Source: Lachnospiraceae bacterium (lineage in GTDB: Bacteria > Bacillota > Clostridia > Lachnospirales > Lachnospiraceae). From it: DNA of 64,000 bases. Below, one piece after another: positions 1 through 64,000 of the stretch. The stretch covers positions 1 to 64,000 of the forward strand of contig JAGAQJ010000045.1 of the NCBI GenBank assembly GCA_017622845.1, read 5' to 3'. Position 1 is the stretch's first letter. Every line of letters begins with the position of its first letter. Both the position numbers and the translations under genes were made by a program. The notes beneath the pieces are model-generated. The model searched no databases and had not been told where the DNA came from. It worked only from the letters and a program-made list of their open reading frames with translations.

Positions 1-2
1 CT

Positions 3-101
3 TATATTTATAGCCATATCCACGAAGAACGGCTCCGTTTCATTTACCAGTGCGGGGCAAAGCACGTTCTTTTTGAGGAAGTCCTAGCTTTAATTGCATA
101 G
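3..101 (+). CDS. 3' end of an unrecognised gene (partial)
   Basis: An open frame enters the window at its left edge and stops at TAG 99-101, giving about 32 residues ending HVLFEEVLALIA. Codon choice is ordinary for the neighbourhood and the other two forward frames close at once or give an implausible peptide. I do not recognise the family. The true start lies outside the window, so this may equally be a decayed fragment. Confidence 0.35.
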   Translation, partial: YIYSHIHEERLRFIYQCGAKHVLFEEVLALIA

Positions 102-133
102 ACGCATTGTGCAGTTTTTTAAATTTGCTCATT

Positions 134-161
134 TATAGTTATTGCAATATTTTGCCGAAAT
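134..161 (+). promoter_or_regulatory. sigma-D (sigma-28)-like promoter of the chemotaxis receptor
   Basis: TATA at 134-137 (within TATAGTTA), a 16-nt spacer, then GCCGAAAT at 154-161. The flagellar/chemotaxis sigma-D consensus is TAAA-N14/16-GCCGATAT. The site lies about 70 nt before the receptor start, as expected for class III motility genes. No competing TTGACA/TATAAT pair is obvious. Confidence 0.5.
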
Positions 162-228
162 ATATAGTATAAGCTTGCAATTATATAATCTTATTGAATC
201 TAAAATTTATAGCAATGGAGGAATCAGC

Positions 229-1920
229 ATGGAAACACAAAAGCGGGTAACATTTTTTCATTCTATTTCATGGAAGATCACATTATTAATAATGGCTGTT
301 GTTGTTGTGTCGGTCGCAGTCAACCTGTACAGCGGCAGTTTTTACGCGCAGGGTGCACTCGAGGAGGTCAACGAAAATTATATTTTAAGCATGGCTGAGA
401 TAGCGGCAAAATTTGTTGAATATGAGTATGAGACACAGGGAGAAGAGGCTGATTATTCAGAAGCTCTCAGTGACATTGCGATGACAGGAATCAGTTCCTC
501 TTATGCCTATCTTGTTGATCAGGATGGCACAATGCTTTACCACCCTACCGCAGAAAAAATTGGCCAGCCGGTAGAGAACAGTGTAGTGCTGGGCGTTGTA
601 GACCGGCTTCAGACGGGCGAAATGCCGGAGGCAGAGGTTGTTTTATATGAGTATAAGGGTGAGATGAAATACGCAGCCTATGCGATTACGGAGCAGAAGC
701 AGATTGTCGTCGTAACAGCAGATCAGGCAGAGGTCATAGCGCCGGTTAATCAGATGGTCGGCGCGATGAGTACATTCTCAGGGATTATCCTGATTCTCTG
801 TGTGATAGCAGGTTATCTGGTGGCGCATTTTATCTGTAAGCCGATTAAGATGCTCACAGTAATTATTTATAATACATACAAGCTTGACTTCAGGCACAAT
901 CCGCTCAGCGACAAGCTTTGTGCGCGCAGAGATGAAAGCGGCGAGATGGCGCGCAATATCCGCATGATGCGCAGGACGCTCAAGCAGATGCTTCAGGAAA
1001 TCAATGAGGCAGGCGATATGCTCACAGAGGGCGTATCGGGACTGAGTCAGATCACACAGACAGTCGATACCATGTGTACGGACAATTCGGCGACAAGTGA
1101 GCAGTTGGCAGCGGGAATGCAGGAGACGGCAGCGACGACGGTTAATGTCAATGAAAATATCGGCGTAATCCGGAAGGGTGCAGAGGATATCACGGGAAGG
1201 ACAGAAGAGGGTGCGCAGACGTCCCGGCAGGTTATGAAGCGTGCCGAGCAGCTTCGGGAAAAAACAGTGGCGGCAAGTACAAAAACAATGGATATGTATA
1301 GTACCGTAAAGGTGAGGGCGGACGAGGCAATTGAAGGCTCCAAGGCGGTTGACCAGATCAATGAGCTGACGGAATCCATTATGAAGATATCATCGAAGAC
1401 CGGACTGCTGGCACTCAATGCTTCGATTGAGGCAGCGCGTGCAGGAGAGGCAGGAAAGGGCTTTTCTGTTGTGGCAACGGAAATCAGCAAGCTTGCAGAC
1501 CAGACCTCACAGGCAATTACAAATATTAGTGATATTGTTAAAGCAGTGAATGAGGCAGTCGGAAAGATGTCGGAATGCCTTGAAGACACAACAGGCTTTT
1601 TGGAAAATACGGTACTTAGCGATTACAAGGAATTTGAGCAGGTAAGCGAGCAGTATAAGGAGGATGCAGACGTATTTGGAGCAAGCATGAGTGACGTCAG
1701 CAAATCCATGGAGCAGCTTAGCCGGTCAATTGAAACGATTGCGCAGGCAGTAAGCGGCATCAATGACACAGTTGGCGAATCAGCGATGGGCGTTACGGAT
1801 ATTGCGCAGAAAACAAGCGAGATGGTTGAGAAGACCGGAACGGCACAGGATATGGTGTCAGAGTGCTACCAGAGTGTGGACAAGCTCAAGGATATCGTAG
1901 GACGTTTTGTTTTGGAGTAA
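229..1920 (+). CDS. Methyl-accepting chemotaxis protein
   Basis: Transmembrane chemoreceptor that signals to CheA/CheW. From ATG 229 (GGAGG 217-221) it has 563 aa. A first membrane helix at about residues 17-36 is followed by an extracellular sensor of the Cache type ([12 protein letters not shown] is the typical PAS-like core). A second helix spans about 183-202, then HAMP and a long coiled-coil. The conserved signalling hairpin is near 388-418 ([20 protein letters not shown]). The open frame extends upstream to 142 but that part overlaps the sigma-D-like promoter, so 229 is preferred. It is monocistronic. The ligand cannot be told from sequence. Confidence 0.95.
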
Positions 1921-2016
1921 ATGTATAAAAATTTCCTTTTTTCCAATAATAGTAAATGACCATGAATTGTAACAATAGCGTTACAGCGGGACAATGATTT
2001 GGAATGGAGGAAGATT

Positions 2017-2475
2017 ATGATTTTAACAGAGAAAGAGACAGCGGCAATTAAGGATTTACAGCAGCAGGAGAAGACCTGCATCGAGAAGTATCAGAGATAT
2101 TCCGGTGAGGCAAAGGACACGGTGCTGAAGGATTTGTTCAAGACGCTTGAGCAGAAGGAGCAGGAGCATTTTCGTTCCCTGCAGCAGGTGCTTAGCGGCT
2201 CTGTTCCGGCAAGTGACTGCAACGATTCTGACGGAAGAAATTACAATCCTGCAGCAACCTACGACAAAGTCGGCGACTCGGCAGACAAGAAGACAGACTG
2301 CTTTCTCGCAACGGACTGCATCGTATCAGAAAAGCTGGCATCTTCCGAGTACAACACAGATGTGTTCTGCTTTAAGGATTCTGACGTGCGTAAGCTGCTT
2401 GCCGATATCCAGATTGAAGAACAGAATCATGCAGAGATGCTTTATAAGTACAAGAACGTAAACGGAATGGCATAA
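2017..2475 (+). CDS. CotF-like (coat F domain) ferritin-like protein
   Basis: 152 aa from ATG 2017 with GGAGG at 2006-2010. Two Glu/Gln-rich helical segments (residues about 3-60 and 100-145) carry E..EH and IEEQNHAEML patterns, which resemble the coat-F/ferritin-like four-helix fold of spore coat protein F. The middle contains a Cys/Asp-rich loop. CotF-type proteins are found in spore coats and as small cytosolic proteins of unknown role in Clostridia. A second ORF in another frame (2147-2461) is a shadow. Followed at once by a strong terminator, so monocistronic. Confidence 0.75.
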   Translation: MILTEKETAAIKDLQQQEKTCIEKYQRYSGEAKDTVLKDLFKTLEQKEQEHFRSLQQVLSGSVPASDCNDSDGRNYNPAATYDKVGDSADKKTDCFLATDCIVSEKLASSEYNTDVFCFKDSDVRKLLADIQIEEQNHAEMLYKYKNVNGMA

Positions 2476-2477
2476 GA

Positions 2478-2512
2478 AAAACCGGCAGGCAGCAGTGTCT
2501 GCCGGTTTTATG
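2478..2512 (+). terminator. Intrinsic terminator after the CotF-like gene
   Basis: An 11-bp perfect stem (AAAACCGGCAG 2478-2488 with CTGCCGGTTTT 2499-2509) closes a 10-nt loop and ends in a T-run. It begins two bases after the stop codon. Confidence 0.8.
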
Positions 2513-2575
2513 CACACAGACACCCGGGAAATGTTGTCAGCGGAGCTGACGGGTGTCCGGTGCACGGGGGTTGAC

Positions 2576-3691
2576 ATGGATTTTTTGACAAGAGGCGACT
2601 ACCAGAGGGTAGTATTGTACATTATGACATCAGTGTCAGTTTTGCTCGCGCTGAAATATCTTCTTCCGTATTTTCTTCCGCTTCTGGTGGCGTTTCTGAT
2701 TGTAGTGCCGCTCCAGCATTTCTGCCAGAGAAGGGAGGGAAGGCGTGGGACAGGAAGCCGCAGGGCGAAGAGCGGGCAGAAGGGTTTTATGGCAGGAGGA
2801 ATCCTGTTTGGAATGATTCTCATCGCAGCGCTCATTATTGTCGGGCTTGGAACCTTTCTGCTTGCCAAGGCAAGAACAATTGTTCAGGAAGCTGACTTCT
2901 GGGCAGACAGCATTTCACAGCTCATCTCAAGCCTGAGTGGGGGGATTGAAGAATTTTTTCAGATAGAGAGCGGAACAGTGGAGCAGTGGATAGGAGAAAA
3001 AATCGCAGGGCTTAGTGAATGCCTCGCCGGAACGGGCGACGGACTGCTTACGGGAGGTCTGAGATATCTGTCAGCAGCAGGGCGTATAGGAACCTTTTTG
3101 GTTGTGAGCTTTATTTGTGTTGTGCTGTTTGCACGGGAGATTGAAGGGTGGCAGCAGGGGCTTCTGAGTCTGGCGGCGCTGGAACCTGCCATCGACCGTA
3201 TCTTATCCATTATTCTGCGCATCGGCAAAAAGCTTGGCGGCATGATTAAGACGTATGTAAAGACGCAGACCGTGATACTGGCATGTATCAGCGTGACTGC
3301 CGCAGTCGGGCTTTATATAGGCGGAACGGGCGAAGCCTGGTTTTATGGAATCCTTGCAGGCTTTATGGATTTTCTGCCGTTTATCGGGACAGGAATCGTG
3401 CTCATTCCCATCGGCGTCATCAGCTTCTTAAAGGGCAGAATGATCGGGGGAGTGATTATTTTTGCGACGTATATTGCATGCGTACTAATCAGGGAGCTTT
3501 TGGAGCCGAGGCTTTTGGGAAACGGACTCAAATTTTCTCCGGTAGCCATATTGATATCTGTTTACGCAGGAGTTATTTACTATGGAATCGGGGGAGTGGT
3601 CTTAGGACCGGTGACGCTCCTCATACTGGTAGAGCTGGGCAAGGAAATTTTTATGAGAGAATCCAGGGCAAAAGAGAAAACAGAGGAATAA
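2576..3691 (+). CDS. AI-2E family permease (YtvI/PerM type)
   Basis: 371-aa integral membrane protein with about eight hydrophobic segments: an N-terminal pair (LPYFLPLLVAFLIVVP), a central extracellular amphipathic stretch (about residues 95-150), and a C-terminal block with the family pattern GFMDFLPFIGTG and LEPRLLGNGLKFSPVAILI. The family includes AI-2 exporters, Na+/H+ antiporters and sporulation protein YtvI, so the substrate is unknown. I chose ATG 2576 (GGGGG 2566-2570) because an upstream in-frame GTG (2495) lies inside the preceding terminator. ATG 2531 is a possible alternative without a good ribosome-binding site. Confidence 0.9.
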   Translation: MDFLTRGDYQRVVLYIMTSVSVLLALKYLLPYFLPLLVAFLIVVPLQHFCQRREGRRGTGSRRAKSGQKGFMAGGILFGMILIAALIIVGLGTFLLAKARTIVQEADFWADSISQLISSLSGGIEEFFQIESGTVEQWIGEKIAGLSECLAGTGDGLLTGGLRYLSAAGRIGTFLVVSFICVVLFAREIEGWQQGLLSLAALEPAIDRILSIILRIGKKLGGMIKTYVKTQTVILACISVTAAVGLYIGGTGEAWFYGILAGFMDFLPFIGTGIVLIPIGVISFLKGRMIGGVIIFATYIACVLIRELLEPRLLGNGLKFSPVAILISVYAGVIYYGIGGVVLGPVTLLILVELGKEIFMRESRAKEKTEE

Positions 3692-3712
3692 GCTTCTCGG
3701 TTTTTCAACCCA

Positions 3713-3892
3713 GAGGCATGAATGCAGGCTCCGTCGTCATTAGAAAGCCTTCCTCATCGTATTAGGAAATTCCCGTTCGGAACCAATGGAGCGAAGTAAC
3801 AGTTCGGTCGTATGGATTATTTTAATCAGGACGAAGGGCGGATAGAATCCTGCAGGCTGCCCGGTGAAGAATGGTGATATTTCCTTACTTTT
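3713..3892 (-). repeat. Decayed copy of the palindromic element (R1/R2 pieces)
   Basis: Contains reverse-complement blocks of the R1 element at 60528 (CATCGTATTAGGAAATTCCC, GAACCAATGG, GCCCGGTGAAGAATGGTGAT) and an R2/outer-end block (GTAACAGTTCGG, GGATTATTTTAATCAGGACG). The order is scrambled and parts are missing, so this is a broken composite copy. It fills most of the 269-bp gap between the AI-2E permease and the LysR gene. Confidence 0.65.
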
Positions 3893-3960
3893 GCATATAG
3901 AAAAAAATGCAGGTTACATGATAAAATAAGTACATCTTATGGATAAGGAAGTGGTTTGAT

Positions 3961-4845
3961 ATGATGCTTAGGCAGCTGCAATACTTTCACACTGTTGTGC
4001 GGACAGGGAGTTTTACAGAGGCAGCAGAGGAATGTTTTATTTCGCAGTCTGCAATTTCACAGCAGATAAAAGCACTTGAAAATGATTTAGGCGTAAAACT
4101 TCTTATCAGAGAGAACCGTAGTTTTCATCTGACAGAGGCTGGAGAATATTTATATCAGAAAAGCGGACAGATATTAGAGGATTTTGAACGAATAAAAAAT
4201 GAAACAATTAAAATAGGATGCGGCAGTCAAAATGTGTTAAGACTGGGATATTTAAAATCATATTCAGGTAAGGAGCTGTTAAATGCGGTTTTGGAATATA
4301 ACGATATTTTCCCTGATACGCAGGTACACATTCAAAACGGCAATCATGAGGCGCTTTATCATTTGTTAAACAGCAACCAGCTTGATTTGGTATTAAATGA
4401 CCAGCGGAGGGCGTTTTCTGATAAATATGTAAATTTTAACCTGTTTCAAGCAAGCTTTTTTCTTGTGATACATGAAAAACACCCAATGAGCAGCAATCCC
4501 TTTTTTGAGCCGCAAATGCTGAATGAAATACCAATTATTCTGATCGCATCAAAAGAGCAGCAGGAGGCGGAACAGGATTATTATCAAAATGCTTTGGGGT
4601 TAGGCAATACATATATTTTTGCTGAAAATCATGAGGAAGCAAGGCTGCTTGTTGCGGGGAACAGAGGTGTTATGATAGAGGAGGAATTCCAGGGGAATCA
4701 TCATAACATGGACTTTGCAAAAAAAATTCCGTTGATGAGGTATGGAACACAGATGACAAAACCATACTGTCTGTTTTGGAAAGTGGAAAATGATAAGGAA
4801 AAGATACAGAGGTTTGCTAAGATACTGAAAAGTAAATTCGCATAA
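3961..4845 (+). CDS. LysR-family transcriptional regulator
   Basis: 294 aa. Residues 2-62 form the LysR winged helix-turn-helix (LRQLQYFHTVVRTGSFTEAA, SQSAISQQIKALE, LTEAGEYL). The rest is a substrate-binding effector domain of PBP2 type. ATG 3961 is placed 9 nt after AAGGAAG. It precedes a flavodoxin/reductase cluster on the same strand, which it probably controls. The region 3.9-7.6 kb is visibly AT-richer than the flanks and its codon use is looser, suggesting a separate origin. The effector is unknown. Confidence 0.94.
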   Translation: MMLRQLQYFHTVVRTGSFTEAAEECFISQSAISQQIKALENDLGVKLLIRENRSFHLTEAGEYLYQKSGQILEDFERIKNETIKIGCGSQNVLRLGYLKSYSGKELLNAVLEYNDIFPDTQVHIQNGNHEALYHLLNSNQLDLVLNDQRRAFSDKYVNFNLFQASFFLVIHEKHPMSSNPFFEPQMLNEIPIILIASKEQQEAEQDYYQNALGLGNTYIFAENHEEARLLVAGNRGVMIEEEFQGNHHNMDFAKKIPLMRYGTQMTKPYCLFWKVENDKEKIQRFAKILKSKFA

Positions 4846-4858
4846 GTTTCACTAATGG

Positions 4859-4901
4859 ACTATCCTTAAAAGTCGAATTGATTGAAAGGATAGTTTTTTT
4901 T
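4859..4901 (+). terminator. Palindrome/terminator after lysR, overlapping the next promoter
   Basis: ACTATCCTT (4859-4867) pairs with AAGGATAGT (4886-4894) and is followed by a run of T. It can act as a rho-independent terminator. The same dyad straddles the -35 of the flavodoxin promoter, so it could also be the LysR binding site. Confidence 0.6.
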
Positions 4902-4906
4902 ATACT
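4878..4906 (+). promoter_or_regulatory. Candidate promoter of the flavodoxin operon
   Basis: TTGATT 4878-4883, 17-nt spacer, TATACT 4901-4906. The -35 lies in the loop of the terminator hairpin and the -10 right after its T-run. Start of transcription would be about 4912, leaving a leader of only some 15 nt carrying AGGAGG. Confidence 0.45.
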
Positions 4907-4927
4907 GTAAAAAAAGGAGGTCATAGC

Positions 4928-5440
4928 ATGAAGAAAATGTTGATTGTCTATTATTCATGGTCAAATGGCAATACAAAACGAATTGCCGACATGCTTCAGG
5001 AAAAAACAGATGCAGATATTGTACGCATAGATACTGTAGAACCATACAAGGGAAGCTACAATGATGTTGTAAATCAGGGACAAAAGGAAGTAAACAATGG
5101 CTATAAGCCGCAAATTAAAAAAATAGAAGTATGTCCTGCTGATTATGATGTGGTTGCCATCGGGACGCCTACATGGTGGTATACAATGGCACCTGCAGTA
5201 CGAACATTTATAGAGGAGTGCGATTTTAAAGGAAAGACCGTTATTCCTTTCATGACAAACGGAGGATGGGCAGGTCATGTGATAAAGGATATGTCTGATG
5301 CCTGCAAAGGGGCAACGATATGCCATGAAATGGAGATTAAATTCAGTTCAGACGGCGGAGATACATTGGAAACACCGCAAAATGTAATCGATAAGTGGAT
5401 TGACGGGATTGTAGAATTTTTGGCACAGGAAAGGAAGTAG
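4928..5440 (+). CDS. Flavodoxin-family protein
   Basis: 170 aa, FMN-binding electron carrier or quinone/NAD(P)H-linked reductase of the flavodoxin_4 type. The phosphate-binding loop is near the N-terminus (VYYSWSNGNTKRIA), the FMN-contacting loop is TPTWWYTMAPAVRTF near residue 80, and MTNGGWAG near 115 is the third FMN loop. AAGGAGG precedes ATG 4928. Four bases separate it from the aldo/keto reductase, so they are co-transcribed. Short-chain flavodoxins of this type often accompany Fe-S aldo/keto reductases in Clostridia and may deliver electrons to them. Confidence 0.92.
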   Translation: MKKMLIVYYSWSNGNTKRIADMLQEKTDADIVRIDTVEPYKGSYNDVVNQGQKEVNNGYKPQIKKIEVCPADYDVVAIGTPTWWYTMAPAVRTFIEECDFKGKTVIPFMTNGGWAGHVIKDMSDACKGATICHEMEIKFSSDGGDTLETPQNVIDKWIDGIVEFLAQERK

Positions 5441-5444
5441 GACT

Positions 5445-6554
5445 ATGATGGATGGCGTAAAAAAGAATTTTGGATTTGGCTGTATGCGTCTGCCGATGGT
5501 AAACGGCGAAGTGGATATAGAAGAAATGAATAAGATGGTAGATGCATTTCTTGAGAATGGATTTAACTATTTTGATACGGCACATGGGTATTTACAGGGG
5601 AAAAGTGAAAAAGCATTAAAGACTTCCCTTGCTGACCGCTATGAAAGAAGCAGATTTATTCTTACCAATAAACTGACGAATTTTTTCTTCAAAAAAGAGG
5701 AAGAAATCAGACCTTTTTTTGAACAGCAGTTAAAAGACTGCGGCGTGGAATATTTTGACTACTACCTTATGCACGCACAAGGCGCAGACAATTTCAGATT
5801 TTTTAAGAACTGCAAAGCCTATGAAACGGCATTTGCATTGAAAGCGGAAGGAAAAATAAAACATGTGGGCATTTCCTTTCATGATAAGGCAGATGTTTTA
5901 GAGCAGATTTTGGCAGAGTATCCGCAGATTGAAGTAGTTCAGATACAGTTTAATTATGTAGATTATGACGATCCGGCAGTAGAAAGCCGTAAGTGTTATG
6001 AAATATGCCGAAAATACGGAAAGCCGGTTATTGTTATGGAACCGGTAAAAGGTGGAAATCTTGTTAATCTTCCACAAAGTGCGAAAGATATTTTTAACAA
6101 ACTGGGTGAAAACAGTCCTGCAAGCTATGCAATCCGTTTTGCGGCGGGTTTTGAGGGAATCGATATGGTGCTGTCCGGTATGAGCAGTTATGAGCAGATG
6201 GCGGACAATATCAGTTATATGAAAGAATTTCAGCCTTTAAATGATAACGAGATGGAGGCAGTCAGAAAAGTACAGGAAATTTTTAAGAGCATGAACCTCA
6301 TTCCCTGTACGGCTTGTCGGTACTGTGAGGCAGGCTGTCCGAAAAAGATTGCAATTCCAGATTTGTTTGCGGTTATGAATACAAAGCAGATTTACCATGA
6401 CTGGAATGCGGACTATTATTATAACAATGTACATACCTCACAGGGAAGGAAGGCGTCAGACTGTATGAAATGCGGCAAGTGTGAAAAAGCCTGTCCGCAG
6501 CATTTGGAGATACGCAGGCTGCTTGAGGATGTTGCAAAGGAATTTGAGAAATAG
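5445..6554 (+). CDS. Aldo/keto reductase with C-terminal [4Fe-4S] domain
   Basis: 369 aa. Residues 1-280 are an aldo/keto reductase barrel with the catalytic set visible as FDTAHGY (Asp and Tyr), the lysine in ILTNKLTN and the His in YLMHAQG. The C-terminal part has two cysteine clusters, CTACRYCEAGC and CMKCGKCEKAC, that fit a bacterial ferredoxin fold. Such proteins transfer electrons between a carbonyl substrate and an iron-sulphur/flavin donor. The ribosome-binding site overlaps the end of the flavodoxin gene, and the two may work as a pair. ATG 5448 in the same frame is an equally possible start. Confidence 0.93.
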   Translation: MMDGVKKNFGFGCMRLPMVNGEVDIEEMNKMVDAFLENGFNYFDTAHGYLQGKSEKALKTSLADRYERSRFILTNKLTNFFFKKEEEIRPFFEQQLKDCGVEYFDYYLMHAQGADNFRFFKNCKAYETAFALKAEGKIKHVGISFHDKADVLEQILAEYPQIEVVQIQFNYVDYDDPAVESRKCYEICRKYGKPVIVMEPVKGGNLVNLPQSAKDIFNKLGENSPASYAIRFAAGFEGIDMVLSGMSSYEQMADNISYMKEFQPLNDNEMEAVRKVQEIFKSMNLIPCTACRYCEAGCPKKIAIPDLFAVMNTKQIYHDWNADYYYNNVHTSQGRKASDCMKCGKCEKACPQHLEIRRLLEDVAKEFEK

Positions 6555-6783
6555 AGGCGTTTTGTCTGAAGAAAACATAATTTCTAACGAAAGTGTAATT
6601 GAAACTATCAAAGAACAAGATACAGAGGGATTGTCTGTGGAAAATGCGGAGAATGCCCGTCCCGAGTTAACAGAATTTCCCAATTTGACAGAATACGACA
6701 CGATATTTGTGGGTTACCCTATATGGTGGGGAGATATGCTAGCTGAAATTTTAGAATGGATAGAAGAAGTCAATTTTCGATAG
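6555..6783 (+). pseudogene. Flavodoxin remnant (truncated both ends)
   Basis: The frame ending at TAG 6781-6783 encodes ARPELTEFPNLTEYDTIFVG followed by YPIWWGDM, the middle of a flavodoxin_4 protein. The N-terminal FMN phosphate loop is missing and only a short unrelated tail (about 14 residues) follows, so the C-terminal half is gone. No proper start codon with a ribosome-binding site is seen. The frame runs into the aldo/keto reductase gene upstream. It is distinct from the intact flavodoxin at 4928. Confidence 0.65.
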
Positions 6784-6795
6784 GAGGATTAAGAA

Positions 6796-7629
6796 ATGAA
6801 GAAAGATGTAATTTTATGGGCAGGTGCAGGGCAGATTGGAATGGCGATTGCAAGACGTATCGGCACAGGGAAAAAGATTGTTGTGGGTGATAAAAAATTA
6901 GAAAATGCAGAATCAACCGCAAAGATTATGAATGAGGCTGGGTTTGATGTTGTTCCTGCCCAGATGGACTTATCAGATAAAACATCTATATTAGATTTTA
7001 TCAAGACAGGACAGACATACGGTGAAGTTGCCATGCTCATCAATGCGGCAGGCGTATCACCTTCGCAGGCATCAGTCGAAACAATACTGAAAGTTGATTT
7101 ATATGGTACAGCGGTGCTTTTGGAGGAAGTAGGAAAAATTATTAAGGAGGGCGGCGTTGGAGTAACGATTTCCAGCCAGTCAGGACATCGTATGCCGCAG
7201 TTAACAGCAGCAGAGGATGAATTACTTGCCTGTACGCCGGTAGAAGAACTGCTGTCACTTGAAATTTTGCAGCCTGAAAACATAAAAGATACGCTTCATG
7301 CTTATCAGATGGCGAAACGGTGTAACGAAAAGCGGGTGATGTATGAAGCCGTAAAATGGGGAGAAAGAGGCGCAAGAATTAATTCCATTTCTCCGGGAAT
7401 TATTGTTACACCGCTTGCAATTGATGAGTTTAACGGTGTGCGTGGGGAGTTCTACAAAAATATGTTTGCAAAATGTCCGGCAGGCAGACCGGGAACAGCC
7501 GATGAAGTGGCAAATGTAGCAGAACTTCTTATGAGTGAAAAAGGGGCATTTATTACCGGAACCGATTTTTTGTGCGATGGAGGTGCAACGGCAAGTTACT
7601 TCTATGGTTCATTAAGACCGGACAAGTGA
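6796..7629 (+). CDS. Short-chain dehydrogenase/reductase (SDR)
   Basis: 277-aa NAD(P)-dependent oxidoreductase. The dinucleotide motif is GAGQIGM near residue 10, the NAAG-like motif is LINAAGVSP, the catalytic Ser is in ISSQSG and the Tyr/Lys pair in YQMAKRCNEK. The C-terminal loop RINSISPGIIVTPLA and ITGTDFLCDGG are typical of classical SDRs. AGGAGG at 6782 precedes ATG 6796. Last intact gene of the redox cluster. Its stop codon is followed in the same frame by a replisome-organiser remnant, so an ancient recombination joint lies right here. Confidence 0.92.
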   Translation: MKKDVILWAGAGQIGMAIARRIGTGKKIVVGDKKLENAESTAKIMNEAGFDVVPAQMDLSDKTSILDFIKTGQTYGEVAMLINAAGVSPSQASVETILKVDLYGTAVLLEEVGKIIKEGGVGVTISSQSGHRMPQLTAAEDELLACTPVEELLSLEILQPENIKDTLHAYQMAKRCNEKRVMYEAVKWGERGARINSISPGIIVTPLAIDEFNGVRGEFYKNMFAKCPAGRPGTADEVANVAELLMSEKGAFITGTDFLCDGGATASYFYGSLRPDK

Positions 7630-7932
7630 GAATATCAAGTTATCAAGAAATTACGTTCCATAGCGGGCGGTGACACGCACACGATTATCTACCTGAAAAT
7701 GCTGCTGCTGTCACTGAAGGACGAGGGGAAACTTTACTTTGAAGGTGTGGAGGACAACTTCGTTTCGGAGATTGTCCTTGCGCTTGACGAGGACGCAGAG
7801 AATGTAAAGCTGACGCTTGCATTTTTACAGCGTCAATACGTTCAAGGGAGTGCAGAGAACGGAAAAAACAGCTTGCGCTTGGACAGAAAGTGCTGCAATG
7901 AAACACAAATGAAACAGACTGCAACAATCTGA
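7630..7932 (+). pseudogene. Remnant of a phage-type replisome organiser (DnaD-like N-domain)
   Basis: Reading in the frame of the upstream SDR stop gives IKKLRSIAGGDTHTIIYLKM then LLLSLKDEGKLYFEGVEDN and VKLTLAFLQ. I recognise this as the helical N-terminal domain of phage/conjugative-element replisome organiser proteins. There is no start codon (it follows a stop) and the frame degenerates after about residue 70 into unrelated sequence. This marks the border of a lost mobile element. Confidence 0.6.
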
Positions 7933-8058
7933 AACAGATTTGCCGCGCAGACCCGCCGCTTATGGGAAATTCCAAGTGGGAAACAGTACAATAACCATGC
8001 TGCCACGATTTACAAGTGGGAGCAGGAGGACACTGACAAAACAGCGCCAAAGAAAAGG
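7933..8058 (+). other. Further mobile-element gene debris
   Basis: One frame gives YNNHAATIYKWEQEDTDK, a phrase resembling the C-terminal region of replication or mobilisation proteins of Lachnospiraceae elements. It is flanked by stops and leads into the repeat at 8059. The assignment is weak; no intact gene exists here. Confidence 0.35.
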
Positions 8059-8137
8059 ATGAAAGACTCAAGGCACCACGAAGTGGTTCTGCATGCCTTG
8101 AGTCCTGTAACAGGAAGCCGAAGGCTGAACTGTTACC
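8059..8137 (+). repeat. Short decayed R3-type palindromic element
   Basis: GACTCAAGGCA...TGCCTTGAGTC stem (about 8066-8103) encloses the CACCACGAAGTGGTT loop that is also present in the R3 copies at 18065, 18208 and 50691. The right end is GGCTGAACTGTTAC, the shared outer end of the element family. The stem sequence differs from other R3 copies (CATCAAGTCA / TGACTTGATG) but is still self-complementary. Confidence 0.7.
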
Positions 8138-8245
8138 AAACGAAAGATGCAATTAGGTCTTGTATGTACTTTTGCGGAGTGATATGATATTGTATAAAGA
8201 AGTACAGTAATTCTGCATTAAGTGTGAAAGAAATGTAAAAATACT

Positions 8246-8277
8246 CTGGTAATTGTTCAGTCCGGAAACTGAATCGT
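8246..8277 (+). repeat. Minimal element end pair
   Basis: TTGTTCAG...CTGAATCGTTAC with only a few bases between: the two outer ends of the repeat family joined without cargo. It lies in the lacI leader, about 37 nt before the palindromic operator. Confidence 0.5.
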
Positions 8278-8313
8278 TACAAATACTGCAGGGAAAGAAA
8301 AATATCATCATAA

Positions 8314-8325
8314 GAAACCGGTTTC
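8314..8325 (+). promoter_or_regulatory. LacI-type operator before lacI
   Basis: Perfect 12-bp palindrome GAAACCGGTTTC with the central CG typical of LacI/GalR operators, 30 nt before the regulator start. Related sites lie before the transporter (9831) and before GH88 (18402). It also resembles a CcpA cre site, so dual control is possible. Confidence 0.65.
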
Positions 8326-8354
8326 AAATGTATATGATGTTAAGGAGGCGTTAC

Positions 8355-9428
8355 ATGCTGCCACAAAAGAGCAATGAAGGAAAAGCAATAACAATATATG
8401 ATATTGCGAAAGAAGCGGAGGTTTCTCCGTCAACGGTGTCAAGAGTTCTCACGAACAGCGCCAGGGTACGGCCTGAGAAGCGTCAGAAAATAGAGGCGCT
8501 GATTGCGAAATATAATTTCAAGCCCAATGCCCTTGCAAAGGGACTTGCGGATACACGGACCAGAACGATCGGCGTGCTTGCCGCTGATATCAGAAATCCG
8601 TACTATGCATCGCTTTTTGTGGCGTGCGAACAGGCGGCAAAGGAGGTCGGCTATACCGTGGTGCTCTACAACACGCTCGGAAAGACAGAGAATGAAGTCG
8701 AGCTGCTGGGAAAGCTTCAGGAGCAGAAGGTCGATGCCATCATACAGCTTGGCGGCAGGGCGGATGACCTTGTGTCAAGCGCTGAGTATGTGGAAATCAT
8801 CAATGAAATTATGTCCTCCATACCGGTGGTTGTCACGGGAAAGCTCGACGGCACGCGCTGTCACGCCGTTCGCATAGACAGCATGAAGTCCATGGAGCTT
8901 CTGATGGAACATCTTTTGGGGCTGGGACACCGTAGAATTGCCCTGATAGGGGGCAGGAGAAATGTGCTTGCAACCTTTGAGAAGTATCAGAAATACAAGC
9001 TGATGCTGAAGGAGAATATGATTGCGTATGATGACGGACTGGTAGCTCCCGACGGAGGTTATGATTTTGAGACAGGATACAGGCAGATGAATGAAATGCT
9101 TGCGAAGCGCACGGATATGACGGCAGTGATTGCAATCAATGACTTTGCGGCGATGGGCGTCATGAAAAGCCTGAATGAGCATGGAATCCGGATACCGGAG
9201 GACATGTCCGTAGTCAGCTACGACAATACATATATGTCAGAAATGGCGATGCCGAGACTGACCAGCATCGATTATAATTTCGGGGAATACGGCAGAAAGC
9301 TGATTGACACATCGATTGCCGTGATTGAGGGACGAAAAAAGGATAATCTGCGCATGGTGATGCCTGCTATCGTTGTCAGGGAAAGCAGCGGTCCATGCAG
9401 AGTGGGCGCTCTCGGAAAATCCTTTTGA
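8355..9428 (+). CDS. LacI/GalR-family regulator of the glycan locus
   Basis: 357 aa from ATG 8355 (AAGGAGG 8342-8348). Residues about 11-60 form the LacI helix-turn-helix and hinge (TIYDIAKEAEVSPSTVSRVL, FKPNALAKGLA). The rest is a periplasmic-binding-protein-like sugar sensor (IGVLAADIRNPYYASLF, HLLGLGHRRIALIGG, DMSVVSYDN). An upstream in-frame start at 8253 would place the operator inside the gene and lacks a ribosome-binding site. It probably represses itself and the adjacent transporter and glycosidase genes until a sugar from the glycan is bound. Confidence 0.94.
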   Translation: MLPQKSNEGKAITIYDIAKEAEVSPSTVSRVLTNSARVRPEKRQKIEALIAKYNFKPNALAKGLADTRTRTIGVLAADIRNPYYASLFVACEQAAKEVGYTVVLYNTLGKTENEVELLGKLQEQKVDAIIQLGGRADDLVSSAEYVEIINEIMSSIPVVVTGKLDGTRCHAVRIDSMKSMELLMEHLLGLGHRRIALIGGRRNVLATFEKYQKYKLMLKENMIAYDDGLVAPDGGYDFETGYRQMNEMLAKRTDMTAVIAINDFAAMGVMKSLNEHGIRIPEDMSVVSYDNTYMSEMAMPRLTSIDYNFGEYGRKLIDTSIAVIEGRKKDNLRMVMPAIVVRESSGPCRVGALGKSF

Positions 9429-9793
9429 TTTCAGACACGTTTTGGGAACGACAGCATATTGCGTGCTGAAGTCACAGGCTGACAGCGGCAAAAGGCATCA
9501 GGGCATGAAGACGGACAAACTGAAAACTACATTATGAATTCGATTTCCAGAAAATAATAAAAACATTTATTTATAATAACAGCTTAAAAATTGCATTAAA
9601 CCATTGAATATATGTGAATAAACAAACTAATATATAAACATATGCTTAGAATCACTGAAATGGTTCCTGTTCAAAGAGGTGCAGTCAAAGGCTGTTATTT
9701 TTTTGCAATAGTTTTGAATTGTAAATATGTTACAAAAAAAGTTAAAAATTAATGTTACTTTTATACGAAATGCGGATAAATTACTTAAAAACG
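9429..9793. other. AT-rich intergenic region, no gene seen
   Basis: About 365 bp between lacI and the transporter promoter. No convincing open frame on either strand, no clear terminator hairpin after lacI. The second half is very AT-rich with many A/T runs, consistent with an upstream promoter element for the transporter. Confidence 0.5.
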
Positions 9794-9843
9794 TTGACTT
9801 ATTACCGTAATAGTGTTAATCTTGAAATATGAAATCGGTTGCA
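9794..9843 (+). promoter_or_regulatory. Transporter-operon promoter with LacI/cre-type operator
   Basis: TTGACT 9794-9799, 17-nt spacer, TAATCT 9817-9822. The start region carries GAAATCGGTTGC (9831-9842), a two-mismatch relative of the perfect operator at 8314. TGAAATCGGTTGCA (9830-9843) also fits most of the CcpA cre consensus. A repressor bound here would block the start of transcription. Confidence 0.6.
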
Positions 9844-9874
9844 AACTAGCAATTTTATAAGGGAGGTCGTAATT

Positions 9875-10828
9875 ATGGGAAAAGCAAAGGCGAAAGAAAT
9901 AAAAGTAAAGTCCAATTTGACATTTTTCCAAAAAGTAAAAAGACATAAGACGCTGCTTCTTATGTGTACGCCTGCAGTTTTGTTCTTTCTGGCGTTCAGC
10001 TATGCTCCGATGCCGGGAATCTGGGTGGCTTTTGTAAAGTATAACTACAGAGATGGAATCTTCGGCAGCAAGTTTATCGGGCTGGATAATTTTAAGTTCC
10101 TGGTGACCTCAGGCAAATTATTTGACTTAACGAGAAATACAATCCTGTATAATCTGGCATTTATCCTGCTCGGCAACTTTTTGGCAGTATTTGTGGCAAT
10201 CCTGCTGAATGAGATGCGGTGCAGATGGTTCAAAAAGGTATCGCAGACGATTATTTTCCTGCCGTATTTCATTTCTCAGGTTTTGGTCGGCATTCTGGTA
10301 TTTAACCTTTTGAACTATGATACAGGCTTTGTAAACGGAATCCTTACAAGTCTGGGCTTTGAGAGATGGCAGCCGTACGCGTCGGCATCGGCATGGCCGG
10401 TTCTCATGGTTGTAATCTATCTGTGGCAGCAGACAGGATACAATTCGGTTGTATACTTTGCGGCTATCATGGGCATTGACTCGGAGACGATTGAGGCAGC
10501 CAAGGTTGACGGTGCAAACGGCTTTCAGAAGATTCGCTACATTATTCTGCCGAGCCTGAAGCCGACGATTGTTATCCTGCTGCTGTTTGCTCTGGGAGGC
10601 ATCGTCAAAGGAAACTTCGGTCTGTTCTACAACATCGTAGGTACGAACCCGATGCTTTACAGCACGACAGATATCATCGAGACTTATGTATACCGTGCAA
10701 CCATGACAGATTTTAACTTCTCTACGGCGTCTGCAGTAGGTCTGTATCAGTCAGTGATTGGATTTGTAATCGTTATGACAGTGAACTGGGTCGTTAAGAA
10801 AATCGAACCGGATTATTCATTATTCTAA
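9875..10828 (+). CDS. Carbohydrate ABC importer permease (LplB/MalF type)
   Basis: 317 aa from ATG 9875 (GGGAGG 9861-9866). Six predicted membrane helices, starting with LLLMCTPAVLFFLAFSYAPM. The EAA loop that docks on the ATPase is visible as EAAKVDGANGFQKIRYIILP. The LplB/YtcP subfamily imports oligosaccharides such as aldotetraouronic acid or rhamnogalacturonan pieces. No ATPase gene is present here, so a shared MsmK-type ATPase elsewhere is expected. It heads the transporter operon; the next permease starts 17 bp downstream. Confidence 0.94.
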   Translation: MGKAKAKEIKVKSNLTFFQKVKRHKTLLLMCTPAVLFFLAFSYAPMPGIWVAFVKYNYRDGIFGSKFIGLDNFKFLVTSGKLFDLTRNTILYNLAFILLGNFLAVFVAILLNEMRCRWFKKVSQTIIFLPYFISQVLVGILVFNLLNYDTGFVNGILTSLGFERWQPYASASAWPVLMVVIYLWQQTGYNSVVYFAAIMGIDSETIEAAKVDGANGFQKIRYIILPSLKPTIVILLLFALGGIVKGNFGLFYNIVGTNPMLYSTTDIIETYVYRATMTDFNFSTASAVGLYQSVIGFVIVMTVNWVVKKIEPDYSLF

Positions 10829-10845
10829 GGAAGGGGGCACAGACA

Positions 10846-11772
10846 ATGGCAAAGAAGCAGGACAAGGACCTTATGGAATCAGGAGCAAAGGTCAGACTTG
10901 GTACATCAGATAAAATTATCAGAGGTTTTGGATATGTGTTTATTACCTTTTATGCCCTCTGCTGTATCATACCGTTTATCATTATTATCAGTACTTCATT
11001 TACCAGTGAGTCCGTGATTCGTGCTCAGGGAGTACAGATTATTCCGAAGGAATTTACTCTGACGGCTTACCAAATGGTAACAAAGAGCGGCGGTATCTGG
11101 AAATCATACATACTGACGATTCTTATGACAGTGATCGGAACGGCAGTGGGACTGTCCATCATCGCAATGACAGGTTACGCGCTGCAGAGAAAGGATTTCT
11201 CCTTCCGGAACCAGATATCCTTCTTTATCTACTTTACAAGCCTGTTTCAGGCAGGACTTGCACCTTATTATCTGCTGATGACGCAGTATTATCACCTGAA
11301 GGATAATTATCTGGCAGTTTTACTTCCGCTGCTGATGTCGCCGTGGCTGATTATTCTGATGAAAAACTTTGTGAAGGCGATACCGCATGAGATTACGGAG
11401 TCGGGAAAAATTGACGGCGCCGGAGACATGAAAATTTTTACAGCATTGATTCTTCCGATGCTCAAGCCTGCACTGGCGACAATCGGCTTGTTCCTTGCAC
11501 TGGGCTACTGGAATGAATGGTATCAGTCTTCCCTGTTCTTAAGCTCAAGAGTAGAGGTGAAACCGCTGCAGTTTACCTTGTATGAGATTGTTAACAAGAC
11601 AGAGGCGCTGAAAAACTCAGTAGCAGGTCAGTTTATCAGCCTTGCCGATATTCCGCAGGAAAGCGTTAAGATGGCAAATGCGGTGCTGGCGACGGGTCCG
11701 ATTGTACTGTTATACCCGTTTGTACAGAAATACTTTGTAAGCGGTATTACAGTCGGCGCTGTTAAGGGCTGA
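10846..11772 (+). CDS. Carbohydrate ABC importer permease (YtcP/MalG type)
   Basis: 308 aa, partner of the preceding permease. It has six hydrophobic helices (for example CCIIPFIIIISTSF) and the EAA loop ITESGKIDGAGDMKIFTALI, then the family C-terminal pattern VQKYFVSGITVGAVKG. GGAAGGGGG at about 10829 serves as ribosome-binding site. The heterodimer plus the downstream binding lipoprotein forms a type I sugar importer of the CUT1 family. Confidence 0.94.
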   Translation: MAKKQDKDLMESGAKVRLGTSDKIIRGFGYVFITFYALCCIIPFIIIISTSFTSESVIRAQGVQIIPKEFTLTAYQMVTKSGGIWKSYILTILMTVIGTAVGLSIIAMTGYALQRKDFSFRNQISFFIYFTSLFQAGLAPYYLLMTQYYHLKDNYLAVLLPLLMSPWLIILMKNFVKAIPHEITESGKIDGAGDMKIFTALILPMLKPALATIGLFLALGYWNEWYQSSLFLSSRVEVKPLQFTLYEIVNKTEALKNSVAGQFISLADIPQESVKMANAVLATGPIVLLYPFVQKYFVSGITVGAVKG

Positions 11773-11824
11773 TAATCAAAACTTCATATGGCTGTAGCTC
11801 CGCAGGGACGGAGGTTACATAAAT

Positions 11825-11855
11825 CCTGCCTCACGGGAATCGGTCCGGAGGCAGG
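11825..11855 (+). other. Intercistronic hairpin before the binding-protein gene
   Basis: CCTGCCTC (11825-11832) pairs with GAGGCAGG (11848-11855) around a 15-nt loop, without a T-run. It may protect the 5' end of a processed, more abundant binding-protein mRNA, as is common for such operons. Confidence 0.45.
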
Positions 11856-11893
11856 CAGCAACAAAAATATTTCAAGATTCAGGAGGAAAAGGT

Positions 11894-13540
11894 ATGAAAA
11901 AGAAATTAGTGGCTCTACTGATGGCAACGACTATGGTTGCAGGTCTTGCAGGCTGCGGAAGCTCAGACGGGGGCAGTACTGCATCAGACACTTCTTCAAA
12001 CAGCACACAGACAACAGACAGCGGCTCATCAGATGCTTCCGCATCTGCTGACGCTTCTGCAATCGACACCTCAGAGCATGTAGTGATCACTTACATGACG
12101 ACAGGCGAGACACCGACAGGAACCAAGGAAAAATACGATGAGATGATGACGGAATTGAACAAGATTCTGACAGAGAAGGTAAATGCCGAGCTGCAGATTT
12201 ATTTCATCTCATGGACGGATTATCTGTCTAATTACAACTTGACGCTTGCGCAGATGGATGGTACCGTAGACTTGGTTGGTACAGCCTCCGACTGGCTGGA
12301 TGCGTGGCCGAATGCAAAGAACGGCGCGTTCCTTGAGCTGTCAGAGGATATGTTAAAGACTTATGCGCCTAAGACATGGGAGAGCGTTCCTGCTGAGGAC
12401 TGGGAAATGTGCAAATACAACGGAGAAATCTATCTCATGCCGGAGGACAACTACGCACAGTGGACCAACCATGGCTTTATCTATCGTCTTGACTGGGCAA
12501 AGGAAGCAGGACTGACAGACGGCGTGAAGAGCTGGGAGGATATGACAACCTACTTTAAATATGTAAAGGAAGCTTATCCGGACATCATTCCATGGGATTC
12601 CAACGGCGACAGCTATGTACAGCTTTCAAGCGGCTGGATTGCATCACATTCCGACTTCGTGCCGGTTGACGGTATCAATGCCGGCGGTATGTGGGGCGGC
12701 ACGAGAGAGGACCTTTACACCCTTTACTCTCCGTTCGTGACAGATACGGATTCACTGGTTGAGTTTGCCAAGATGATGAAGGAATGGGACGAAATCGGCG
12801 TATGGCAGACAGACGTATTGAACAATAAGGCATCTACAAACCGTGATGATTACAGAGTCGGTACAGTTGCAGCAGAGCAGCACCATACACAGACCTGGAC
12901 GGATTTGGTAAGCCACACGGCAGCAAACAAGATTTATGATGATGATCCCGATGCAGAATCAGGCTTCTTCTACTTCGGCGAGGAGACAGGCAACGTAACG
13001 GCATTGTCCATCACACATGGTGCAATGGCAGTTTCCGCAGGCAGCAAGAATCCGGAGAGAGCCTTGATGGTATATGACCTTCTCAGAAATGATCCGGAGT
13101 GCTACAAGCTTCTCTGCTATGGTATCGAGGGCGTATCTTATGAGATTACAGAGGACGGACTCCGCGATACACCGGATGGCTACAACAACGATACAGACAA
13201 TATCAATGGTACTACAAACTTCTGGTGGGGACGTAATGACGACCTGGAAATCAGAGCAGCAGACAGAGACTGGGATAAGATTGATGCACTGTATGATGAG
13301 TATGACAGCATTAAGATTGAATATCCATATGGACAGTTTGTTGCAGAGGTTGACAACATTAAGTCTCAGATTTCCAATATCAATGAGATTCATACAAACT
13401 ACATGAAGCAGATTGCATATGGCAAGTATCAGGGAACAGCAGAAGAAATCGTTGCAGAGTATCAGGAAGCCTTAAAGGCAGCAGGTATTGACGAGGTTAC
13501 GGCTGAGCTGCAGAGACAGTTCGACGAGCTTTACAAATAA
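11894..13540 (+). CDS. Extracellular sugar-binding lipoprotein (CUT1 importer)
   Basis: 548 aa. Signal peptide with lipobox ending LAGC (Cys21), then a Ser/Thr/Asp-rich linker to about residue 55. The solute-binding domain follows (VITYMTTGETP near the start, with many Trp/Tyr residues lining the ligand site). Length matches the LplA/YtcQ family that binds oligosaccharides for LplB/YtcP permeases. AGGAGG lies 8 nt before ATG 11894. Its genomic company (GH35, GH2, GH88, DUF2264) suggests an acidic galactose-containing oligosaccharide as ligand, but this is inference. Confidence 0.94.
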   Translation: MKKKLVALLMATTMVAGLAGCGSSDGGSTASDTSSNSTQTTDSGSSDASASADASAIDTSEHVVITYMTTGETPTGTKEKYDEMMTELNKILTEKVNAELQIYFISWTDYLSNYNLTLAQMDGTVDLVGTASDWLDAWPNAKNGAFLELSEDMLKTYAPKTWESVPAEDWEMCKYNGEIYLMPEDNYAQWTNHGFIYRLDWAKEAGLTDGVKSWEDMTTYFKYVKEAYPDIIPWDSNGDSYVQLSSGWIASHSDFVPVDGINAGGMWGGTREDLYTLYSPFVTDTDSLVEFAKMMKEWDEIGVWQTDVLNNKASTNRDDYRVGTVAAEQHHTQTWTDLVSHTAANKIYDDDPDAESGFFYFGEETGNVTALSITHGAMAVSAGSKNPERALMVYDLLRNDPECYKLLCYGIEGVSYEITEDGLRDTPDGYNNDTDNINGTTNFWWGRNDDLEIRAADRDWDKIDALYDEYDSIKIEYPYGQFVAEVDNIKSQISNINEIHTNYMKQIAYGKYQGTAEEIVAEYQEALKAAGIDEVTAELQRQFDELYK

Positions 13541-13589
13541 AATGTCTTGTGCCCGTCATGTGATAGAATCAGCCATATAAATTGACAAG

Positions 13590-13641
13590 GAGAGGGTGTA
13601 CGGTTACTTCGCAGGAGAAGTGGGGTGCACCCTCTTATTCT
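13590..13641 (+). terminator. Hairpin/terminator between binding protein and GH35
   Basis: AGAGGGTGTAC pairs with GTGCACCCTCT around an inner ACTTC/GAAGT hairpin, followed by TTATTCTT. The T-run is imperfect, so it may only reduce read-through into GH35. Confidence 0.6.
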
Positions 13642-13665
13642 TAAAAGCATGGGAAAGGTATATTT

Positions 13666-15483
13666 ATGGGACAATTTGAAATCAAAGACAATTTCTATCT
13701 GGACGGCAGGCCGTTTCAGGTAATATCAGGAAGCATCCACTACTTCCGCGTGGTGCCGGAGTACTGGCGCGACAGACTGGAAAAATTAAAGGCTATGGGC
13801 TGCAATACGGTTGAGACTTACATTGCATGGAATATGCATGAACCGAAAAAAGGCGTGTTTGATTTCAGCGGCAGGCTTGACCTTGTGAAATTCGTAAAGA
13901 CCGCGCAGGAGCTGGGGCTTTACGTCATACTCAGACCATCGCCGTATATCTGCGCGGAATGGGAGTTTGGCGGACTTCCGGCATGGCTGCTTGCAGAGGA
14001 CAATATGCGTCTGAGAGCCTGCTATGAACCGTTTATCAGACATGTGAGGGATTACTATGATAAGCTGTTTCCGCTGATTACGCCGCTTCAGATTACAGAA
14101 GGCGGCCCTGTGATTATGATGCAGGTTGAGAACGAATACGGATATTATGGGGACGATACCCACTATGTGGAGATGATACGTGAGCTCATGCTGGAGAGGG
14201 GCGTGACGGTACCGCTGATTACCTCAGACGGACCCTTTGCAGAGTCGCTTTCATGCGGCTGTATTGAAGGAGCGCTTCCGACAGGAAACTTTGGTTCGCG
14301 CACGAAGGAACGGTTTTCTGTGCTTGCGCCGTATGCCAAAGGCGGTCCGCTGATGTGCGCGGAGTTCTGGGTAGGCTGGTTTGACCACTGGGGAAACGGC
14401 GGCCATATGCATGGAAATCCCGACAGTCCGCAGGATTTAGACGATATGCTGAGTATGGGACATGTAAATATTTATATGTTTGAGGGCGGAACGAACTTCG
14501 GCTTTATGAATGGTTCCAACTACTATGATGAGCTGACGCCGGATGTAACCTCCTATGACTATGATGCACTTCTGACAGAGGCGGGCGATTTTACGGAAAA
14601 ATATAAGAAGTTCCAGGACGTAATCCGCAAGTATGCAGACATACCGGAGGTCACGCTTACGACAGACATCAGGAAAAAGGCATACGGAAAACTGACATGC
14701 GTGTCACAAGTGGGGCTGCTGGAAAGTCTGGAGGATATCTCAGAGCCGGTTGTGGACAACTTCCCAATCTGCATGGAAAAATGCGGACAAAGCTACGGAT
14801 ATATTCTCTATCACTCTGAATTAAGACATGAGCAGAACATAGAGCGTATCCGCCTGTGGGGTGCAAATGACAGGGCAAATATTTTTGCGGACCGCAAAAG
14901 GCTTGTCAATCTTTATGACACAGAGCTGGCATATGAATATGATGTTTTGGAGGGCAGAGTGAAGAAGGCGGAGGATTCCAATGCGCCTTCCGGCAAAGCC
15001 GAAGCAGCAGTAAAAAGAAAGCCTGTGACCTTTGCACCGAATGCACCGATTGATATTCTGATGGAAAATATGGGACGCGTGAACTTCGGTCCTATGATGG
15101 AGCATCAGAGAAAGGGTATCCAGGACGCAGTGCAGATTAACGGCCATATGCATTATCAATGGACCATGTATCCGCTTCCTCTGGACAATATCGATCAGCT
15201 TGATTTTTCCAAGGGTTATACAGAAGGGCTGCCTGCATTTTACCGCTTTGAGCTTGAAGCTGAGGAAACAGGGGATACCTTTCTGGAGCTTGAGGGCTGG
15301 GGTAAGGGCTGCGTGTTCTTAAACGGCTTTAACCTCGGACGTTACTGGGAGATTGGACCTCAGAAGAGGCTGTATATCCCGGCTCCGCTGTTAAAACAGG
15401 GCAGAAATGAGATTGTCGTATTTGAGACAGAGGGGAAGTCGACCGGCGTGATAGAGCTGAAAGCAGAACCGGATATTGGATAA
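13666..15483 (+). CDS. GH35 beta-galactosidase
   Basis: 605-aa cytoplasmic glycosidase (no signal peptide). The N-terminal TIM barrel has the GH35 signature: ISGSIHYFRVVPEYW, NTVETYIAWNMHEP, then GGPVIMMQVENEYG with acid/base Glu157 and LMCAEFWVGWFDHWG with nucleophile Glu233. The C-terminal beta domains include GWGKGCVFLNGFNLGRYW. It removes terminal beta-galactose from imported oligosaccharides. It sits directly after the sugar importer, so products are expected to be intracellular. ATG 13666 has a weak GGAAAGG upstream. Confidence 0.95.
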   Translation: MGQFEIKDNFYLDGRPFQVISGSIHYFRVVPEYWRDRLEKLKAMGCNTVETYIAWNMHEPKKGVFDFSGRLDLVKFVKTAQELGLYVILRPSPYICAEWEFGGLPAWLLAEDNMRLRACYEPFIRHVRDYYDKLFPLITPLQITEGGPVIMMQVENEYGYYGDDTHYVEMIRELMLERGVTVPLITSDGPFAESLSCGCIEGALPTGNFGSRTKERFSVLAPYAKGGPLMCAEFWVGWFDHWGNGGHMHGNPDSPQDLDDMLSMGHVNIYMFEGGTNFGFMNGSNYYDELTPDVTSYDYDALLTEAGDFTEKYKKFQDVIRKYADIPEVTLTTDIRKKAYGKLTCVSQVGLLESLEDISEPVVDNFPICMEKCGQSYGYILYHSELRHEQNIERIRLWGANDRANIFADRKRLVNLYDTELAYEYDVLEGRVKKAEDSNAPSGKAEAAVKRKPVTFAPNAPIDILMENMGRVNFGPMMEHQRKGIQDAVQINGHMHYQWTMYPLPLDNIDQLDFSKGYTEGLPAFYRFELEAEETGDTFLELEGWGKGCVFLNGFNLGRYWEIGPQKRLYIPAPLLKQGRNEIVVFETEGKSTGVIELKAEPDIG

Positions 15484-15503
15484 ACTCATGAAAATGATGT
15501 AAA

Positions 15504-15545
15504 AAGAAGGAAGCCCGGGAGCTTCCTTCTTGCATTTTCTTTTTT
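15504..15545. terminator. Terminator between convergent GH35 and GH2 genes
   Basis: AAGAAGGAAGC (15504-15514) pairs with GCTTCCTTCTT (15521-15531), 11 bp with a 6-nt loop, followed by T-rich sequence on the + strand. The AAAAAG on the left can serve the minus strand, so it may be bidirectional. Confidence 0.75.
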
Positions 15546-15605
15546 GCCAGTCAGTCTGCGGAATGCTATCCAGCGTTTTCTGCGCATTGAAATCATTCCA
15601 TGTGC

Positions 15606-18026
15606 TTAAAGGACTATAACTGCAGTTTTTATCATATCAGCACGGATGCTGACAGTGAGGGGAGCTGTGTCACAGGTCTGCTCATTGGCGGATACGTAAA
15701 CCATCAATTGTCCTCTGTAAGCCCTGCGGTAGTTGGCGGTGTACTCAGTCACATCGGCAAGGTCGCCGTTTTCAAGACCCAGAAGCGTTCCGTTTTCAAC
15801 GGTTACCGTGAGCAGCGAGGAATCATTGTATACACGCTTTTCCGTGCTGTCAAGCATGGTGACTGCAAGCTGGCGGATGGGATTGCAGTATCCGACTGCC
15901 TGGGCGGCAGCGGCATCCGTTTTGCATTCTTCTACGGACATCTGGCATGCGGGCAGTGTCGTGTACAGGGAGTGGCTGATGACAGTTCCGTCCGCAGCCG
16001 TGCCTCGTGCCATTAATACGCCCGGGGCAAAAGGATGCGTGACAATGATGCAGTCCTTATCCTGCTCTTTTGTGTAAAAACCAAGGCGTCTGGCGTTTAA
16101 GAACAGCTCTATTTCCGGAAGGTTTGTGTAGCATTTCACGGTGACTTCCTCTCCGGGACAATAATTCCAGCATTCGCAGGACGGAGCAAATTCACAGGAG
16201 TAAGCGTCCGGCGACACCTCGCCCCATGCAGTGACGCAGCTCTCAGAGGTGCGGACGGTTGTCAGATGAATCATGGGCTTGGCGCTCCAAAAGCTCTGCC
16301 TGCGGTAATACCCCGGCTTCTCAAAGCCTGCCAGTGTGATAAGACCTGCTCCGGAGCCGTGGATGGGCCAGCCGTGCGCTTCCCCCAGATAGTCGATGCC
16401 TGTCCAGAGGAACTGGCCGGAGATATATTCGTTGTCAGTGACAGCGCGCCATTCCTGCAGGCGGTGTCCGTTTTCACTGCCGAGGAAGGGCTTATCAGGA
16501 AAATCCAGATGGTGCTGCCCGTACAAGTGTTCTTTATAATTGTAGCCTGCCACATCAAGCGCATCGAGAAAGCCAAGCTGTGCGGAAAGCTCGGGGAAGG
16601 CAGCCGCAAGCGTTACCGGATGCGTGGTATCTGTCTTTCTGACAATATCGCACAGATGCTTAGCAAGCACAGCAAGACGTTCCGCGTTGGGACGCGCAGG
16701 ATTGTACTTGCGCTCTGCTTCGGGCTTGTTTGCGTCATTGTTTCCGGTCATTGCGGCAAAGGATGGGTGGCAGTAGGGGTCGTTGGGATAGTCAATCTCA
16801 TTGCCGATACTCCACAGGATGACGCTTGGATGGTTTCGGTCGCGCAGAATCATATCAACAAGGTCGCGCTCATGCCATACAGGGAAGGCTGTATAATAAC
16901 CCTGTGTTCTGGGAGGATAGACATTGTGTCCCTGCCACCATTTGTTCTTGGGACCCTCCCATTCATCAAAGGCCTCGTCCATTACAAAGAAGCCGAGCAA
17001 ATCGCACAGGGTATACAGCTCAGGCATGTGGGGATTGTGGCTCATGCGGATGGCATTACAGCCCATCTCCTTGAGCTTGACCAGCCTGCGGTACCATACC
17101 TCATAGGGAACGGCAGCGCCGAGACACCCTGCATCATGATGGACGCAGACACCCTTGAGCAGATACGGCTTGCCGTTCAGGAAGAATCCCTTGTCGGCGT
17201 CAAAGGAAAAGCTACGGATGCCGACCTGCATTTGGTGCGTCAGATAAGGCGCATCCTGCGCAAGATAGGTCTTTACGGTATACAGATAAGGCGTTTCGGG
17301 CGACCAAAGCCGGGGAAATTGAAGGCTTCCGGCATTTTTTACAAGGGCGGAGCCATGGGCTGCTACTGTGACCTGTGCTGATGCTTCACTGACTGCGTTT
17401 CCCTCAGGGTCAAGGATTACATTGGTGACGGTAATCAGACTGTCCTGATTGGTATCGTTTGTGATTTGATTGTCAATCTCATAATCTGCGCACTTACGGT
17501 CTGCCTTCGGTGTGTGGAAAAAGATACCGTCAGCAGCAGGGTAAATCTGCTCAGATACCGTCAGAGTAACCCTCCCTGTAATGCCGGAGCCTGTAAACCA
17601 GCGGGAATCGGACAGCTCGCGCCGGTCGACATACACGCTGATGACATTGTCGGCATCAAACCGGAAACAATGCGTGACGTCGTAGTGAAAGGATATGTAA
17701 CCGTTCGGACGCTCTCCAAGATAGGTGGAATTGCACCAGACACGGCTGTTTTTATACACGCCGTCGAAGTTGATGCACAGATGCTTTCCGCGCCAGCTTT
17801 CATCGGGGGTAATGTGTATGCGGTACCAGCCGATACCGCCTGCAAGGTATCCGGTACCGCTCGAATATTCCTTTGAGAAAGGCATGTGTACGGACCAGTC
17901 GTGGGGAAGCAGGACCTCCTCCCAGCAGTCGTCCGGAAACCACGCCTGCCATGCCTCCGGTGCTTCTCCGAGGCGGAAGCGCGCATGATTTAAGGGAAGT
18001 GTGATGGTATCAATTGCATGACTCAT
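15606..18026 (-). CDS. GH2 beta-galactosidase/beta-glucuronidase family enzyme
   Basis: 806 aa, no signal peptide. An N-terminal sugar-binding jelly roll (LPHDWSV, YLAGGIGWYR) and an Ig-like domain lead to the TIM barrel (NAIRMSHNPHMPEL). The acid/base is Glu410 in WSIGNEIDYP and the nucleophile Glu518 in FLGSENGHR. C-terminal beta domains resemble the DUF4982 type. Start ATG at 18024-18026 (reverse strand) follows AAGGAG; the frame continues upstream only through an R3 repeat. It is the only minus-strand gene of the glycan locus. Galactosidase versus glucuronidase cannot be decided without structure comparison. Confidence 0.94.
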   Translation of the reverse strand: MSHAIDTITLPLNHARFRLGEAPEAWQAWFPDDCWEEVLLPHDWSVHMPFSKEYSSGTGYLAGGIGWYRIHITPDESWRGKHLCINFDGVYKNSRVWCNSTYLGERPNGYISFHYDVTHCFRFDADNVISVYVDRRELSDSRWFTGSGITGRVTLTVSEQIYPAADGIFFHTPKADRKCADYEIDNQITNDTNQDSLITVTNVILDPEGNAVSEASAQVTVAAHGSALVKNAGSLQFPRLWSPETPYLYTVKTYLAQDAPYLTHQMQVGIRSFSFDADKGFFLNGKPYLLKGVCVHHDAGCLGAAVPYEVWYRRLVKLKEMGCNAIRMSHNPHMPELYTLCDLLGFFVMDEAFDEWEGPKNKWWQGHNVYPPRTQGYYTAFPVWHERDLVDMILRDRNHPSVILWSIGNEIDYPNDPYCHPSFAAMTGNNDANKPEAERKYNPARPNAERLAVLAKHLCDIVRKTDTTHPVTLAAAFPELSAQLGFLDALDVAGYNYKEHLYGQHHLDFPDKPFLGSENGHRLQEWRAVTDNEYISGQFLWTGIDYLGEAHGWPIHGSGAGLITLAGFEKPGYYRRQSFWSAKPMIHLTTVRTSESCVTAWGEVSPDAYSCEFAPSCECWNYCPGEEVTVKCYTNLPEIELFLNARRLGFYTKEQDKDCIIVTHPFAPGVLMARGTAADGTVISHSLYTTLPACQMSVEECKTDAAAAQAVGYCNPIRQLAVTMLDSTEKRVYNDSSLLTVTVENGTLLGLENGDLADVTEYTANYRRAYRGQLMVYVSANEQTCDTAPLTVSIRADMIKTAVIVL

Positions 18027-18064
18027 ATGATTTTCTCCTTTACAAAAATATTTCATGATGCAGC

Positions 18065-18335
18065 TGTTCAGCACAGCACGACGCACTTGCTGCGGAGTGC
18101 GTGAGAATGCGTAAATTGCGTTAGGCATCAAGTCACCACGAAGTGGTTTTGCATGACTTGATGCCCGTGACGATGAAGGTACTGAATCGCTACATGATAA
18201 CGTAATTGTTCAGCACAGCACGACGCACTTGCTGCGGAGTGCGTGAGAATGCATAAATTGCGTTAGGCATCAAGTCACCACGAAGTGGTTTTGCATGACT
18301 TGATGCCCGTAACGATGAAGGTACTGAATCGTTAC
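18065..18335 (+). repeat. Two tandem R3 palindromic elements
   Basis: Copies at 18065-18193 and 18208-18335 are almost identical. Each runs from GTTCAGCACAGC to CTGAATCG(C/T)TAC. Inside, GCACTTGCTGCGGAGTGC forms a small hairpin, and GCATCAAGTCA pairs perfectly with TGACTTGATGC around a second hairpin CCAC-GAA-GTGG. A further copy lies at 50691. They fill the divergent gap between GH2 and GH88. Confidence 0.85.
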
Positions 18336-18401
18336 ATATAACGAAATATGCCCCGGGTCAAGGGGATTCTGTATTTATTATATATAAAAAGGGACATCTT
18401 T

Positions 18402-18413
18402 GAAAGGGGTTTC
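18402..18413 (+). promoter_or_regulatory. LacI/cre-type operator before GH88
   Basis: GAAAGGGGTTTC within TGAAAGGGGTTTCA keeps both outer half-sites (GAAA/TTTC) and the 12-bp length of the perfect operator at 8314, with GG in place of the central CG. It lies about 120 nt before the GH88 start, downstream of a TATATAAA stretch. Confidence 0.5.
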
Positions 18414-18533
18414 AAATAAGAAATTCAAACTTTGGCAACAGTTTAGCAACGGCTCAGCCGGAGTTTGATATATTGTAGTAAAATTATCACGTTTTGAGGC
18501 CCGCGGAGGCGGAGCAGAAAGGAGTTCAAATAA

Positions 18534-19661
18534 ATGGACATGGATTGGGTACACGAGATGTACCGCAGGATTCTCGTAAAGGAAAATGCGGCAGCAAAGA
18601 GAAACAGAGATAAGATTCCCTACACAACAAAGGATGGCGTGTTTGACGACAGGGGGAAAAATGACATCTGCTGGTGGACAAACGGCTTCTGGGGCGGCAT
18701 GATGTGGCAGCTTTACCATGCGACGCATGAGCCTGTCTATCTGGAAAATGCGCTGCAGACGGAGATCAAGCTGGATGCAAATCTGATGAACCGTCAGGGC
18801 ATGGACCACGACAGCGGATTTAAGTGGCTGCCGACTGCTGTCGCACACTACCGCATGACAGGAGATAAGGCGTCGAGAAACAGGGCGCTTCTTGCGGCGG
18901 ATAATCTTGCAGGGCGTTTTAATCCCGTGGGAAAATTTATCCGTGCATGGAACAACTGGGACGGAAATGAGGACGGCTCTTTTGCCGGACGTGCCATCAT
19001 CGACTGCATGATGAATCTGCCGCTTTTATACTGGGCAGGTGAGGAGCTGCACGACCCCCGGTTCTGCCATATTGCAAAAATGCACGCTGATACAGCCATG
19101 AAATATTTTATACGCGAGGACGGTTCGGCAAAGCACATTGTGGAATTTGATGCACAGACAGGCGCGTATCTTCATTCTGTGGGCGGACAAGGCTATGGTC
19201 ATGGCTCTTCGTGGACAAGGGGGCAGGGCTGGGCGGTATATGGCTTTATACTCAGCTATCTTCATACCGGAGAGGAGCGGTATCTTGCCGTTTCAAAAAA
19301 GACAGCCGATTACTTTATTGCCAATATCCCGGATTCCGGACTGATACCGGTCGATTTCAGGCAGCCTCCTGAGCCGGCTTACGAGGATTCCACGGCAGCG
19401 GCCATAGCAGCCTGCGGCATGCTGGAGCTTGCAAAATATGTGCCGGAGAACGAGAAACAGACATATAAAAATGCCGCGATAAAGCTGCTGAAGGCACTGG
19501 CGGACAAGCGGTGCAATTGGGATGAGAACACTGACAATCTGCTTGAGAAATGTACTGCTGCATACCACGATGCAGAGCACGAATTTTCGATTATTTACGG
19601 CGACTATTATTTTATTGAAGCAATCTGGAAGCTCATGGGAACGGAGCTGTTTATCTGGTAG
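18534..19661 (+). CDS. GH88-type unsaturated glucuronyl hydrolase
   Basis: 375-aa (alpha/alpha)6-barrel enzyme. Members hydrate the C4-C5 double bond of the 4,5-unsaturated uronic acid left by polysaccharide lyases and release it. Candidate catalytic aspartates are Asp93 in MDHDSGFKW and Asp157 in AIIDCMMNLP, matching the Asp pair of characterised UGL. The substrate-contact loop GYGHGSSWTRGQGWAVYG is strongly conserved in the family. No signal peptide. AAAGGAG precedes ATG 18534. No lyase gene is in the window, so the unsaturated product must come from outside or from another locus. Confidence 0.92.
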   Translation: MDMDWVHEMYRRILVKENAAAKRNRDKIPYTTKDGVFDDRGKNDICWWTNGFWGGMMWQLYHATHEPVYLENALQTEIKLDANLMNRQGMDHDSGFKWLPTAVAHYRMTGDKASRNRALLAADNLAGRFNPVGKFIRAWNNWDGNEDGSFAGRAIIDCMMNLPLLYWAGEELHDPRFCHIAKMHADTAMKYFIREDGSAKHIVEFDAQTGAYLHSVGGQGYGHGSSWTRGQGWAVYGFILSYLHTGEERYLAVSKKTADYFIANIPDSGLIPVDFRQPPEPAYEDSTAAAIAACGMLELAKYVPENEKQTYKNAAIKLLKALADKRCNWDENTDNLLEKCTAAYHDAEHEFSIIYGDYYFIEAIWKLMGTELFIW

Positions 19662-19731
19662 CTGTCAGGAATTGCCGTGTGATGCAGCTTCCGATATCAA
19701 TATCTATATATAGAAAGGCAGGGTTAAACGC

Positions 19732-21792
19732 GTGAAGAACAGATTTGAACCCAAAACAATTGATAATACATTAAGCCCGTATACTGGGCTGACAAGAGAG
19801 AGCTGGATTGAAGCCGCCGAATATCTGTTGAGCGGAATTTTCCAGAATATAAAGGATTTCAAAGACCCTGTGGTAATGCCGAGAAAAGAGACAAAGGTGA
19901 CCTATCCGCACAGCAGTGAGGCAGTGTGGGAGCAGAAGGCGGAATATTTTGAGGGTCTGGCGCGCTCCCTTTTTATCGCAGCGCCGCTGATACATATCAA
20001 ACCGGAGCTGACATTAAATGACATCTGTGTCAGAAATTATTATAAGAGCCACATTCTTAGGGCATGCACGCCGGGGGACAGCGTGTATGTGGGAAGTTAT
20101 GCCGAATGTAAGGAGCTTTCCAAAGACCCGAATCCATTCCGCGCGTTCCAGCAGACTGTTGAGACGTGTGCTCTGGTTATCTGCTTATGGATGAGCAGAG
20201 AGGAGATATGGGATACTTACACAAAAGAAGAAAAGGATATCATAGCGGATTTCCTGCTTGATTATGCACATGGAAATACTGTTCCGCAGAACTGGCGTCT
20301 TTTTAATATGCTTGATATGGCATTTCTCCATATGGAGGGCTATGAAATTGATGCAGACATTATGAGAGAGCATGCGCAGGCAATTCTTTCCTACTATGCC
20401 GGAGACGGATGGTACCGTGACGGTCAGTCCTTTGACTATTATTCCTGCTGGGCGTTTAATGTCTATGCGCCGCTCTGGAACCAGTGGTACGGTTATGAAC
20501 ATGAGCCGTATCTTGCTGCACGGTTTGAGGAGAATTCCAATGCGCTGATGAAGACGTATGCGGATTTCTTTGATGAGGACGGATTTACGAATATGTGGGG
20601 CAGAAGCAATATTTACCGCAATGCGGCGACCAGCGCCTTTGACGGGAATATGATGCTGCGCAGCTTTGAGGCGGACCCCGGGCTTGCAAGGCGCATTTCG
20701 TCCGGCTCCCTCATGCAGTTTATGGGGCGCGATGATTTCCTGTACAAGGGAGTGCCGACGCTTGGCTTCTACGGTCAGTTTATGCCGCTGGTTCAGGGAT
20801 ACTCGTGTGCGGAATCGCCGTTCTGGCTTGGAAAGGCATTTCTGTGCCTGCATCTGCCTGCCGACCATCCCTTTTGGACGGCAAAGGAGAACAACGGAAC
20901 CTGGGAAAAGCTGCAGGGGAAGGAGGTAAAAACAACGACACTGGACGGGCCTGCCCTGTGCTTTACCAATCACAAGGCAAACGGCGAGACAATACTCAGA
21001 ACCGGAAAGGTGGTCAAGCACAAATCTGATGAGCACGGCATGTGGAATTATTCCAAGCTGTGCTATAACACGAAATATCCATGGGAGTCGGCGCCTGCAA
21101 GGGATGTGGAGGCGCAGCAGTATGTTCTGCATGATGTGACAAGCGATACCTGTGACAAGGCAAATGCGACCTTCTGGCATGGTGAAAAGAAAGGGGTGCT
21201 TTACCGCAGGCAGTTTTTCGGCTATGAGACAGAGACGGAGGACCACTGGGTTCAGGCGGTCAATCTGGCAGATTATCCCGTGGCGTATGGAATCATGCGT
21301 GCAGACAGGCTCCGGCTTTTTAAAAAGCCGGTAGAGCTTACGCTTGGAGCCTATGGCTTCCCGGACAACGGAACAGAAATTCTGACAATGGAAGAGGAGC
21401 TGGAAGGCGGAAAAGCAAAGGCTGTGGTTTTGAAAGGAAAGGATTTTACAGGACGGGAGAAGCAGCTTGCCATGACCATCTATGACGGATGGGATGAGCT
21501 GAAGGTCATCAGCAGCACGGGAACCAATCCCGACTCTGAAAACTCCCTGATTGTGTATGCTTCGACTGCGAGAAGGAACCACAACCATTATGAGCAGGCA
21601 GTGCTTATCTCGCAGGTGCTTACCAAGGAAGAAACAGCGGATTTTACAAAGGATGAGCTGTTCCCGATTCAGAGCATCACCTACACCGACCCGCAGGCAA
21701 AGGGCGGATATGGACCTGTCACCATCACGCATAAGGACGGAACGGTAAAAGTAATTGATTTTGATGCAATCGAGGGACAGCTTATGCTGTGA
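19732..21792 (+). CDS. DUF2264 family protein, probable uronate/glycan-active enzyme
   Basis: 686 aa from GTG 19732 (AAAGGCAGGG upstream). The N-terminal two-thirds is rich in Trp/Tyr and alpha-helical (WRLFNMLDMAFLHMEGYEID, YAGDGWYRDGQSFDYYSCWA), as in DUF2264 alpha-toroid proteins. The C-terminal third is beta-rich. DUF2264 proteins recur in loci for acidic polysaccharides. My recollection is that some relatives are beta-glucuronidases, but I cannot confirm that from here. It follows GH88 by 70 bp in the same direction and probably shares its transcript. Its 3' end overlaps the convergent FliB gene by 11 bp. Confidence 0.85.
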   Translation: MKNRFEPKTIDNTLSPYTGLTRESWIEAAEYLLSGIFQNIKDFKDPVVMPRKETKVTYPHSSEAVWEQKAEYFEGLARSLFIAAPLIHIKPELTLNDICVRNYYKSHILRACTPGDSVYVGSYAECKELSKDPNPFRAFQQTVETCALVICLWMSREEIWDTYTKEEKDIIADFLLDYAHGNTVPQNWRLFNMLDMAFLHMEGYEIDADIMREHAQAILSYYAGDGWYRDGQSFDYYSCWAFNVYAPLWNQWYGYEHEPYLAARFEENSNALMKTYADFFDEDGFTNMWGRSNIYRNAATSAFDGNMMLRSFEADPGLARRISSGSLMQFMGRDDFLYKGVPTLGFYGQFMPLVQGYSCAESPFWLGKAFLCLHLPADHPFWTAKENNGTWEKLQGKEVKTTTLDGPALCFTNHKANGETILRTGKVVKHKSDEHGMWNYSKLCYNTKYPWESAPARDVEAQQYVLHDVTSDTCDKANATFWHGEKKGVLYRRQFFGYETETEDHWVQAVNLADYPVAYGIMRADRLRLFKKPVELTLGAYGFPDNGTEILTMEEELEGGKAKAVVLKGKDFTGREKQLAMTIYDGWDELKVISSTGTNPDSENSLIVYASTARRNHNHYEQAVLISQVLTKEETADFTKDELFPIQSITYTDPQAKGGYGPVTITHKDGTVKVIDFDAIEGQLML

Positions 21793-22858
21793 TATGCTTC
21801 AGGGCGTCTTCTAACTGAGGCGCCCTTCTTTCATATACAGCAATGATTCTGGCAAGCTCCTCTGTTGTGACAAAGCTTCTTTTTTCGGCGTAAAGAGCAA
21901 TAAACACCCAGAGCATATTCGCTTTGGCAATTCCGAACAGCAGGTGTTTTGAAAAGCTGTAGTCTTCAAAAATATCAAGAAAGCTTGTCTGGAGATAATA
22001 TGCATAATACTGGTTCAGCAGCTTATCCGAATCGGGAATCTTCTGCCGGAAAACGGCTTCCAGAGCGGCGAGCCTGCGATTGGCAGCATCAGGGCTTCTG
22101 CGGTTTAGGCCACAGAAGCTTTTGATATATTTTCTGCACAGACGGTACAAAAAAGGTGACAGCGTTTTCAGGCTGGGATGGTAAAATCCATTAAAAAACA
22201 ATTGATTCATCATGGTACAGTCAAAAATATAACGGTTTTTGTCGTTATAATACAGCGGACTTGGCAGTGGTGTCCTGCTCAGGCAGGCGTTCTGTGCATC
22301 GCGTCCGTATTGCAGGAACGCCATACTGTCAAAGCTTATGCCGTCATCAAGCATTTGTATCAGCTCTGTTCTTGCCTGAAGCAGGTAACGCAGAAATTCC
22401 TCGTCGTCATTTGTCGTGTTGACTTCATACCGGACTTCGCCTTCCGTGACATGAAAGACAAAGGGCTGATTGCCCGCAGCAGCTTTAAGAAACAGCCTTG
22501 CGGCCTCGGGACACGCCAGATAGAGCGTTTCTTCACAGAAAAAACCAAAATTGCAGAGCTGTCTGGGAAACTGGACGCAAACAAGCGGCATATACTGCGT
22601 TCCGGATTTTTTCTGCAGCGAACAGAGCCGGTCTGTTCCCCAAAAGGGACAGCCGCGGACCGTATTGCGAAACGATACGATATCGTCTTTCTTCTCAATC
22701 AGGCAGCGCAGCACCGTGCCGAATATACCCTTTTCAGTTAAATACTTCTTGTACATTTCCTCATCAATGGGAACCCTCCAGCCGCGGCAGCAGCTTACAG
22801 GACACGCTGCGCCCGTGCATTGGAAATCCTCATAGATGGAAATACGTCTGATTTGCAT
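21782..22858 (-). CDS. fliB: FliB-type flagellin lysine N-methylase
   Basis: 358 aa. The cysteine-rich N-terminal part (CTGAACPVSCCRGWRVPID, CPFWGTDRLCSLQKKSG, VCVQFPRQL) matches the FliB/YkgJ-like family whose founding member methylates flagellin lysines. The rest is helical without recognisable motif. ATG 22856-22858 on the reverse strand follows GAGGTG. No flagellar gene is adjacent, but the receptor at 229 and the HD-GYP genes fit a motile host. A role on other surface proteins cannot be excluded. Confidence 0.82.
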   Translation of the reverse strand: MQIRRISIYEDFQCTGAACPVSCCRGWRVPIDEEMYKKYLTEKGIFGTVLRCLIEKKDDIVSFRNTVRGCPFWGTDRLCSLQKKSGTQYMPLVCVQFPRQLCNFGFFCEETLYLACPEAARLFLKAAAGNQPFVFHVTEGEVRYEVNTTNDDEEFLRYLLQARTELIQMLDDGISFDSMAFLQYGRDAQNACLSRTPLPSPLYYNDKNRYIFDCTMMNQLFFNGFYHPSLKTLSPFLYRLCRKYIKSFCGLNRRSPDAANRRLAALEAVFRQKIPDSDKLLNQYYAYYLQTSFLDIFEDYSFSKHLLFGIAKANMLWVFIALYAEKRSFVTTEELARIIAVYERRAPQLEDALKHITA

Positions 22859-22954
22859 TGGTTTGATGCACCTCGAATCTGCAATGGTTTGTCCATTATA
22901 GGACTATTATGCAGTTTATCGGAAAAAGCGGCGGAATGCAAGAGGAAGCAATGA

Positions 22955-22979
22955 CAATAATCCATAAGGCTGAACTGTT
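22955..22979 (+). repeat. Element end fragment
   Basis: AATAATCCATAAGGCTGAACTGTTGCC matches the right end of the composite element at 52719, with no partner end nearby. It is a solo relic about 30 bp before the tetR -35 box. Confidence 0.6.
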
Positions 22980-23010
22980 GCCAGGCGCGTGGGAGGAAAT
23001 GGTAAAAGTA

Positions 23011-23065
23011 TTGACAAATAAAGATTGCATGTTATAATAGAAACAGTGTTACGGTAACGCTGTTT
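23011..23065 (+). promoter_or_regulatory. tetR promoter with palindromic operator
   Basis: TTGACA 23011-23016, 16-nt spacer, TATAAT 23033-23038. Immediately after it, AAACAGTGTTAC (23041-23052) and GTAACGCTGTTT (23054-23065) form an inverted repeat around one base, covering the transcription start. This is the expected position for autorepression by the downstream TetR protein. Confidence 0.75.
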
Positions 23066-23163
23066 CTTTATATGTACGAGTCTGTAAGGATATTAGCAGG
23101 GCTGCACAGGCGAGGCACGGCGGGAAGGACAGAGCCAGCTCGATTAAGGCAAGGAGGAATGAA

Positions 23164-23766
23164 TTGAAAAAACAGGCGGAAGGAGTCACGGAGAAAATTC
23201 TGTCAGCCGCGGAACAGGAATTTCTCACCTATGGCTTCAAAGATGCGAGTCTGCGGCGGATATGCGCTGCAAGCGGAGTGAGCACACATTCTCTCTATAC
23301 CCGTTTCGGAGATAAGGAGGGACTTTTCGACGCATTGGTGAAAGCTGCTGCGGACGGTTTGATGGAGGTTTATCTTGCGTCTGTCGGCTCCCTGGAGGGA
23401 TGCAAAGATTATCCCGGCATGACAGATGCAGGGCGCAGAGGCACAGATGAGGTGCTGGAATATGTTTATCAGCATTTTACGGCGTTTCAATTAATTTTCT
23501 GCCATTCGGCAGGAACAAAATATGCAGATTATCTCGACCTGCTTTCAGAAATCGAGGAAAGAGCATATCAGGAAATGCTTCATCAACTGAAAGGAAATAT
23601 GACAGATTTGGATAAATTTTTTATCCATGTAGTCTGCGCCGGTTCCTGGCAGCCGGTGTATGAGGTGGTCTCCCATGATATTCCTCTGGAAGCGGCAAAA
23701 CGCTTCATGGAGCTGCAAATGCAATATCATTATGCAGGATGGGAGGCAGTATTAGGACTTCTGTGA
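23164..23766 (+). CDS. TetR-family regulator of the ABC exporter
   Basis: 200 aa from TTG 23164, 7 nt after AAGGAGG; an ATG at 23159 closes after two codons. The N-terminal helix-turn-helix is clear (ILSAAEQEFLTYGFKDASLR, ICAASGVSTHSLYTRFGDKE). The C-terminal domain is helical and would bind the inducer. It lies 93 bp before two ABC half-transporters in the same direction and most likely represses them and itself. Confidence 0.92.
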   Translation: MKKQAEGVTEKILSAAEQEFLTYGFKDASLRRICAASGVSTHSLYTRFGDKEGLFDALVKAAADGLMEVYLASVGSLEGCKDYPGMTDAGRRGTDEVLEYVYQHFTAFQLIFCHSAGTKYADYLDLLSEIEERAYQEMLHQLKGNMTDLDKFFIHVVCAGSWQPVYEVVSHDIPLEAAKRFMELQMQYHYAGWEAVLGLL

Positions 23767-23792
23767 GGGAAGTCCTTAAAAAATCATTATTG

Positions 23793-23808
23793 GTTAGTCA
23801 AATCTAAC
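23793..23808 (+). promoter_or_regulatory. GTTAG-N6-CTAAC inverted repeat before the ABC exporter
   Basis: GTTAG 23793-23797 and CTAAC 23804-23808, perfect 5-6-5 dyad in the tetR/ABC gap. The identical arrangement occurs at 27444-27459 before enolase. It is likely a regulator binding site, perhaps of the adjacent TetR. Confidence 0.55.
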
Positions 23809-23859
23809 ATTTATTAGGAATGGGCTGTTTCAGCCGCCCAAGGGGCATGGAGGTAGTAT

Positions 23860-25635
23860 ATGATGGAAACGAAAAAAGACAAAAAAGGCGCCATGAGCTA
23901 TCTGATGGAGTGGCTCGGCACGGATAAGTCCAAATTTATACGCAGTATTCTGTTTGCAGTATTGAATGTTGTGTTTAAAGTAGTTCCTTATTTTATCATT
24001 GGGGACGTCATTAGAAGGCTGCTGGAAGGAGAGCGGAAAACAGATATTTTTGTGACAAGGATTCTTTTGATTGCGCTGAGTTTTGTGATTTCAGAGACTT
24101 TCCGGTATTTTTCCACAAGCCTTTCCCACAAAGCGACCTTTGTGATACTGGCAAATATCAGGAAAGCGGCGTGCGATAAGCTGGCGCGGGTTCCGCTCGG
24201 ATATGTGAAGGATACAGGCTCGGGAACCTTTAAGAACATTATCGTGGAGCGCATCGACAGCATGGAGACTACGATGGCGCACATTGTGCCGGAATTTACC
24301 TCCGGGCTTCTGGCGCCGGTCATCATGATGGTGTATTTTTTCACGATTGACTGGCGGCTTGCGCTTCTTGAGTTTGTCCCAATGATTATTGGACTGCTTG
24401 CCATGGGCGGTATGATGATCGGATATGAGGAGAGCTTTCAGAACAGCATTGCCAAGACAAAAGCGCTCAATGACGCAGCAGTGGAGTACATAAACGGTAT
24501 CGAGGTCATTAAGGCATTCGGAAAAGCAGAAAAATCTTACGATAAATTTGTTACTGCTGCAAGAGAAGGGGCGGACTGTTTTATCGAATGGATGCGGCGC
24601 TGCAATATCTGGCAGGGAATGATGCTGACAGTGACGCCATATACTCTGCTGACGGTGCTGCCCTTTGGCGCATGGTTCGTGATGAAGGGAAGTCTTGCTC
24701 CGGCGGATTTTGTGATGTGTATTCTTCTGGCGCTGGGTGTGACGGCTCCCATGACCACCATGATGGGATATGTGGACGATATCAGCAAAATGGGGACGAT
24801 TTTCGGCGAGGTCATTGGCATTCTGGAGCATGATGAGTTAAAGCGTCCTGAGAAGAGCAGGAAGATGCCGGCAGATTATTCAGTAGAGCTGAAAGGCGTT
24901 AAGTTTGGCTACCATGAGAAGGAGATTCTGCATGGTATCGATATGAAAATGCCGCAGGGAACGGTTAATGCCATCGTGGGACCGTCAGGAAGCGGTAAAT
25001 CTACGATTGCCAGGCTGATTGCGTCCATGTGGGATGTGAGCGGCGGAAGCATCTTGATTGGCGGCGTGGATATCAGGGAACTGGAGCTTACGGATTACAG
25101 CCGGAATATCGCCTATGTCTCTCAGGATAATTACCTGTTTGACGATACCGTCATGGAAAATATACGCATGGGCAGGCAGGGTGCGACAGATGAGGAGGTT
25201 ATAAAGGCGGCAAAGGACAGCGGCTGCTACGAGTTTATCATGCAGCTGGAGCATGGGTTCCATACGGTAGCCGGCGGTGCGGGAGGGCATCTCTCGGGTG
25301 GGGAGAGGCAGCGGATATCCATTGCCCGTGCCATGCTGAAAAATGCGCCGGTTATCATTTTGGACGAAGCAACGGCATACACAGACCCGGAGAACGAGGC
25401 GGTCATTCAGGCCTCTGTGGCAAAGCTGGTACGAGGAAAAACGCTGATTGTCATTGCACACCGGCTTTCTACCATTGCGGACGCAGACAACATTTTTGTC
25501 ATCAAGGATGGAACCCTTGCAGAGAAGGGAAAACATAAGGAGCTGCTTGCAAAGAACGGCATTTACAAACAGATGTGGGAGAGCCACATATCCGTAAAGG
25601 ATTCTGCTTTGGAGGGAGGCGCGGCAAATGCTTAA
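23860..25635 (+). CDS. ABC exporter half-transporter A (membrane + ATPase)
   Basis: 591 aa. Residues about 25-310 hold six membrane helices; the ATPase domain follows. It has Walker A GPSGSGKST, signature LSGGERQR, Walker B VIILDEAT and H-loop AHRLST. Both the signature and the Walker B Asp-Glu look intact, so this half should be active. The segment after Walker B reads AYTDPENE where most have SALD. GGAGG precedes ATG 23860. It overlaps the next half-transporter by 8 bp, so the two form a heterodimer, exporting a drug, peptide or siderophore-like compound. Confidence 0.94.
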   Translation: MMETKKDKKGAMSYLMEWLGTDKSKFIRSILFAVLNVVFKVVPYFIIGDVIRRLLEGERKTDIFVTRILLIALSFVISETFRYFSTSLSHKATFVILANIRKAACDKLARVPLGYVKDTGSGTFKNIIVERIDSMETTMAHIVPEFTSGLLAPVIMMVYFFTIDWRLALLEFVPMIIGLLAMGGMMIGYEESFQNSIAKTKALNDAAVEYINGIEVIKAFGKAEKSYDKFVTAAREGADCFIEWMRRCNIWQGMMLTVTPYTLLTVLPFGAWFVMKGSLAPADFVMCILLALGVTAPMTTMMGYVDDISKMGTIFGEVIGILEHDELKRPEKSRKMPADYSVELKGVKFGYHEKEILHGIDMKMPQGTVNAIVGPSGSGKSTIARLIASMWDVSGGSILIGGVDIRELELTDYSRNIAYVSQDNYLFDDTVMENIRMGRQGATDEEVIKAAKDSGCYEFIMQLEHGFHTVAGGAGGHLSGGERQRISIARAMLKNAPVIILDEATAYTDPENEAVIQASVAKLVRGKTLIVIAHRLSTIADADNIFVIKDGTLAEKGKHKELLAKNGIYKQMWESHISVKDSALEGGAANA

Positions 25636-27373
25636 TATATTGAGAAAATTCTTTGATTTTGTAGGAGAGAAGAATAAAAAGAAATTCCAGGTGTCCATTG
25701 TTCTGAGTATTTTTCAGGCGCTCAGCGCTGCCATGAAGATTCCGGCAATTATGCTGGTACTGCAGGCGATGATAGAAGAACGGCTTACAGGGACGGTGAT
25801 TCTGCAGGCGCTTGCCATTATGCTGGGAGGGCTTTTGGTGGAAAATGCGGTGAAGTATAAGGCGACCATGCTCCAGACAGAGGGCGGCTATGACGGCGCG
25901 GCGTTTAAACGGATTGAGATTGCAGAGCATCTGCGCTATCTGCCGATGGGATATTTTAATCAAAACAGTCTGGGAAGCATTACCTCTGTGACGACAAATA
26001 CCATGGAGCATCTGGCAGATATCGGTACGAGAGCGGTTATGCTGAGTACCTCCGGATTAATTGATACAGGTGTGATTTTGCTGCTGGTATTGATTTACGA
26101 CTGGCGGATTGGACTTGTTGGGATTCTGGGTACGGCGTTATTTCTGATAATGAACGCATATATGCAGGGCAAGTCAACCGCAGCGGCTGCGGATAAAGTG
26201 GAGTGCGACCGGGTGCTGGTTTCACAGATTATGGAGTACCTGCAGGGAATTGCCGAGGTCAAGTCCTACAATCTGTTCGGGAAGACTACGAAGAAATTAA
26301 ATGACGCCATTGACCGTGCAAGGGCGGCGGTTACTGCCGCCGAGGTGACATTTATGCCCCATATCACGGTACAGAACATTGTCTGCAAGCTGACGGGCGC
26401 GGCTATGATGCTCTGCTCTGTGCTTCTGTTTCTGAATGGAAAGATGGAACTGCTTATCTGCATTGGAATGTCTGTCTGTGCGTTTATGATATTTCAATCT
26501 CTGGAATTGGCGGGTGCCTTTTCCTCTCTGCTGCGGATGATTGATTTCTGTGTGGATAAAGGGCAGGAGATTATGGATATTCCGGGTATGGACATTGACG
26601 GCAAGGATATCACACCGGCTCATTATGGCATTGAACTCAAGGATGTGACGTTCAGTTACGAGAAACGAAAGATTATCGACGGGATTTCTCTCAAAATTCC
26701 CGAAAAGACAACGACGGCAATCGTGGGACCCTCCGGCGGCGGAAAAACGACGCTCTGCAGCCTGATTGCCCGGTTCTGGGATTTGGACAGCGGAAGTGTG
26801 ACGCTGGACGGCAGAGACGTGCGGGAGTACAGCGTAGACAGCCTGATGAAGAATTTCAGCTTTGTGTTCCAGAATGTCTATCTGTTCTCGGACACGATAG
26901 CCAACAATATCCGTTTCGGAAAAGAGAACGCGTCCATGGATGAGGTTATCCTTGCGGCGAAGAAAGCCTGCTGTCATGATTTTATCATGGAGCTGCCGGA
27001 GGGCTATAATACGGTCATCGGGGAAGGCGGAGCAACGCTGTCCGGAGGAGAGAAGCAGCGGATATCCATTGCAAGGGCGATTATGAAGGATTCGCCCATC
27101 ATAATTCTGGATGAAGCCACGGCAAACGTGGACCCCGAAAACGAAAAGGAGCTTGTGGATGCCATTGAAAGCCTGACGAAGGAGAAGACAATTATTATGA
27201 TTGCACACAGACTTAAGACTGTGCGGAGCGCGGATCAGATTGTGGTAGTAAACCATGGTAGGATTGAACAGCTCGGAAAGCATGAGGAGCTGATGCAGCA
27301 GGACGGCATTTACCGAAGGTTTGTAAGCGCAAGGGAGCTTGCGGCAGGATGGAAGCTGAACAGTAATCTTTAA
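25628..27373 (+). CDS. ABC exporter half-transporter B (membrane + ATPase)
   Basis: 581 aa with the same layout: six membrane helices, then Walker A GPSGGGKTT, signature LSGGEKQR, Walker B IIILDEAT (ANVDPENE) and AHRLKT. Both catalytic Glu residues are present, unlike exporters with one degenerate site. The start ATG lies inside the end of the preceding gene, with GGAGG at 25615, so translation is coupled. Confidence 0.94.
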   Translation: MLNILRKFFDFVGEKNKKKFQVSIVLSIFQALSAAMKIPAIMLVLQAMIEERLTGTVILQALAIMLGGLLVENAVKYKATMLQTEGGYDGAAFKRIEIAEHLRYLPMGYFNQNSLGSITSVTTNTMEHLADIGTRAVMLSTSGLIDTGVILLLVLIYDWRIGLVGILGTALFLIMNAYMQGKSTAAAADKVECDRVLVSQIMEYLQGIAEVKSYNLFGKTTKKLNDAIDRARAAVTAAEVTFMPHITVQNIVCKLTGAAMMLCSVLLFLNGKMELLICIGMSVCAFMIFQSLELAGAFSSLLRMIDFCVDKGQEIMDIPGMDIDGKDITPAHYGIELKDVTFSYEKRKIIDGISLKIPEKTTTAIVGPSGGGKTTLCSLIARFWDLDSGSVTLDGRDVREYSVDSLMKNFSFVFQNVYLFSDTIANNIRFGKENASMDEVILAAKKACCHDFIMELPEGYNTVIGEGGATLSGGEKQRISIARAIMKDSPIIILDEATANVDPENEKELVDAIESLTKEKTIIMIAHRLKTVRSADQIVVVNHGRIEQLGKHEELMQQDGIYRRFVSARELAAGWKLNSNL

Positions 27374-27388
27374 AGTCGGATAAACGGA

Positions 27389-27404
27389 AATTGTTCAGCC
27401 ATGC
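27389..27404 (+). repeat. R4 left-end fragment
   Basis: AATTGTTCAGCCATGC matches the first 12 bases of the R4 elements at 49207 and 63062. No right end is nearby. It sits only a few bases before the enolase -35 box. Confidence 0.5.
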
Positions 27405-27407
27405 CCA

Positions 27408-27459
27408 TTGACTTTCTTTGTAGAATATGCTAGTCTAATATTAGTTAGAAATAACTAAC
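27408..27459 (+). promoter_or_regulatory. Enolase promoter and GTTAG-N6-CTAAC operator
   Basis: TTGACT 27408-27413, 17-nt spacer, TAGTCT 27431-27436 as a moderate -10. GTTAG (27444-27448) and CTAAC (27455-27459) just downstream repeat the dyad before the ABC exporter, placed where a repressor would block initiation. Confidence 0.55.
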
Positions 27460-27503
27460 CACACACGAATAAATCATGTGGACTCCCCAGAAGCGATTCT
27501 GTT

Positions 27504-27530
27504 TCCCCGGATGCTGCTGACTTCCGGGGA
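27504..27530 (+). other. Leader hairpin before enolase
   Basis: TCCCCGGA (27504-27511) pairs with TCCGGGGA (27523-27530) around an 11-nt loop. No T-run follows, so it is not a typical terminator. It may stabilise the mRNA or bind a factor. Confidence 0.45.
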
Positions 27531-27560
27531 GGGATTCTGCAAATATAAAAAGGAGACTGA

Positions 27561-28862
<1,302 letters not shown>

Positions 28863-28882
28863 AAAAACGTTGGATAAAACAA

Positions 28883-28916
28883 GAGACATTCTGATTCAAA
28901 CCCAGAATGTCTTTTT
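28883..28916 (+). terminator. Terminator after enolase
   Basis: AGACATTCTG (28883-28892) pairs with CAGAATGTCT (28902-28911) and is followed by TTTTTG. Confidence 0.85.
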
Positions 28917-29207
28917 GTTTAAAGCAGCTCCGTTCATAGGCAGCTTTTTGTCATTTCTTCTTTTGGGAGAAAAACTGTCGTCAGCACGCCCTGTTTGCAA
29001 CAGACGATTGATAAAAAAGGTATTGAACAAAATTTCAGGAGACCATTAGTTATGAACTGGCGGCAAGGGACCGGATCATAATATTCCATTTGAAACGGTG
29101 AAACATATCATGGAATCGGAAGGAAGAACCATGATGCAGTGAACGAAAGGCTTCGCGAAGCAGAATCCGAAACAGAAAAATGTAGTGAAATAAGGTTCTG
29201 AATATGC
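28917..29207 (+). other. Gene debris, no intact gene
   Basis: About 290 bp. One frame gives FLFKAAPFIGSFLSFLLLGE followed by KLSSA, which resembles the last helix of an EamA/DMT drug-metabolite transporter. Other short stretches (FETVKHIMESEGRTMMQ) look protein-like but lie in different frames with stops. I read it as decayed coding sequence. Confidence 0.35.
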
Positions 29208-29244
29208 TATAATATCAATAAAAAATGGTTAGGCAGGAGTCGCT

Positions 29245-30690
29245 ATGCGTTACATTAAAATAAAAGATGTCAGACCCGGCATGCATTTGGCGTACAATAT
29301 GTACGACGCAGACGGACATACGCTGATTTGCAGTGGATGCGTTCTGTCAGAGGGTTATATTAAAAGGATCAATGAATATGGCTTTGATGGTGTTTATATT
29401 CAGGACGAGCTGTCAGATGATATTAAAATAGAACCGGTCATCACACCTGAGCTTCGTACGGAGGGGCTTATTACGGTGCGCAATTGTGATGTGGACGGCT
29501 GCAAGGGAATTGCCAGTAAAATTGTGGATCAGGTGCTTCATAAAGGGGTGCTGTCCCTGGATTTGACAGACCTCAGAAGCTTTGACGGATATACCTATGC
29601 TCATTCCGTCAACGTGGCAGTACTTTCCTGCATTATAGGATTTGGTCTTAAGATGAACGAAACGTCACTGGAGCAGTTGGTGATGGCGGGACTTCTCCAT
29701 GACCTCGGGAAACTTATGATTCCGCCGGAAATTCTGAACAAACCTTCAAGACTGACCAACGAAGAATATGAAATCATGAAAAAGCATTCCGCGATTTCTT
29801 ATGAGATTATCAAGGAACGCTGGGATATTCCGGCACAGGTCAAGGTGGCGGTCCTGCATCATCATGAAAATGAGGACGGCAGCGGTTATCCTGACGGGCT
29901 TGAAGGTGAGGATATGACTATTTTTACAAAGATTCTGCATGTGGCGGATGTATACGATGCACTTGTGTCAAAGCGTTCCTACAAGAGTCCGTATTCGCCT
30001 TATGAGGCGTGCGAGTTCCTGATGGGAGGGGGCGGCATCATGTTTGATCCCAAGGTAGTGGAAGCGCTTCTGATGTATGTGCCGTTCTATCCAAAGGGAA
30101 CGCAGGTCAGGCTTTCGGATGGCAGGGAAGGCATTATTTTGGAAAATTCCGGAACCAGAAACCTAAGACCTCTGCTGAGACTGCTTGACGGAACGACACT
30201 GGACCTGCAGAAGAAGGAAAATTATAACCTTACGATTCTGCATAGCGCGAATGAGGACGTAACAGACCCTTCCGCAGCAGAGGAGGAGCGTCAGAAAATG
30301 CTTATGCCATTCAAGAAATACCGCATTATGATTCTTGATGATATGCTGATTAATCTTCAGGCGCTCAGGGGATTTCTGGAGAAGAAATATGAGCTGAACC
30401 TGCTGACTTCGGTGGGACAGGCGCTTTTGCAGCTCAAGCGTGGGCCTGAGCCGGATTTGATTATGATTGATATGGATATGCCGGAGATGAACGGCATAGA
30501 AGCTGCCGGAAGGATAAGGGATATCGCAGGAAATATCCCGATTCTTTTTGTAATTAACAATTATGACAGAAGTGTCATATCCCGGTGCAGAAAGGCAAAA
30601 GCAGCAGGATACATTGTGCGCCCGTACAAGCCTGCTTATGTAAAGGCGGAGATTAACCGCATCCTGACGGGGGAGGAGATTGTTGAGTAG
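29245..30690 (+). CDS. HD-GYP phosphodiesterase with C-terminal receiver domain
   Basis: 481 aa, predicted soluble. The N-terminal DUF3391-like segment (residues 1-60) is followed by an HD-GYP domain with intact HD (152-153, in LLHDLGKLMIP), HHHE (205-208) and DGSGYPDG, so it should hydrolyse c-di-GMP. Residues about 355-475 form a CheY-like receiver (YRIMILDDMLINLQ, acceptor Asp409 in LIMIDMDMPEMNG, Lys in VRPYKPAY). Response-regulator HD-GYP proteins normally have the receiver in front; here the order is reversed. It ends 24 bp before gntR and may be co-transcribed. Confidence 0.92.
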   Translation: MRYIKIKDVRPGMHLAYNMYDADGHTLICSGCVLSEGYIKRINEYGFDGVYIQDELSDDIKIEPVITPELRTEGLITVRNCDVDGCKGIASKIVDQVLHKGVLSLDLTDLRSFDGYTYAHSVNVAVLSCIIGFGLKMNETSLEQLVMAGLLHDLGKLMIPPEILNKPSRLTNEEYEIMKKHSAISYEIIKERWDIPAQVKVAVLHHHENEDGSGYPDGLEGEDMTIFTKILHVADVYDALVSKRSYKSPYSPYEACEFLMGGGGIMFDPKVVEALLMYVPFYPKGTQVRLSDGREGIILENSGTRNLRPLLRLLDGTTLDLQKKENYNLTILHSANEDVTDPSAAEEERQKMLMPFKKYRIMILDDMLINLQALRGFLEKKYELNLLTSVGQALLQLKRGPEPDLIMIDMDMPEMNGIEAAGRIRDIAGNIPILFVINNYDRSVISRCRKAKAAGYIVRPYKPAYVKAEINRILTGEEIVE

Positions 30691-30714
30691 GGACTGCGAG
30701 GAGGCAGAAATCAT

Positions 30715-31443
30715 ATGTATCAGTTTGAAAAAGTGGATAAGAAGCTTCTCGGATATCAGATTGAAGAGGAACTGATGAATTATATTTTGAAGGAACCGGT
30801 GAATCCCGGAGAAAAAATACCCAATGAATTTGAGCTGGCAGAAAAGTTTGGAGTTGGGAGAAGTACAATCCGTGAGGCGGTAAAAGGACTGGTATCAAAA
30901 GGCGTTCTTGAAGTAAGGCGCGGTTCCGGAACATATGTCATCAGTCATATTTCCCTGGAAGATGATCCTCTGGGATTTGCCAGATTTAAGGATAAATATG
31001 AGCTTGCTATTGAACTTTGCGAGGTCAGGCTTATGATGGAACCGGAGATTGCAGCGCTGGCTGCGCAGTATGCATCAGAAGAGGAAAAGAAAAAGCTGAA
31101 AAGTCTTTGTGATGAAGTGGAGGAATTATATAGAAACGGAGAGAATCATCTCAAAAAGGATATTGAATTTCATACGTATATAGCAAGCTGCAGCAAAAAC
31201 AGAGTGGTGGAAATGCTGGTGCCCATTATCAATACTGCGGTAATGACTTTTGGCAAACTTACCCATAGAAAGCTTATGAATGAGACGATTGAAACGCACA
31301 GGGCAGTGACCAATGCGATTATTGCAGGCGATTCTATAGGGGCAAGGTGTGCAATGGTTATGCATTTGACATATAATCGTCAGATGATGTCAAGACTAAT
31401 GGCAGAGCATGGAAACGAAACGACAGAGATGTCAGATGAATAA
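30715..31443 (+). CDS. GntR-family regulator (FadR/FCD type)
   Basis: 242 aa. The winged helix-turn-helix is at about residues 10-75 (ELAEKFGVGRSTIREAVKGL, RRGSGTYVIS). The C-terminal helical FCD domain has the metal/effector-site residues in EFHTYIASCSKN and ETHRAVTNAI. GGAGG precedes ATG 30715. Next to a GntP permease and an IlvD/Edd dehydratase, it is likely the sugar-acid sensor of that operon, acting on the palindrome at 31609. Confidence 0.93.
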   Translation: MYQFEKVDKKLLGYQIEEELMNYILKEPVNPGEKIPNEFELAEKFGVGRSTIREAVKGLVSKGVLEVRRGSGTYVISHISLEDDPLGFARFKDKYELAIELCEVRLMMEPEIAALAAQYASEEEKKKLKSLCDEVEELYRNGENHLKKDIEFHTYIASCSKNRVVEMLVPIINTAVMTFGKLTHRKLMNETIETHRAVTNAIIAGDSIGARCAMVMHLTYNRQMMSRLMAEHGNETTEMSDE

Positions 31444-31487
31444 AGATGGAGAAGCGAGTATTTTAATATAATTTCATAAAAATAGAC

Positions 31488-31528
31488 AAAAACAACGAAT
31501 GAAAATAAATCTTTTTCGTTGTTTTTTT
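31488..31528 (+). terminator. Terminator after gntR
   Basis: AAAAACAACGA pairs with TCGTTGTTTTT around an A/T-rich loop and continues into a T-run. It separates the regulator transcript from the transporter operon. Confidence 0.8.
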
Positions 31529-31567
31529 GTGTAAAAAGGAGAAAAGAAACAAAAGACATAGGACGTA

Positions 31568-31624
31568 TTGACTAAAAACAATATAAAAAGTATAATAAAA
31601 TTATAAAACATCAGACGTCAGATG
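31568..31624 (+). promoter_or_regulatory. GntP operon promoter and GntR operator
   Basis: TTGACT 31568-31573, 17-nt spacer, TATAAT 31591-31596: a near-consensus promoter. The palindrome CATCAGACGTCAGATG (31609-31624), with GACGTC at its centre, lies just after the start of transcription, as expected for a FadR-type repressor site. Confidence 0.75.
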
Positions 31625-31731
31625 TGAATGGGCAGCAATTATGATTCTCGGGTCAGTATTCTTCACGGTGCCGTATTCAGGCAGAATAGGAACTGAGGAT
31701 TCAGACAAAATAATAGATAGGAGGAATTACA

Positions 31732-33090
31732 ATGACTGCAGATACAGTATCTTTAAATCCTGTGCGATTGATTCTTGCGGCAGTAATAGGCTTGGCTTTA
31801 CTGCTGGCATTGATTATCGTTTTTAAGGTTCATGCGATAATTTCCATTCTGATAGGAGCAATTGCCATAGGCGTGATTGCCGGAATGCCTCTTTCGGAAA
31901 TTGTTGCTGCGGTAAACGACGGAATAGGAAATACGCTCAAAGGCATTGCCTTGCTGGTAGGCCTGGGGTCCATGTTTGGGGCGATTCTGGAAACTTCAGG
32001 AGGAGCACAGACACTTGCCGTGACAATGGTCAAAAAGTTCGGAGACAAGAAAGCAGCCTGGGCATTAGGAATTACTGGTCTTGTCATAGCAATGCCTGTA
32101 TTTTTTGATGCCGGATTGATTATTCTGATTCCGCTTGCATTTTCTCTTGCAAAGAGAACCAAACGCTCTTCGCTGTTTTATGTCATTCCGCTTCTTGCAG
32201 GTCTTGCAGTAGGGCATGCATTTATTCCGCCGACACCCGGTCCGGTGCTCGTTGCCACGATGCTGAACGTGGATCTTGGCTGGGTGATTCTTGTGGGCGT
32301 GTTCTGCGGCATATTTGCAATGATTGCAGCCGGTCCTGTATGGGGGTCCGTATGCGGCAGGAAATACGATGTTCCTGTGCCTGAACATGTAGCCTGCCAA
32401 GAGGATATTGATGAGTCGAAGCTTCCGAAATTCGGAACAATTGTCAGTATTATACTGATTCCTCTCGTGCTCATCATTTTGAAGTCGCTTGCAGGCGTAA
32501 TCCCTGCCATGGCGCCGGTAGAGCCTGTTCTTACATTTCTCGGAGAGCCTTTTGTGGCGCTGCTTCTTGCGACGATTGCCGCGATGGTGATTCTTGGATT
32601 AAAGCACGGGTATACCAACGAAGAACTTGAAAAAATTATGACAAAATCCTTAGAACCCACTGGCTTGATTCTTCTTGTAACCGCATGCGGCGGTGTGCTT
32701 CGTTATGTATTGCAGTATTCAGGGCTGGGAGATGTGATCGGCAATGCGGTGGCAAAGGCGAACCTCCCGATTGTGCTTGTAGCTTTTATTGTGGCAGCGC
32801 TTGTAAGGATTTGTGTAGGCTCATCTACGGTAGCAATGACAATGGCGGCAGGCATTATTGCGGCTATGCCCGGAATATCGGAGCTGTCCCCAATTTATCT
32901 TGCATGTGTTACTGCCGCAGTTGCAGGCGGTTCAACCGTTTGCTCTCATTTCAATGATTCGGGCTTCTGGCTTGTAAAATCTCTTGTGGGGCTTGATGAG
33001 AAGACAACGCTGAAAACATGGACGATTATGGAAACACTGGTGGGAACAACCGGATTTTTGGTCGCATTGATTATTTCGTTTTTTGCATAA
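31732..33090 (+). CDS. GntP-family gluconate/sugar-acid permease
   Basis: 452-aa membrane protein with about 12 hydrophobic helices. Family patterns include GNTLKGIALLVGLGSMFGAI, the HAFIPPTPGPVLVA loop, VRICVGSSTVAMTMAAGI and GGSTVCSHFNDSGFWLV. GntP permeases take up gluconate, 2-keto-gluconate, glycerate or related hydroxy acids with protons. AGGAGG precedes ATG 31732. It is followed by the dehydratase that would process the imported acid. Confidence 0.95.
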   Translation: MTADTVSLNPVRLILAAVIGLALLLALIIVFKVHAIISILIGAIAIGVIAGMPLSEIVAAVNDGIGNTLKGIALLVGLGSMFGAILETSGGAQTLAVTMVKKFGDKKAAWALGITGLVIAMPVFFDAGLIILIPLAFSLAKRTKRSSLFYVIPLLAGLAVGHAFIPPTPGPVLVATMLNVDLGWVILVGVFCGIFAMIAAGPVWGSVCGRKYDVPVPEHVACQEDIDESKLPKFGTIVSIILIPLVLIILKSLAGVIPAMAPVEPVLTFLGEPFVALLLATIAAMVILGLKHGYTNEELEKIMTKSLEPTGLILLVTACGGVLRYVLQYSGLGDVIGNAVAKANLPIVLVAFIVAALVRICVGSSTVAMTMAAGIIAAMPGISELSPIYLACVTAAVAGGSTVCSHFNDSGFWLVKSLVGLDEKTTLKTWTIMETLVGTTGFLVALIISFFA

Positions 33091-33123
33091 CAGTATTTAT
33101 AGATGTGAGAGGAGTTGATGGTT

Positions 33124-34869
33124 ATGGAATTTGTGAGTCAGAAAATGCGTGAGCTTGCGCCGGAGCTTGATCCGCTGAGACTTGGTACAGGCTGGAAGGC
33201 TGAGGATTTGTCAAAACCGCAGGTGATGATTGAAAGTACTTTTGGCGACAGCCATCCCGGAAGCGGACATTTGGATATTCTGGTGGAGGAGGTGAGAAAA
33301 GGTGTTGCCGAAGCAGGGGGACATGGAGCAAGATATTTTGTGACAGATATCTGTGACGGCGAGAGTCAGGGAACGGATGGAATTAATTTCAGCCTGGCAA
33401 GCCGTGAAATGATTGCGAACATGATAGAGATACATGCCAATGCAACGCCCTTTGATGCAGGCGTCTATCTGGCAAGCTGCGATAAAGGCATGCCTGCAAA
33501 TCTCATGGGGCTTGCAAGAGTTAATATTCCGTCAATCGTTGTTCCCGGAGGAACGATGAACGCAGGACCGGAAATGCTGACATTGGAACAGCTTGGAATG
33601 TACAGTGCCAAATACGAACGCGGAGAGATAGACGAGGCAAGGCTTAATTGGGCAAAATGTAATGCGTGCCCAAGCTGCGGCGCCTGTTCTTTTATCGGAA
33701 CAGCATCAACTATGCAGATAATGGCAGAGGCGCTCGGGCTTGCGCTTCCCGGAAGCGCATTGATGCCTGCAACAAGTCCTGATCTTCTTCGATATGCCAG
33801 ACAGGCGGGAGAGCAGGCGGTAAAGCTTGCATCGATGCCTCATATGAAGCCGGGCAGCATTGTAACGATGGAGAGTTTTGAAAATGCAATTCTTGTACAC
33901 GCTGCAATATCCGGAAGCACAAACTGCCTGCTTCATATTCCTGCCATCGCCCATGAATTTGGGATAGAGATTACAGGAGACACCTTTGACCGGCTGCACA
34001 GGGGGGCGCATTATCTTCTGGATGTCCGTCCGGCAGGACGCTGGCCGGCAGAAGTATTTTACTATGCGGGCGGTGTTCCGGCGATTATGGAAGAGATAAA
34101 GAGGCACCTGCACTTGGATGTAATGACTGTGACAGGAAAAACTTTGGGTGAAAATCTGGATGAACTGAAACATAACGGATTCTATGAGCGCTGTGGGAAG
34201 TGGCTTGACGACTTTAACAAACGATACAATGTAAAACTGACAAGGCAAGACATCATACGTCCTTATGACAAGGCAATAGGAACAGATGGAAGCATCGCTG
34301 TTTTAAAGGGAAATCTGGCGCCGGAGGGTGCAGTGATAAAGCATACGGCATGTCCTCAGGAAATGTTCCGGGCAGTGCTGACAGCAAGACCCTTTGACAG
34401 TGAAGAGGAATGCCTTGATGCGGTATTGAAGCATAAGGTAAATAAAGGCGATGCCGTATTTATCCGGTATGAGGGTCCTAAAGGAAGCGGAATGCCGGAG
34501 ATGTTCTATACCTCTGAGGCAATCAGCAGCGACAAAGAGCTGGGACGCAGCATCGCACTTATCACGGACGGACGTTTTTCAGGCGCCTCTACGGGACCGG
34601 TAATCGGACACTGCAGCCCGGAAGCAGTAGATGGAGGACCGATTGCGCTGGTTGAGGAAGGAGACCTGATTGAAATAGACATACCAAAACGCCATCTCAA
34701 CATCATCGGTGTAAAGGGAGAAAAGAAGACAGAAGAGGAAATGGAGGTAATCTTAAAAGAAAGGCGTGCCGGATGGAAGCCCAGAGAACCAAAATATAAA
34801 AAGGGAGTGCTCAGGCTTTTCAGTGAACATGCTGCCAGTCCCATGAAGGGTGCCTACCTGGATTTGTAA
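33124..34869 (+). CDS. IlvD/Edd-family sugar-acid dehydratase
   Basis: 581 aa. An Fe-S dehydratase that turns an aldonic acid into its 2-keto-3-deoxy form, or dihydroxy acids into keto acids. Key cysteines are in ASCDKGMPANLMG and CNACPSCGACSFIG, the Mg/substrate region in DICDGESQGTDG, and the C-terminal ITDGRFSGASTGPVIGH is typical. The sugar-acid context (GntR, GntP) makes an aldonate substrate more likely than branched-chain amino acid synthesis. Start codons at 33118 and 33124 are both possible; 33124 has the better distance from AGGAG. Its stop codon is also the first base of a repeat element. Confidence 0.92.
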   Translation: MEFVSQKMRELAPELDPLRLGTGWKAEDLSKPQVMIESTFGDSHPGSGHLDILVEEVRKGVAEAGGHGARYFVTDICDGESQGTDGINFSLASREMIANMIEIHANATPFDAGVYLASCDKGMPANLMGLARVNIPSIVVPGGTMNAGPEMLTLEQLGMYSAKYERGEIDEARLNWAKCNACPSCGACSFIGTASTMQIMAEALGLALPGSALMPATSPDLLRYARQAGEQAVKLASMPHMKPGSIVTMESFENAILVHAAISGSTNCLLHIPAIAHEFGIEITGDTFDRLHRGAHYLLDVRPAGRWPAEVFYYAGGVPAIMEEIKRHLHLDVMTVTGKTLGENLDELKHNGFYERCGKWLDDFNKRYNVKLTRQDIIRPYDKAIGTDGSIAVLKGNLAPEGAVIKHTACPQEMFRAVLTARPFDSEEECLDAVLKHKVNKGDAVFIRYEGPKGSGMPEMFYTSEAISSDKELGRSIALITDGRFSGASTGPVIGHCSPEAVDGGPIALVEEGDLIEIDIPKRHLNIIGVKGEKKTEEEMEVILKERRAGWKPREPKYKKGVLRLFSEHAASPMKGAYLDL

Positions 34870-35242
34870 CAGTTCAGATGTATGGATTATTTTAGTCAGG
34901 ACGAAGGTCGGCAGTCCTATGCCGGTACAGGCGATTGGACTCCAAATGCGAATTTTCTAATGGGTGATGCCAAAAGCTTTCAAAACCGTCCGCGACCGGA
35001 CTCTACGCGCCGTCCATGGACGCGTTTCGTCCTAAATCCGCGTCCGTGCGGATTTTCGCGGATGTATCGAATCACCCATAAGAAAATATCAGCATTCTCC
35101 GCCAGCCTGTTCCGGCATAGGACTGCCGACCTTCTGTGCAAATTATTCCATTTTATGGTTTCAATGAACAGAAAACGGCAGGCGGAGGGATACTATCTGC
35201 CGTTTTCGTCCGGATAAGAATACATAAAAGGCTGAACTGTCG
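34866..35242 (+). repeat. Composite palindromic element: R2 plus mini-R1
   Basis: It runs from GTAACAGTTCAG (the TAA is the dehydratase stop) to GGCTGAACTGTCGC. The R2 core (34899-35137) has a 23-bp perfect terminal inverted repeat (starts GAAGGTCGGCAGTCC; its complement ends 35133) and inner arms TTTTCTAATGGGTGAT / ATCACCCATAAGAAAA. Central hairpins include AAATCCGC-GTCCGT-GCGGATTT. The mini-R1 (35169-35213) consists only of the R1 terminal repeats. Confidence 0.85.
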
Positions 35243-35272
35243 CTTGAATTTATAATAATTATGCGTTGCCTA

Positions 35273-35301
35273 TTGACTTTATCTCAATAACAAAATATAA
35301 T
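35273..35301 (+). promoter_or_regulatory. Promoter of the RNA helicase gene
   Basis: TTGACT 35273-35278, 17-nt spacer, TATAAT 35296-35301. It leaves a leader of about 155 nt. Confidence 0.75.
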
Positions 35302-35325
35302 TAATAAGCTGTTTTTAAAGCGCGT

Positions 35326-35391
35326 GCACAAATAAAAGCATGCGCTTTTATTTGTGCAGGTGAGCGTGCGTTTTCCGGCTCAATTGCACGC
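35326..35391 (+). promoter_or_regulatory. Structured 5' leader of the helicase gene
   Basis: GCACAAATAAAAGC (35326-35339) and GCTTTTATTTGTGC (35344-35357) form a perfect 14-bp hairpin with an ATGC loop. A second stem GCGTGC/GCACGC (35364-35369 with 35386-35391) follows. A leader of this kind on a helicase mRNA suggests autoregulation or cold response. Confidence 0.6.
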
Positions 35392-35463
35392 AGGTTTGAC
35401 ATGCGGGCAGAAAAGAGGGCTATTCTTCTATTCGACCCGATTGAACATAGAAAGGAAATAGAT

Positions 35464-37065
35464 ATGGAAACATTAAAATTTGACGAACTGAACTTAAGTC
35501 CTGAGATTCTCAGGGGCGTAAAGGAAATGGGATTTGAGGAGGCATCTCCGATACAGAGCAAGGCGATTCCCATCGCGATGACAGGAGCAGACATTATCGG
35601 TCAGGCACAGACCGGCACGGGAAAGACCGCAGCGTTTGGAATCCCGGTACTGGAAAAGGTGAAAAAGGACATTAAGCATCCCCAGACATTGATTCTTTGT
35701 CCGACCAGAGAGCTGGCGGTACAGGCAGCAGAGGAAATCCGCAAGCTTGCCAAGTATATGCATGGCGTAAAGGTACTTCCCATCTATGGAGGGCAGGACA
35801 TCAGCAAGCAGATCAGGGCGCTTAAGGGCACTCAGATTATTATTGGTACGCCCGGGCGTGTGATGGATCACCTTCGCCGCAAGACCATTCGCTGTGATTA
35901 TGTAGATACGATTGTCCTTGACGAGGCAGATGAGATGCTCAACATGGGCTTCCGGGAGGATATCGAGACAGTCCTGCAGTATATTCCGAACGAGGACAGA
36001 CAGACGATTCTTTTCTCTGCAACGATGCCGCAGCCGATTCTTGACATCACCAAGAACTACCAGAAGCCGGATGCCAGGCTGATTAAGGTGGTCAAAAAGG
36101 AGCTGACAGTTCCCAAGATTGAGCAGTATTACCTTGATGTCAAGCGCAAGGATAAGGTCGAGGTGCTTTGCCGCCTGCTTGACTACTATGAGCCAAAGCT
36201 TTCGCTTGTATTCTGCAATACCAAAAAGATGGTCGATGATTTGACAGAGGTGCTCAAGGGCAGAGGCTATTTTGCAGAGGGTCTGCACGGAGATATGAGC
36301 CAGGCGCAGCGCGACCGCGTGATGAAAAGCTTCCGGACCGGCAAAACGGATATCCTGATTGCCACGGATGTGGCGGCACGAGGCATTGATGTTGATGACG
36401 TAGAGGCAGTATTTAACTACGATATTCCGCAGGACGATGAATATTATGTGCATCGTATCGGACGTACCGGCCGCGCAGGACGTACCGGCCGTTCCTTCAC
36501 GTTTGTAAAGGGCAAGGAGGTTTATAAGCTGAGAGATATCATGCGTTACTGCAAGACAAAGATTTACGCTATGCCTGTGCCGTCGGTCAATGATGTCAAC
36601 CAGATTAAAATAGAGAAGGTAATGGATAAAATCGGCGCCATCATTGAGGAAGAGGATTTAACCGCAATGATTAACACGATTGAGAAGCAGGTCAATGAAT
36701 CCGATTACACTGCAATGGATATTGCAGCGGCTTTCTTAAAAATGTACATGGGACAGTTTAATGAAAGCAGTGAGGCGGAAATGGAAGGTGGCGCGTATGA
36801 CTTTGAGAATACTGGAGCCGAGGAAGGCATGGCGCGTCTGTTCATCAATATCGGTAAGGCACAAAAGGTAAAGGCGAAGGACATTTTAGGCGCTATTGCA
36901 GGAGAGGCAAATATTCCCGGAAAGCTTGTGGGAGCGATTGACCTGTATGACAAGTATACCTTTGTGGAGGTTCCAAAGGAAAATGCCGCCGCCGTATTAA
37001 AAGCAATGAAGAACGTTAAAATCAAGGGCAAGGCTATCAATATTGAGCCGGCAAATGCAAAATAA
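35464..37065 (+). CDS. DEAD-box RNA helicase, DbpA/CshA-like
   Basis: 533 aa. Helicase core with Q motif (FEEASPIQSKAIP), motif I AQTGTGKT, DEAD in VLDEADEMLNMGF, SAT in LFSATMPQP, and motif VI HRIGRTGRAGR. The C-terminal about 75 residues (ARLFINIGKAQKVKAKDILG, KGKAINIEPANAK) match the DbpA-type RNA-binding domain, which directs E. coli DbpA to 23S rRNA helix 92. A role in ribosome assembly or mRNA turnover is likely. ATG 35464 follows GAAAGGA; the upstream extension to 35401 lies in the leader. Confidence 0.95.
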   Translation: METLKFDELNLSPEILRGVKEMGFEEASPIQSKAIPIAMTGADIIGQAQTGTGKTAAFGIPVLEKVKKDIKHPQTLILCPTRELAVQAAEEIRKLAKYMHGVKVLPIYGGQDISKQIRALKGTQIIIGTPGRVMDHLRRKTIRCDYVDTIVLDEADEMLNMGFREDIETVLQYIPNEDRQTILFSATMPQPILDITKNYQKPDARLIKVVKKELTVPKIEQYYLDVKRKDKVEVLCRLLDYYEPKLSLVFCNTKKMVDDLTEVLKGRGYFAEGLHGDMSQAQRDRVMKSFRTGKTDILIATDVAARGIDVDDVEAVFNYDIPQDDEYYVHRIGRTGRAGRTGRSFTFVKGKEVYKLRDIMRYCKTKIYAMPVPSVNDVNQIKIEKVMDKIGAIIEEEDLTAMINTIEKQVNESDYTAMDIAAAFLKMYMGQFNESSEAEMEGGAYDFENTGAEEGMARLFINIGKAQKVKAKDILGAIAGEANIPGKLVGAIDLYDKYTFVEVPKENAAAVLKAMKNVKIKGKAINIEPANAK

Positions 37066-37158
37066 AATATAGCAGAAAGCTGTAAGGGAAAAAACATGAA
37101 CTATAGCTCCATTTACTTTGTTAAATAGATGTGATAGACTACCAACAGCAAAATGATT

Positions 37159-37198
37159 AAGACACTATTGCACTGCAAATGAAATAGTGTCTTATTAT
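37159..37198 (+). terminator. Terminator after the helicase gene
   Basis: AAGACACTATT (37159-37169) pairs with AATAGTGTCTT (37183-37193), then ATTATTT. Confidence 0.8.
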
Positions 37199-37259
37199 TT
37201 GCCTGCCTTCGCGAACTGAGGGTATGGATAAGTATGGAATTGGGTGAAGGATAAAACGT

Positions 37260-38948
37260 ATGCTGGAAATAGGAGCTGTGATTGACGGCAAGTACAGAAT
37301 ACTGAGTAAAATCGGTCAGGGCGGCATGAGTACTGTATATCTTGCTATCAATGAAAAAGCAAATAAACCATGGGCCGTCAAGGAAGTCCGCAAAGACGGC
37401 GTGCGGAATTTTGAGGTTGTCCGGCAAAGCCTGATTGTGGAAATGAATCTTCTGAAAAAGCTGAATCATAAAAACCTTCCCAGCATTGTGGATATTATTG
37501 ACCGGGATGATAATTTTCTGATTGTGATGGACTATATTGAAGGAGTAACGCTGGAGAGGATTGTCAATGAGTATGGTCCGCAGAAGCAGGAGGATGTGGT
37601 GAACTGGGCAGTACAGCTTTGCGATGTACTTCAATATCTGCACACCAGAGAACCGTCCATTGTTTACAGAGACATGAAGCCTTCTAATGTCATGCTCAGG
37701 TATGACGGCAGCGTGGTATTGATTGATTTTGGTACGGCAAGAGAATACAAATCAAGAGCAGACGGCGATACATTCTGCCTGGGAACACAGGGATTTGCAG
37801 CTCCGGAGCAGTTTGGCGGCCAGGGGCAGACGGATGCGAGGACGGACATTTATTGTCTCGGGGCGACCATGTATCATCTGCTGACAGGGCACAATCCGTC
37901 AGAGCCGCCCTATGAAATGTACCCTGTCACGCACTGGAATGCGGCGCTGTCCGGCGGACTCGAGGGAATTATCCTGAAATGTACACAGAAGAATCCTGAG
38001 GACAGGTTTCAAACAGCAGAAGAACTGATGGACGCACTGCAGAATTATAAGGATTTAGATGCACCGAGAATCCGGAGGTATAAAAAGATCGTTGCCGCTT
38101 TTTCGATTCTCGCCTGTCTGGCAGCAGCGTGCGGTGTCCTCTCGGCAGGAACATACAGCTGTGCAAAGGAACAGCAGAAAAAGGAATACGAATATTTAGT
38201 GGATTCCGCACAAAAGGCGGGCAGGAAGGAAGATAAAAGAGCCTATTATCTGGATGCGGTGGAAACAGACAGCTCCAGAGCAGAGGCTTATGAGGGGCTG
38301 ATAGACGATTTTATGGAAGACGGAATTTTTTCTGAGGAAGAAGAAAAAACACTGCTTCATTTAAATGTCAGTACACAGAAATATTTTCAAAATCTTGAGC
38401 AGGCCAGCCGGCAGGAATATGCAGACTTGTGCTTTCGGATAGGAAATGCATACTGGTTTTATTATGAGCATCAGGAAAGCAGGCAGTCCACGGCTGTTCC
38501 GTGGTTTACAACAGCCGCCGCATATTATCAGCATGCAGAAGGAAAAGAACAGGAGCGTCAGCGCTGCAGCCTTTATATAGAAATCGGTAGCTTTTACAAA
38601 AAGATTGTAACTGCACAGGTAGAAGGAACCGATGAAGGGATGTATGGCGCCTATTGGAGAAATCTTATGGAATTAAAGCATATGAATGACATTGCGCCGG
38701 ACAGGGACTTAATTACCTTAAGATTGTACGGGGAGATTATCATACGTTCCATGGAGTATGCGAGGTATCTGAAAGAAGATGGGATTGCCGGAGAAGAAAT
38801 CGCGGCAGTATATGATGAGATAGCAGTACAAATTGATGTCATGAAAGAAAATGCACCGGACAAGGTTTGTGAAGAAATTGACAAGCTCTGCGCCCAGATG
38901 CGTCAGGCAGAAACAATGCTCCGGTCAAGCTATCAGGAGGAAAGATGA
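37260..38948 (+). CDS. Membrane Ser/Thr protein kinase (PknB-like) with extracellular helical domain
   Basis: 562 aa. Residues 10-265 form a Hanks-type kinase: glycine loop GQGGMSTVY, Lys41 in AVKE, Asp138 in YRDMKPSN (Tyr replaces the usual His of HRD), Asp156 in DFGTA and APEQ. A membrane helix follows at about 277-297. The outside part (about 300-562) is helical with TPR-like spacing and no PASTA repeats, so it is not the cell-division kinase PrkC. One base separates it from a small membrane protein, followed by a giant surface protein; the kinase may sense that protein. Confidence 0.94.
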   Translation: MLEIGAVIDGKYRILSKIGQGGMSTVYLAINEKANKPWAVKEVRKDGVRNFEVVRQSLIVEMNLLKKLNHKNLPSIVDIIDRDDNFLIVMDYIEGVTLERIVNEYGPQKQEDVVNWAVQLCDVLQYLHTREPSIVYRDMKPSNVMLRYDGSVVLIDFGTAREYKSRADGDTFCLGTQGFAAPEQFGGQGQTDARTDIYCLGATMYHLLTGHNPSEPPYEMYPVTHWNAALSGGLEGIILKCTQKNPEDRFQTAEELMDALQNYKDLDAPRIRRYKKIVAAFSILACLAAACGVLSAGTYSCAKEQQKKEYEYLVDSAQKAGRKEDKRAYYLDAVETDSSRAEAYEGLIDDFMEDGIFSEEEEKTLLHLNVSTQKYFQNLEQASRQEYADLCFRIGNAYWFYYEHQESRQSTAVPWFTTAAAYYQHAEGKEQERQRCSLYIEIGSFYKKIVTAQVEGTDEGMYGAYWRNLMELKHMNDIAPDRDLITLRLYGEIIIRSMEYARYLKEDGIAGEEIAAVYDEIAVQIDVMKENAPDKVCEEIDKLCAQMRQAETMLRSSYQEER

Positions 38949-38949
38949 T

Positions 38950-39240
38950 ATGGCAGTCAATCAGTTAATGATATGCTCCCGTATCTTTCTGGGGCTTACG
39001 ATTGTTTTTCTGACCGCAGCAGTGCTTGTTTTTATTATGCTTGATGTCAGAAGGGCATGGAAAATACTGACGGGCAATAAAATGCCGAAGGTTTCGGGGA
39101 AGAAAGAGAGACTCAATTATCAGGAGATTATCATCAATCAATATAAAGAAAATGATGCCACAATGGCATTAGAAGATTTCTGCGCAGAAACGATGCTGCT
39201 CGCTGAACAGAAGGAGAACAGCGGCAGCGAGATGACGTGA
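38950..39240 (+). CDS. Small single-pass membrane protein of the kinase operon
   Basis: 96 aa from ATG 38950, one base after the kinase stop, with AGGAGG upstream. One hydrophobic helix at about residues 7-31, then a basic stretch and an acidic C-terminal tail. I do not recognise the family. The tight coupling suggests it works in complex with the kinase or is its substrate (the tail contains several Ser/Thr). Confidence 0.8.
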   Translation: MAVNQLMICSRIFLGLTIVFLTAAVLVFIMLDVRRAWKILTGNKMPKVSGKKERLNYQEIIINQYKENDATMALEDFCAETMLLAEQKENSGSEMT

Positions 39241-39311
39241 CATCTTCCTGTTTCTGATAAACAGAAAGCCGCCCGCGCGGTCTAAAAGCATATAAAAAGA
39301 AAGGTACATGA

Positions 39312-42300
39312 GTGAAGAAGGGGAGTAAGAAAAACAGGATAAAAAGAATCGGCTGTCTGGTCTTGACAGGTGTGTTAGTGACAGGCTCCTATCCAATGCA
39401 GGCTGGTGCTGCTGATTTTGGTCTGCCGCAGAATGTGACAGCACAGATGGAGTCGGAGGAAGCAGACATTCTGACGGTTGATAAAATGAGGGATAAGAGG
39501 AATGCTGGAATTGAGAATATCGTTCAAGCGGAACTTCCGGTAGTTGGGAAACCGGAGGAAGATAATAGTCTGACAGTTAAGAATTTGGATAACGGACATG
39601 GGACAACAAAGGAAAATGTAACAGAGGAAGAAACAGAAAATAAAGAAAGCAAAACCGGGGAAAATACGACCGGGGAAACAGAAAATAAAGAAAGCAAATC
39701 AGAAGAAAATACAGCCGAGAAAGCAGAAACCGGAGAAAGCAAAACCGGGGAAAATACGACCGGGGAAACAGAAAATGAAGAGAGCATAAACAAGGAAGCA
39801 GAAAATACAGCCGAGGAGGCAGAAACCGAAGAAAGCAAACCAGAAGAAAATACAACCAGAGAAAGCAAACCAGAAGAAAATACAGCCGGAGAAACAGAAA
39901 ACGAAGAAATTATAACCGGGGAAAATACGACCGGGGAAACAGAAAATGAAGAAAGCATAAACAAGGAAACAGAAGGCGGAGAAAGCAAACCAGAAGAAAA
40001 TACAACCGGAGAAAGCAAACCAGAAGAAAATACAGCCGGGGAAACAGAAAATGAAGAGAGCAAGCCAGAGGAAGCTGCTAATCATGTAAAGATTATTCAA
40101 ATGAGCGCTGTGCTTGATTCGGTCAGTGAACCTGTATACATCAGTGGCGAGGAAGGCAGACCGGGACATTTTGCAATCAATGTCAATGGCTCTGCGCATG
40201 CAGATTTTGAAGCAGCCGGCATAAAAGACGGCAGGAATCAGCTGCAGGAAAGCAGAGAGAATCCGGAAGAAGGCTCAGCCATTGGAGAAAGCAGAGAGAA
40301 TCCGGAAGAAGGCTCAGCCATTGGAGAAGACAGAGAGAATCCGGAAGAAGGCTCAGACTTTGCTGAAGGAGACTTGAACGAAATAAAAAGTGCGCTTGCC
40401 TCACAGTGCCGCTTGGAACTAAGAATGGTTTTGCCGTCGGGGAATTGTGAGATGCTTGAACGTTCTGACCTGTCTGTCGAGGACGGCAGCGGCAGCATGG
40501 GCGGTTCTGTGTCCTGCCCTGAGGTAAGTCTTACAGAGACAGGCATATATCAATTGTATGCAGTGCTGATTGGTCCGGATGGTACAGAATATGAGTCGGA
40601 TAGAGCAGAGATTCCTATAACCATACCCGATCCGATTCAGGTAGAAGTAACAGGGACAAAACTGCAAGCCTGCGCATATACAGAATGCAAAGAAGGGGAT
40701 ATCTGTACAGGGTTTGAAATTCCATACACTGTCACAGCGCAGATAAGTCTTACAGGACTCGGTGATGATGTGTCAGCAGAGCAAAGAGAAAGCGAAATTG
40801 CATACTGTCTCTCCCAATATAAGATTTGTGTTAAGAAAGACAGCGGAGAATTTTGCGAAGACACACTGCAGAAGGAAGATGTGATTCAAGGATTGATTCG
40901 TAACAACGGAGCAGCATATGCATATACAGCGTACGGAAGCGTAAAGGTTGATTCCGCAGGAGAGCATGTCCTGCATGCGGCAGTGAATGACATGGAAGCT
41001 GCTGCTTGTCAGGTACATATCGCTAAGCTGCAGCAGCGTCTTTGCTACACTTTAGACAAAAACGACAGGGATTTTTACCGGTTTGATGAGACAGCCCTCT
41101 GCACCCGGGCAGAGGGAATTTATATTGGAGAGCGGCAATGCTTTGAATCGAATCAGGACGGAGAAGAGATTATTGGAATCACTGATAAGAAGCTGACGCT
41201 TGAAGAGGACAACAAAAGCTATCGGATTTCGGCAGACAATCAAAGCTGTAGGAATCAGCAGACCTGTTATATTACCATTTCCCATGCAGGCAATCAAATC
41301 TATCAGCCTGCAAGTCAGACAATTGCCGTAGTATTTGAAAGAATCGCGCCGCAGATAACGTATCATTGCGATGCCGCAGAGGACGTCCACAGGTATCAGA
41401 CCACGCTTACATATACAATTCCTGATTTTGTTGATGCCGACAGGGTAGAATGCTGCGAGGTTATCGAAGACAGCAATGGAACGGTAACGAAAGCAAATAA
41501 TTTGGAGATACGCAAAAACGGCAGAGAAATAACAATTTATCACGAAAATCAGCAAAATCAGGAGTCATCCGTTCACGCTCTAATGTTTGCATATAAGGGA
41601 GACAGTGTCTGTCGGGACGAAAAGCAGATGATTTCCCTGCATTTTGCGAGACTCGAAAATAACATCTGTTATGTTTCGGACAGCATTGGTGATACACATG
41701 AATACGGTGAGGTCATCACATTTACGTATCAAAGCGGCGATACTGCCGGAGGCATCACATGTTATGAATCCGACGCGGAGGGAAATCCGGTTTCCGGTCC
41801 CCGCAATTTGTATATTGAAAATGGTAAATATGGCAGCTTTCAGGTAAAAGGCACAAAACTGTCGGATGCAGACCAGCCATTTTATGTAACAATTGCTCAT
41901 GCAGAAAATGAAATCTACAACGGCGCACGGCAGACCTTTGCTTTTCCTGTCGTGAAGGTAAAGCTGGAAGGAAGCATAACTGTAAATGATGCGGAAAAAA
42001 ATTATATTTTTTTCAAAACCAGAAAAATGTATATTGATGTAACTATGAAGGCTTCAAACGGAAACCTGCCCAAGGAAGATGCAGACAAGATAAGATTTCG
42101 TTTTCAGGTTTTATCTTCTCCAACGGATGTTCAGAACATGAACGCTCATCTGGTAAAAATATCCTATCAGAATGATAAAGCAGTATATCGGTATCAAGTC
42201 AGTGAGGAATGCGCCCGGGCACTCAGGGGCGGAGAAAGCTATGCCATAAGAGCAGTCGCAGATTATTCCGGAATTTCAGAGAAAGAAATATATTATCAGG

Positions 42301-45300
42301 AATTCAGCAAGGTATTTGATACCCTTTCTGTACAGCAAAGGGAGCTTGAGATACAGGTGCAGAAGGAGCTTACTGTTGAACTGAATAACCAGGTCAATCA
42401 ACTGGATTTTAAGGTCACAGGAGAAAAAACGGAAGGCACGGAGAGATTTCCTGTTTCCTGCAGAATTGAGGCTAAAGACCCTTCTGTGATTGCTGTTTGC
42501 GATGACGGTACATACAGGACGCTCACAGGGGGAAGCACGACACTGACGATTACGGCTGATGACAGTTCGGAATATGACCTTTATAAGGAGTGCTCGGCTG
42601 AGGTTCAGGTAACTGTTCAGGCACCGGGTAATACGGACTATACCTTAAACGGACAGGACCCGCAAACCTTTCTGGAAAATCCGCATGCAGCGGCAGAGGG
42701 TGAAAAATGGTACGGGAACGACATTGTCCTGCGCTTTGGAGAGAACAATCTTTATGATGAGCTGTACTACAGAAGAAACGGCAGGGGCGAATGGATTCAT
42801 GTCAATGGAAGACAATTTGTTATCAGTGAATCGATGCCGACAACGTATGAGTTCTATTTCTGTGATACAGAACGAAAAGTGGCAAGCTGCATAATGAAGG
42901 GAAACAAGGCTGTGGAAGGCAGGCTTGAAGTGATGTCCCAAATCGGCGTAGACACAACAGCGCCCTCATGGAATGCGCACTTAACAGCAGATAAACAGCC
43001 AAGTGTGCACTCTACACAGGCGGTCAGCTATTTTCCGACGGGAATTGTGCTGACAGGCTGTGCCGGAGAAGAATCGGAAACAGGGCAGTTTGTGGATTCC
43101 GGCTCGGGAATTTGTGAATTGCATGTGCAGTATGGTAATGAAACGGTTTGGGATGTGTATCCGGTTTCGGAAAGATACAGCCGCAGCTACGGGATTGCCC
43201 TCAATGAAAACAAAAATTATGGAACGGTCAGGATAAAGGCAGTTGATTATCTTGGACATGAAAGTGAACCGGCAGAATATGCGCAGGAAATATGCGTCGA
43301 TGATGGAGTGCCGAAGGTTGCCATGACAGCGATAGCCATAGACAAGACAGGCATAGCATCGGACTACGACGGAACCTGGACGAATCAGCAGCTTCGGTTT
43401 GTACTTGGCTCTTTGGATGACACACAGGTTTCGGGAATTTACTGTTATGAATATGCATTTATTCCGCGGGGAAGCAAAACAAAACCGACACAGGCAGTAT
43501 GGAAGCCAATTGACAAGGACGAGCTGGTGCTTGTATTCGGCACGATGTATGAGCATACACAGGAAACAAAGGAAGGAACCTTCTTATATGCAGAAAAAGA
43601 AGAGAAAACCTCCGAACGAAAGACCTCCGAAAGAAAGAACTCAGAACGAAAGACCTCCGAACAAAAAAAATCTGAACAAGCAGCAGAAAGGACGGTCAGG
43701 GAATATGCACAGATGAACGGCACTCTTTATATCCGGGCAGAATCCAATGCAGGTCTTGTGACAATGGATGAGGATATCCGTAAGAATCAGCAGCAGGTTC
43801 GAATCTGGCAGCAGGATTTGGAAGAAGCCAGAGTGACAGCAAGCATCAGACCCGACTCCGGCACAGGCTGGTACAACAAGGAAACAGGTCCGGTGACTCT
43901 TTCCTTTGAATATCCGGTATATGATGCGGAGCATACCGCTCCGGCTGTGGGAATCGTGTATACCCTTGCAGTACAGACAGAGAAGGACGGGGAGGCTGCA
44001 ACTGTCCAAAAAACGTTCTATAAGGGAATAATCAATGAAAGCTCCCGGAAAGTAATTGAAGTCCGCGATTACAGGGATGAAGACTCCCGGATTCAGCTTG
44101 CAGGAGACGGAAAAATTCAAATTGACAAAGACAGCATGAATACACTGACTGTATATATAGAGGATGCAGCCGGAAACCGGTCGGATAAAACGGTCTTTCA
44201 GATCAATGCCGATTATGCAGCACCGCAAAATCTGTCTGCCGAAGCGGACGGCGCAGACCTGCTGCTCCACATGGACAGTCAGGAAAGCATTTTATATAGG
44301 AAGTTTTCGCAAAATTCCGTGCGAGTCAGTGCACATGCTGAGTATGGAATCAGTGGGAAAAAGAGCTTTTACATGGTTCCGATAAAGGAACAAGGCGCAA
44401 AGGAAAGTCTTTCTTCAGACAATGCAAGGGAAGAACTGGTGATGGAGCCATGCAGCAGAGGAATCGTATACCTGTGCGCAACAGATGGTGCAGGAAACTG
44501 TTCCGAGGCGTGGACAGACGGCATTGTTGTGGATAATCTTGCACCGGCAGGAATCGGCAGTCAGGAGATCTCGATTACTGCGGAAGGTCAAAAGGAACAA
44601 AAATTTTATAATAAAGATATTCCTGTCTCTATCCGCGTGGCAGATGCGCCGGACAATGACAATTATTCAGGACTGAAATCCGTTACCTATAGCATAGGAA
44701 GAGATGCTCAGCATACAAAGGAAAATGTGCCTTTGTTTGACAGCAGCGAAAATAGTCTTTCATGGGAACAGATTGAGAAAAGTAAGTCTTTTGAAACAAA
44801 TCAAATTGTCATCGATGCCGCGGAGAACGAAAGCAGCAATGCATATATTACGGTTACGGCAACAGACAATGCAGGAAACAGTACTACAACAACACAGGAA
44901 TTTCAGATTGATGTAACACCGCCTCAAGTGGAAATAACCTTTGATCAGAATGATGCAGTCAATGGCACATATTATCACAGCAGCCGGGTTGCAAGAATTG
45001 ATATTACAGAGCGGAACTTTGACCCGGAGCAGGTATTTTTTCAGATTTACAGAGATGGCCAAAAGGATAACACACTGATTCCCTCTGCATCAGACTGGAC
45101 TGCTTCCGAAGGCTGGGTCAATACAGCCTATATTACCTTTGCAGATGACGGCGATTATTCGTTGGAGGCAGAGTGCACAGACCTTGCCGGAAATCAATCG
45201 GACATAGCGGCAGCACCACATTTTACGATTGATCAGACAAAACCGGTTGCAGAGATTGTCTATGATAATAATCGCGCCTTGAATGGGAACTATTATCATC

Positions 45301-46652
45301 AGGAGCGGACGGCATTCATCACTGTTACAGAGCATAATTTCGATGAAAAAGATTTTGCAGCAGTGATTACGCCGCATGCGTCGGTCAGCGGCTGGACACA
45401 CCATGGAGATGTACATAAAGCCTCCATACGCTTTGACAGCGAGGAGTATTACAGCTATTCCATAGATTATGCAGACCTTGCCGGAAATAAAATGGAAGCG
45501 TTTGCGGCAGAAGCGTTTTACATTGATATGAGCCAGCCAGAGATTCAGATTACAGGAGTGGCGGATCATTCTGCCAATGCCGGAGAGGTGATTCCGGTCG
45601 TCACAATTGCTGATGCAAATTATGACCCGGATTCTGTTCAGATAACCCTGCAGAACAGCAAAGGTCAGGAGATTGATGTAAACCGGAGCGGGACAGAGGC
45701 AGCCGGAGAGTACCGTTACACACTGACAAATGTCAATGAGCAGCCTGATGAGATTTATACCATATCAGCGGCTGCATCCGATATGGCAGGAAATACGAGC
45801 GAGCTGAGCTGCATGTTTTCCCTGAACAGAAATGGTTCGGTTTATGATTTAAGCAGGATATCCGCACTGAGGGAGAAGGCATTTATCCGATATGAGGATA
45901 TGCAGGATTTAGAGATTAAGGAGATGAATGTCAATACCGTTGAAACGTTTGGCATTTATGTCACGAGAAATGGTGAAATGATTCCATGCACAGAAAAGAA
46001 TGTGAGAGGGAATCAGGAGGCTGCTGACATGATTTATTATGACATGCAGGAAAAAGGAAATGATGAGACTGGCTATGAATATGATTATACCATTTATAAA
46101 GAATCCTTCCGGCAGGAGGGCATCTATCATATTATGTTCTATTCAAAGGATAAAGCCGGAAATGAGGTGAATAATACCTTAACGGAAAAAGCGGCAGAGC
46201 TTGCTTTTGTCATCGACAACACAGCTCCCACAGTCGTAGTCGAGGGCGTTGAGGCAGGCGTGCTGTATTCAGAGGAGACGAAGGACATCAATGTCTATGT
46301 ATCGGATAACTTTAAGCTGCAGGAAGCATATTTTGAGCTTGTAGAAGAAGGAGGTAAGGTTCTTGAGACATACGATTACGTGGAACTGGCAAAAGAGGAC
46401 AGAGAGATTGTAACCATAACGCTTCCGGGCAGCGAAAAGAAGCTGTCCATTCAATATTATGCAGCCGATGCAGCAGGCAATGAAACTTCGACGCTGCATG
46501 AGGAGGCAGGCTTTATGATTTCTGCAAATGCGTGGATTCGCTATAGGAACAATAAAAAAGCCATTGCAGGAACGATTGCCGTATGTGCAGCGCCAGTGTC
46601 AGCAGCCGGAATCTTCTTCCGGAGAAGGAGGAAGCTGCTGCAAAAACTGTGA
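39312..46652 (+). CDS. Giant surface protein with Glu-rich repeats and Ig-like domains
   Basis: 2446 aa from GTG 39312. Signal peptide at residues 1-33 (ending AGAA). An extremely Glu/Thr-rich repeat region spans about 95-260, then three 13-residue repeats near 313-352. The middle and C-terminal parts contain many Ig-like/Bacterial-Ig modules, including repeated DNAGNST, VTPPQVEITFD and DLAGNQSDIA phrases typical of Big_3/HYR-like adhesins. A Lys/Ser/Glu repeat lies near residue 1435. The C-terminus has a membrane helix followed by RRRRK, and no LPXTG is seen, so it is membrane- rather than sortase-anchored. It ends the kinase operon. Confidence 0.88.
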   Translation: MKKGSKKNRIKRIGCLVLTGVLVTGSYPMQAGAADFGLPQNVTAQMESEEADILTVDKMRDKRNAGIENIVQAELPVVGKPEEDNSLTVKNLDNGHGTTKENVTEEETENKESKTGENTTGETENKESKSEENTAEKAETGESKTGENTTGETENEESINKEAENTAEEAETEESKPEENTTRESKPEENTAGETENEEIITGENTTGETENEESINKETEGGESKPEENTTGESKPEENTAGETENEESKPEEAANHVKIIQMSAVLDSVSEPVYISGEEGRPGHFAINVNGSAHADFEAAGIKDGRNQLQESRENPEEGSAIGESRENPEEGSAIGEDRENPEEGSDFAEGDLNEIKSALASQCRLELRMVLPSGNCEMLERSDLSVEDGSGSMGGSVSCPEVSLTETGIYQLYAVLIGPDGTEYESDRAEIPITIPDPIQVEVTGTKLQACAYTECKEGDICTGFEIPYTVTAQISLTGLGDDVSAEQRESEIAYCLSQYKICVKKDSGEFCEDTLQKEDVIQGLIRNNGAAYAYTAYGSVKVDSAGEHVLHAAVNDMEAAACQVHIAKLQQRLCYTLDKNDRDFYRFDETALCTRAEGIYIGERQCFESNQDGEEIIGITDKKLTLEEDNKSYRISADNQSCRNQQTCYITISHAGNQIYQPASQTIAVVFERIAPQITYHCDAAEDVHRYQTTLTYTIPDFVDADRVECCEVIEDSNGTVTKANNLEIRKNGREITIYHENQQNQESSVHALMFAYKGDSVCRDEKQMISLHFARLENNICYVSDSIGDTHEYGEVITFTYQSGDTAGGITCYESDAEGNPVSGPRNLYIENGKYGSFQVKGTKLSDADQPFYVTIAHAENEIYNGARQTFAFPVVKVKLEGSITVNDAEKNYIFFKTRKMYIDVTMKASNGNLPKEDADKIRFRFQVLSSPTDVQNMNAHLVKISYQNDKAVYRYQVSEECARALRGGESYAIRAVADYSGISEKEIYYQEFSKVFDTLSVQQRELEIQVQKELTVELNNQVNQLDFKVTGEKTEGTERFPVSCRIEAKDPSVIAVCDDGTYRTLTGGSTTLTITADDSSEYDLYKECSAEVQVTVQAPGNTDYTLNGQDPQTFLENPHAAAEGEKWYGNDIVLRFGENNLYDELYYRRNGRGEWIHVNGRQFVISESMPTTYEFYFCDTERKVASCIMKGNKAVEGRLEVMSQIGVDTTAPSWNAHLTADKQPSVHSTQAVSYFPTGIVLTGCAGEESETGQFVDSGSGICELHVQYGNETVWDVYPVSERYSRSYGIALNENKNYGTVRIKAVDYLGHESEPAEYAQEICVDDGVPKVAMTAIAIDKTGIASDYDGTWTNQQLRFVLGSLDDTQVSGIYCYEYAFIPRGSKTKPTQAVWKPIDKDELVLVFGTMYEHTQETKEGTFLYAEKEEKTSERKTSERKNSERKTSEQKKSEQAAERTVREYAQMNGTLYIRAESNAGLVTMDEDIRKNQQQVRIWQQDLEEARVTASIRPDSGTGWYNKETGPVTLSFEYPVYDAEHTAPAVGIVYTLAVQTEKDGEAATVQKTFYKGIINESSRKVIEVRDYRDEDSRIQLAGDGKIQIDKDSMNTLTVYIEDAAGNRSDKTVFQINADYAAPQNLSAEADGADLLLHMDSQESILYRKFSQNSVRVSAHAEYGISGKKSFYMVPIKEQGAKESLSSDNAREELVMEPCSRGIVYLCATDGAGNCSEAWTDGIVVDNLAPAGIGSQEISITAEGQKEQKFYNKDIPVSIRVADAPDNDNYSGLKSVTYSIGRDAQHTKENVPLFDSSENSLSWEQIEKSKSFETNQIVIDAAENESSNAYITVTATDNAGNSTTTTQEFQIDVTPPQVEITFDQNDAVNGTYYHSSRVARIDITERNFDPEQVFFQIYRDGQKDNTLIPSASDWTASEGWVNTAYITFADDGDYSLEAECTDLAGNQSDIAAAPHFTIDQTKPVAEIVYDNNRALNGNYYHQERTAFITVTEHNFDEKDFAAVITPHASVSGWTHHGDVHKASIRFDSEEYYSYSIDYADLAGNKMEAFAAEAFYIDMSQPEIQITGVADHSANAGEVIPVVTIADANYDPDSVQITLQNSKGQEIDVNRSGTEAAGEYRYTLTNVNEQPDEIYTISAAASDMAGNTSELSCMFSLNRNGSVYDLSRISALREKAFIRYEDMQDLEIKEMNVNTVETFGIYVTRNGEMIPCTEKNVRGNQEAADMIYYDMQEKGNDETGYEYDYTIYKESFRQEGIYHIMFYSKDKAGNEVNNTLTEKAAELAFVIDNTAPTVVVEGVEAGVLYSEETKDINVYVSDNFKLQEAYFELVEEGGKVLETYDYVELAKEDREIVTITLPGSEKKLSIQYYAADAAGNETSTLHEEAGFMISANAWIRYRNNKKAIAGTIAVCAAPVSAAGIFFRRRRKLLQKL
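39630..40075 (+). repeat. Glu-rich low-complexity coding repeats
   Basis: Many imperfect copies of a unit encoding (E)ENT(T/A)GE(T/S)(E)NEES, with an A-rich coding strand and almost no T, inside the giant protein gene. Copy number is likely variable between strains. Confidence 0.85.
40248..40364 (+). repeat. Three tandem 39-bp coding repeats
   Basis: Each 39-bp unit encodes ESRENPEEGSAIG or a close variant. The first two copies are identical, and the third differs at a few bases, so duplication is recent. Confidence 0.85.
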
Positions 46653-46659
46653 TAGTATT

Positions 46660-47300
46660 ATTCAGTCATGCAGTTTATTGAAAACAGGACGAAGGGTGAT
46701 AGTCATATACCGCAACAGGCGGTTGGACTCCGAATGCGAATTTTCTAATGGGTGATATTCAGATAATCGAAACCGTCCGTGACCGGACTCTACGCGCCGT
46801 CCATGGCGCGCTTCGTCCTAAATCCGCGTCCATGCGGATTTTCCCTGTTGTATCGAATCACCCATAAGAAAATGTCAGCATTTTCCGCCAGCCTGTCCCG
46901 GCATATGATTATCACCCTTCTGTGCATGGGCAACAGATTATTTTTCACTTAAGAATTCTTGTTGTTTTATGCTTCAGTCTGCAATAAAGTTGATAATATT
47001 GTAAAGGCTGCCTGTTACTATTCGCCATCTTACGGTTCCGATAAACAGAAAACGGCAGACAGTATCTCGCAGACTGCCCGGTGTAGAATGGTGATATTTC
47101 CTTATACGATGATATATATATAGGAGTAAATTTGCACGGATGCAAATTTAGGCGAGACGGAGGCATGGATGCCGACTCGAGCCGGCTCCGTCCTCATTAG
47201 AAAGACTGGCTTCATCGTATTAGGAAATTCCCATTCGGAACCAATGGCAGTCAGAGGGATACTATCTGCCATTTTCGTTCGGGTGTTAATCCATAAATGG
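46660..47300. repeat. Composite palindromic element: R2 plus R1, filling the gap
   Basis: The R2 core (46684-46925) has arms GAAGGGTGATAGTCATAT / ATATGATTATCACCCTTC and central AAATCCGC-GTCCAT-GCGGATTT. The R1 core (47045-47283) is in reverse orientation. A 120-bp AT-rich spacer with no recognisable gene lies between. The whole 640-bp gap between the giant protein and the esterase gene is essentially this element pair. Confidence 0.85.
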
Positions 47301-47340
47301 CCGGGCAGTTATCTATCATGGGAATGCTTTTAAAGTATCA

Positions 47341-47412
47341 TTGCAGTCAATGGCTGCGGTATGTTATAATATAGCTATTCGGCGCAGGCGCATAATCCGC
47401 CTCACTGAATAG
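47341..47412 (+). promoter_or_regulatory. Promoter and leader hairpin of the esterase operon
   Basis: TTGCAG 47341-47346, 18-nt spacer, TATAAT 47365-47370. Just downstream CTATTC...GAATAG encloses AGGCG...CGCCT, a two-part hairpin near the start of the transcript that may be an operator or mRNA structure. Confidence 0.55.
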
Positions 47413-47436
47413 TTATTTTTATTGAGGATAAATGCG

Positions 47437-48615
47437 ATGGAACAAAATTCAAGAAAATACGTCACTACTTGGGGAAATGCCATTTCGATAGCGGACAGAA
47501 GACCTGAAAATTATGCAAAGGACCTGACACTCCGATATCCTATACGCCCTATGTTTGACGGAGATAAATTAAAGATAACCCTCGACAATTTCTGCGGTAC
47601 GGAGCCTGTGACGATAAGCCATGCGTATGTGGCGCAGAGCGCGGATGGTGAGCGTGAGATTGTGGAGGAGACCAATACACAAGTAACTTTTCACAATGGA
47701 AGCAAAAGCGTTACGATACCGGCAGGAGAGTCAGTAGTCAGTGATGATATTGTATTTCATGTAAAACGCGGAAATGACATTAGTGTCAGTTTTTACCTGG
47801 GTGGATTTACACTGATGCGCTCGGCAGTGCTGATTACAGGTCCTTTATCAAAGGGATATTATGCAGTCGGCGATTATGCACAAAGCGGCAGGCTGCCGTT
47901 AGAGCTTACCAGAAATACGAACTGGTTTTATTTTTTGAGCAATGTGGAAATTTATACGGAGTGTACAAACAGGGCAGTGATATGCTATGGCGACAGCATT
48001 ACTTCACAGGCATGGCCTGATTACCTGTCGTTAAGATTATTTCATGAAAATATAGAGCATACTGCTATTGTGAGGCGTGCAGCGAGCGGAACCAGAATCT
48101 TAAGGCAGTACGACAATATTACCTATGATTCCTATGGATTGAAGGGAGCAACCAGATTTCCGCGAGAGGCAAAGGTAAGCGGCGCCGATGCGGTTATTAT
48201 CCAGCATGGCATCAATGATATTATCCATCCTGTAGGCGTGGAGGTAAATCCTTTCAGACCATGGTCTGATCTGCCTACGGCGGACGAGCTGATTGAGGGC
48301 TTGAAGCGTTATATTGAATGGGCGAAGGAATATGGTCTTGAGGTATATATGGGAACGCTGCTTCCGATATACGGCTGGCGTACCTATGAGCCATTTCGTG
48401 ATGAGCTTCGCTGTGCTGTCAATGAATGGATACGGACAACTCCTGACATTAAGGGGTGCATTGATTTTGACAAGGCGCTGCGCGACGATGTGAATCCGGC
48501 AGCCTTTGCAGAAGGCTTTGACAGCGGAGACCACCTTCACCCCTCGGCGAAGGCTTATGAGCGGATGGCGGCTGAGGTGCCCTCAGCAGTTTTAAGATAC
48601 TACAAGGAGAAATAA
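47437..48615 (+). CDS. SGNH/GDSL-family hydrolase (carbohydrate esterase-like)
   Basis: 392 aa, no signal peptide. The N-terminal about 160 residues are beta-rich (jelly-roll-like). The SGNH domain has block I CYGDSITSQAWP with nucleophile Ser187, block III GINDI, and block V GDHLHPSAKAYE with Asp365/His368. Such two-domain enzymes deacetylate plant or microbial glycans. ATG 47437 follows GAGG; the shorter-spaced codons upstream are less likely. It overlaps functionally with the glycan genes but is separately transcribed, together with a downstream FMN reductase one base away. Confidence 0.88.
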   Translation: MEQNSRKYVTTWGNAISIADRRPENYAKDLTLRYPIRPMFDGDKLKITLDNFCGTEPVTISHAYVAQSADGEREIVEETNTQVTFHNGSKSVTIPAGESVVSDDIVFHVKRGNDISVSFYLGGFTLMRSAVLITGPLSKGYYAVGDYAQSGRLPLELTRNTNWFYFLSNVEIYTECTNRAVICYGDSITSQAWPDYLSLRLFHENIEHTAIVRRAASGTRILRQYDNITYDSYGLKGATRFPREAKVSGADAVIIQHGINDIIHPVGVEVNPFRPWSDLPTADELIEGLKRYIEWAKEYGLEVYMGTLLPIYGWRTYEPFRDELRCAVNEWIRTTPDIKGCIDFDKALRDDVNPAAFAEGFDSGDHLHPSAKAYERMAAEVPSAVLRYYKEK

Positions 48616-48616
48616 A

Positions 48617-49210
48617 ATGCCTACATTACTATTTATTAATGCATGCGTGCGCGGCAGAGATTCAAGGACATTGGCGCTGGCGGAGCATCTGCTTGCGCGC
48701 ATCAAAGAAGCAAACAGCAAGGATATGGCGTTCAAAATAGAGGAGATACGGCTTTCCACAGAGAATCTGCTTCCGCTGAATTATGAGAGACTCCAGAGAC
48801 GTGATGAGCTTCTGGAAGCAGGTCAGCTTGATGATACCATGTTTGACTATGCGAATGCGGTGGCTCAGGCGGATATGCTTGTGATAGCAGCGCCCTACTG
48901 GGATATGTCTTTTCCGGCTTCCTTAAAAGTTTTTTTTGAGGCTGCAAGTGTTGTGGGAATTACCTTTACCTATGCGGAGGACGGCACTCCGGTAGGACTG
49001 ACTGCAGCACAGGATATGTATTATGTCACGACCAGCGGCGGATATATCGGTGACTGCAATTTTGGCTTTGAGTACGCCAATGCCTTGTGCAGACTGTACG
49101 GCGTACGCAATACACACTTTGTCAGCGCAGAGGGACTTGACCTTGACGGCGCTGATGTGCAGGCAATTATGGAGGAAGCCTGCAATGGGGAAATCATCAA
49201 TTATTTGTAA
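48617..49210 (+). CDS. NAD(P)H-dependent FMN reductase/azoreductase-like flavodoxin-fold protein
   Basis: 197 aa. The N-terminal strand and FMN-phosphate loop (LLFINACVRGRDSRTLALAE) and the APYWDMSFPASLKVFFEAA loop match the AzoR/NQO family. VTTSGGYIGDCNFGFEYA is the third flavin loop. It reduces quinones or azo compounds with FMN and NAD(P)H. One base separates it from the esterase stop, so the two are translationally coupled; why an esterase and a reductase are paired is unclear. Confidence 0.88.
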   Translation: MPTLLFINACVRGRDSRTLALAEHLLARIKEANSKDMAFKIEEIRLSTENLLPLNYERLQRRDELLEAGQLDDTMFDYANAVAQADMLVIAAPYWDMSFPASLKVFFEAASVVGITFTYAEDGTPVGLTAAQDMYYVTTSGGYIGDCNFGFEYANALCRLYGVRNTHFVSAEGLDLDGADVQAIMEEACNGEIINYL

Positions 49211-49357
49211 CAGTTCAGCCATGCAGAAACCACTGTGCAAAATGACCGGGGGAGCCAGCTCACTAAGGACAATTTGCACAATGATTTCTATAGGGCGGAC
49301 GCCTGACAACTTATGAATGTGCATGGCAGAGATGAATGTGCATGGCAGAATCGTTAC
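49207..49357 (+). repeat. R4 palindromic element
   Basis: Starts GTAACAGTTCAGCCATGC on the reductase stop codon. An inner imperfect stem pairs AGAAACCACTGTGCAAA with TTTGCACAATGATTTCT. The right side holds GAATGTGCATGGCAGA twice and ends AATCGTTAC. A better-preserved copy is at 63062. Confidence 0.8.
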
Positions 49358-49387
49358 GAATAAAATATAAAAACATGAGGTGGCTAT

Positions 49388-50701
49388 GTGGAATTAGCAG
49401 AGAAAACAGAAGCATTGGCACAAAAAATATGGAGCTTGTCGCGAGACAGGCTTTTGGTTCATTTACGCTTTCTTAATGTGGCGCTTGCAGGACTGAGACT
49501 GCAGGCAAAAAACGGCAGTGACCAGATAATCTGTGATGTCAATACGCCCGGCGCTGCTACCATTTATTATGACCCGATGGTCGTCATCAGGCTTTATAAA
49601 AATAATCCGAATAACATCATCAGGCTGCATCTTCATATTCTCCTGCACTGCATCTTCAGCCATTCCTACAAGTACGACCGCGTGGAACAGGAACTTTGGG
49701 ATGTGGCAGCCGACATGGCGGTTGAGAATGCAGTCTTGTCACTTGGAATATCAGGCATGGAAACGCTGGAAGATGAGGAGCGGCGCACGGTGCTTGCGCA
49801 GTGGCAAAAACGTGCAGGCACGCTGACAGCAGACAGGATATACAGAAGTCTCAGAAAAGACCGGCTGGGAATCAGTGAGCTTTTTGAGCTTGGCAGGTTA
49901 TTCCGGCGTGACGCGCATGAGGGCTGGGGACCTGTCGAAACGCTTGAAATGACCGAGGCACAATGGAAGAAAATCAGCGAACGGATTAAAGCGGAACTAA
50001 AGTCCTTCTCAGAAGATAAGTCAGACGACAAAAGCCTGCTCCAGAATCTTGAGGAGGCAACAAAGGAACAATATGATTACGGAGATTTCCTAAGGCGTTT
50101 TAGTGTGTCCGGTGAGGATATGCAGATTAATGATGATGAATTTGACTATGTGTATTATACGTATGGACTTTCCCTGTATGGAAATCTGCCGCTTGTGGAA
50201 CCTCTTGAATATAAGGACGTCAATAAAATCAAGGAGTTTGTGATAGCGATTGATACATCAGGCTCCTGCCGCGGAGCGGTGGTTCAGTCCTTTCTGAATA
50301 AAACATACAGCATTTTGAAAAGCAGCGAGAACTTTTTTAGAAAGGTAAATATTCACATTATACAGTGCGATTCGGAGGTAAGACGCGATACAAAGATTAC
50401 AAGTGATGAGGATTTTGAAGCATTTATGCGTGAGGGACAGTTGGAGGGCTTCGGCTCTACTGATTTCAGACCGGTATTTACCTATGTCAACAGGGCAATC
50501 GAAAACGGCGAGTTTGAAAATTTAAAGGGACTGATTTATTTTACGGACGGTTATGGCGTATTTCCGGAGCATAAGCCGCCGTACCATTATGATACGGCAT
50601 TTGTTTTCCTTGAAGATGATTATGAGACTCCTGCAATTCCGCCATGGGCAATCAAGCTTGTCCTTCCGGTCGAGGAGTTTGAGGACAGCGTGAGTGCGTG
50701 A
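49388..50701 (+). CDS. VWA-like protein (DUF2201-type), partner of a MoxR ATPase
   Basis: 437 aa from GTG 49388 (GAGGTGG upstream). The N-terminal part matches the putative metallopeptidase-like domain (LHLHILLHCIFSHSYKYD, LWDVAADMAVE). The usual HExxH is not present: the site reads HCIFSH. The C-terminal VWA-like domain has a MIDAS motif DTSGS in FVIAIDTSGSCRG and FTDGYG. It likely acts as a substrate-binding partner of the AAA+ ATPase encoded next. The last codons and stop lie inside an R3 repeat, so the C-terminus has been rewritten by it. Confidence 0.86.
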   Translation: MELAEKTEALAQKIWSLSRDRLLVHLRFLNVALAGLRLQAKNGSDQIICDVNTPGAATIYYDPMVVIRLYKNNPNNIIRLHLHILLHCIFSHSYKYDRVEQELWDVAADMAVENAVLSLGISGMETLEDEERRTVLAQWQKRAGTLTADRIYRSLRKDRLGISELFELGRLFRRDAHEGWGPVETLEMTEAQWKKISERIKAELKSFSEDKSDDKSLLQNLEEATKEQYDYGDFLRRFSVSGEDMQINDDEFDYVYYTYGLSLYGNLPLVEPLEYKDVNKIKEFVIAIDTSGSCRGAVVQSFLNKTYSILKSSENFFRKVNIHIIQCDSEVRRDTKITSDEDFEAFMREGQLEGFGSTDFRPVFTYVNRAIENGEFENLKGLIYFTDGYGVFPEHKPPYHYDTAFVFLEDDYETPAIPPWAIKLVLPVEEFEDSVSA

Positions 50702-50790
50702 GAATGCATAAATTGCGTCAGGCATCAAGTCACCACGAAGTGGTATTGCATGACTTGATGCTCATAACTATGAGGGTACTGAATCGTTAC
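50691..50790 (+). repeat. R3 element truncated on the left, overlapping the VWA gene end
   Basis: GAGTGCGTGAGAATGCATAA onward matches the R3 copies at 18065/18208, including the GCATCAAGTCA/TGACTTGATGC stem and CTGAATCGTTAC end. The left third is missing where the VWA gene ends. Confidence 0.85.
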
Positions 50791-50818
50791 AAAATAAGAG
50801 AAATGAGAGGCATTGGTT

Positions 50819-52345
50819 ATGAATATTAAACAGGCAAAAGAGCATATCAAAAATTCCGTGAAGCTGTATCTGAAAAAAGATGAATACGGCGAATACCGCA
50901 TCCCCGTGGTCCGCCAAAGACCCATTTTTTTATTGGGTTCTCCGGGAATCGGAAAAACAGCGGTTATGGAGCAGATTGCGCAGGAGCTTGGCATTGCGCT
51001 GGTAAGCTATTCCATGACGCATCACACGAGGCAGTCGGCACTGGGGCTTCCTTTCATCACCCACAAAAGCTACAAGGGTATGGAATTTGACATTTCAGAG
51101 TACACTATGAGTGAAATTATTGCTTCTGTGTATGAAGTCATGGAGCATTCCGGCATCGAGGAAGGAATCCTGTTTCTTGATGAGATTAACTGTGTGTCAG
51201 AGACACTTGCGCCGTCAATGCTGCAGTTTTTACAGTATAAGGTGTTTGGAAAACATAAGGTTCCGGAGGGCTGGGTTATTGTCACTGCCGGAAATCCGCC
51301 TGAATACAACAAATCTGTCCGCGAGTTTGATGTAGTAACGATGGATAGAATGAAGCTGGTCGAGGTGGAGGCTGATTATGCCACATGGAAAGAATATGCG
51401 CTCAAGCAGGGCATTCACAATGCAGTGACAACCTATCTTGACATGAAGAAAAGCGACTTTTACAGAGTTGAGACGAATGTAGGAGGGAAATCCTATGTGA
51501 CAGCAAGAGGCTGGGAGGATTTATCGGCAACGATGCTTCTGTGCGAGGAGGAGGGCATTACCGTAGATGAAACGCTGGTAGGACAGTATCTTCATAATGA
51601 TAAGATTGTGAAAGAATTTACTGCTTACTATGAGCTTTATAATAAATATAAAAAGGATTATAAAGTTGAGGAAATTTTAGAGGGCACAAATTCGGCACAG
51701 GTTGTCGAGAGAGCGCGCATTGCGAAGTTTGACGAGAGATTGTCGCTGCTTGGCATGCTGCTTGACAAGCTTGAAAGCGAGATGAAGGAAAATCTTGAGA
51801 CAGCGGACTATCTGACTGATTTGATGAAGCTGTTGAAGCTGATGCGGACAATACATGAGAAAAATGCAAAAAACGGTCAAGAGACAGATTTGACGGTGCT
51901 TGTGCAGACACAGATACAAAACAGGACAAAATTGATAGCATCCATGACAAATGCAGGTACGCTCTCCAATGAAGATAAGAGAAAGCACAGGGCTGTTATC
52001 CGGTTTCTTGAGGCAAGAGAGAAGGAGCTTCGTGTGGACAAGGCAGAGGACGCTGTGCAGGCATTTGCAAGGCTCAAGGCAGCATTTGATGCAGAGGTGG
52101 CAGCGATGAAGGCGGAAAATGCCAGGATACAGGCAAGACTGCACAACCTGTTTGCATTCAGCGAGGCGGCATTTATGGACGGCAATGAGGTTGTGGTTTT
52201 GGTTACAGAGCTGACGGTCAATGCCTATAGTGCGCGCTTTATCGGACTTTACGGAAGCGAGGATTATCAAAAACACAATGCTGACTTGATGCTCAGTGAA
52301 CGGCAGGACGACATTATGCAGGAGATACAAAGCCTGGAGCTGTAA
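50819..52345 (+). CDS. MoxR-type AAA+ ATPase
   Basis: 508 aa from ATG 50819 (GAGAGG upstream). Walker A GSPGIGKT at residues 40-47, Walker B GILFLDEINCV near 116, then a sensor region VIVTAGNPPEYN. MoxR ATPases work with VWA proteins as chaperones or metal-insertion machines. The C-terminal about 180 residues are helical and coiled-coil-like and carry no known domain. A repeat-rich 118-bp gap follows the VWA gene, so both may share a transcript. Confidence 0.9.
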   Translation: MNIKQAKEHIKNSVKLYLKKDEYGEYRIPVVRQRPIFLLGSPGIGKTAVMEQIAQELGIALVSYSMTHHTRQSALGLPFITHKSYKGMEFDISEYTMSEIIASVYEVMEHSGIEEGILFLDEINCVSETLAPSMLQFLQYKVFGKHKVPEGWVIVTAGNPPEYNKSVREFDVVTMDRMKLVEVEADYATWKEYALKQGIHNAVTTYLDMKKSDFYRVETNVGGKSYVTARGWEDLSATMLLCEEEGITVDETLVGQYLHNDKIVKEFTAYYELYNKYKKDYKVEEILEGTNSAQVVERARIAKFDERLSLLGMLLDKLESEMKENLETADYLTDLMKLLKLMRTIHEKNAKNGQETDLTVLVQTQIQNRTKLIASMTNAGTLSNEDKRKHRAVIRFLEAREKELRVDKAEDAVQAFARLKAAFDAEVAAMKAENARIQARLHNLFAFSEAAFMDGNEVVVLVTELTVNAYSARFIGLYGSEDYQKHNADLMLSERQDDIMQEIQSLEL

Positions 52346-52348
52346 CTT

Positions 52349-52719
52349 GTTACAGTTCAGCCTTTTATGCATTCCTATCCGGACGAAAACGGCAGATAGT
52401 ATCCCTCCGGCTGCCATGGTTTCGAATGGGAATTTCCTAATACGATGAATCAAGGTTCTCTAATGAGGACGGAGCCGGCTCGAGTCGGCGTCCATGCCTC
52501 CGTCTCGCCTAAATTTGCGTCCATGCAAATTTGCTCCTGGGTATCTATCATCGTATAAGGAAATATCACCATTCTTCACCGGGTAGCCTGCAGGATACTT
52601 TCTGCCGTTTTCTGTTTCGTAAAATCATAAAATGGAATAATTTGTCAGTACACAGAAGGGCGGCATAGAACTGCCACCCTTCGTCCCGGATAAAATAATC
52701 CATAAGGCTGAACTGTTAC
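52349..52719 (+). repeat. Composite palindromic element: R1 plus mini-R2
   Basis: Runs from GTTACAGTTCAGCC to GGCTGAACTGTTAC, the clearest outer inverted repeat in the window. The R1 core (52378-52615) has terminal arms GACGAAAACGGCAGATAG / AGAAAACGGCAGAAAG, inner arms TTTCCTAATACGATGA / TCATCGTATAAGGAAA and centre AAATTTGC-GTCCAT-GCAAATTT. The mini-R2 (52652-52685) joins two R2 ends. Confidence 0.85.
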
Positions 52720-52747
52720 TGTAACTTTAACCATTATTGCATTTTTA

Positions 52748-52777
52748 TTGCATATAAAAACATCATTATGCTATAAT
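52748..52777 (+). promoter_or_regulatory. Promoter before the antitoxin relic and LRR gene
   Basis: TTGCAT 52748-52753, 18-nt spacer, TATAAT 52772-52777. It probably serves the LRR gene now that the antitoxin gene is broken. Confidence 0.5.
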
Positions 52778-52975
52778 TATATCTCTTATCATTTCGATTA
52801 AAGATTTGTGCAGCAAAACTGAGCTTTCCAATATCGCGCACAAGCAGCAGGAGGATATTTTTGCCACCAAACACAGAGATAGCGGCTTAGTTGTAATGAG
52901 CAGCGAAATGGAACCGAAGCAATAGACGCAGATATTGTTTTTAAAAAACTGGAGAAAGAACATTTTGGACAGGGG
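52778..52975 (+). pseudogene. Decayed Phd/YefM-type antitoxin gene
   Basis: One frame reads SIKDLCSKTELSNIAHKQQE and FATKHRDSGLVVMSSEM, the DNA-binding core pattern of Phd/YefM antitoxins (IxxVSDLRNxxxEI...FLTKNGxGxxVVMS). It stops at 52925. In a shifted frame DADIVFKKLEKEHFG matches the typical antitoxin C-terminus. There is no start codon and one frameshift; no toxin gene remains. Confidence 0.6.
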
Positions 52976-52983
52976 GGAATAAA

Positions 52984-53910
52984 ATGGCAGAGGAGCGTAT
53001 CATTTCCATAGCAGGCGGAACGCTTGCATATATACCATGCCGGGAGGGCATTGCCATAAAGCGCTTTCGCGGCATTGGTTCAAAAGTGGCTGTACCGGAG
53101 TATATTGATGAAAAGCCGGTAACAGCTATCGAAAAAAAGGCTTTTTTAAGCTGTAAGACAATCAGGGAGCTTTGCCTGCCTGATACGATAAAGGAGCTTG
53201 GTGACTGGGCATTTGCCCATATGGAGCAGTTAAGGATTATCACAGTGCCGCATCATGCGCTAAGCCGCGGCAAGGAGCTTTTCCTTGGGTGTAAGCGGCT
53301 GAAGGAGATAAGGCTTGACGGGACAGCAGAGGGGACAGCGTTGTACGCATCAGAGGGACTGGGACGCATGCTTGCCATTGCGGTGACTGTACTGCATGAT
53401 TATGTTCTGTTTGACCCTGCTGAGGTTGGTTCTGATGCATGGGTCAGACGGTGGGATGAGAAGCTGCTTGCACTGGTGGAGCTTGACGATCTTGACGGTT
53501 TTGAGGAGCTGTGGACCTGTGGCGAGGAGGATTATGAGGGAAAGGACTATGACATCAAATCTTATCCGGTCGAAAAACGCAAGATGAAGCTTCGGATTGT
53601 ATATTTCAGGCTGCTTCACCCATATAAGCTGTCGGAACAGGTCAGCGATACACTGAAAGAATATCTAAGAAGGCATACCAAAGGAACGCAGACGCCGGAA
53701 GCATGGAATATCATTATAGAGGAGCACGGGGAAGAACTGAACTATTATAAGATATTTGCAGAGTCAGGATGTGTGACAGCCGATAATTTTGACAGCCTGC
53801 TGTCTGACATGGAACGAGCAGGCGCGGAGATAAAAGCTTATATGCTTCGGTACAAGGAAGAACATTTTGCAGCGAAAGATGCTTTTGCAGCATTTGAGCT
53901 TGACTGGTAA
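52984..53910 (+). CDS. Leucine-rich repeat (BspA-like) domain protein
   Basis: 308 aa. The N-terminal about 110 residues contain LRR_5/BspA-like repeats (VPEYIDEKPVTAIEKKAFLS, LCLPDTIKELGDWAFAHMEQL). The remaining 200 residues are helical, charged and without a known domain. No signal peptide, so it is cytoplasmic. A strong GGGGGG precedes ATG 52984. It follows the VWA/MoxR pair on the same strand and may be their client or adaptor. Confidence 0.85.
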   Translation: MAEERIISIAGGTLAYIPCREGIAIKRFRGIGSKVAVPEYIDEKPVTAIEKKAFLSCKTIRELCLPDTIKELGDWAFAHMEQLRIITVPHHALSRGKELFLGCKRLKEIRLDGTAEGTALYASEGLGRMLAIAVTVLHDYVLFDPAEVGSDAWVRRWDEKLLALVELDDLDGFEELWTCGEEDYEGKDYDIKSYPVEKRKMKLRIVYFRLLHPYKLSEQVSDTLKEYLRRHTKGTQTPEAWNIIIEEHGEELNYYKIFAESGCVTADNFDSLLSDMERAGAEIKAYMLRYKEEHFAAKDAFAAFELDW

Positions 53911-53940
53911 AAAAGCGTTCCTTTTTTGTGAATGCTGCGT

Positions 53941-53970
53941 CACAGATCAAAAGTCTGCGGTGTTTTTTTA
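53941..53970 (+). terminator. Terminator after the LRR gene
   Basis: CACAGA pairs with TCTG..GTG (one two-base bulge) around CAAAAG, followed by seven T. Confidence 0.6.
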
Positions 53971-54020
53971 TGCTCGCTGTCCCTTTAATCTTTAAAATCT
54001 GCCTGCTTTTTTTTGCCCTC

Positions 54021-54072
54021 TTGACAAGCCCATACCCCTTATGGTATCGTATACCCATACCCCATAAGGTAT
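54021..54072 (+). promoter_or_regulatory. Metal-ATPase promoter with two CsoR-like operators
   Basis: TTGACA at 54021-54026 with a weak TATCGT -10 (54045-54050). Two 16-bp dyads, ATACCCCTTATGGTAT (54032-54047) and ATACCCCATAAGGTAT (54057-54072), overlap the promoter and start. They resemble CsoR/FrmR-family operators of copper genes. No csoR gene is in the window. Confidence 0.6.
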
Positions 54073-54087
54073 ATAAGGAGAGGTTTG

Positions 54088-55965
54088 ATGAAAACATTGA
54101 TGAAAAAATTTGAACACTTGCTTGAAACAGGTGGCACAAAAAAGGAGATAACATTCCTTGTTATTTCGGGCATAGCTTTGTTTTGCAGTTTGACAGGCAT
54201 ATTGGATTTTTTGCCTTTCGACATTGCCTGGGTTTCAATTATTTTATGTGGTGTGCCGATTATTTTGGAAGCGATTATCGGGCTTGTTACAGCATTTGAT
54301 ATTAAGGCGGATGTGCTTGTGTCTCTTGCGCTGATTGCTTCTGTTTGCATTGGCGAAGATTTTGCGGCGGGCGAGGTTGCCTTTATTATGCAAATCGGCG
54401 CTCTGCTTGAAGATTTAACCGTAGCAAAAGCGAGAGCAGGCATTGAAAAATTAGTAAAGCTTACGCCGCAGACAGCACGGGTGGTTCGTGATGGTATAGA
54501 AGCTGTTATCCCTGCAAGCGAAGTGAAGATTGGGGATATTCTCCGTATTCTGCCGGGCGAAGGAATTGCTGTTGACGGTATTATCACTTCGGGACAGACT
54601 TCAATTGACCAGGCTGTTATGACGGGAGAGCCTATTCCTGTCGATAAAACTGTTGGCGATGAAGTATCAAGCGGGACAGTGAACCGTTTTGGCACTTTTG
54701 AGATGAAAGCGACAAAGGTTGGCGAGGATAGTTCTATTCAACGAATGATTCGTCTTGTGCAGTCAGCGGATGCAGGTAAAGCAAAGATTGTTGGTATGGC
54801 GGACAGATGGGCAACTTGGATTGTGGTAATTGCCCTGACCGCCGCCGCTCTTACCTGGGTGATAACGGGAGAAATTATCCGTGCAGTTACAATTCTTGTT
54901 GTGTTCTGTCCTTGCGCTTTGGTGCTTGCAACACCTACGGCGATTATGGCGGCAATTGGAAATGCCGCAAAGCATAGTTTTCTTGTGCGTGAGGGAGACG
55001 CTTTGGAAAGGCTTTCAAAGGTTTCGAAAATCACTTTTGATAAAACGGGAACGCTGACTTACGGAACACCAAAGGTAATTGCAGTAAAATCTCTTTCGGA
55101 CAATTATACAGAGCAGGATATTTATTCCCTTGCTGCCGCTGCGGAGCAGTTTTCAGAGCATCCGCTTGGAAAAGCGATTGTGAGTTGTTACAAGCAGAAC
55201 GTAAATAGTTCCATGCTTACAGCGGCAAATTTTGAAATGCAGCTTGGGCGGGGCGTATGCGCTGCTGTAGATGGAACGCGTATTTTTGCAGGCAATATGG
55301 AGATGATGAATGAAAAAAAAATCGTTTGTCAAACAACTCCCGAAATTCAAGGATTTTTGAATGGAGGCAGTACAATAACCTACATAGCCGCAGAGAACGA
55401 GATGATCGGATATCTTGTATTGTCTGATACTATCCGAGAAGAAAGTGGTACAATGATTAACGCTTTGCAAAGCTGTGGCGTTCAACCCGTACTTTTGACA
55501 GGAGATAATGAAAATACTGCAAACAGTATTGCAAAACAGCTTCACATAAGCGAGGTATATGCAAATTGTCTGCCAGAAGATAAATTAAATTTGATTGGAA
55601 AATATCAAGCGAACGCGCAGTCTGTTTGTATGATTGGCGATGGTATTAACGATGCTCCCGCCTTAAAAAAAGCAACGGTTGGCATTGCAATGGGTGGGAT
55701 TGGAAGCGATATTGCAGTAGACGCTGCTGATATTGTATTGGTGGACGATGAAGTAAAGGAACTTCCGCATTTAATATTGCTTTCTAAACGAATGATGGCT
55801 ACGATAAAGCTTAATTTAAGTTTTTCGATGGGCTTAAATTTTCTTGCAATCGTGCTTGCTATAACAGGTATTCTAAATCCTGTTGTCGGTGCGCTTGTTC
55901 ACAATGCAGGATCTGTGATTGTAATCATAAACTCGGCATTACTGTTGAAATGGAGGAAAAAGTAA
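54088..55965 (+). CDS. Heavy-metal P1B-type ATPase (efflux)
   Basis: 625 aa from ATG 54088 (AAGGAG upstream; TTG 54085 is an alternative). No N-terminal metal-binding (HMA) domain; it begins directly with membrane helices. The actuator TGEPIPV, the ion-site Cys-Pro-Cys at 274-276 (FCPCAL), phosphorylation Asp318 in FDKTGTLTYG, and GDGINDAPAL are present. The last helix pattern HNAGSVIVIINSALLL is nearer the Zn/Cd/Co classes than classical CopA, whereas the operators look copper-type. The metal is therefore unsettled. The region to 58.1 kb is clearly AT-richer than its surroundings. Confidence 0.93.
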   Translation: MKTLMKKFEHLLETGGTKKEITFLVISGIALFCSLTGILDFLPFDIAWVSIILCGVPIILEAIIGLVTAFDIKADVLVSLALIASVCIGEDFAAGEVAFIMQIGALLEDLTVAKARAGIEKLVKLTPQTARVVRDGIEAVIPASEVKIGDILRILPGEGIAVDGIITSGQTSIDQAVMTGEPIPVDKTVGDEVSSGTVNRFGTFEMKATKVGEDSSIQRMIRLVQSADAGKAKIVGMADRWATWIVVIALTAAALTWVITGEIIRAVTILVVFCPCALVLATPTAIMAAIGNAAKHSFLVREGDALERLSKVSKITFDKTGTLTYGTPKVIAVKSLSDNYTEQDIYSLAAAAEQFSEHPLGKAIVSCYKQNVNSSMLTAANFEMQLGRGVCAAVDGTRIFAGNMEMMNEKKIVCQTTPEIQGFLNGGSTITYIAAENEMIGYLVLSDTIREESGTMINALQSCGVQPVLLTGDNENTANSIAKQLHISEVYANCLPEDKLNLIGKYQANAQSVCMIGDGINDAPALKKATVGIAMGGIGSDIAVDAADIVLVDDEVKELPHLILLSKRMMATIKLNLSFSMGLNFLAIVLAITGILNPVVGALVHNAGSVIVIINSALLLKWRKK

Positions 55966-56048
55966 TGATTATCGGAGTAATGATTGTAGCTTTTGGATTG
56001 TATTATCTTATGAAAGAAAGGGTTGATAAGGAATCCTTCAAAATATAA
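55965..56048 (+). CDS. 27-aa single-helix membrane peptide overlapping the ATPase gene
   Basis: ATG 55965 shares its A with the ATPase stop (TAATG) and has GGAGG at 55952. The peptide is one hydrophobic helix (MIIGVMIVAFGLYYLM) then KERVDKESFKI. The overlap and strong ribosome-binding site suggest real translation, as for small P-type ATPase subunits such as KdpF. I know of no described family with this sequence. Confidence 0.6.
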   Translation: MIIGVMIVAFGLYYLMKERVDKESFKI

Positions 56049-56063
56049 GGCGGGATTTTGTTA

Positions 56064-56092
56064 TTGACTTTTTCATTTTTGTATTGTATAAT
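56064..56092 (+). promoter_or_regulatory. MATE operon promoter
   Basis: TTGACT 56064-56069, 17-nt spacer, TATAAT 56087-56092. Near-consensus, so the gene must be limited at another step; a terminator-like hairpin lies downstream. Confidence 0.75.
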
Positions 56093-56139
56093 GACGAAAA
56101 ATATAAATGGCACTTCTTTGCCGCCGGGTAAGGAATCAG

Positions 56140-56196
56140 GCGTCAGGCTTTCTATCGTTAGGCCTTTGAAGATAGAAAGTTCTGACGCTATTTTTG
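56140..56196 (+). terminator. Terminator/attenuator in the MATE leader
   Basis: GCGTCAG-CTTTCTATC pairs with GATAGAAAG-CTGACGC over 16 bp with a small bulge, followed by TATTTTTG. It lies between the promoter and the MATE start (56218), so read-through must be regulated. A short GGCA/TGCC hairpin precedes it and could be part of a switch. Confidence 0.6.
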
Positions 56197-56217
56197 TGAT
56201 TTTAGGAGTAGTAATAT

Positions 56218-57544
56218 ATGAAACAACAGTCTTGTATGCGAGATTTTGCTCATTATACGATTTTAAGCGTGTTAGGGACATTAGGAGTGTCCTGCTATAT
56301 TTTAGCTGATACTTTTTTCGTATCAAAAGGTTTAGGTACAAACGGACTTACTGCCCTAAACCTTGCCATTCCTGTATATAATTTCATTCACGGAACGGGA
56401 CTTATGCTTGGTATGGGAGGTGCAACAAGGTTTTCTGTTTGCAAAAGTCAGGAAAAAACAGATGAGGTTCATCGGATTTATACAAATACAATCTATCTTG
56501 CGGCTGCTTTTTCAGCGGCATTTGCTTTGCTTGGCTTTGCTTTTTCTAAACAGTTGGCGCTATTCTTAGGGGCTGATATAAGCGTATTGGAAATGACAAA
56601 TACTTATTTGCGATGGCTGTTGATTTTCGCTCCCGCTTTTATTTTGAATGATGTACTGCTTTGCTTTGTCAGAAACGACGGAAGTCCGCAGCTTTCTATG
56701 ATAGCAATGCTCATTGGAAGCTTTTCCAATATCGTGTTAGACTATATTTTTATCTTTCCAATGCAAATGGGGATTTTCGGAGCTATCTTTGCTACGGGAT
56801 TATCACCGATTATCAGCATCTTTATGATGCTTCCGCATTGGTTCGAAAAAAAGAACACTTTCCATTTTGTAAAAACAAAGATAAGAAAGGATATTATAAA
56901 GCAAGATTTATCATTAGGATTTCCGTCCTTGATTGCACAGCTTTCCTCTGGAATTGTAATGATTGTTTTTAATGCAATTATTCTGAAATTAGAGGGAAAT
57001 ACAGGGGTTGCCGCTTATGGGGTTGTGGCAAATATTTCTCTTGTAATTGTTGCGATATATACGGGCATTGCACAGGGTATTCAGCCGCTGATTAGTACAT
57101 TTTATGGATTTGGGAATGACAGGCAGACAAACAAAGGTTGTGCTGAAGTATGCTATGATAACAATGTTATCAGTATCTGTTATTGTCTATTTGCTCATTT
57201 TCTTCTTTGCACAGCCGATTACTTCTGTTTTTAACAGTGAGAACAATATCGGATTACAACAGATAGCCGTAACAGGATTAAAACTATATTTTATATCTAC
57301 TCCATTCGTTGGATATAATATTATTTTGGCAACCTTTTTTACTTCTATTGAAAAAGCCTTGCCAGCACATATTCTTTCAATTTTAAGAGGTCTGATTTTA
57401 ATGATTCCTATGGCATTTTTTCTGTCTGCCCTATGGGAGATGACAGGCGTATGGCTTACCTATCCGATAACAGAGTTTTTGATTGCGTTACTCGGATTTA
57501 TCATATATAAGCAAAAAATGAAAGAAAGGAACGACGAATTATGA
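56218..57544 (+). pseudogene. MATE-family multidrug exporter, frameshifted
   Basis: Two overlapping frames encode one MATE protein. The first (56218-57234) covers the N-terminal three-quarters (LGVSCYILADTFFVSKGLGT, LMLGMGGATRFSV) and runs out of frame near 57110, ending in an unrelated tail. The second frame continues (RQTKVVLKYAM, NIILATFFTSIEKALPAHIL) to 57544. Joined, they give about 440 aa, the normal length. The cause is an indel near 57105-57130; sequencing error or phase variation cannot be excluded. A strong AGGAG lies before ATG 56218. Confidence 0.8.
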
Positions 57545-58122
57545 AGATTGAAGAGAGAAGTGCATTGATTGTGATTGATGTTCAGGGCGGTGACATGACA
57601 GGCACTTGGGGAGCAGGAATGGAGGAAGCCGAAGAGCTGGACAGAAAAATGATTAAAAATGCAAAAAGGGTGTTAGATGTATTCCGTGCAAAAAAATTGC
57701 CTGTTATACAGGTAAAGGAAGTACACAGAAAAGACCATGTAGATTTTGGGAGAGAACTTGACGGTGCTGAGGGTGTGCATCTGCTCGAAAATGATCCGTA
57801 TACAGATTATGCACAGCTTACTTATCCCATAGAGGGGGAATACCTAATTACAAAAAGAAGATACAGTTGTTTTTTCGGAACAGATTTAGAAATTTTGCTG
57901 AAAGGTTTGAAAGTGGATACACTGTACCTCATTGGCGGATTTACAGATGTCTGTGTGCATTATACAGCAGTTGATGCTCATCAGTATGACTATCATTTTA
58001 AGGTGGTAACAGATGCCTGCGGCGGCTCCAGCATAGAAGCACATAATTATGCGTTAAAAGCAATGCAGTATTTGCAGCGTGACGCATTGATTACGGTTGC
58101 TGATGTGGAGTCAACTCTATAA
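57541..58122 (+). CDS. Isochorismatase-family cysteine hydrolase
   Basis: 193 aa. Catalytic triad visible as Asp13 in VIDVQGGD, Lys105 in ITKRRYSCFFGT and Cys138 in TDVCVHYTAVDA. This suits amide hydrolases such as nicotinamidase, N-carbamoyl or ureidoacrylate-type enzymes. The start overlaps the MATE stop (ATGA at 57541-57544), so translation is coupled. The pairing suggests export and breakdown of the same toxic compound, but that is inference. Confidence 0.92.
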   Translation: MKIEERSALIVIDVQGGDMTGTWGAGMEEAEELDRKMIKNAKRVLDVFRAKKLPVIQVKEVHRKDHVDFGRELDGAEGVHLLENDPYTDYAQLTYPIEGEYLITKRRYSCFFGTDLEILLKGLKVDTLYLIGGFTDVCVHYTAVDAHQYDYHFKVVTDACGGSSIEAHNYALKAMQYLQRDALITVADVESTL

Positions 58123-58212
58123 ATAAAAAACCAACATTGTTCTAATGATTGTTGGATAAATCCATTACTTCCGCAAGACTGCTGGATAAAGTAGCTGGCG
58201 GAGAATAAAAAA

Positions 58213-58252
58213 TTTCCCTTGTTTCGGCTCGTAAGGGCAAAAACAAGGGAAA
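58213..58252. terminator. Terminator between convergent isochorismatase and HAD genes
   Basis: TTTCCCTTGTTT (58213-58224) pairs perfectly with AAACAAGGGAAA (58241-58252), 12 bp. The A/T-rich ends suit either strand. An extra small hairpin CCAACA/TGTTGG is at 58131-58155. Confidence 0.7.
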
Positions 58253-58322
58253 ATGCATAGGGTTGAAACATTTAACAGGCGGTATGCCTTGAAAATACAG
58301 GGTTTCATAGATAGACCGGAAT

Positions 58323-58976
58323 TTATATTTGCGGCAATTCCAGTAATGTAGATACTGTCATGTATGGTTTCTCAGTATCTCGTCCATGTGACAAATTTGC
58401 ACGATTAACCCATATTTTATTCCAGTCCATTTTATATGCCGGAACTATGTCCCACCAATAGCCCTTTGCAATATGACAATGCTCCTTAGTTTTAAGCCCG
58501 AATTTTCTCTCTGCCATTTGAAAAAACTGGAGACTCGGCTTATAGCATTTTGCATCCTCTGCTACCAGCCTGTCATCAAAAAGGTTCTCTAACTTTTCCA
58601 TATGCCAATCCATCAATTGATTTGTGCTATTAGACATTACAGCAAGATGATAGCCGTTCAGTTTCAGTTTACGAAGAGCCTCCAGAACATCTGAAAATGG
58701 TTGGAAGTCCTTGTGCAGTTCAAGAAGTCTGTCATATTGTGAAGCAAACACATCACAATTCATTTCCATGTCACAATAATACAAAATTTCCAGAAGCAAG
58801 TCATCATAATTGATAAAGTCCTCACCATACATTAGCCTATCCTCATAGCTCGAAAAAGTATTGACTGCTTTCTGACTGGACAGCCCAATGTCCTCGGCAA
58901 GTTTGCTTATGAAATTATATAGGGGGGACGTATCTAATAGCGTTCCATAGCAATCAAATGTCAATATCCTGTTCAT
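58323..58976 (-). CDS. HAD-superfamily hydrolase (haloacid dehalogenase-like)
   Basis: 217 aa from ATG 58974-58976 on the reverse strand, after GGAGGA. Nucleophile Asp8 in FDCYGTLLDTSP, motif II VMSNST, motif III Lys in AKCYKPSLQFF, and motif IV region GYWWDIVPAYKMDW. It has the cap helices of type I (S)-2-haloacid dehalogenases and sugar phosphatases. The substrate is unknown. The longer upstream frame lacks a ribosome-binding site. Confidence 0.9.
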   Translation of the reverse strand: MNRILTFDCYGTLLDTSPLYNFISKLAEDIGLSSQKAVNTFSSYEDRLMYGEDFINYDDLLLEILYYCDMEMNCDVFASQYDRLLELHKDFQPFSDVLEALRKLKLNGYHLAVMSNSTNQLMDWHMEKLENLFDDRLVAEDAKCYKPSLQFFQMAERKFGLKTKEHCHIAKGYWWDIVPAYKMDWNKIWVNRANLSHGRDTEKPYMTVSTLLELPQI

Positions 58977-59167
58977 TTTGTCCTCCGTAAATCCCACATT
59001 TTGCCGCCGCCATTTCACCGGTTGTCGTTAGGCCTGCGTTGCATGGGACACTTCCTTTGCCTTATGTCTGCGAAGCTCTTTATGAGCGTCGTACGCTTCA
59101 TTGTTTTCTTAACTCACTGTCTCATTTCCGGACGCTTTTATGCACAGATATATGCAGAGAAGCTGTT

Positions 59168-60394
59168 TTATTCGGTTTTATAGAGGTTCATCAGGTATTC
59201 AATAACCATATCTTTTATTTCAGCCTGTGCCATGTATCCTTCGCCGTAATTTTCCTTCATGCTGGTTACATAGTCCTCGCCGTTTTCCTCGGTCATTTCA
59301 GCGATAACGGCATCCATATCAAGGGTAAGGCCTGCATCTTCAAAAATTCCCTGATATACAAGCGCCGCTTTTACCGTATCCCTTGCGCGTTCAGTAAGCT
59401 CTCTTTCATAGGAAAGCTCGTCTGTAATTTCCTCACCTCTCGTGTCCCACACATTTTCATATGATACCCCATAGGATGAGAACATCTGATTATAATACTG
59501 CAGCATATATTCGTCGTCATATTTTGTTACTGCTTTGATAGCCTTGAGATAAGCAGACGGATAGGAATTTACGGTTGAATTTTCCACGACATAGTTTGTG
59601 AGATAATCCTCAAGGTGCTGCTCATAATAACGTTTCTCTACAGATGCGCGGTATTCGGCTGCTGTAGTGATGCCGTCATCAGAGAGGTATTCAGCGACAA
59701 ATGCATCTGTAAGCTCCGGCGCAGTCTTGATACCGTTGATGGTAACAGCAAAGCTTGCATCCTTTCCTGCAACATCGGAGTTGCTGTAATTCTCCGGGAA
59801 GGTAGCTTCTACAGTCACATTTTCACCGGGCTTGTGTCCGATAAGCTGTTGCTCAAAGTCGTCAATAAAGGAACCGGAACCGATTGTCAGGTCATAGCCT
59901 GCACCATTGCTGTTTCCGCCTTCAAATTCCACGCCGTCGATTGTTCCTACATAGTCAATGTTTACTTCGTCACCGTCGGCAATTGTAAGGGTGGTATCGG
60001 TGTTAAGCTCCTTGTGGGATTCAAGCGTGGACTGAATGTCCTCGTCAACTTCCTCTGCGGTTGCCGCAACCTCCTCTGCCGGAACAGAGATGTTGGCATA
60101 GTCAGCCAGAGTCAGTACATCTGTTACATTGACGCCTTCGATTTTTCCATCTGCAGTAAGTCCGGCACTGAGATTGGAGTCCGATGTCGTGCGGATTGCT
60201 GCCAGATAAATTTTTTCTCCCGCAGCAGCAGCAATAATAGCGACAAGCGCAGCAGCAACAGCAATACCAATTATTTTTGTAGTTAATTTAACGCGCTTCT
60301 TCTTTGCAAGCTCCTTTTTCCGCTGTTCGCGCTTTGCCTTGCTTTTGCTGACACTGACTGGTTCCTTCTCATTTATTTTTTTGTCCTTTGCCAT
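59168..60394 (-). CDS. Membrane-anchored trigger-factor-like FKBP peptidyl-prolyl isomerase
   Basis: 408 aa. A Lys-rich cytoplasmic N-terminus (residues 1-38) is followed by one membrane helix (about 40-58, IIGIAVAAALVAIIAAAAG) and an outside part. That part has an FKBP domain (GDEVNIDYVGTIDGVEFEGG, GSFIDDFEQQLIGHKPGE) and a trigger-factor C-terminal chaperone-like region (YYEQHLEDYLTNYVV, DVWDTR-like helices). Normal trigger factor is ribosome-bound and has no membrane helix. This version would fold secreted proteins outside, the task of PrsA in bacilli. Confidence 0.88.
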   Translation of the reverse strand: MAKDKKINEKEPVSVSKSKAKREQRKKELAKKKRVKLTTKIIGIAVAAALVAIIAAAAGEKIYLAAIRTTSDSNLSAGLTADGKIEGVNVTDVLTLADYANISVPAEEVAATAEEVDEDIQSTLESHKELNTDTTLTIADGDEVNIDYVGTIDGVEFEGGNSNGAGYDLTIGSGSFIDDFEQQLIGHKPGENVTVEATFPENYSNSDVAGKDASFAVTINGIKTAPELTDAFVAEYLSDDGITTAAEYRASVEKRYYEQHLEDYLTNYVVENSTVNSYPSAYLKAIKAVTKYDDEYMLQYYNQMFSSYGVSYENVWDTRGEEITDELSYERELTERARDTVKAALVYQGIFEDAGLTLDMDAVIAEMTEENGEDYVTSMKENYGEGYMAQAEIKDMVIEYLMNLYKTE

Positions 60395-60527
60395 TTTTCA
60401 ATAACCTTACCTTTCAATATATTAATAAATCGATTATCAAATCTCATATCAATCTAACATAAAAATGCGAAAAAAGAAAGCCTTTGAAGACAATTCACAA
60501 AGTTTTCGCAATTGGAAGGCATGTTCC

Positions 60528-60795
60528 TATCCGGACGAAAACGGCAGATAGTATCCATCCGGCTGCCATTGGTTCCGAATGGGAATTTCCTGATACGATG
60601 AATCAAGGCTTTCTAATGAGGACTTAAGCCGGCTCGAGTCGGCATGCATGCCTCCGTCTCGCCTAAATTTGCGTCCATGCAAATTTACTCCTGCTAAAGC
60701 ATCATCGAATAAGGAAATATCACCATTCTTCACCGGGCAGCCTGCAGGTACTATCCGCCGTTTTCTGTTCAGCGAAACCATAAAATGGAACAGTT
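60528..60795 (+). repeat. R1 palindromic element
   Basis: R1 core 60530-60769 with terminal arms GACGAAAACGGCAGATAG / ACTATCCGCCGTTTTCTG, the inner arms around TTTCCTGATACGATGA and the centre AAATTTGC-GTCCAT-GCAAATTT. Next to the start of the PPIase gene (reverse strand), and about 200 bp before the 61003 gene. Confidence 0.85.
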
Positions 60796-60826
60796 GCGAA
60801 CTTTTATGTTTTTGAGTCCGGTTTCC

Positions 60827-60856
60827 TTGACAACTTTAGAAATTCCAGACTATACT
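60827..60856 (+). promoter_or_regulatory. Promoter of the 61003 operon
   Basis: TTGACA 60827-60832, 18-nt spacer, TATACT 60851-60856. A second TATAAT-like box occurs near 60893. The leader is about 140 nt. Confidence 0.55.
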
Positions 60857-61002
60857 ATATAATAAGAATTTATTTCATTTTTAAAAATATTTGATATAAT
60901 GAGCGTTGGCGAGTGGGAACGGACAAAGTCTGCTCATCACGAGCGGCGAATGGAGATCAGGTACAAAGTTTATGATAAAATGCGGGGAAGCGGGTGAAAA
61001 TA

Positions 61003-61416
61003 ATGAATGTAGATGATATTCCGGTGCCGGCAATGGCAGCAATCAGAGTCAGCAAAGATGGAAAATCGGCGCTTTTTGAGACAACCATTATTCAGACGAC
61101 TGACAATAAATATATTTATGCCATGCCTGTGAGAGTCGATGAGAAGCTTGTAAATTTTGAGGCGAAAGGTCTGCATAAGGAGCTGAAGATTGAGTTTGCT
61201 CCGTTTGAGTTTTACGTGTGGAAAAATATCTCCATTATCAGATTTGTCGAAGATGGAAAGAGCTACCTGAGAATCAGGACGACAACTCCGGGCACTAAGG
61301 CGATGGCATGGTCGGATAAACCGGTAACTACGCAGAAAAAGAAAAGAGCTGCTTTGATTAAGGAACAGGCGCTTGAAGCGGCAGAATCAGCCCGGGCAGA
61401 AGGAGAGGCAAAGTGA
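61003..61416 (+). CDS. Conserved-looking hypothetical protein
   Basis: 137 aa from ATG 61003 (GTG 60994 is an alternative with a closer GGGGAAG). The first 95 residues look like a compact beta-rich domain (FETTIIQTTDNKYIYAMPVR, FAPFEFYVWKNISII). The tail is Lys/Ala/Glu-rich and probably helical. No signal peptide. It vaguely recalls N-terminal PilZ-partner domains but lacks RxxxR, so I do not assign a function. It overlaps the lipoprotein gene by 4 bp. Confidence 0.7.
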   Translation: MNVDDIPVPAMAAIRVSKDGKSALFETTIIQTTDNKYIYAMPVRVDEKLVNFEAKGLHKELKIEFAPFEFYVWKNISIIRFVEDGKSYLRIRTTTPGTKAMAWSDKPVTTQKKKRAALIKEQALEAAESARAEGEAK

Positions 61417-61802
61417 GAAGGACATCAATATTATTGGCAGCAGTTACAGGCAGTATTTTGATAGCAGGCTGCAAGGAAAATCTGTCCCCACAGCAGCCTG
61501 ACAGCGGGATTAGCGGCATGGTCAGCGATATCGGGGAGCAGGCAGCAGAGGAACTCAAAGATGCATTTATTAAAGAAGTAGATGAGTTCTTTCAGAGCGG
61601 TGATTTGTCGGAGACGCTCGGCATCAGCAGTGAGAAACAGGACCAGGTAGAAGCTTCTATCAGGCAATATCTTGATGAATACAGCATGGATGAGGAAAAG
61701 CTTGGAGAGGCAAAGGAATCTCTGGAAAAGCTCCTTGAAAATGCGCAAGGGCTGTCGACAGAAGAGCTGGAGGACAAAATAGCAGAAATTTTCGAAAAAT
61801 AG
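61413..61802 (+). CDS. Small lipoprotein
   Basis: 129 aa from GTG 61413, overlapping the preceding stop (GTGA). Signal peptide with lipobox LIAGC near residue 20. The mature part is acidic and helical (EELKDAFIKEVDEFFQSGDL, SLEKLLENAQGLSTEEL) without a known domain. Translation is coupled to the hypothetical protein before it, so the two likely act together at the membrane. Confidence 0.8.
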   Translation: MRRTSILLAAVTGSILIAGCKENLSPQQPDSGISGMVSDIGEQAAEELKDAFIKEVDEFFQSGDLSETLGISSEKQDQVEASIRQYLDEYSMDEEKLGEAKESLEKLLENAQGLSTEELEDKIAEIFEK

Positions 61803-61807
61803 TGCAG

Positions 61808-61837
61808 ATAAACCGCATGCTACAGCATGCGGTTTAT
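61808..61837. terminator. Bidirectional terminator
   Basis: ATAAACCGCATGC (61808-61820) and GCATGCGGTTTAT (61825-61837) form a 13-bp perfect hairpin with a TACA loop. It also encodes the last residues and stop of the reverse-strand HD-GYP gene. Confidence 0.8.
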
Positions 61838-62869
61838 TTCTGCCTCCGGTTTAGTCCGGAGATCAAGATACATATTATTGCCAAAAATCGTCGGCCTCGA
61901 CAAGGCATCTTGATTAATTGCGGTAATCCGTCCCTCAAAATTGCCTGTCACACAGACACGCCTGCCGACGTACATATTGGCTATGCGTGTGAGAATCGGC
62001 TGGATGTGGGGGCCGTATTTTTCAAATCCCTGTTCCTCAAAGTCGCGGATTGCCTGAAACGGAGTGAGTGCCACGCGCTGTGCTCTTGGATGCGTCATTG
62101 CTTCGTAGGTGTCTGCAATGGCAGCAAGCAAGGCAAACGGATCAATGCGGTTCTCTTTGAGCCGTGCGGGATATCCGCTTCCATCGCAGCGTTCATGGTG
62201 CATAATCATAACGCTCACGACATGCGGCGGAAGCTTTCTTGATTTTACAAGCTCATATCCAAGATGAATATGATGCTGCATCTGGATAAATTCCTCGGGA
62301 GTGAGCTTGTCCGGCTTCCACAAAAGTTCGTCTGATATTTTGGTCTTACCGATGTCAAAGATAAATCCTGATACGGTCAGATTGTCCAAATCGGTATCAG
62401 ACATGCCGATCCATTTCCCGAATACATAACACAGCAGACCGCAGTTAAAACAGTGGTTGTAGGTGATTTCGTTTTCATCCGGAATCATGTTGTAGAGATA
62501 ATCCAGAAGCTGTTCCTCATTCATAACCGACGAAAAAATCGTATCCCTTAAGGATAAAAGCTTTACGATATTGAGGTCCAGACCGGTATCGAGCGTCCAC
62601 ATAATTTTGTGAAAGGATTGAAGCACCTGCGAATAGACCTCACAGAAATGCTGAAAATGCGGATGCTGGTGCAGGTGTGTATAACGGGTCATATTAACCT
62701 CTTTCGGCTCGCTTAGGGCGACCTCGTCAAAATTGTACTCATATAATGTTTGGATATTCTGCTGTGTCAGGACGGTATTTGCCTTAAACAATATTTCTTT
62801 ATCCGGATTGTAGAGGTCTTCATATAAAACCATTCCGGGTTTCAGGGATTGGGCTGATAATTTGTACAT
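61820..62869 (-). CDS. HD-GYP-like protein with degenerate HD motif
   Basis: 349 aa. An N-terminal DUF3391-like part (LKPGMVLYEDLYNP) and an HD-GYP fold follow. His139 and HHERCDGSGYP (224-234) are kept, but the defining HD reads FD (Phe171-Asp172, in GFIFDIGK). That removes a metal ligand, so phosphodiesterase activity is doubtful and a c-di-GMP binding role is more likely. The C-terminus (GRRVCVTGNFEGRITAI) is a small beta domain. ATG 62867-62869 follows GAGGTG. The protein is alone on its strand. Confidence 0.88.
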   Translation of the reverse strand: MYKLSAQSLKPGMVLYEDLYNPDKEILFKANTVLTQQNIQTLYEYNFDEVALSEPKEVNMTRYTHLHQHPHFQHFCEVYSQVLQSFHKIMWTLDTGLDLNIVKLLSLRDTIFSSVMNEEQLLDYLYNMIPDENEITYNHCFNCGLLCYVFGKWIGMSDTDLDNLTVSGFIFDIGKTKISDELLWKPDKLTPEEFIQMQHHIHLGYELVKSRKLPPHVVSVMIMHHERCDGSGYPARLKENRIDPFALLAAIADTYEAMTHPRAQRVALTPFQAIRDFEEQGFEKYGPHIQPILTRIANMYVGRRVCVTGNFEGRITAINQDALSRPTIFGNNMYLDLRTKPEAEINRML

Positions 62870-63061
62870 AAAAATTCACCTCATAAAAGTATATCAATTG
62901 GATTTGCGTCATGTAAAATCTGCTGCTTATCAGATTGCATCATATGAATACTGGAAAAGCTGCCGGTTTCATGGTTATTTACAAAAACTTTTATCGTTAT
63001 AATAGCACAAATTGGGGGAATATGTATATAAAAAACTGGAAATTCATAAAATATTTGGTAA
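62870..63061. other. Intergenic AT-rich stretch
   Basis: About 190 bp upstream of the reverse-strand HD-GYP gene, probably holding its promoter. No gene is seen. Confidence 0.4.
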
Positions 63062-63244
63062 AAGTTCAGCCATGCAGAAATGATTGTACAAAATGACCGT
63101 GGGAGCTTGCTCACTAAGGGCAAGTTGTACAATCATTTCTATAGGGCAGACGCCCAACATGAAATAAGTTGTCGGAAAGAATAAATATTACTGTTAAAAA
63201 TGGACAATCCGACAACTTATGAATGTGCATGGCTGAACTGTTAC
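63062..63244 (+). repeat. R4 palindromic element, best copy
   Basis: Outer stem GTTCAGCCATGC pairs perfectly with GCATGGCTGAAC; the right end continues TGTTAC. Two inner hairpins are perfect: AGAAATGATTGTACAA (from 63075) with TTGTACAATCATTTCT (to about 63140), and AAGTTGTCGGA with TCCGACAACTT (about 63168-63219). The whole element folds as a two-armed cloverleaf-like structure. Confidence 0.85.
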
Positions 63245-63263
63245 AATATTTGGTAATAAAAGT

Positions 63264-63283
63264 TCAGCCATGCAGAAATCCTG
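63264..63283 (+). repeat. R4 left-end fragment
   Basis: GTTCAGCCATGCAGAAATCC copies the first 20 bases of R4, then diverges. Confidence 0.6.
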
Positions 63284-63532
63284 TTTCTGTTTTTAAAAGC
63301 TATGGAATACAAATTGAGAACAAAGTAAATAGGTAAACATAACGAAAATCTTATGTTAATTTTCACAATTCGACATTTAGGCATTGCATTACAAAAATAC
63401 ATATGCTACTATTTAGGAAAGTGAGCAATTGTACAAATATGGTAATTCCTTTTTAGGGGAAAGCAGTTACCATAAATGAGTTTACATAAGTTGGAAAAAC
63501 CCATCATTGCTCAGGCAGGAATGTATGCGTAT
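63284..63532. other. AT-rich intergenic stretch, no gene seen
   Basis: About 250 bp, poor in G and C, with several short A/T runs and TATG/ATAC boxes, but no convincing frame or hairpin. Confidence 0.4.
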
Positions 63533-63564
63533 TTATCCACAATTTAATTCTAATATGTGGATAA
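63533..63564. other. Two inverted DnaA boxes
   Basis: Perfect TTATCCACA at 63533-63541 and its reverse complement TGTGGATAA at 63556-63564, 14 AT-rich bases apart. They may bind DnaA or simply form a 9-bp hairpin. No dnaA, dnaN or rpmH is nearby. Confidence 0.6.
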
Positions 63565-63599
63565 CTTTTGCATTAACGTTTTATTTATCTTGTTGATTA

Positions 63600-63877
63600 A
63601 GCTGCTTTCCAGGGGCATTATTGGGAGAACGTGTCCGGGATAAGGGGCTGATCATATAAAAGCTTTGATGATTCCGGCGCATGCATACGCGCCGGTGCAC
63701 CTTGAAAACATAACTGCTTATTTAGGATGCGGATGATGAAAGAAGGTAACGATAAGGGTACCATTCGTTATCAAGAACAAATCCGTTAAGAAAACTACAT
63801 ATGTTAATGGAGCCTGATATGCGGATGAGACAGGAATTAACATATTACATTGAAAAGGGTTGAAAGGGGAACAACAC
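63600..63877 (+). promoter_or_regulatory. Long structured leader of the last gene
   Basis: Three stems: CCGGCGC/GCGCCGG (63674-63695), AACGA..GG/CC..TCGTT around 63746-63770, and TATGTTAAT/ATTAACATA (63800-63844) just before the ribosome-binding site. GATGCGGATGA occurs in relaxed form twice. It fits no riboswitch class I know. Confidence 0.5.
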
Positions 63878-64000
63878 ATGTTAGCAGCAAGACAAGTAGT
63901 ATCTGAGAGAGTTAATATTTTAAATAAGAAGCCGATGATCAGAAAGAACCAGTCTACAGGGGAGATGGTAGCAGGTTTTTTAGATCCTGAATCAGGAGCT
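63878..64000 (+). CDS. 5' end of an unrecognised gene (partial)
   Basis: ATG 63878 follows AAAGGGG by 7 nt; 41 codons are in the window. The start MLAARQVVSERVNILN is followed by a charged stretch KKPMIRKNQSTGEMVAG. No signal peptide. I do not recognise the family. The long folded leader and clean start suggest a regulated, well-expressed gene. Confidence 0.7.
   Translation, partial: MLAARQVVSERVNILNKKPMIRKNQSTGEMVAGFLDPESGA

Follow-up and report, generated by a model that had tools for sequence, protein, structure and literature searches.

Miniature elements with IS66-type ends carry TwoAYGGAY (RF01731) modules in a Lachnospiraceae genome and may have their stems maintained at the DNA level

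The intergenic palindromic elements scattered over a 64,000-nucleotide stretch of a Lachnospiraceae genome (the window) are very probably miniature inverted-repeat transposable elements (MITEs) that have inverted ends of 12 bp, are flanked by 8-bp target duplications and lie between genes or at gene ends. The best explanation, to which we assign a probability of about 0.75, comprises (i) movement of these MITEs by an IS66-family transposase, (ii) carriage by their largest class of modules of the TwoAYGGAY family (Rfam RF01731), and (iii) upkeep of the module stems at the DNA level; this last component, set by itself against selection on RNA, stands at about even odds. The first-pass annotation described a family of hairpin elements with covarying arms and missed their identity, the modules being a known Rfam family and the elements IS66-type MITEs.

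The window displays three interior classes with only the ends in common, plus fragments (Table 1), including (i) the TwoAYGGAY class (34866, 46660 and 52349, with broken pieces at 3713 and 60528), (ii) a second class (8059, 18065, 18208 and 50691), and (iii) a third class (49207 and 63062, with pieces at 27389 and 63264). Inspection of the sites found element sequence at all 15 places listed in the first-pass annotation, but the list mixes these three kinds of interior. The shared outer ends that it reported were recovered at 12 of the 15 sites, as a 12-mer with at most two mismatches to either of two scanned end forms, and not at 46660, 60528 and 27389; the end at 27389 is a shortened third form, whereas 46660 and 60528, counted as end-bearing copies, display no recognisable 12-bp ends. 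The site at 3713, taken for an ordinary copy, has been rearranged and is a fragment that carries an end internally, at 3796. The joined forms of full and mini modules occur as described, with R2 full and R1 mini in 34866-35243, R1 full and R2 mini in 52349-52719, and both modules full in 46654-47313. The flanks of 34866..35243, CTGGATTT and TTGAATTT, are identical at 6/8 bases when read by eye, and at 34869 and 49210 the element supplies the stop codon of the preceding frame. In one relative (L076), the gap between the frames homologous to those at 49388 and 50813 holds a second-class-like element, as in the window, which may date from an old insertion or reflect a preference for this site. 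Positions 39312-46652 of the window hold a 2446-aa frame with 15-bp-step repeats and one 39-bp repeat.

Table 1. Elements, cores and target duplications located in the 64-kb window.
Feature	Position	Strand	Remarks
Rearranged TwoAYGGAY fragments	3713..3890	.	boundaries approximate; internal end repeat 3796-3807
Piece of second-class element	8059..8136	.	right end repeat 8125-8136
32-bp element	8249..8280	.	two ends and little else
Tandem pair of second-class elements	18065..18335	.	first to 18193; second 18202-18335
Lone right end repeat	22970..22981	-	22955 fragment is little more than ends
Third class, lone left end	27389..27404	+	
TwoAYGGAY MITE, R2 full and R1 mini	34866..35243	.	end repeats 34866-34877, 35232-35243; left end provides the stop codon of the preceding frame
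TwoAYGGAY core, R2 type (RF01731)	34937..35104	-	89.2 bits
R1 mini hairpin	35168..35211	.	within 34866..35243; outer arms kept, core lost
Composite element, R2 and R1 both full	46654..47313	.	boundaries approximate; ends decayed
TwoAYGGAY core, R2 type	46725..46890	-	96.4 bits
TwoAYGGAY core, R1 type	47079..47243	+	98.1 bits; divergent from R2 core 46725..46890
Third-class element	49207..49357	.	its left end provides the stop codon of the preceding frame
Second-class element	50662..50790	.	overlaps final 40 nt of frame 49388-50701
8-bp target duplication, left copy	52341..52348	.	TGTAACTT
TwoAYGGAY MITE, R1 full and R2 mini	52349..52719	.	two 12-bp ends
TwoAYGGAY core, R1 type	52417..52581	-	99.6 bits
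R2 mini hairpin	52653..52686	.	within 52349..52719
8-bp target duplication, right copy	52720..52727	.	TGTAACTT
Truncated TwoAYGGAY element	60524..60760	.	boundaries approximate; without 12-bp ends
Core of 60524..60760	60570-60735	-	63.2 bits; hairpin 2 without GGA
Third-class element	63058..63244	.	8-bp duplication AATATTTG at 63050-63057 and 63245-63252
Third class, left-end fragment	63256..63280	+	

The ends, GTAACAGTTCAG...CTGAACTGTTAC, form a 12-bp inverted repeat, and GTAACAGTTCAG with at most one mismatch displays 366 matches in the host genome (3.6 Mb), against 27 for a reversed-pattern control. In the stretches of that genome that were analysed, 33 of 73 candidate end pairs were kept, with both ends at no more than one mismatch and a length of 30-700 bp, and 40 were dropped. 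The 33 two-ended elements are flanked by an exact 8-bp duplication in 14 cases and by one matching at 7/8 bases or better in 19, the remaining 14 sharing fewer than 7/8 flank bases; no such duplication arose in 2000 random flank pairings, and other duplication lengths from 5 to 10 bp yield 0 or 1 exact cases. Among the 12 elements with both ends perfect, four duplications are exact and seven reach at least 7/8, and an RF01731 match lies inside 6 of the 14 elements with exact duplications. As in IS66-family MITEs, the target duplication is 8 bp long and no transposase gene of the two families scanned (PF03050 and Y1) lies inside the elements, which measure 32 to about 660 bp.

Around the element at 52349-52719, TGTAACTT occurs on the plus strand of the window only as the two flanking copies, and gene order is kept in relatives. 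Ten relatives lack the element: the gap that separates the frame ending at 52345 from the next one, which starts at 52984, measures 638 nt in the window and 8-75 nt in these relatives; in four further relatives with the same genes (L079-L082) it measures roughly 56 to 190 nt, judged by coordinates only. A cmscan search against Rfam finds no RF01731 at this locus in seven relatives, and 52349-52719 has no match in phage and plasmid collections. Insertion sites avoid long open frames, with 0 of 16 falling inside frames of at least 450 nt against 0.684 of random window points, for the 16 of the 33 paired elements that had enough flank. One deletion of hairpin 1 is common to 6 of 66 cores of the host genome (66 of its 102 matches being examined), and one copy that lacks this hairpin (C4:32443-32788) is flanked by an exact duplication, ATAATCCG, which indicates that hairpin 1 is dispensable for movement.

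As for the mover, the available text of PMC11946415 describes IS66 elements with ends beginning GTAA and with 8-bp repeats. The present elements share both features, and the same ends on linked IS66-type genes, but are non-autonomous and display an interior composed of a pair of folded modules; their ends start with GTAACAG, and those of several congeners' elements with GTTAC, compared with GTAAGCG in that paper. An IS66 partner had initially been thought unlikely in view of a profile search that found no PF03050 match in the host genome; because this assembly has a completeness of 95.3% and breaks at repeats, the missing gene is not proof of absence, and the candidate was reinstated by the ends found on IS66-type genes of congeners. 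Two congeneric loci comprise a PF03050 gene, L190 with ends GTTACTGTTCAC and the 8-bp duplication GCTGCTTT, and L204 with ends GTTACTTTTCAC and the 8-bp duplication TATCAATA. The exact 12-mer GTAACAGTTCAG adjoins IS66-type genes or their remnants, and is thereby shared with IS66-family elements, at six loci in five other genomes (L199, L213, L270, L271, L272 and L296), at a distance of 32-39 nt; in L199, L270 and L296 it lies 32 nt from the stop codon, and at the other three loci 35-39 nt from where the match ends. PF03050 itself was detected in L199 and L270, and the other loci were assigned because they resemble the L199 piece. The L199 element, 441 bp long, has both ends and encloses a transposase remnant. 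Over its 18 nt, the L296 terminus GTAACAGTTCAGCCATGC equals that of the third class of the window, and the L271 terminus GTAACAGTTCAGCCTTTT lies one mismatch from the 52349 end. All three proteins that were tested exceed the PF03050 cut-off; their best match is to the NCBIfam IS66 model, but at 132.5, 167.8 and 150.7 bits, below its 180-bit cut-off. An intact IS66 gene between two GTAACAGTTCAG ends was not found, the six loci being remnants, cut by a contig end, or seen with one end. Taken together, end sequence, duplication length and linkage suggest that the elements are moved in trans by an IS66-family transposase. The possibility that the copies are fragments of one protein-coding mobile element, which the first-pass annotation had named as fatal to its interpretation, proves half right: the ends are of IS66 type, but no PF03050 gene was found in the genome and the cores belong to RF01731.

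Many intergenic hairpin elements would also be expected of REP-like sequences moved by a Y1 (RAYT) transposase, but the 8-bp duplications speak against this mover and 7 of the 12 core-bearing genomes, the host included, have no Y1 match, with 1-4 matches in the other five. The Y1 candidate was rejected on the 0 matches in the host genome, and we give this reading almost no credence.

Five cores of the window match RF01731 over model positions 1-168 with 63.2-99.6 bits, all passing the gathering score of 43 bits, and the host genome as a whole contains 102 matches, 101 of them above the cut-off. The suspected kinship of R1 and R2 is confirmed, both being TwoAYGGAY modules with (i) a long outer stem, (ii) a junction, and (iii) two hairpins. 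A full element runs end repeat, R2 module, linker, R1 module, end repeat, with the modules pointing apart, and either of them may shrink to a mini hairpin; all 17 pairs of matches less than 450 bp apart are divergent. Sixteen contigs have an RF01731 match less than 600 bases from their start, as expected of repeats that break assemblies. TwoAYGGAY (clan label CL00106) was described in 2010, and later papers, in the portions available, call its function unknown or unexplored; a description of it as repeated or mobile was not found in the literature examined, including the accessible parts of PMC2864571 (without supplement), PMC11701678, PMC4333381, PMC11661157, PMC7657543 and PMC4383904.

Rfam types the family as Cis-reg, whereas here more than 100 copies are dispersed inside MITEs and their arms extend beyond the model. 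A cis-regulatory RNA would be compatible with the copies that lie directly behind stop codons with the next frame on the same strand, but no neighbour is widely recurrent (among 697 frames within 1.5 kb of 70 loci, one family occurs in 3 genomes and eight in 2) and copy number ranges from 0 to 102 within one genus, which makes this reading very improbable.

In the genus, the core is present in 12 of 38 genomes at 1 to 102 copies, the counts of this survey being lower bounds (at least 54 for the host genome, 102 by full count). Of 298 Lachnospiraceae genomes, 46 contain it, as do 45 of 280 genera, and 19 of the 46 have at least nine matches. Arms and end traces resemble those of the host genome in G011 and G012, as read by eye; in other species the arms reach past the Rfam model and differ in sequence, and still pair. 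No GTAACAG ends were seen at the cores of other species, and 40 loci of other genomes gave no credible 8-bp duplication with inverted ends around the core, the one candidate of the 40 lying inside an arm. In most of these species the core sits in hairpin elements devoid of such ends; the MITE therefore explains the host lineage only, as one carrier among others of a module that predates it. Outer ends of the TGTCAAAAG type occur at 8 of the 40 loci, in elements of 223-292 bp, seven of them 283-292 bp. The core lies in 283-292-bp elements with outer ends like GTGTCAAAAG, and with no duplication seen, in L031, L044, L058, L235, L236, L238 and L239. In genomes G032-G035 (L036, L038, L046, L047, L048, L051, L056 and L057), the outer arms start with GAAGTC and carry copy-specific sequence in both arms, and the 3' side is often GACTTCGCC.

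The paired changes noted in the first-pass annotation are present in the window: the centre pairs AAATTTGC/GCAAATTT and AAATCCGC/GCGGATTT were found in the R1 and R2 cores, and the outer arms of its two R2 copies differ, with changes in both arms (TCGGC versus GTGAT; AGTCC versus AGTCA or AATCA). Covariation was measured on a 32-row set from 12 genomes, comprising four of the five window cores and 28 congener loci, the fifth window core being left out. In this set, which concerns the TwoAYGGAY modules only, 27 of 32 pairs changed on both sides, and the covariation score across genomes, 0.710, exceeds the 0.195 of shuffled alignments and the values of at most 0.196 for slid partners; of 500 shuffles, 1 reached the double-changed-pair count and 26 the pair-type count, which is weaker than three other measures. 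Such strong covariation implies that something keeps the stems paired.

Selected RNA should tolerate G-U and not A-C pairs. The 32-row set displays 14 G-U to 17 A-C (23 and 18 with pair 3-173, omitted or below threshold in these counts), compared with 112 to 17, a 6.6-fold excess of G-U, for RNase P of 30 Lachnospiraceae genomes under the same treatment (genes recovered from 30 of 40 genomes, 11 of 91 pairs below threshold) and 16 to 3 for tRNAs (15 of 16 used); the RF01731 stems thus do not show the surplus of G-U relative to A-C that RNase P displays. For 24 genomes represented by a single core each, the ratio is 28:29, differing from RNase P with p = 2e-7 on cells, a test that counts related cells. 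Counted as distinct pair states, the 24-genome set gives 13:16 against 41:12 for RNase P (p = 0.004) and the 32-row set 9:7 against 41:12 (p = 0.12), and G-U relative to Watson-Crick cells shows no clear deficit in the set of 24 genomes (p = 0.14). Direct alignment of the arms gives 30:34 for 28 elements and, in the host genome (outer and inner arms plus hairpins), 48:37 for R1 and 19:24 for R2; it replaced a loose arm alignment whose outer stems held 245 G-U and 301 A-C. The alignments are not structure-aware, and part of both classes may be noise, as 56 transversion mismatches occur among 895 cells.

The lack of strand bias, together with agreement between the arms of a copy where copies have diverged, favours upkeep at the DNA level. 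The left arm best matches the right arm of its own copy in 11/11 copies of G032-G035, 3/3 of G010 and 6/9 of G018, G030 and G037; in the host genome this holds for 13 of 64, with about 2 expected, and same-side arms taken from different copies resemble each other more closely than do the left and right arms of a single copy. The first-pass annotation had offered hairpin selection, in DNA or RNA, or arm-to-arm conversion: strong covariation sustains that choice, the strand test disfavours ordinary RNA constraint, and the agreement of the arms is mixed. According to the accessible part of PMC8794818, hairpins can arise and persist through template switching between their arms. The stems might be a mere by-product of this process, inverted repeats perfected during replication around a functionless core. 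This published mechanism suits the arms of G010 and G032-G035, which agree within copies and differ between them, but the effect is weak in the host genome (13/64), a T-T mismatch in CTTA/TTAG that should be mended survives in 31 of 32 rows, and loops conserved across genomes are left unexplained; we consider it unlikely as a full account. Since template switching alone keeps neither mismatch nor loops, a strand-specific signal under selection, on a folded DNA strand or on RNA, probably exists.

The loops also bear on a functional RNA spread by the MITE, such as a CsrA-binding sponge with two GGA loops per copy. Tandem G-A pairs are a motif typical of RNA. Their presence in one stem, and a CsrA hypothesis, are in print in the available text of PMC4333381, and the loops are strand-specific. 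Hairpin 2 carries GGA in 32 of 32 rows, but the fifth window core lacks it there, and 6 of 32 rows have no GGA in hairpin 1 (read by eye), which leaves GGA in both loops in 26 of 32 rows and four of the five window cores. TwoAYGGAY shares with Csr/Rsm sponge RNAs two hairpins with CAYGGAYG-type loops, and differs from them in the hairpin 1 copies without GGA. CsrA does not track the element, being found in 12/12 core-positive and 23/26 core-negative congeners, and the host genome, with its 102 copies, has a single CsrA match of 57.2 bits, against best matches of 83.8 to 90.4 in other positive genomes. Together with G-U not being favoured over A-C, these points make a functional RNA a doubtful reading, and the printed CsrA hypothesis gains no support. 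CsrA-domain matches number 5, 7, 8 and 4 in G032-G035, and 0-3 in the other 34 genomes.

In the preferred explanation, an IS66-family transposase would move the MITEs in trans through their ends, leaving 8-bp duplications. The largest class carries divergent R2 and R1 modules, each with the TwoAYGGAY fold and each able to shed its core, and transposition would need the ends and not the whole core, as suggested by the copy that jumped without hairpin 1. Pairing of the stems would be maintained at the DNA level, through replicative template switching from arm to arm, through selection acting on a DNA strand in its folded state, or through both, and the conserved loops and near-invariant T-T mismatch would constitute a strand-specific signal kept by selection.

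attC sites of integrons display conserved unpaired bases. The likeness to TwoAYGGAY concerns the manner of working only, namely that a single DNA strand is recognised in its folded form although its sequence is little conserved (PMC2727003 and PMC6393395, in the parts available), and no cassette structure was seen at TwoAYGGAY elements. As a tentative extension, which we hold to be possible rather than probable, TwoAYGGAY as a whole might be a DNA element and not an RNA. It would then be a single strand that folds and bears a conserved signal for recognition, spread through the Lachnospiraceae by mobile ends of more than one kind and placed in Rfam because arm-to-arm copying mimics RNA covariation.

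RF01731 thereby gains a concrete setting as a dispersed and, in this lineage, mobile module. Equal numbers of G-U and A-C pairs suggest a simple test to distinguish structured RNAs from DNA palindromes with arm-to-arm copying, both of which yield covariation; if the DNA reading is true, some candidate RNAs proposed on covariation alone would need a second look.
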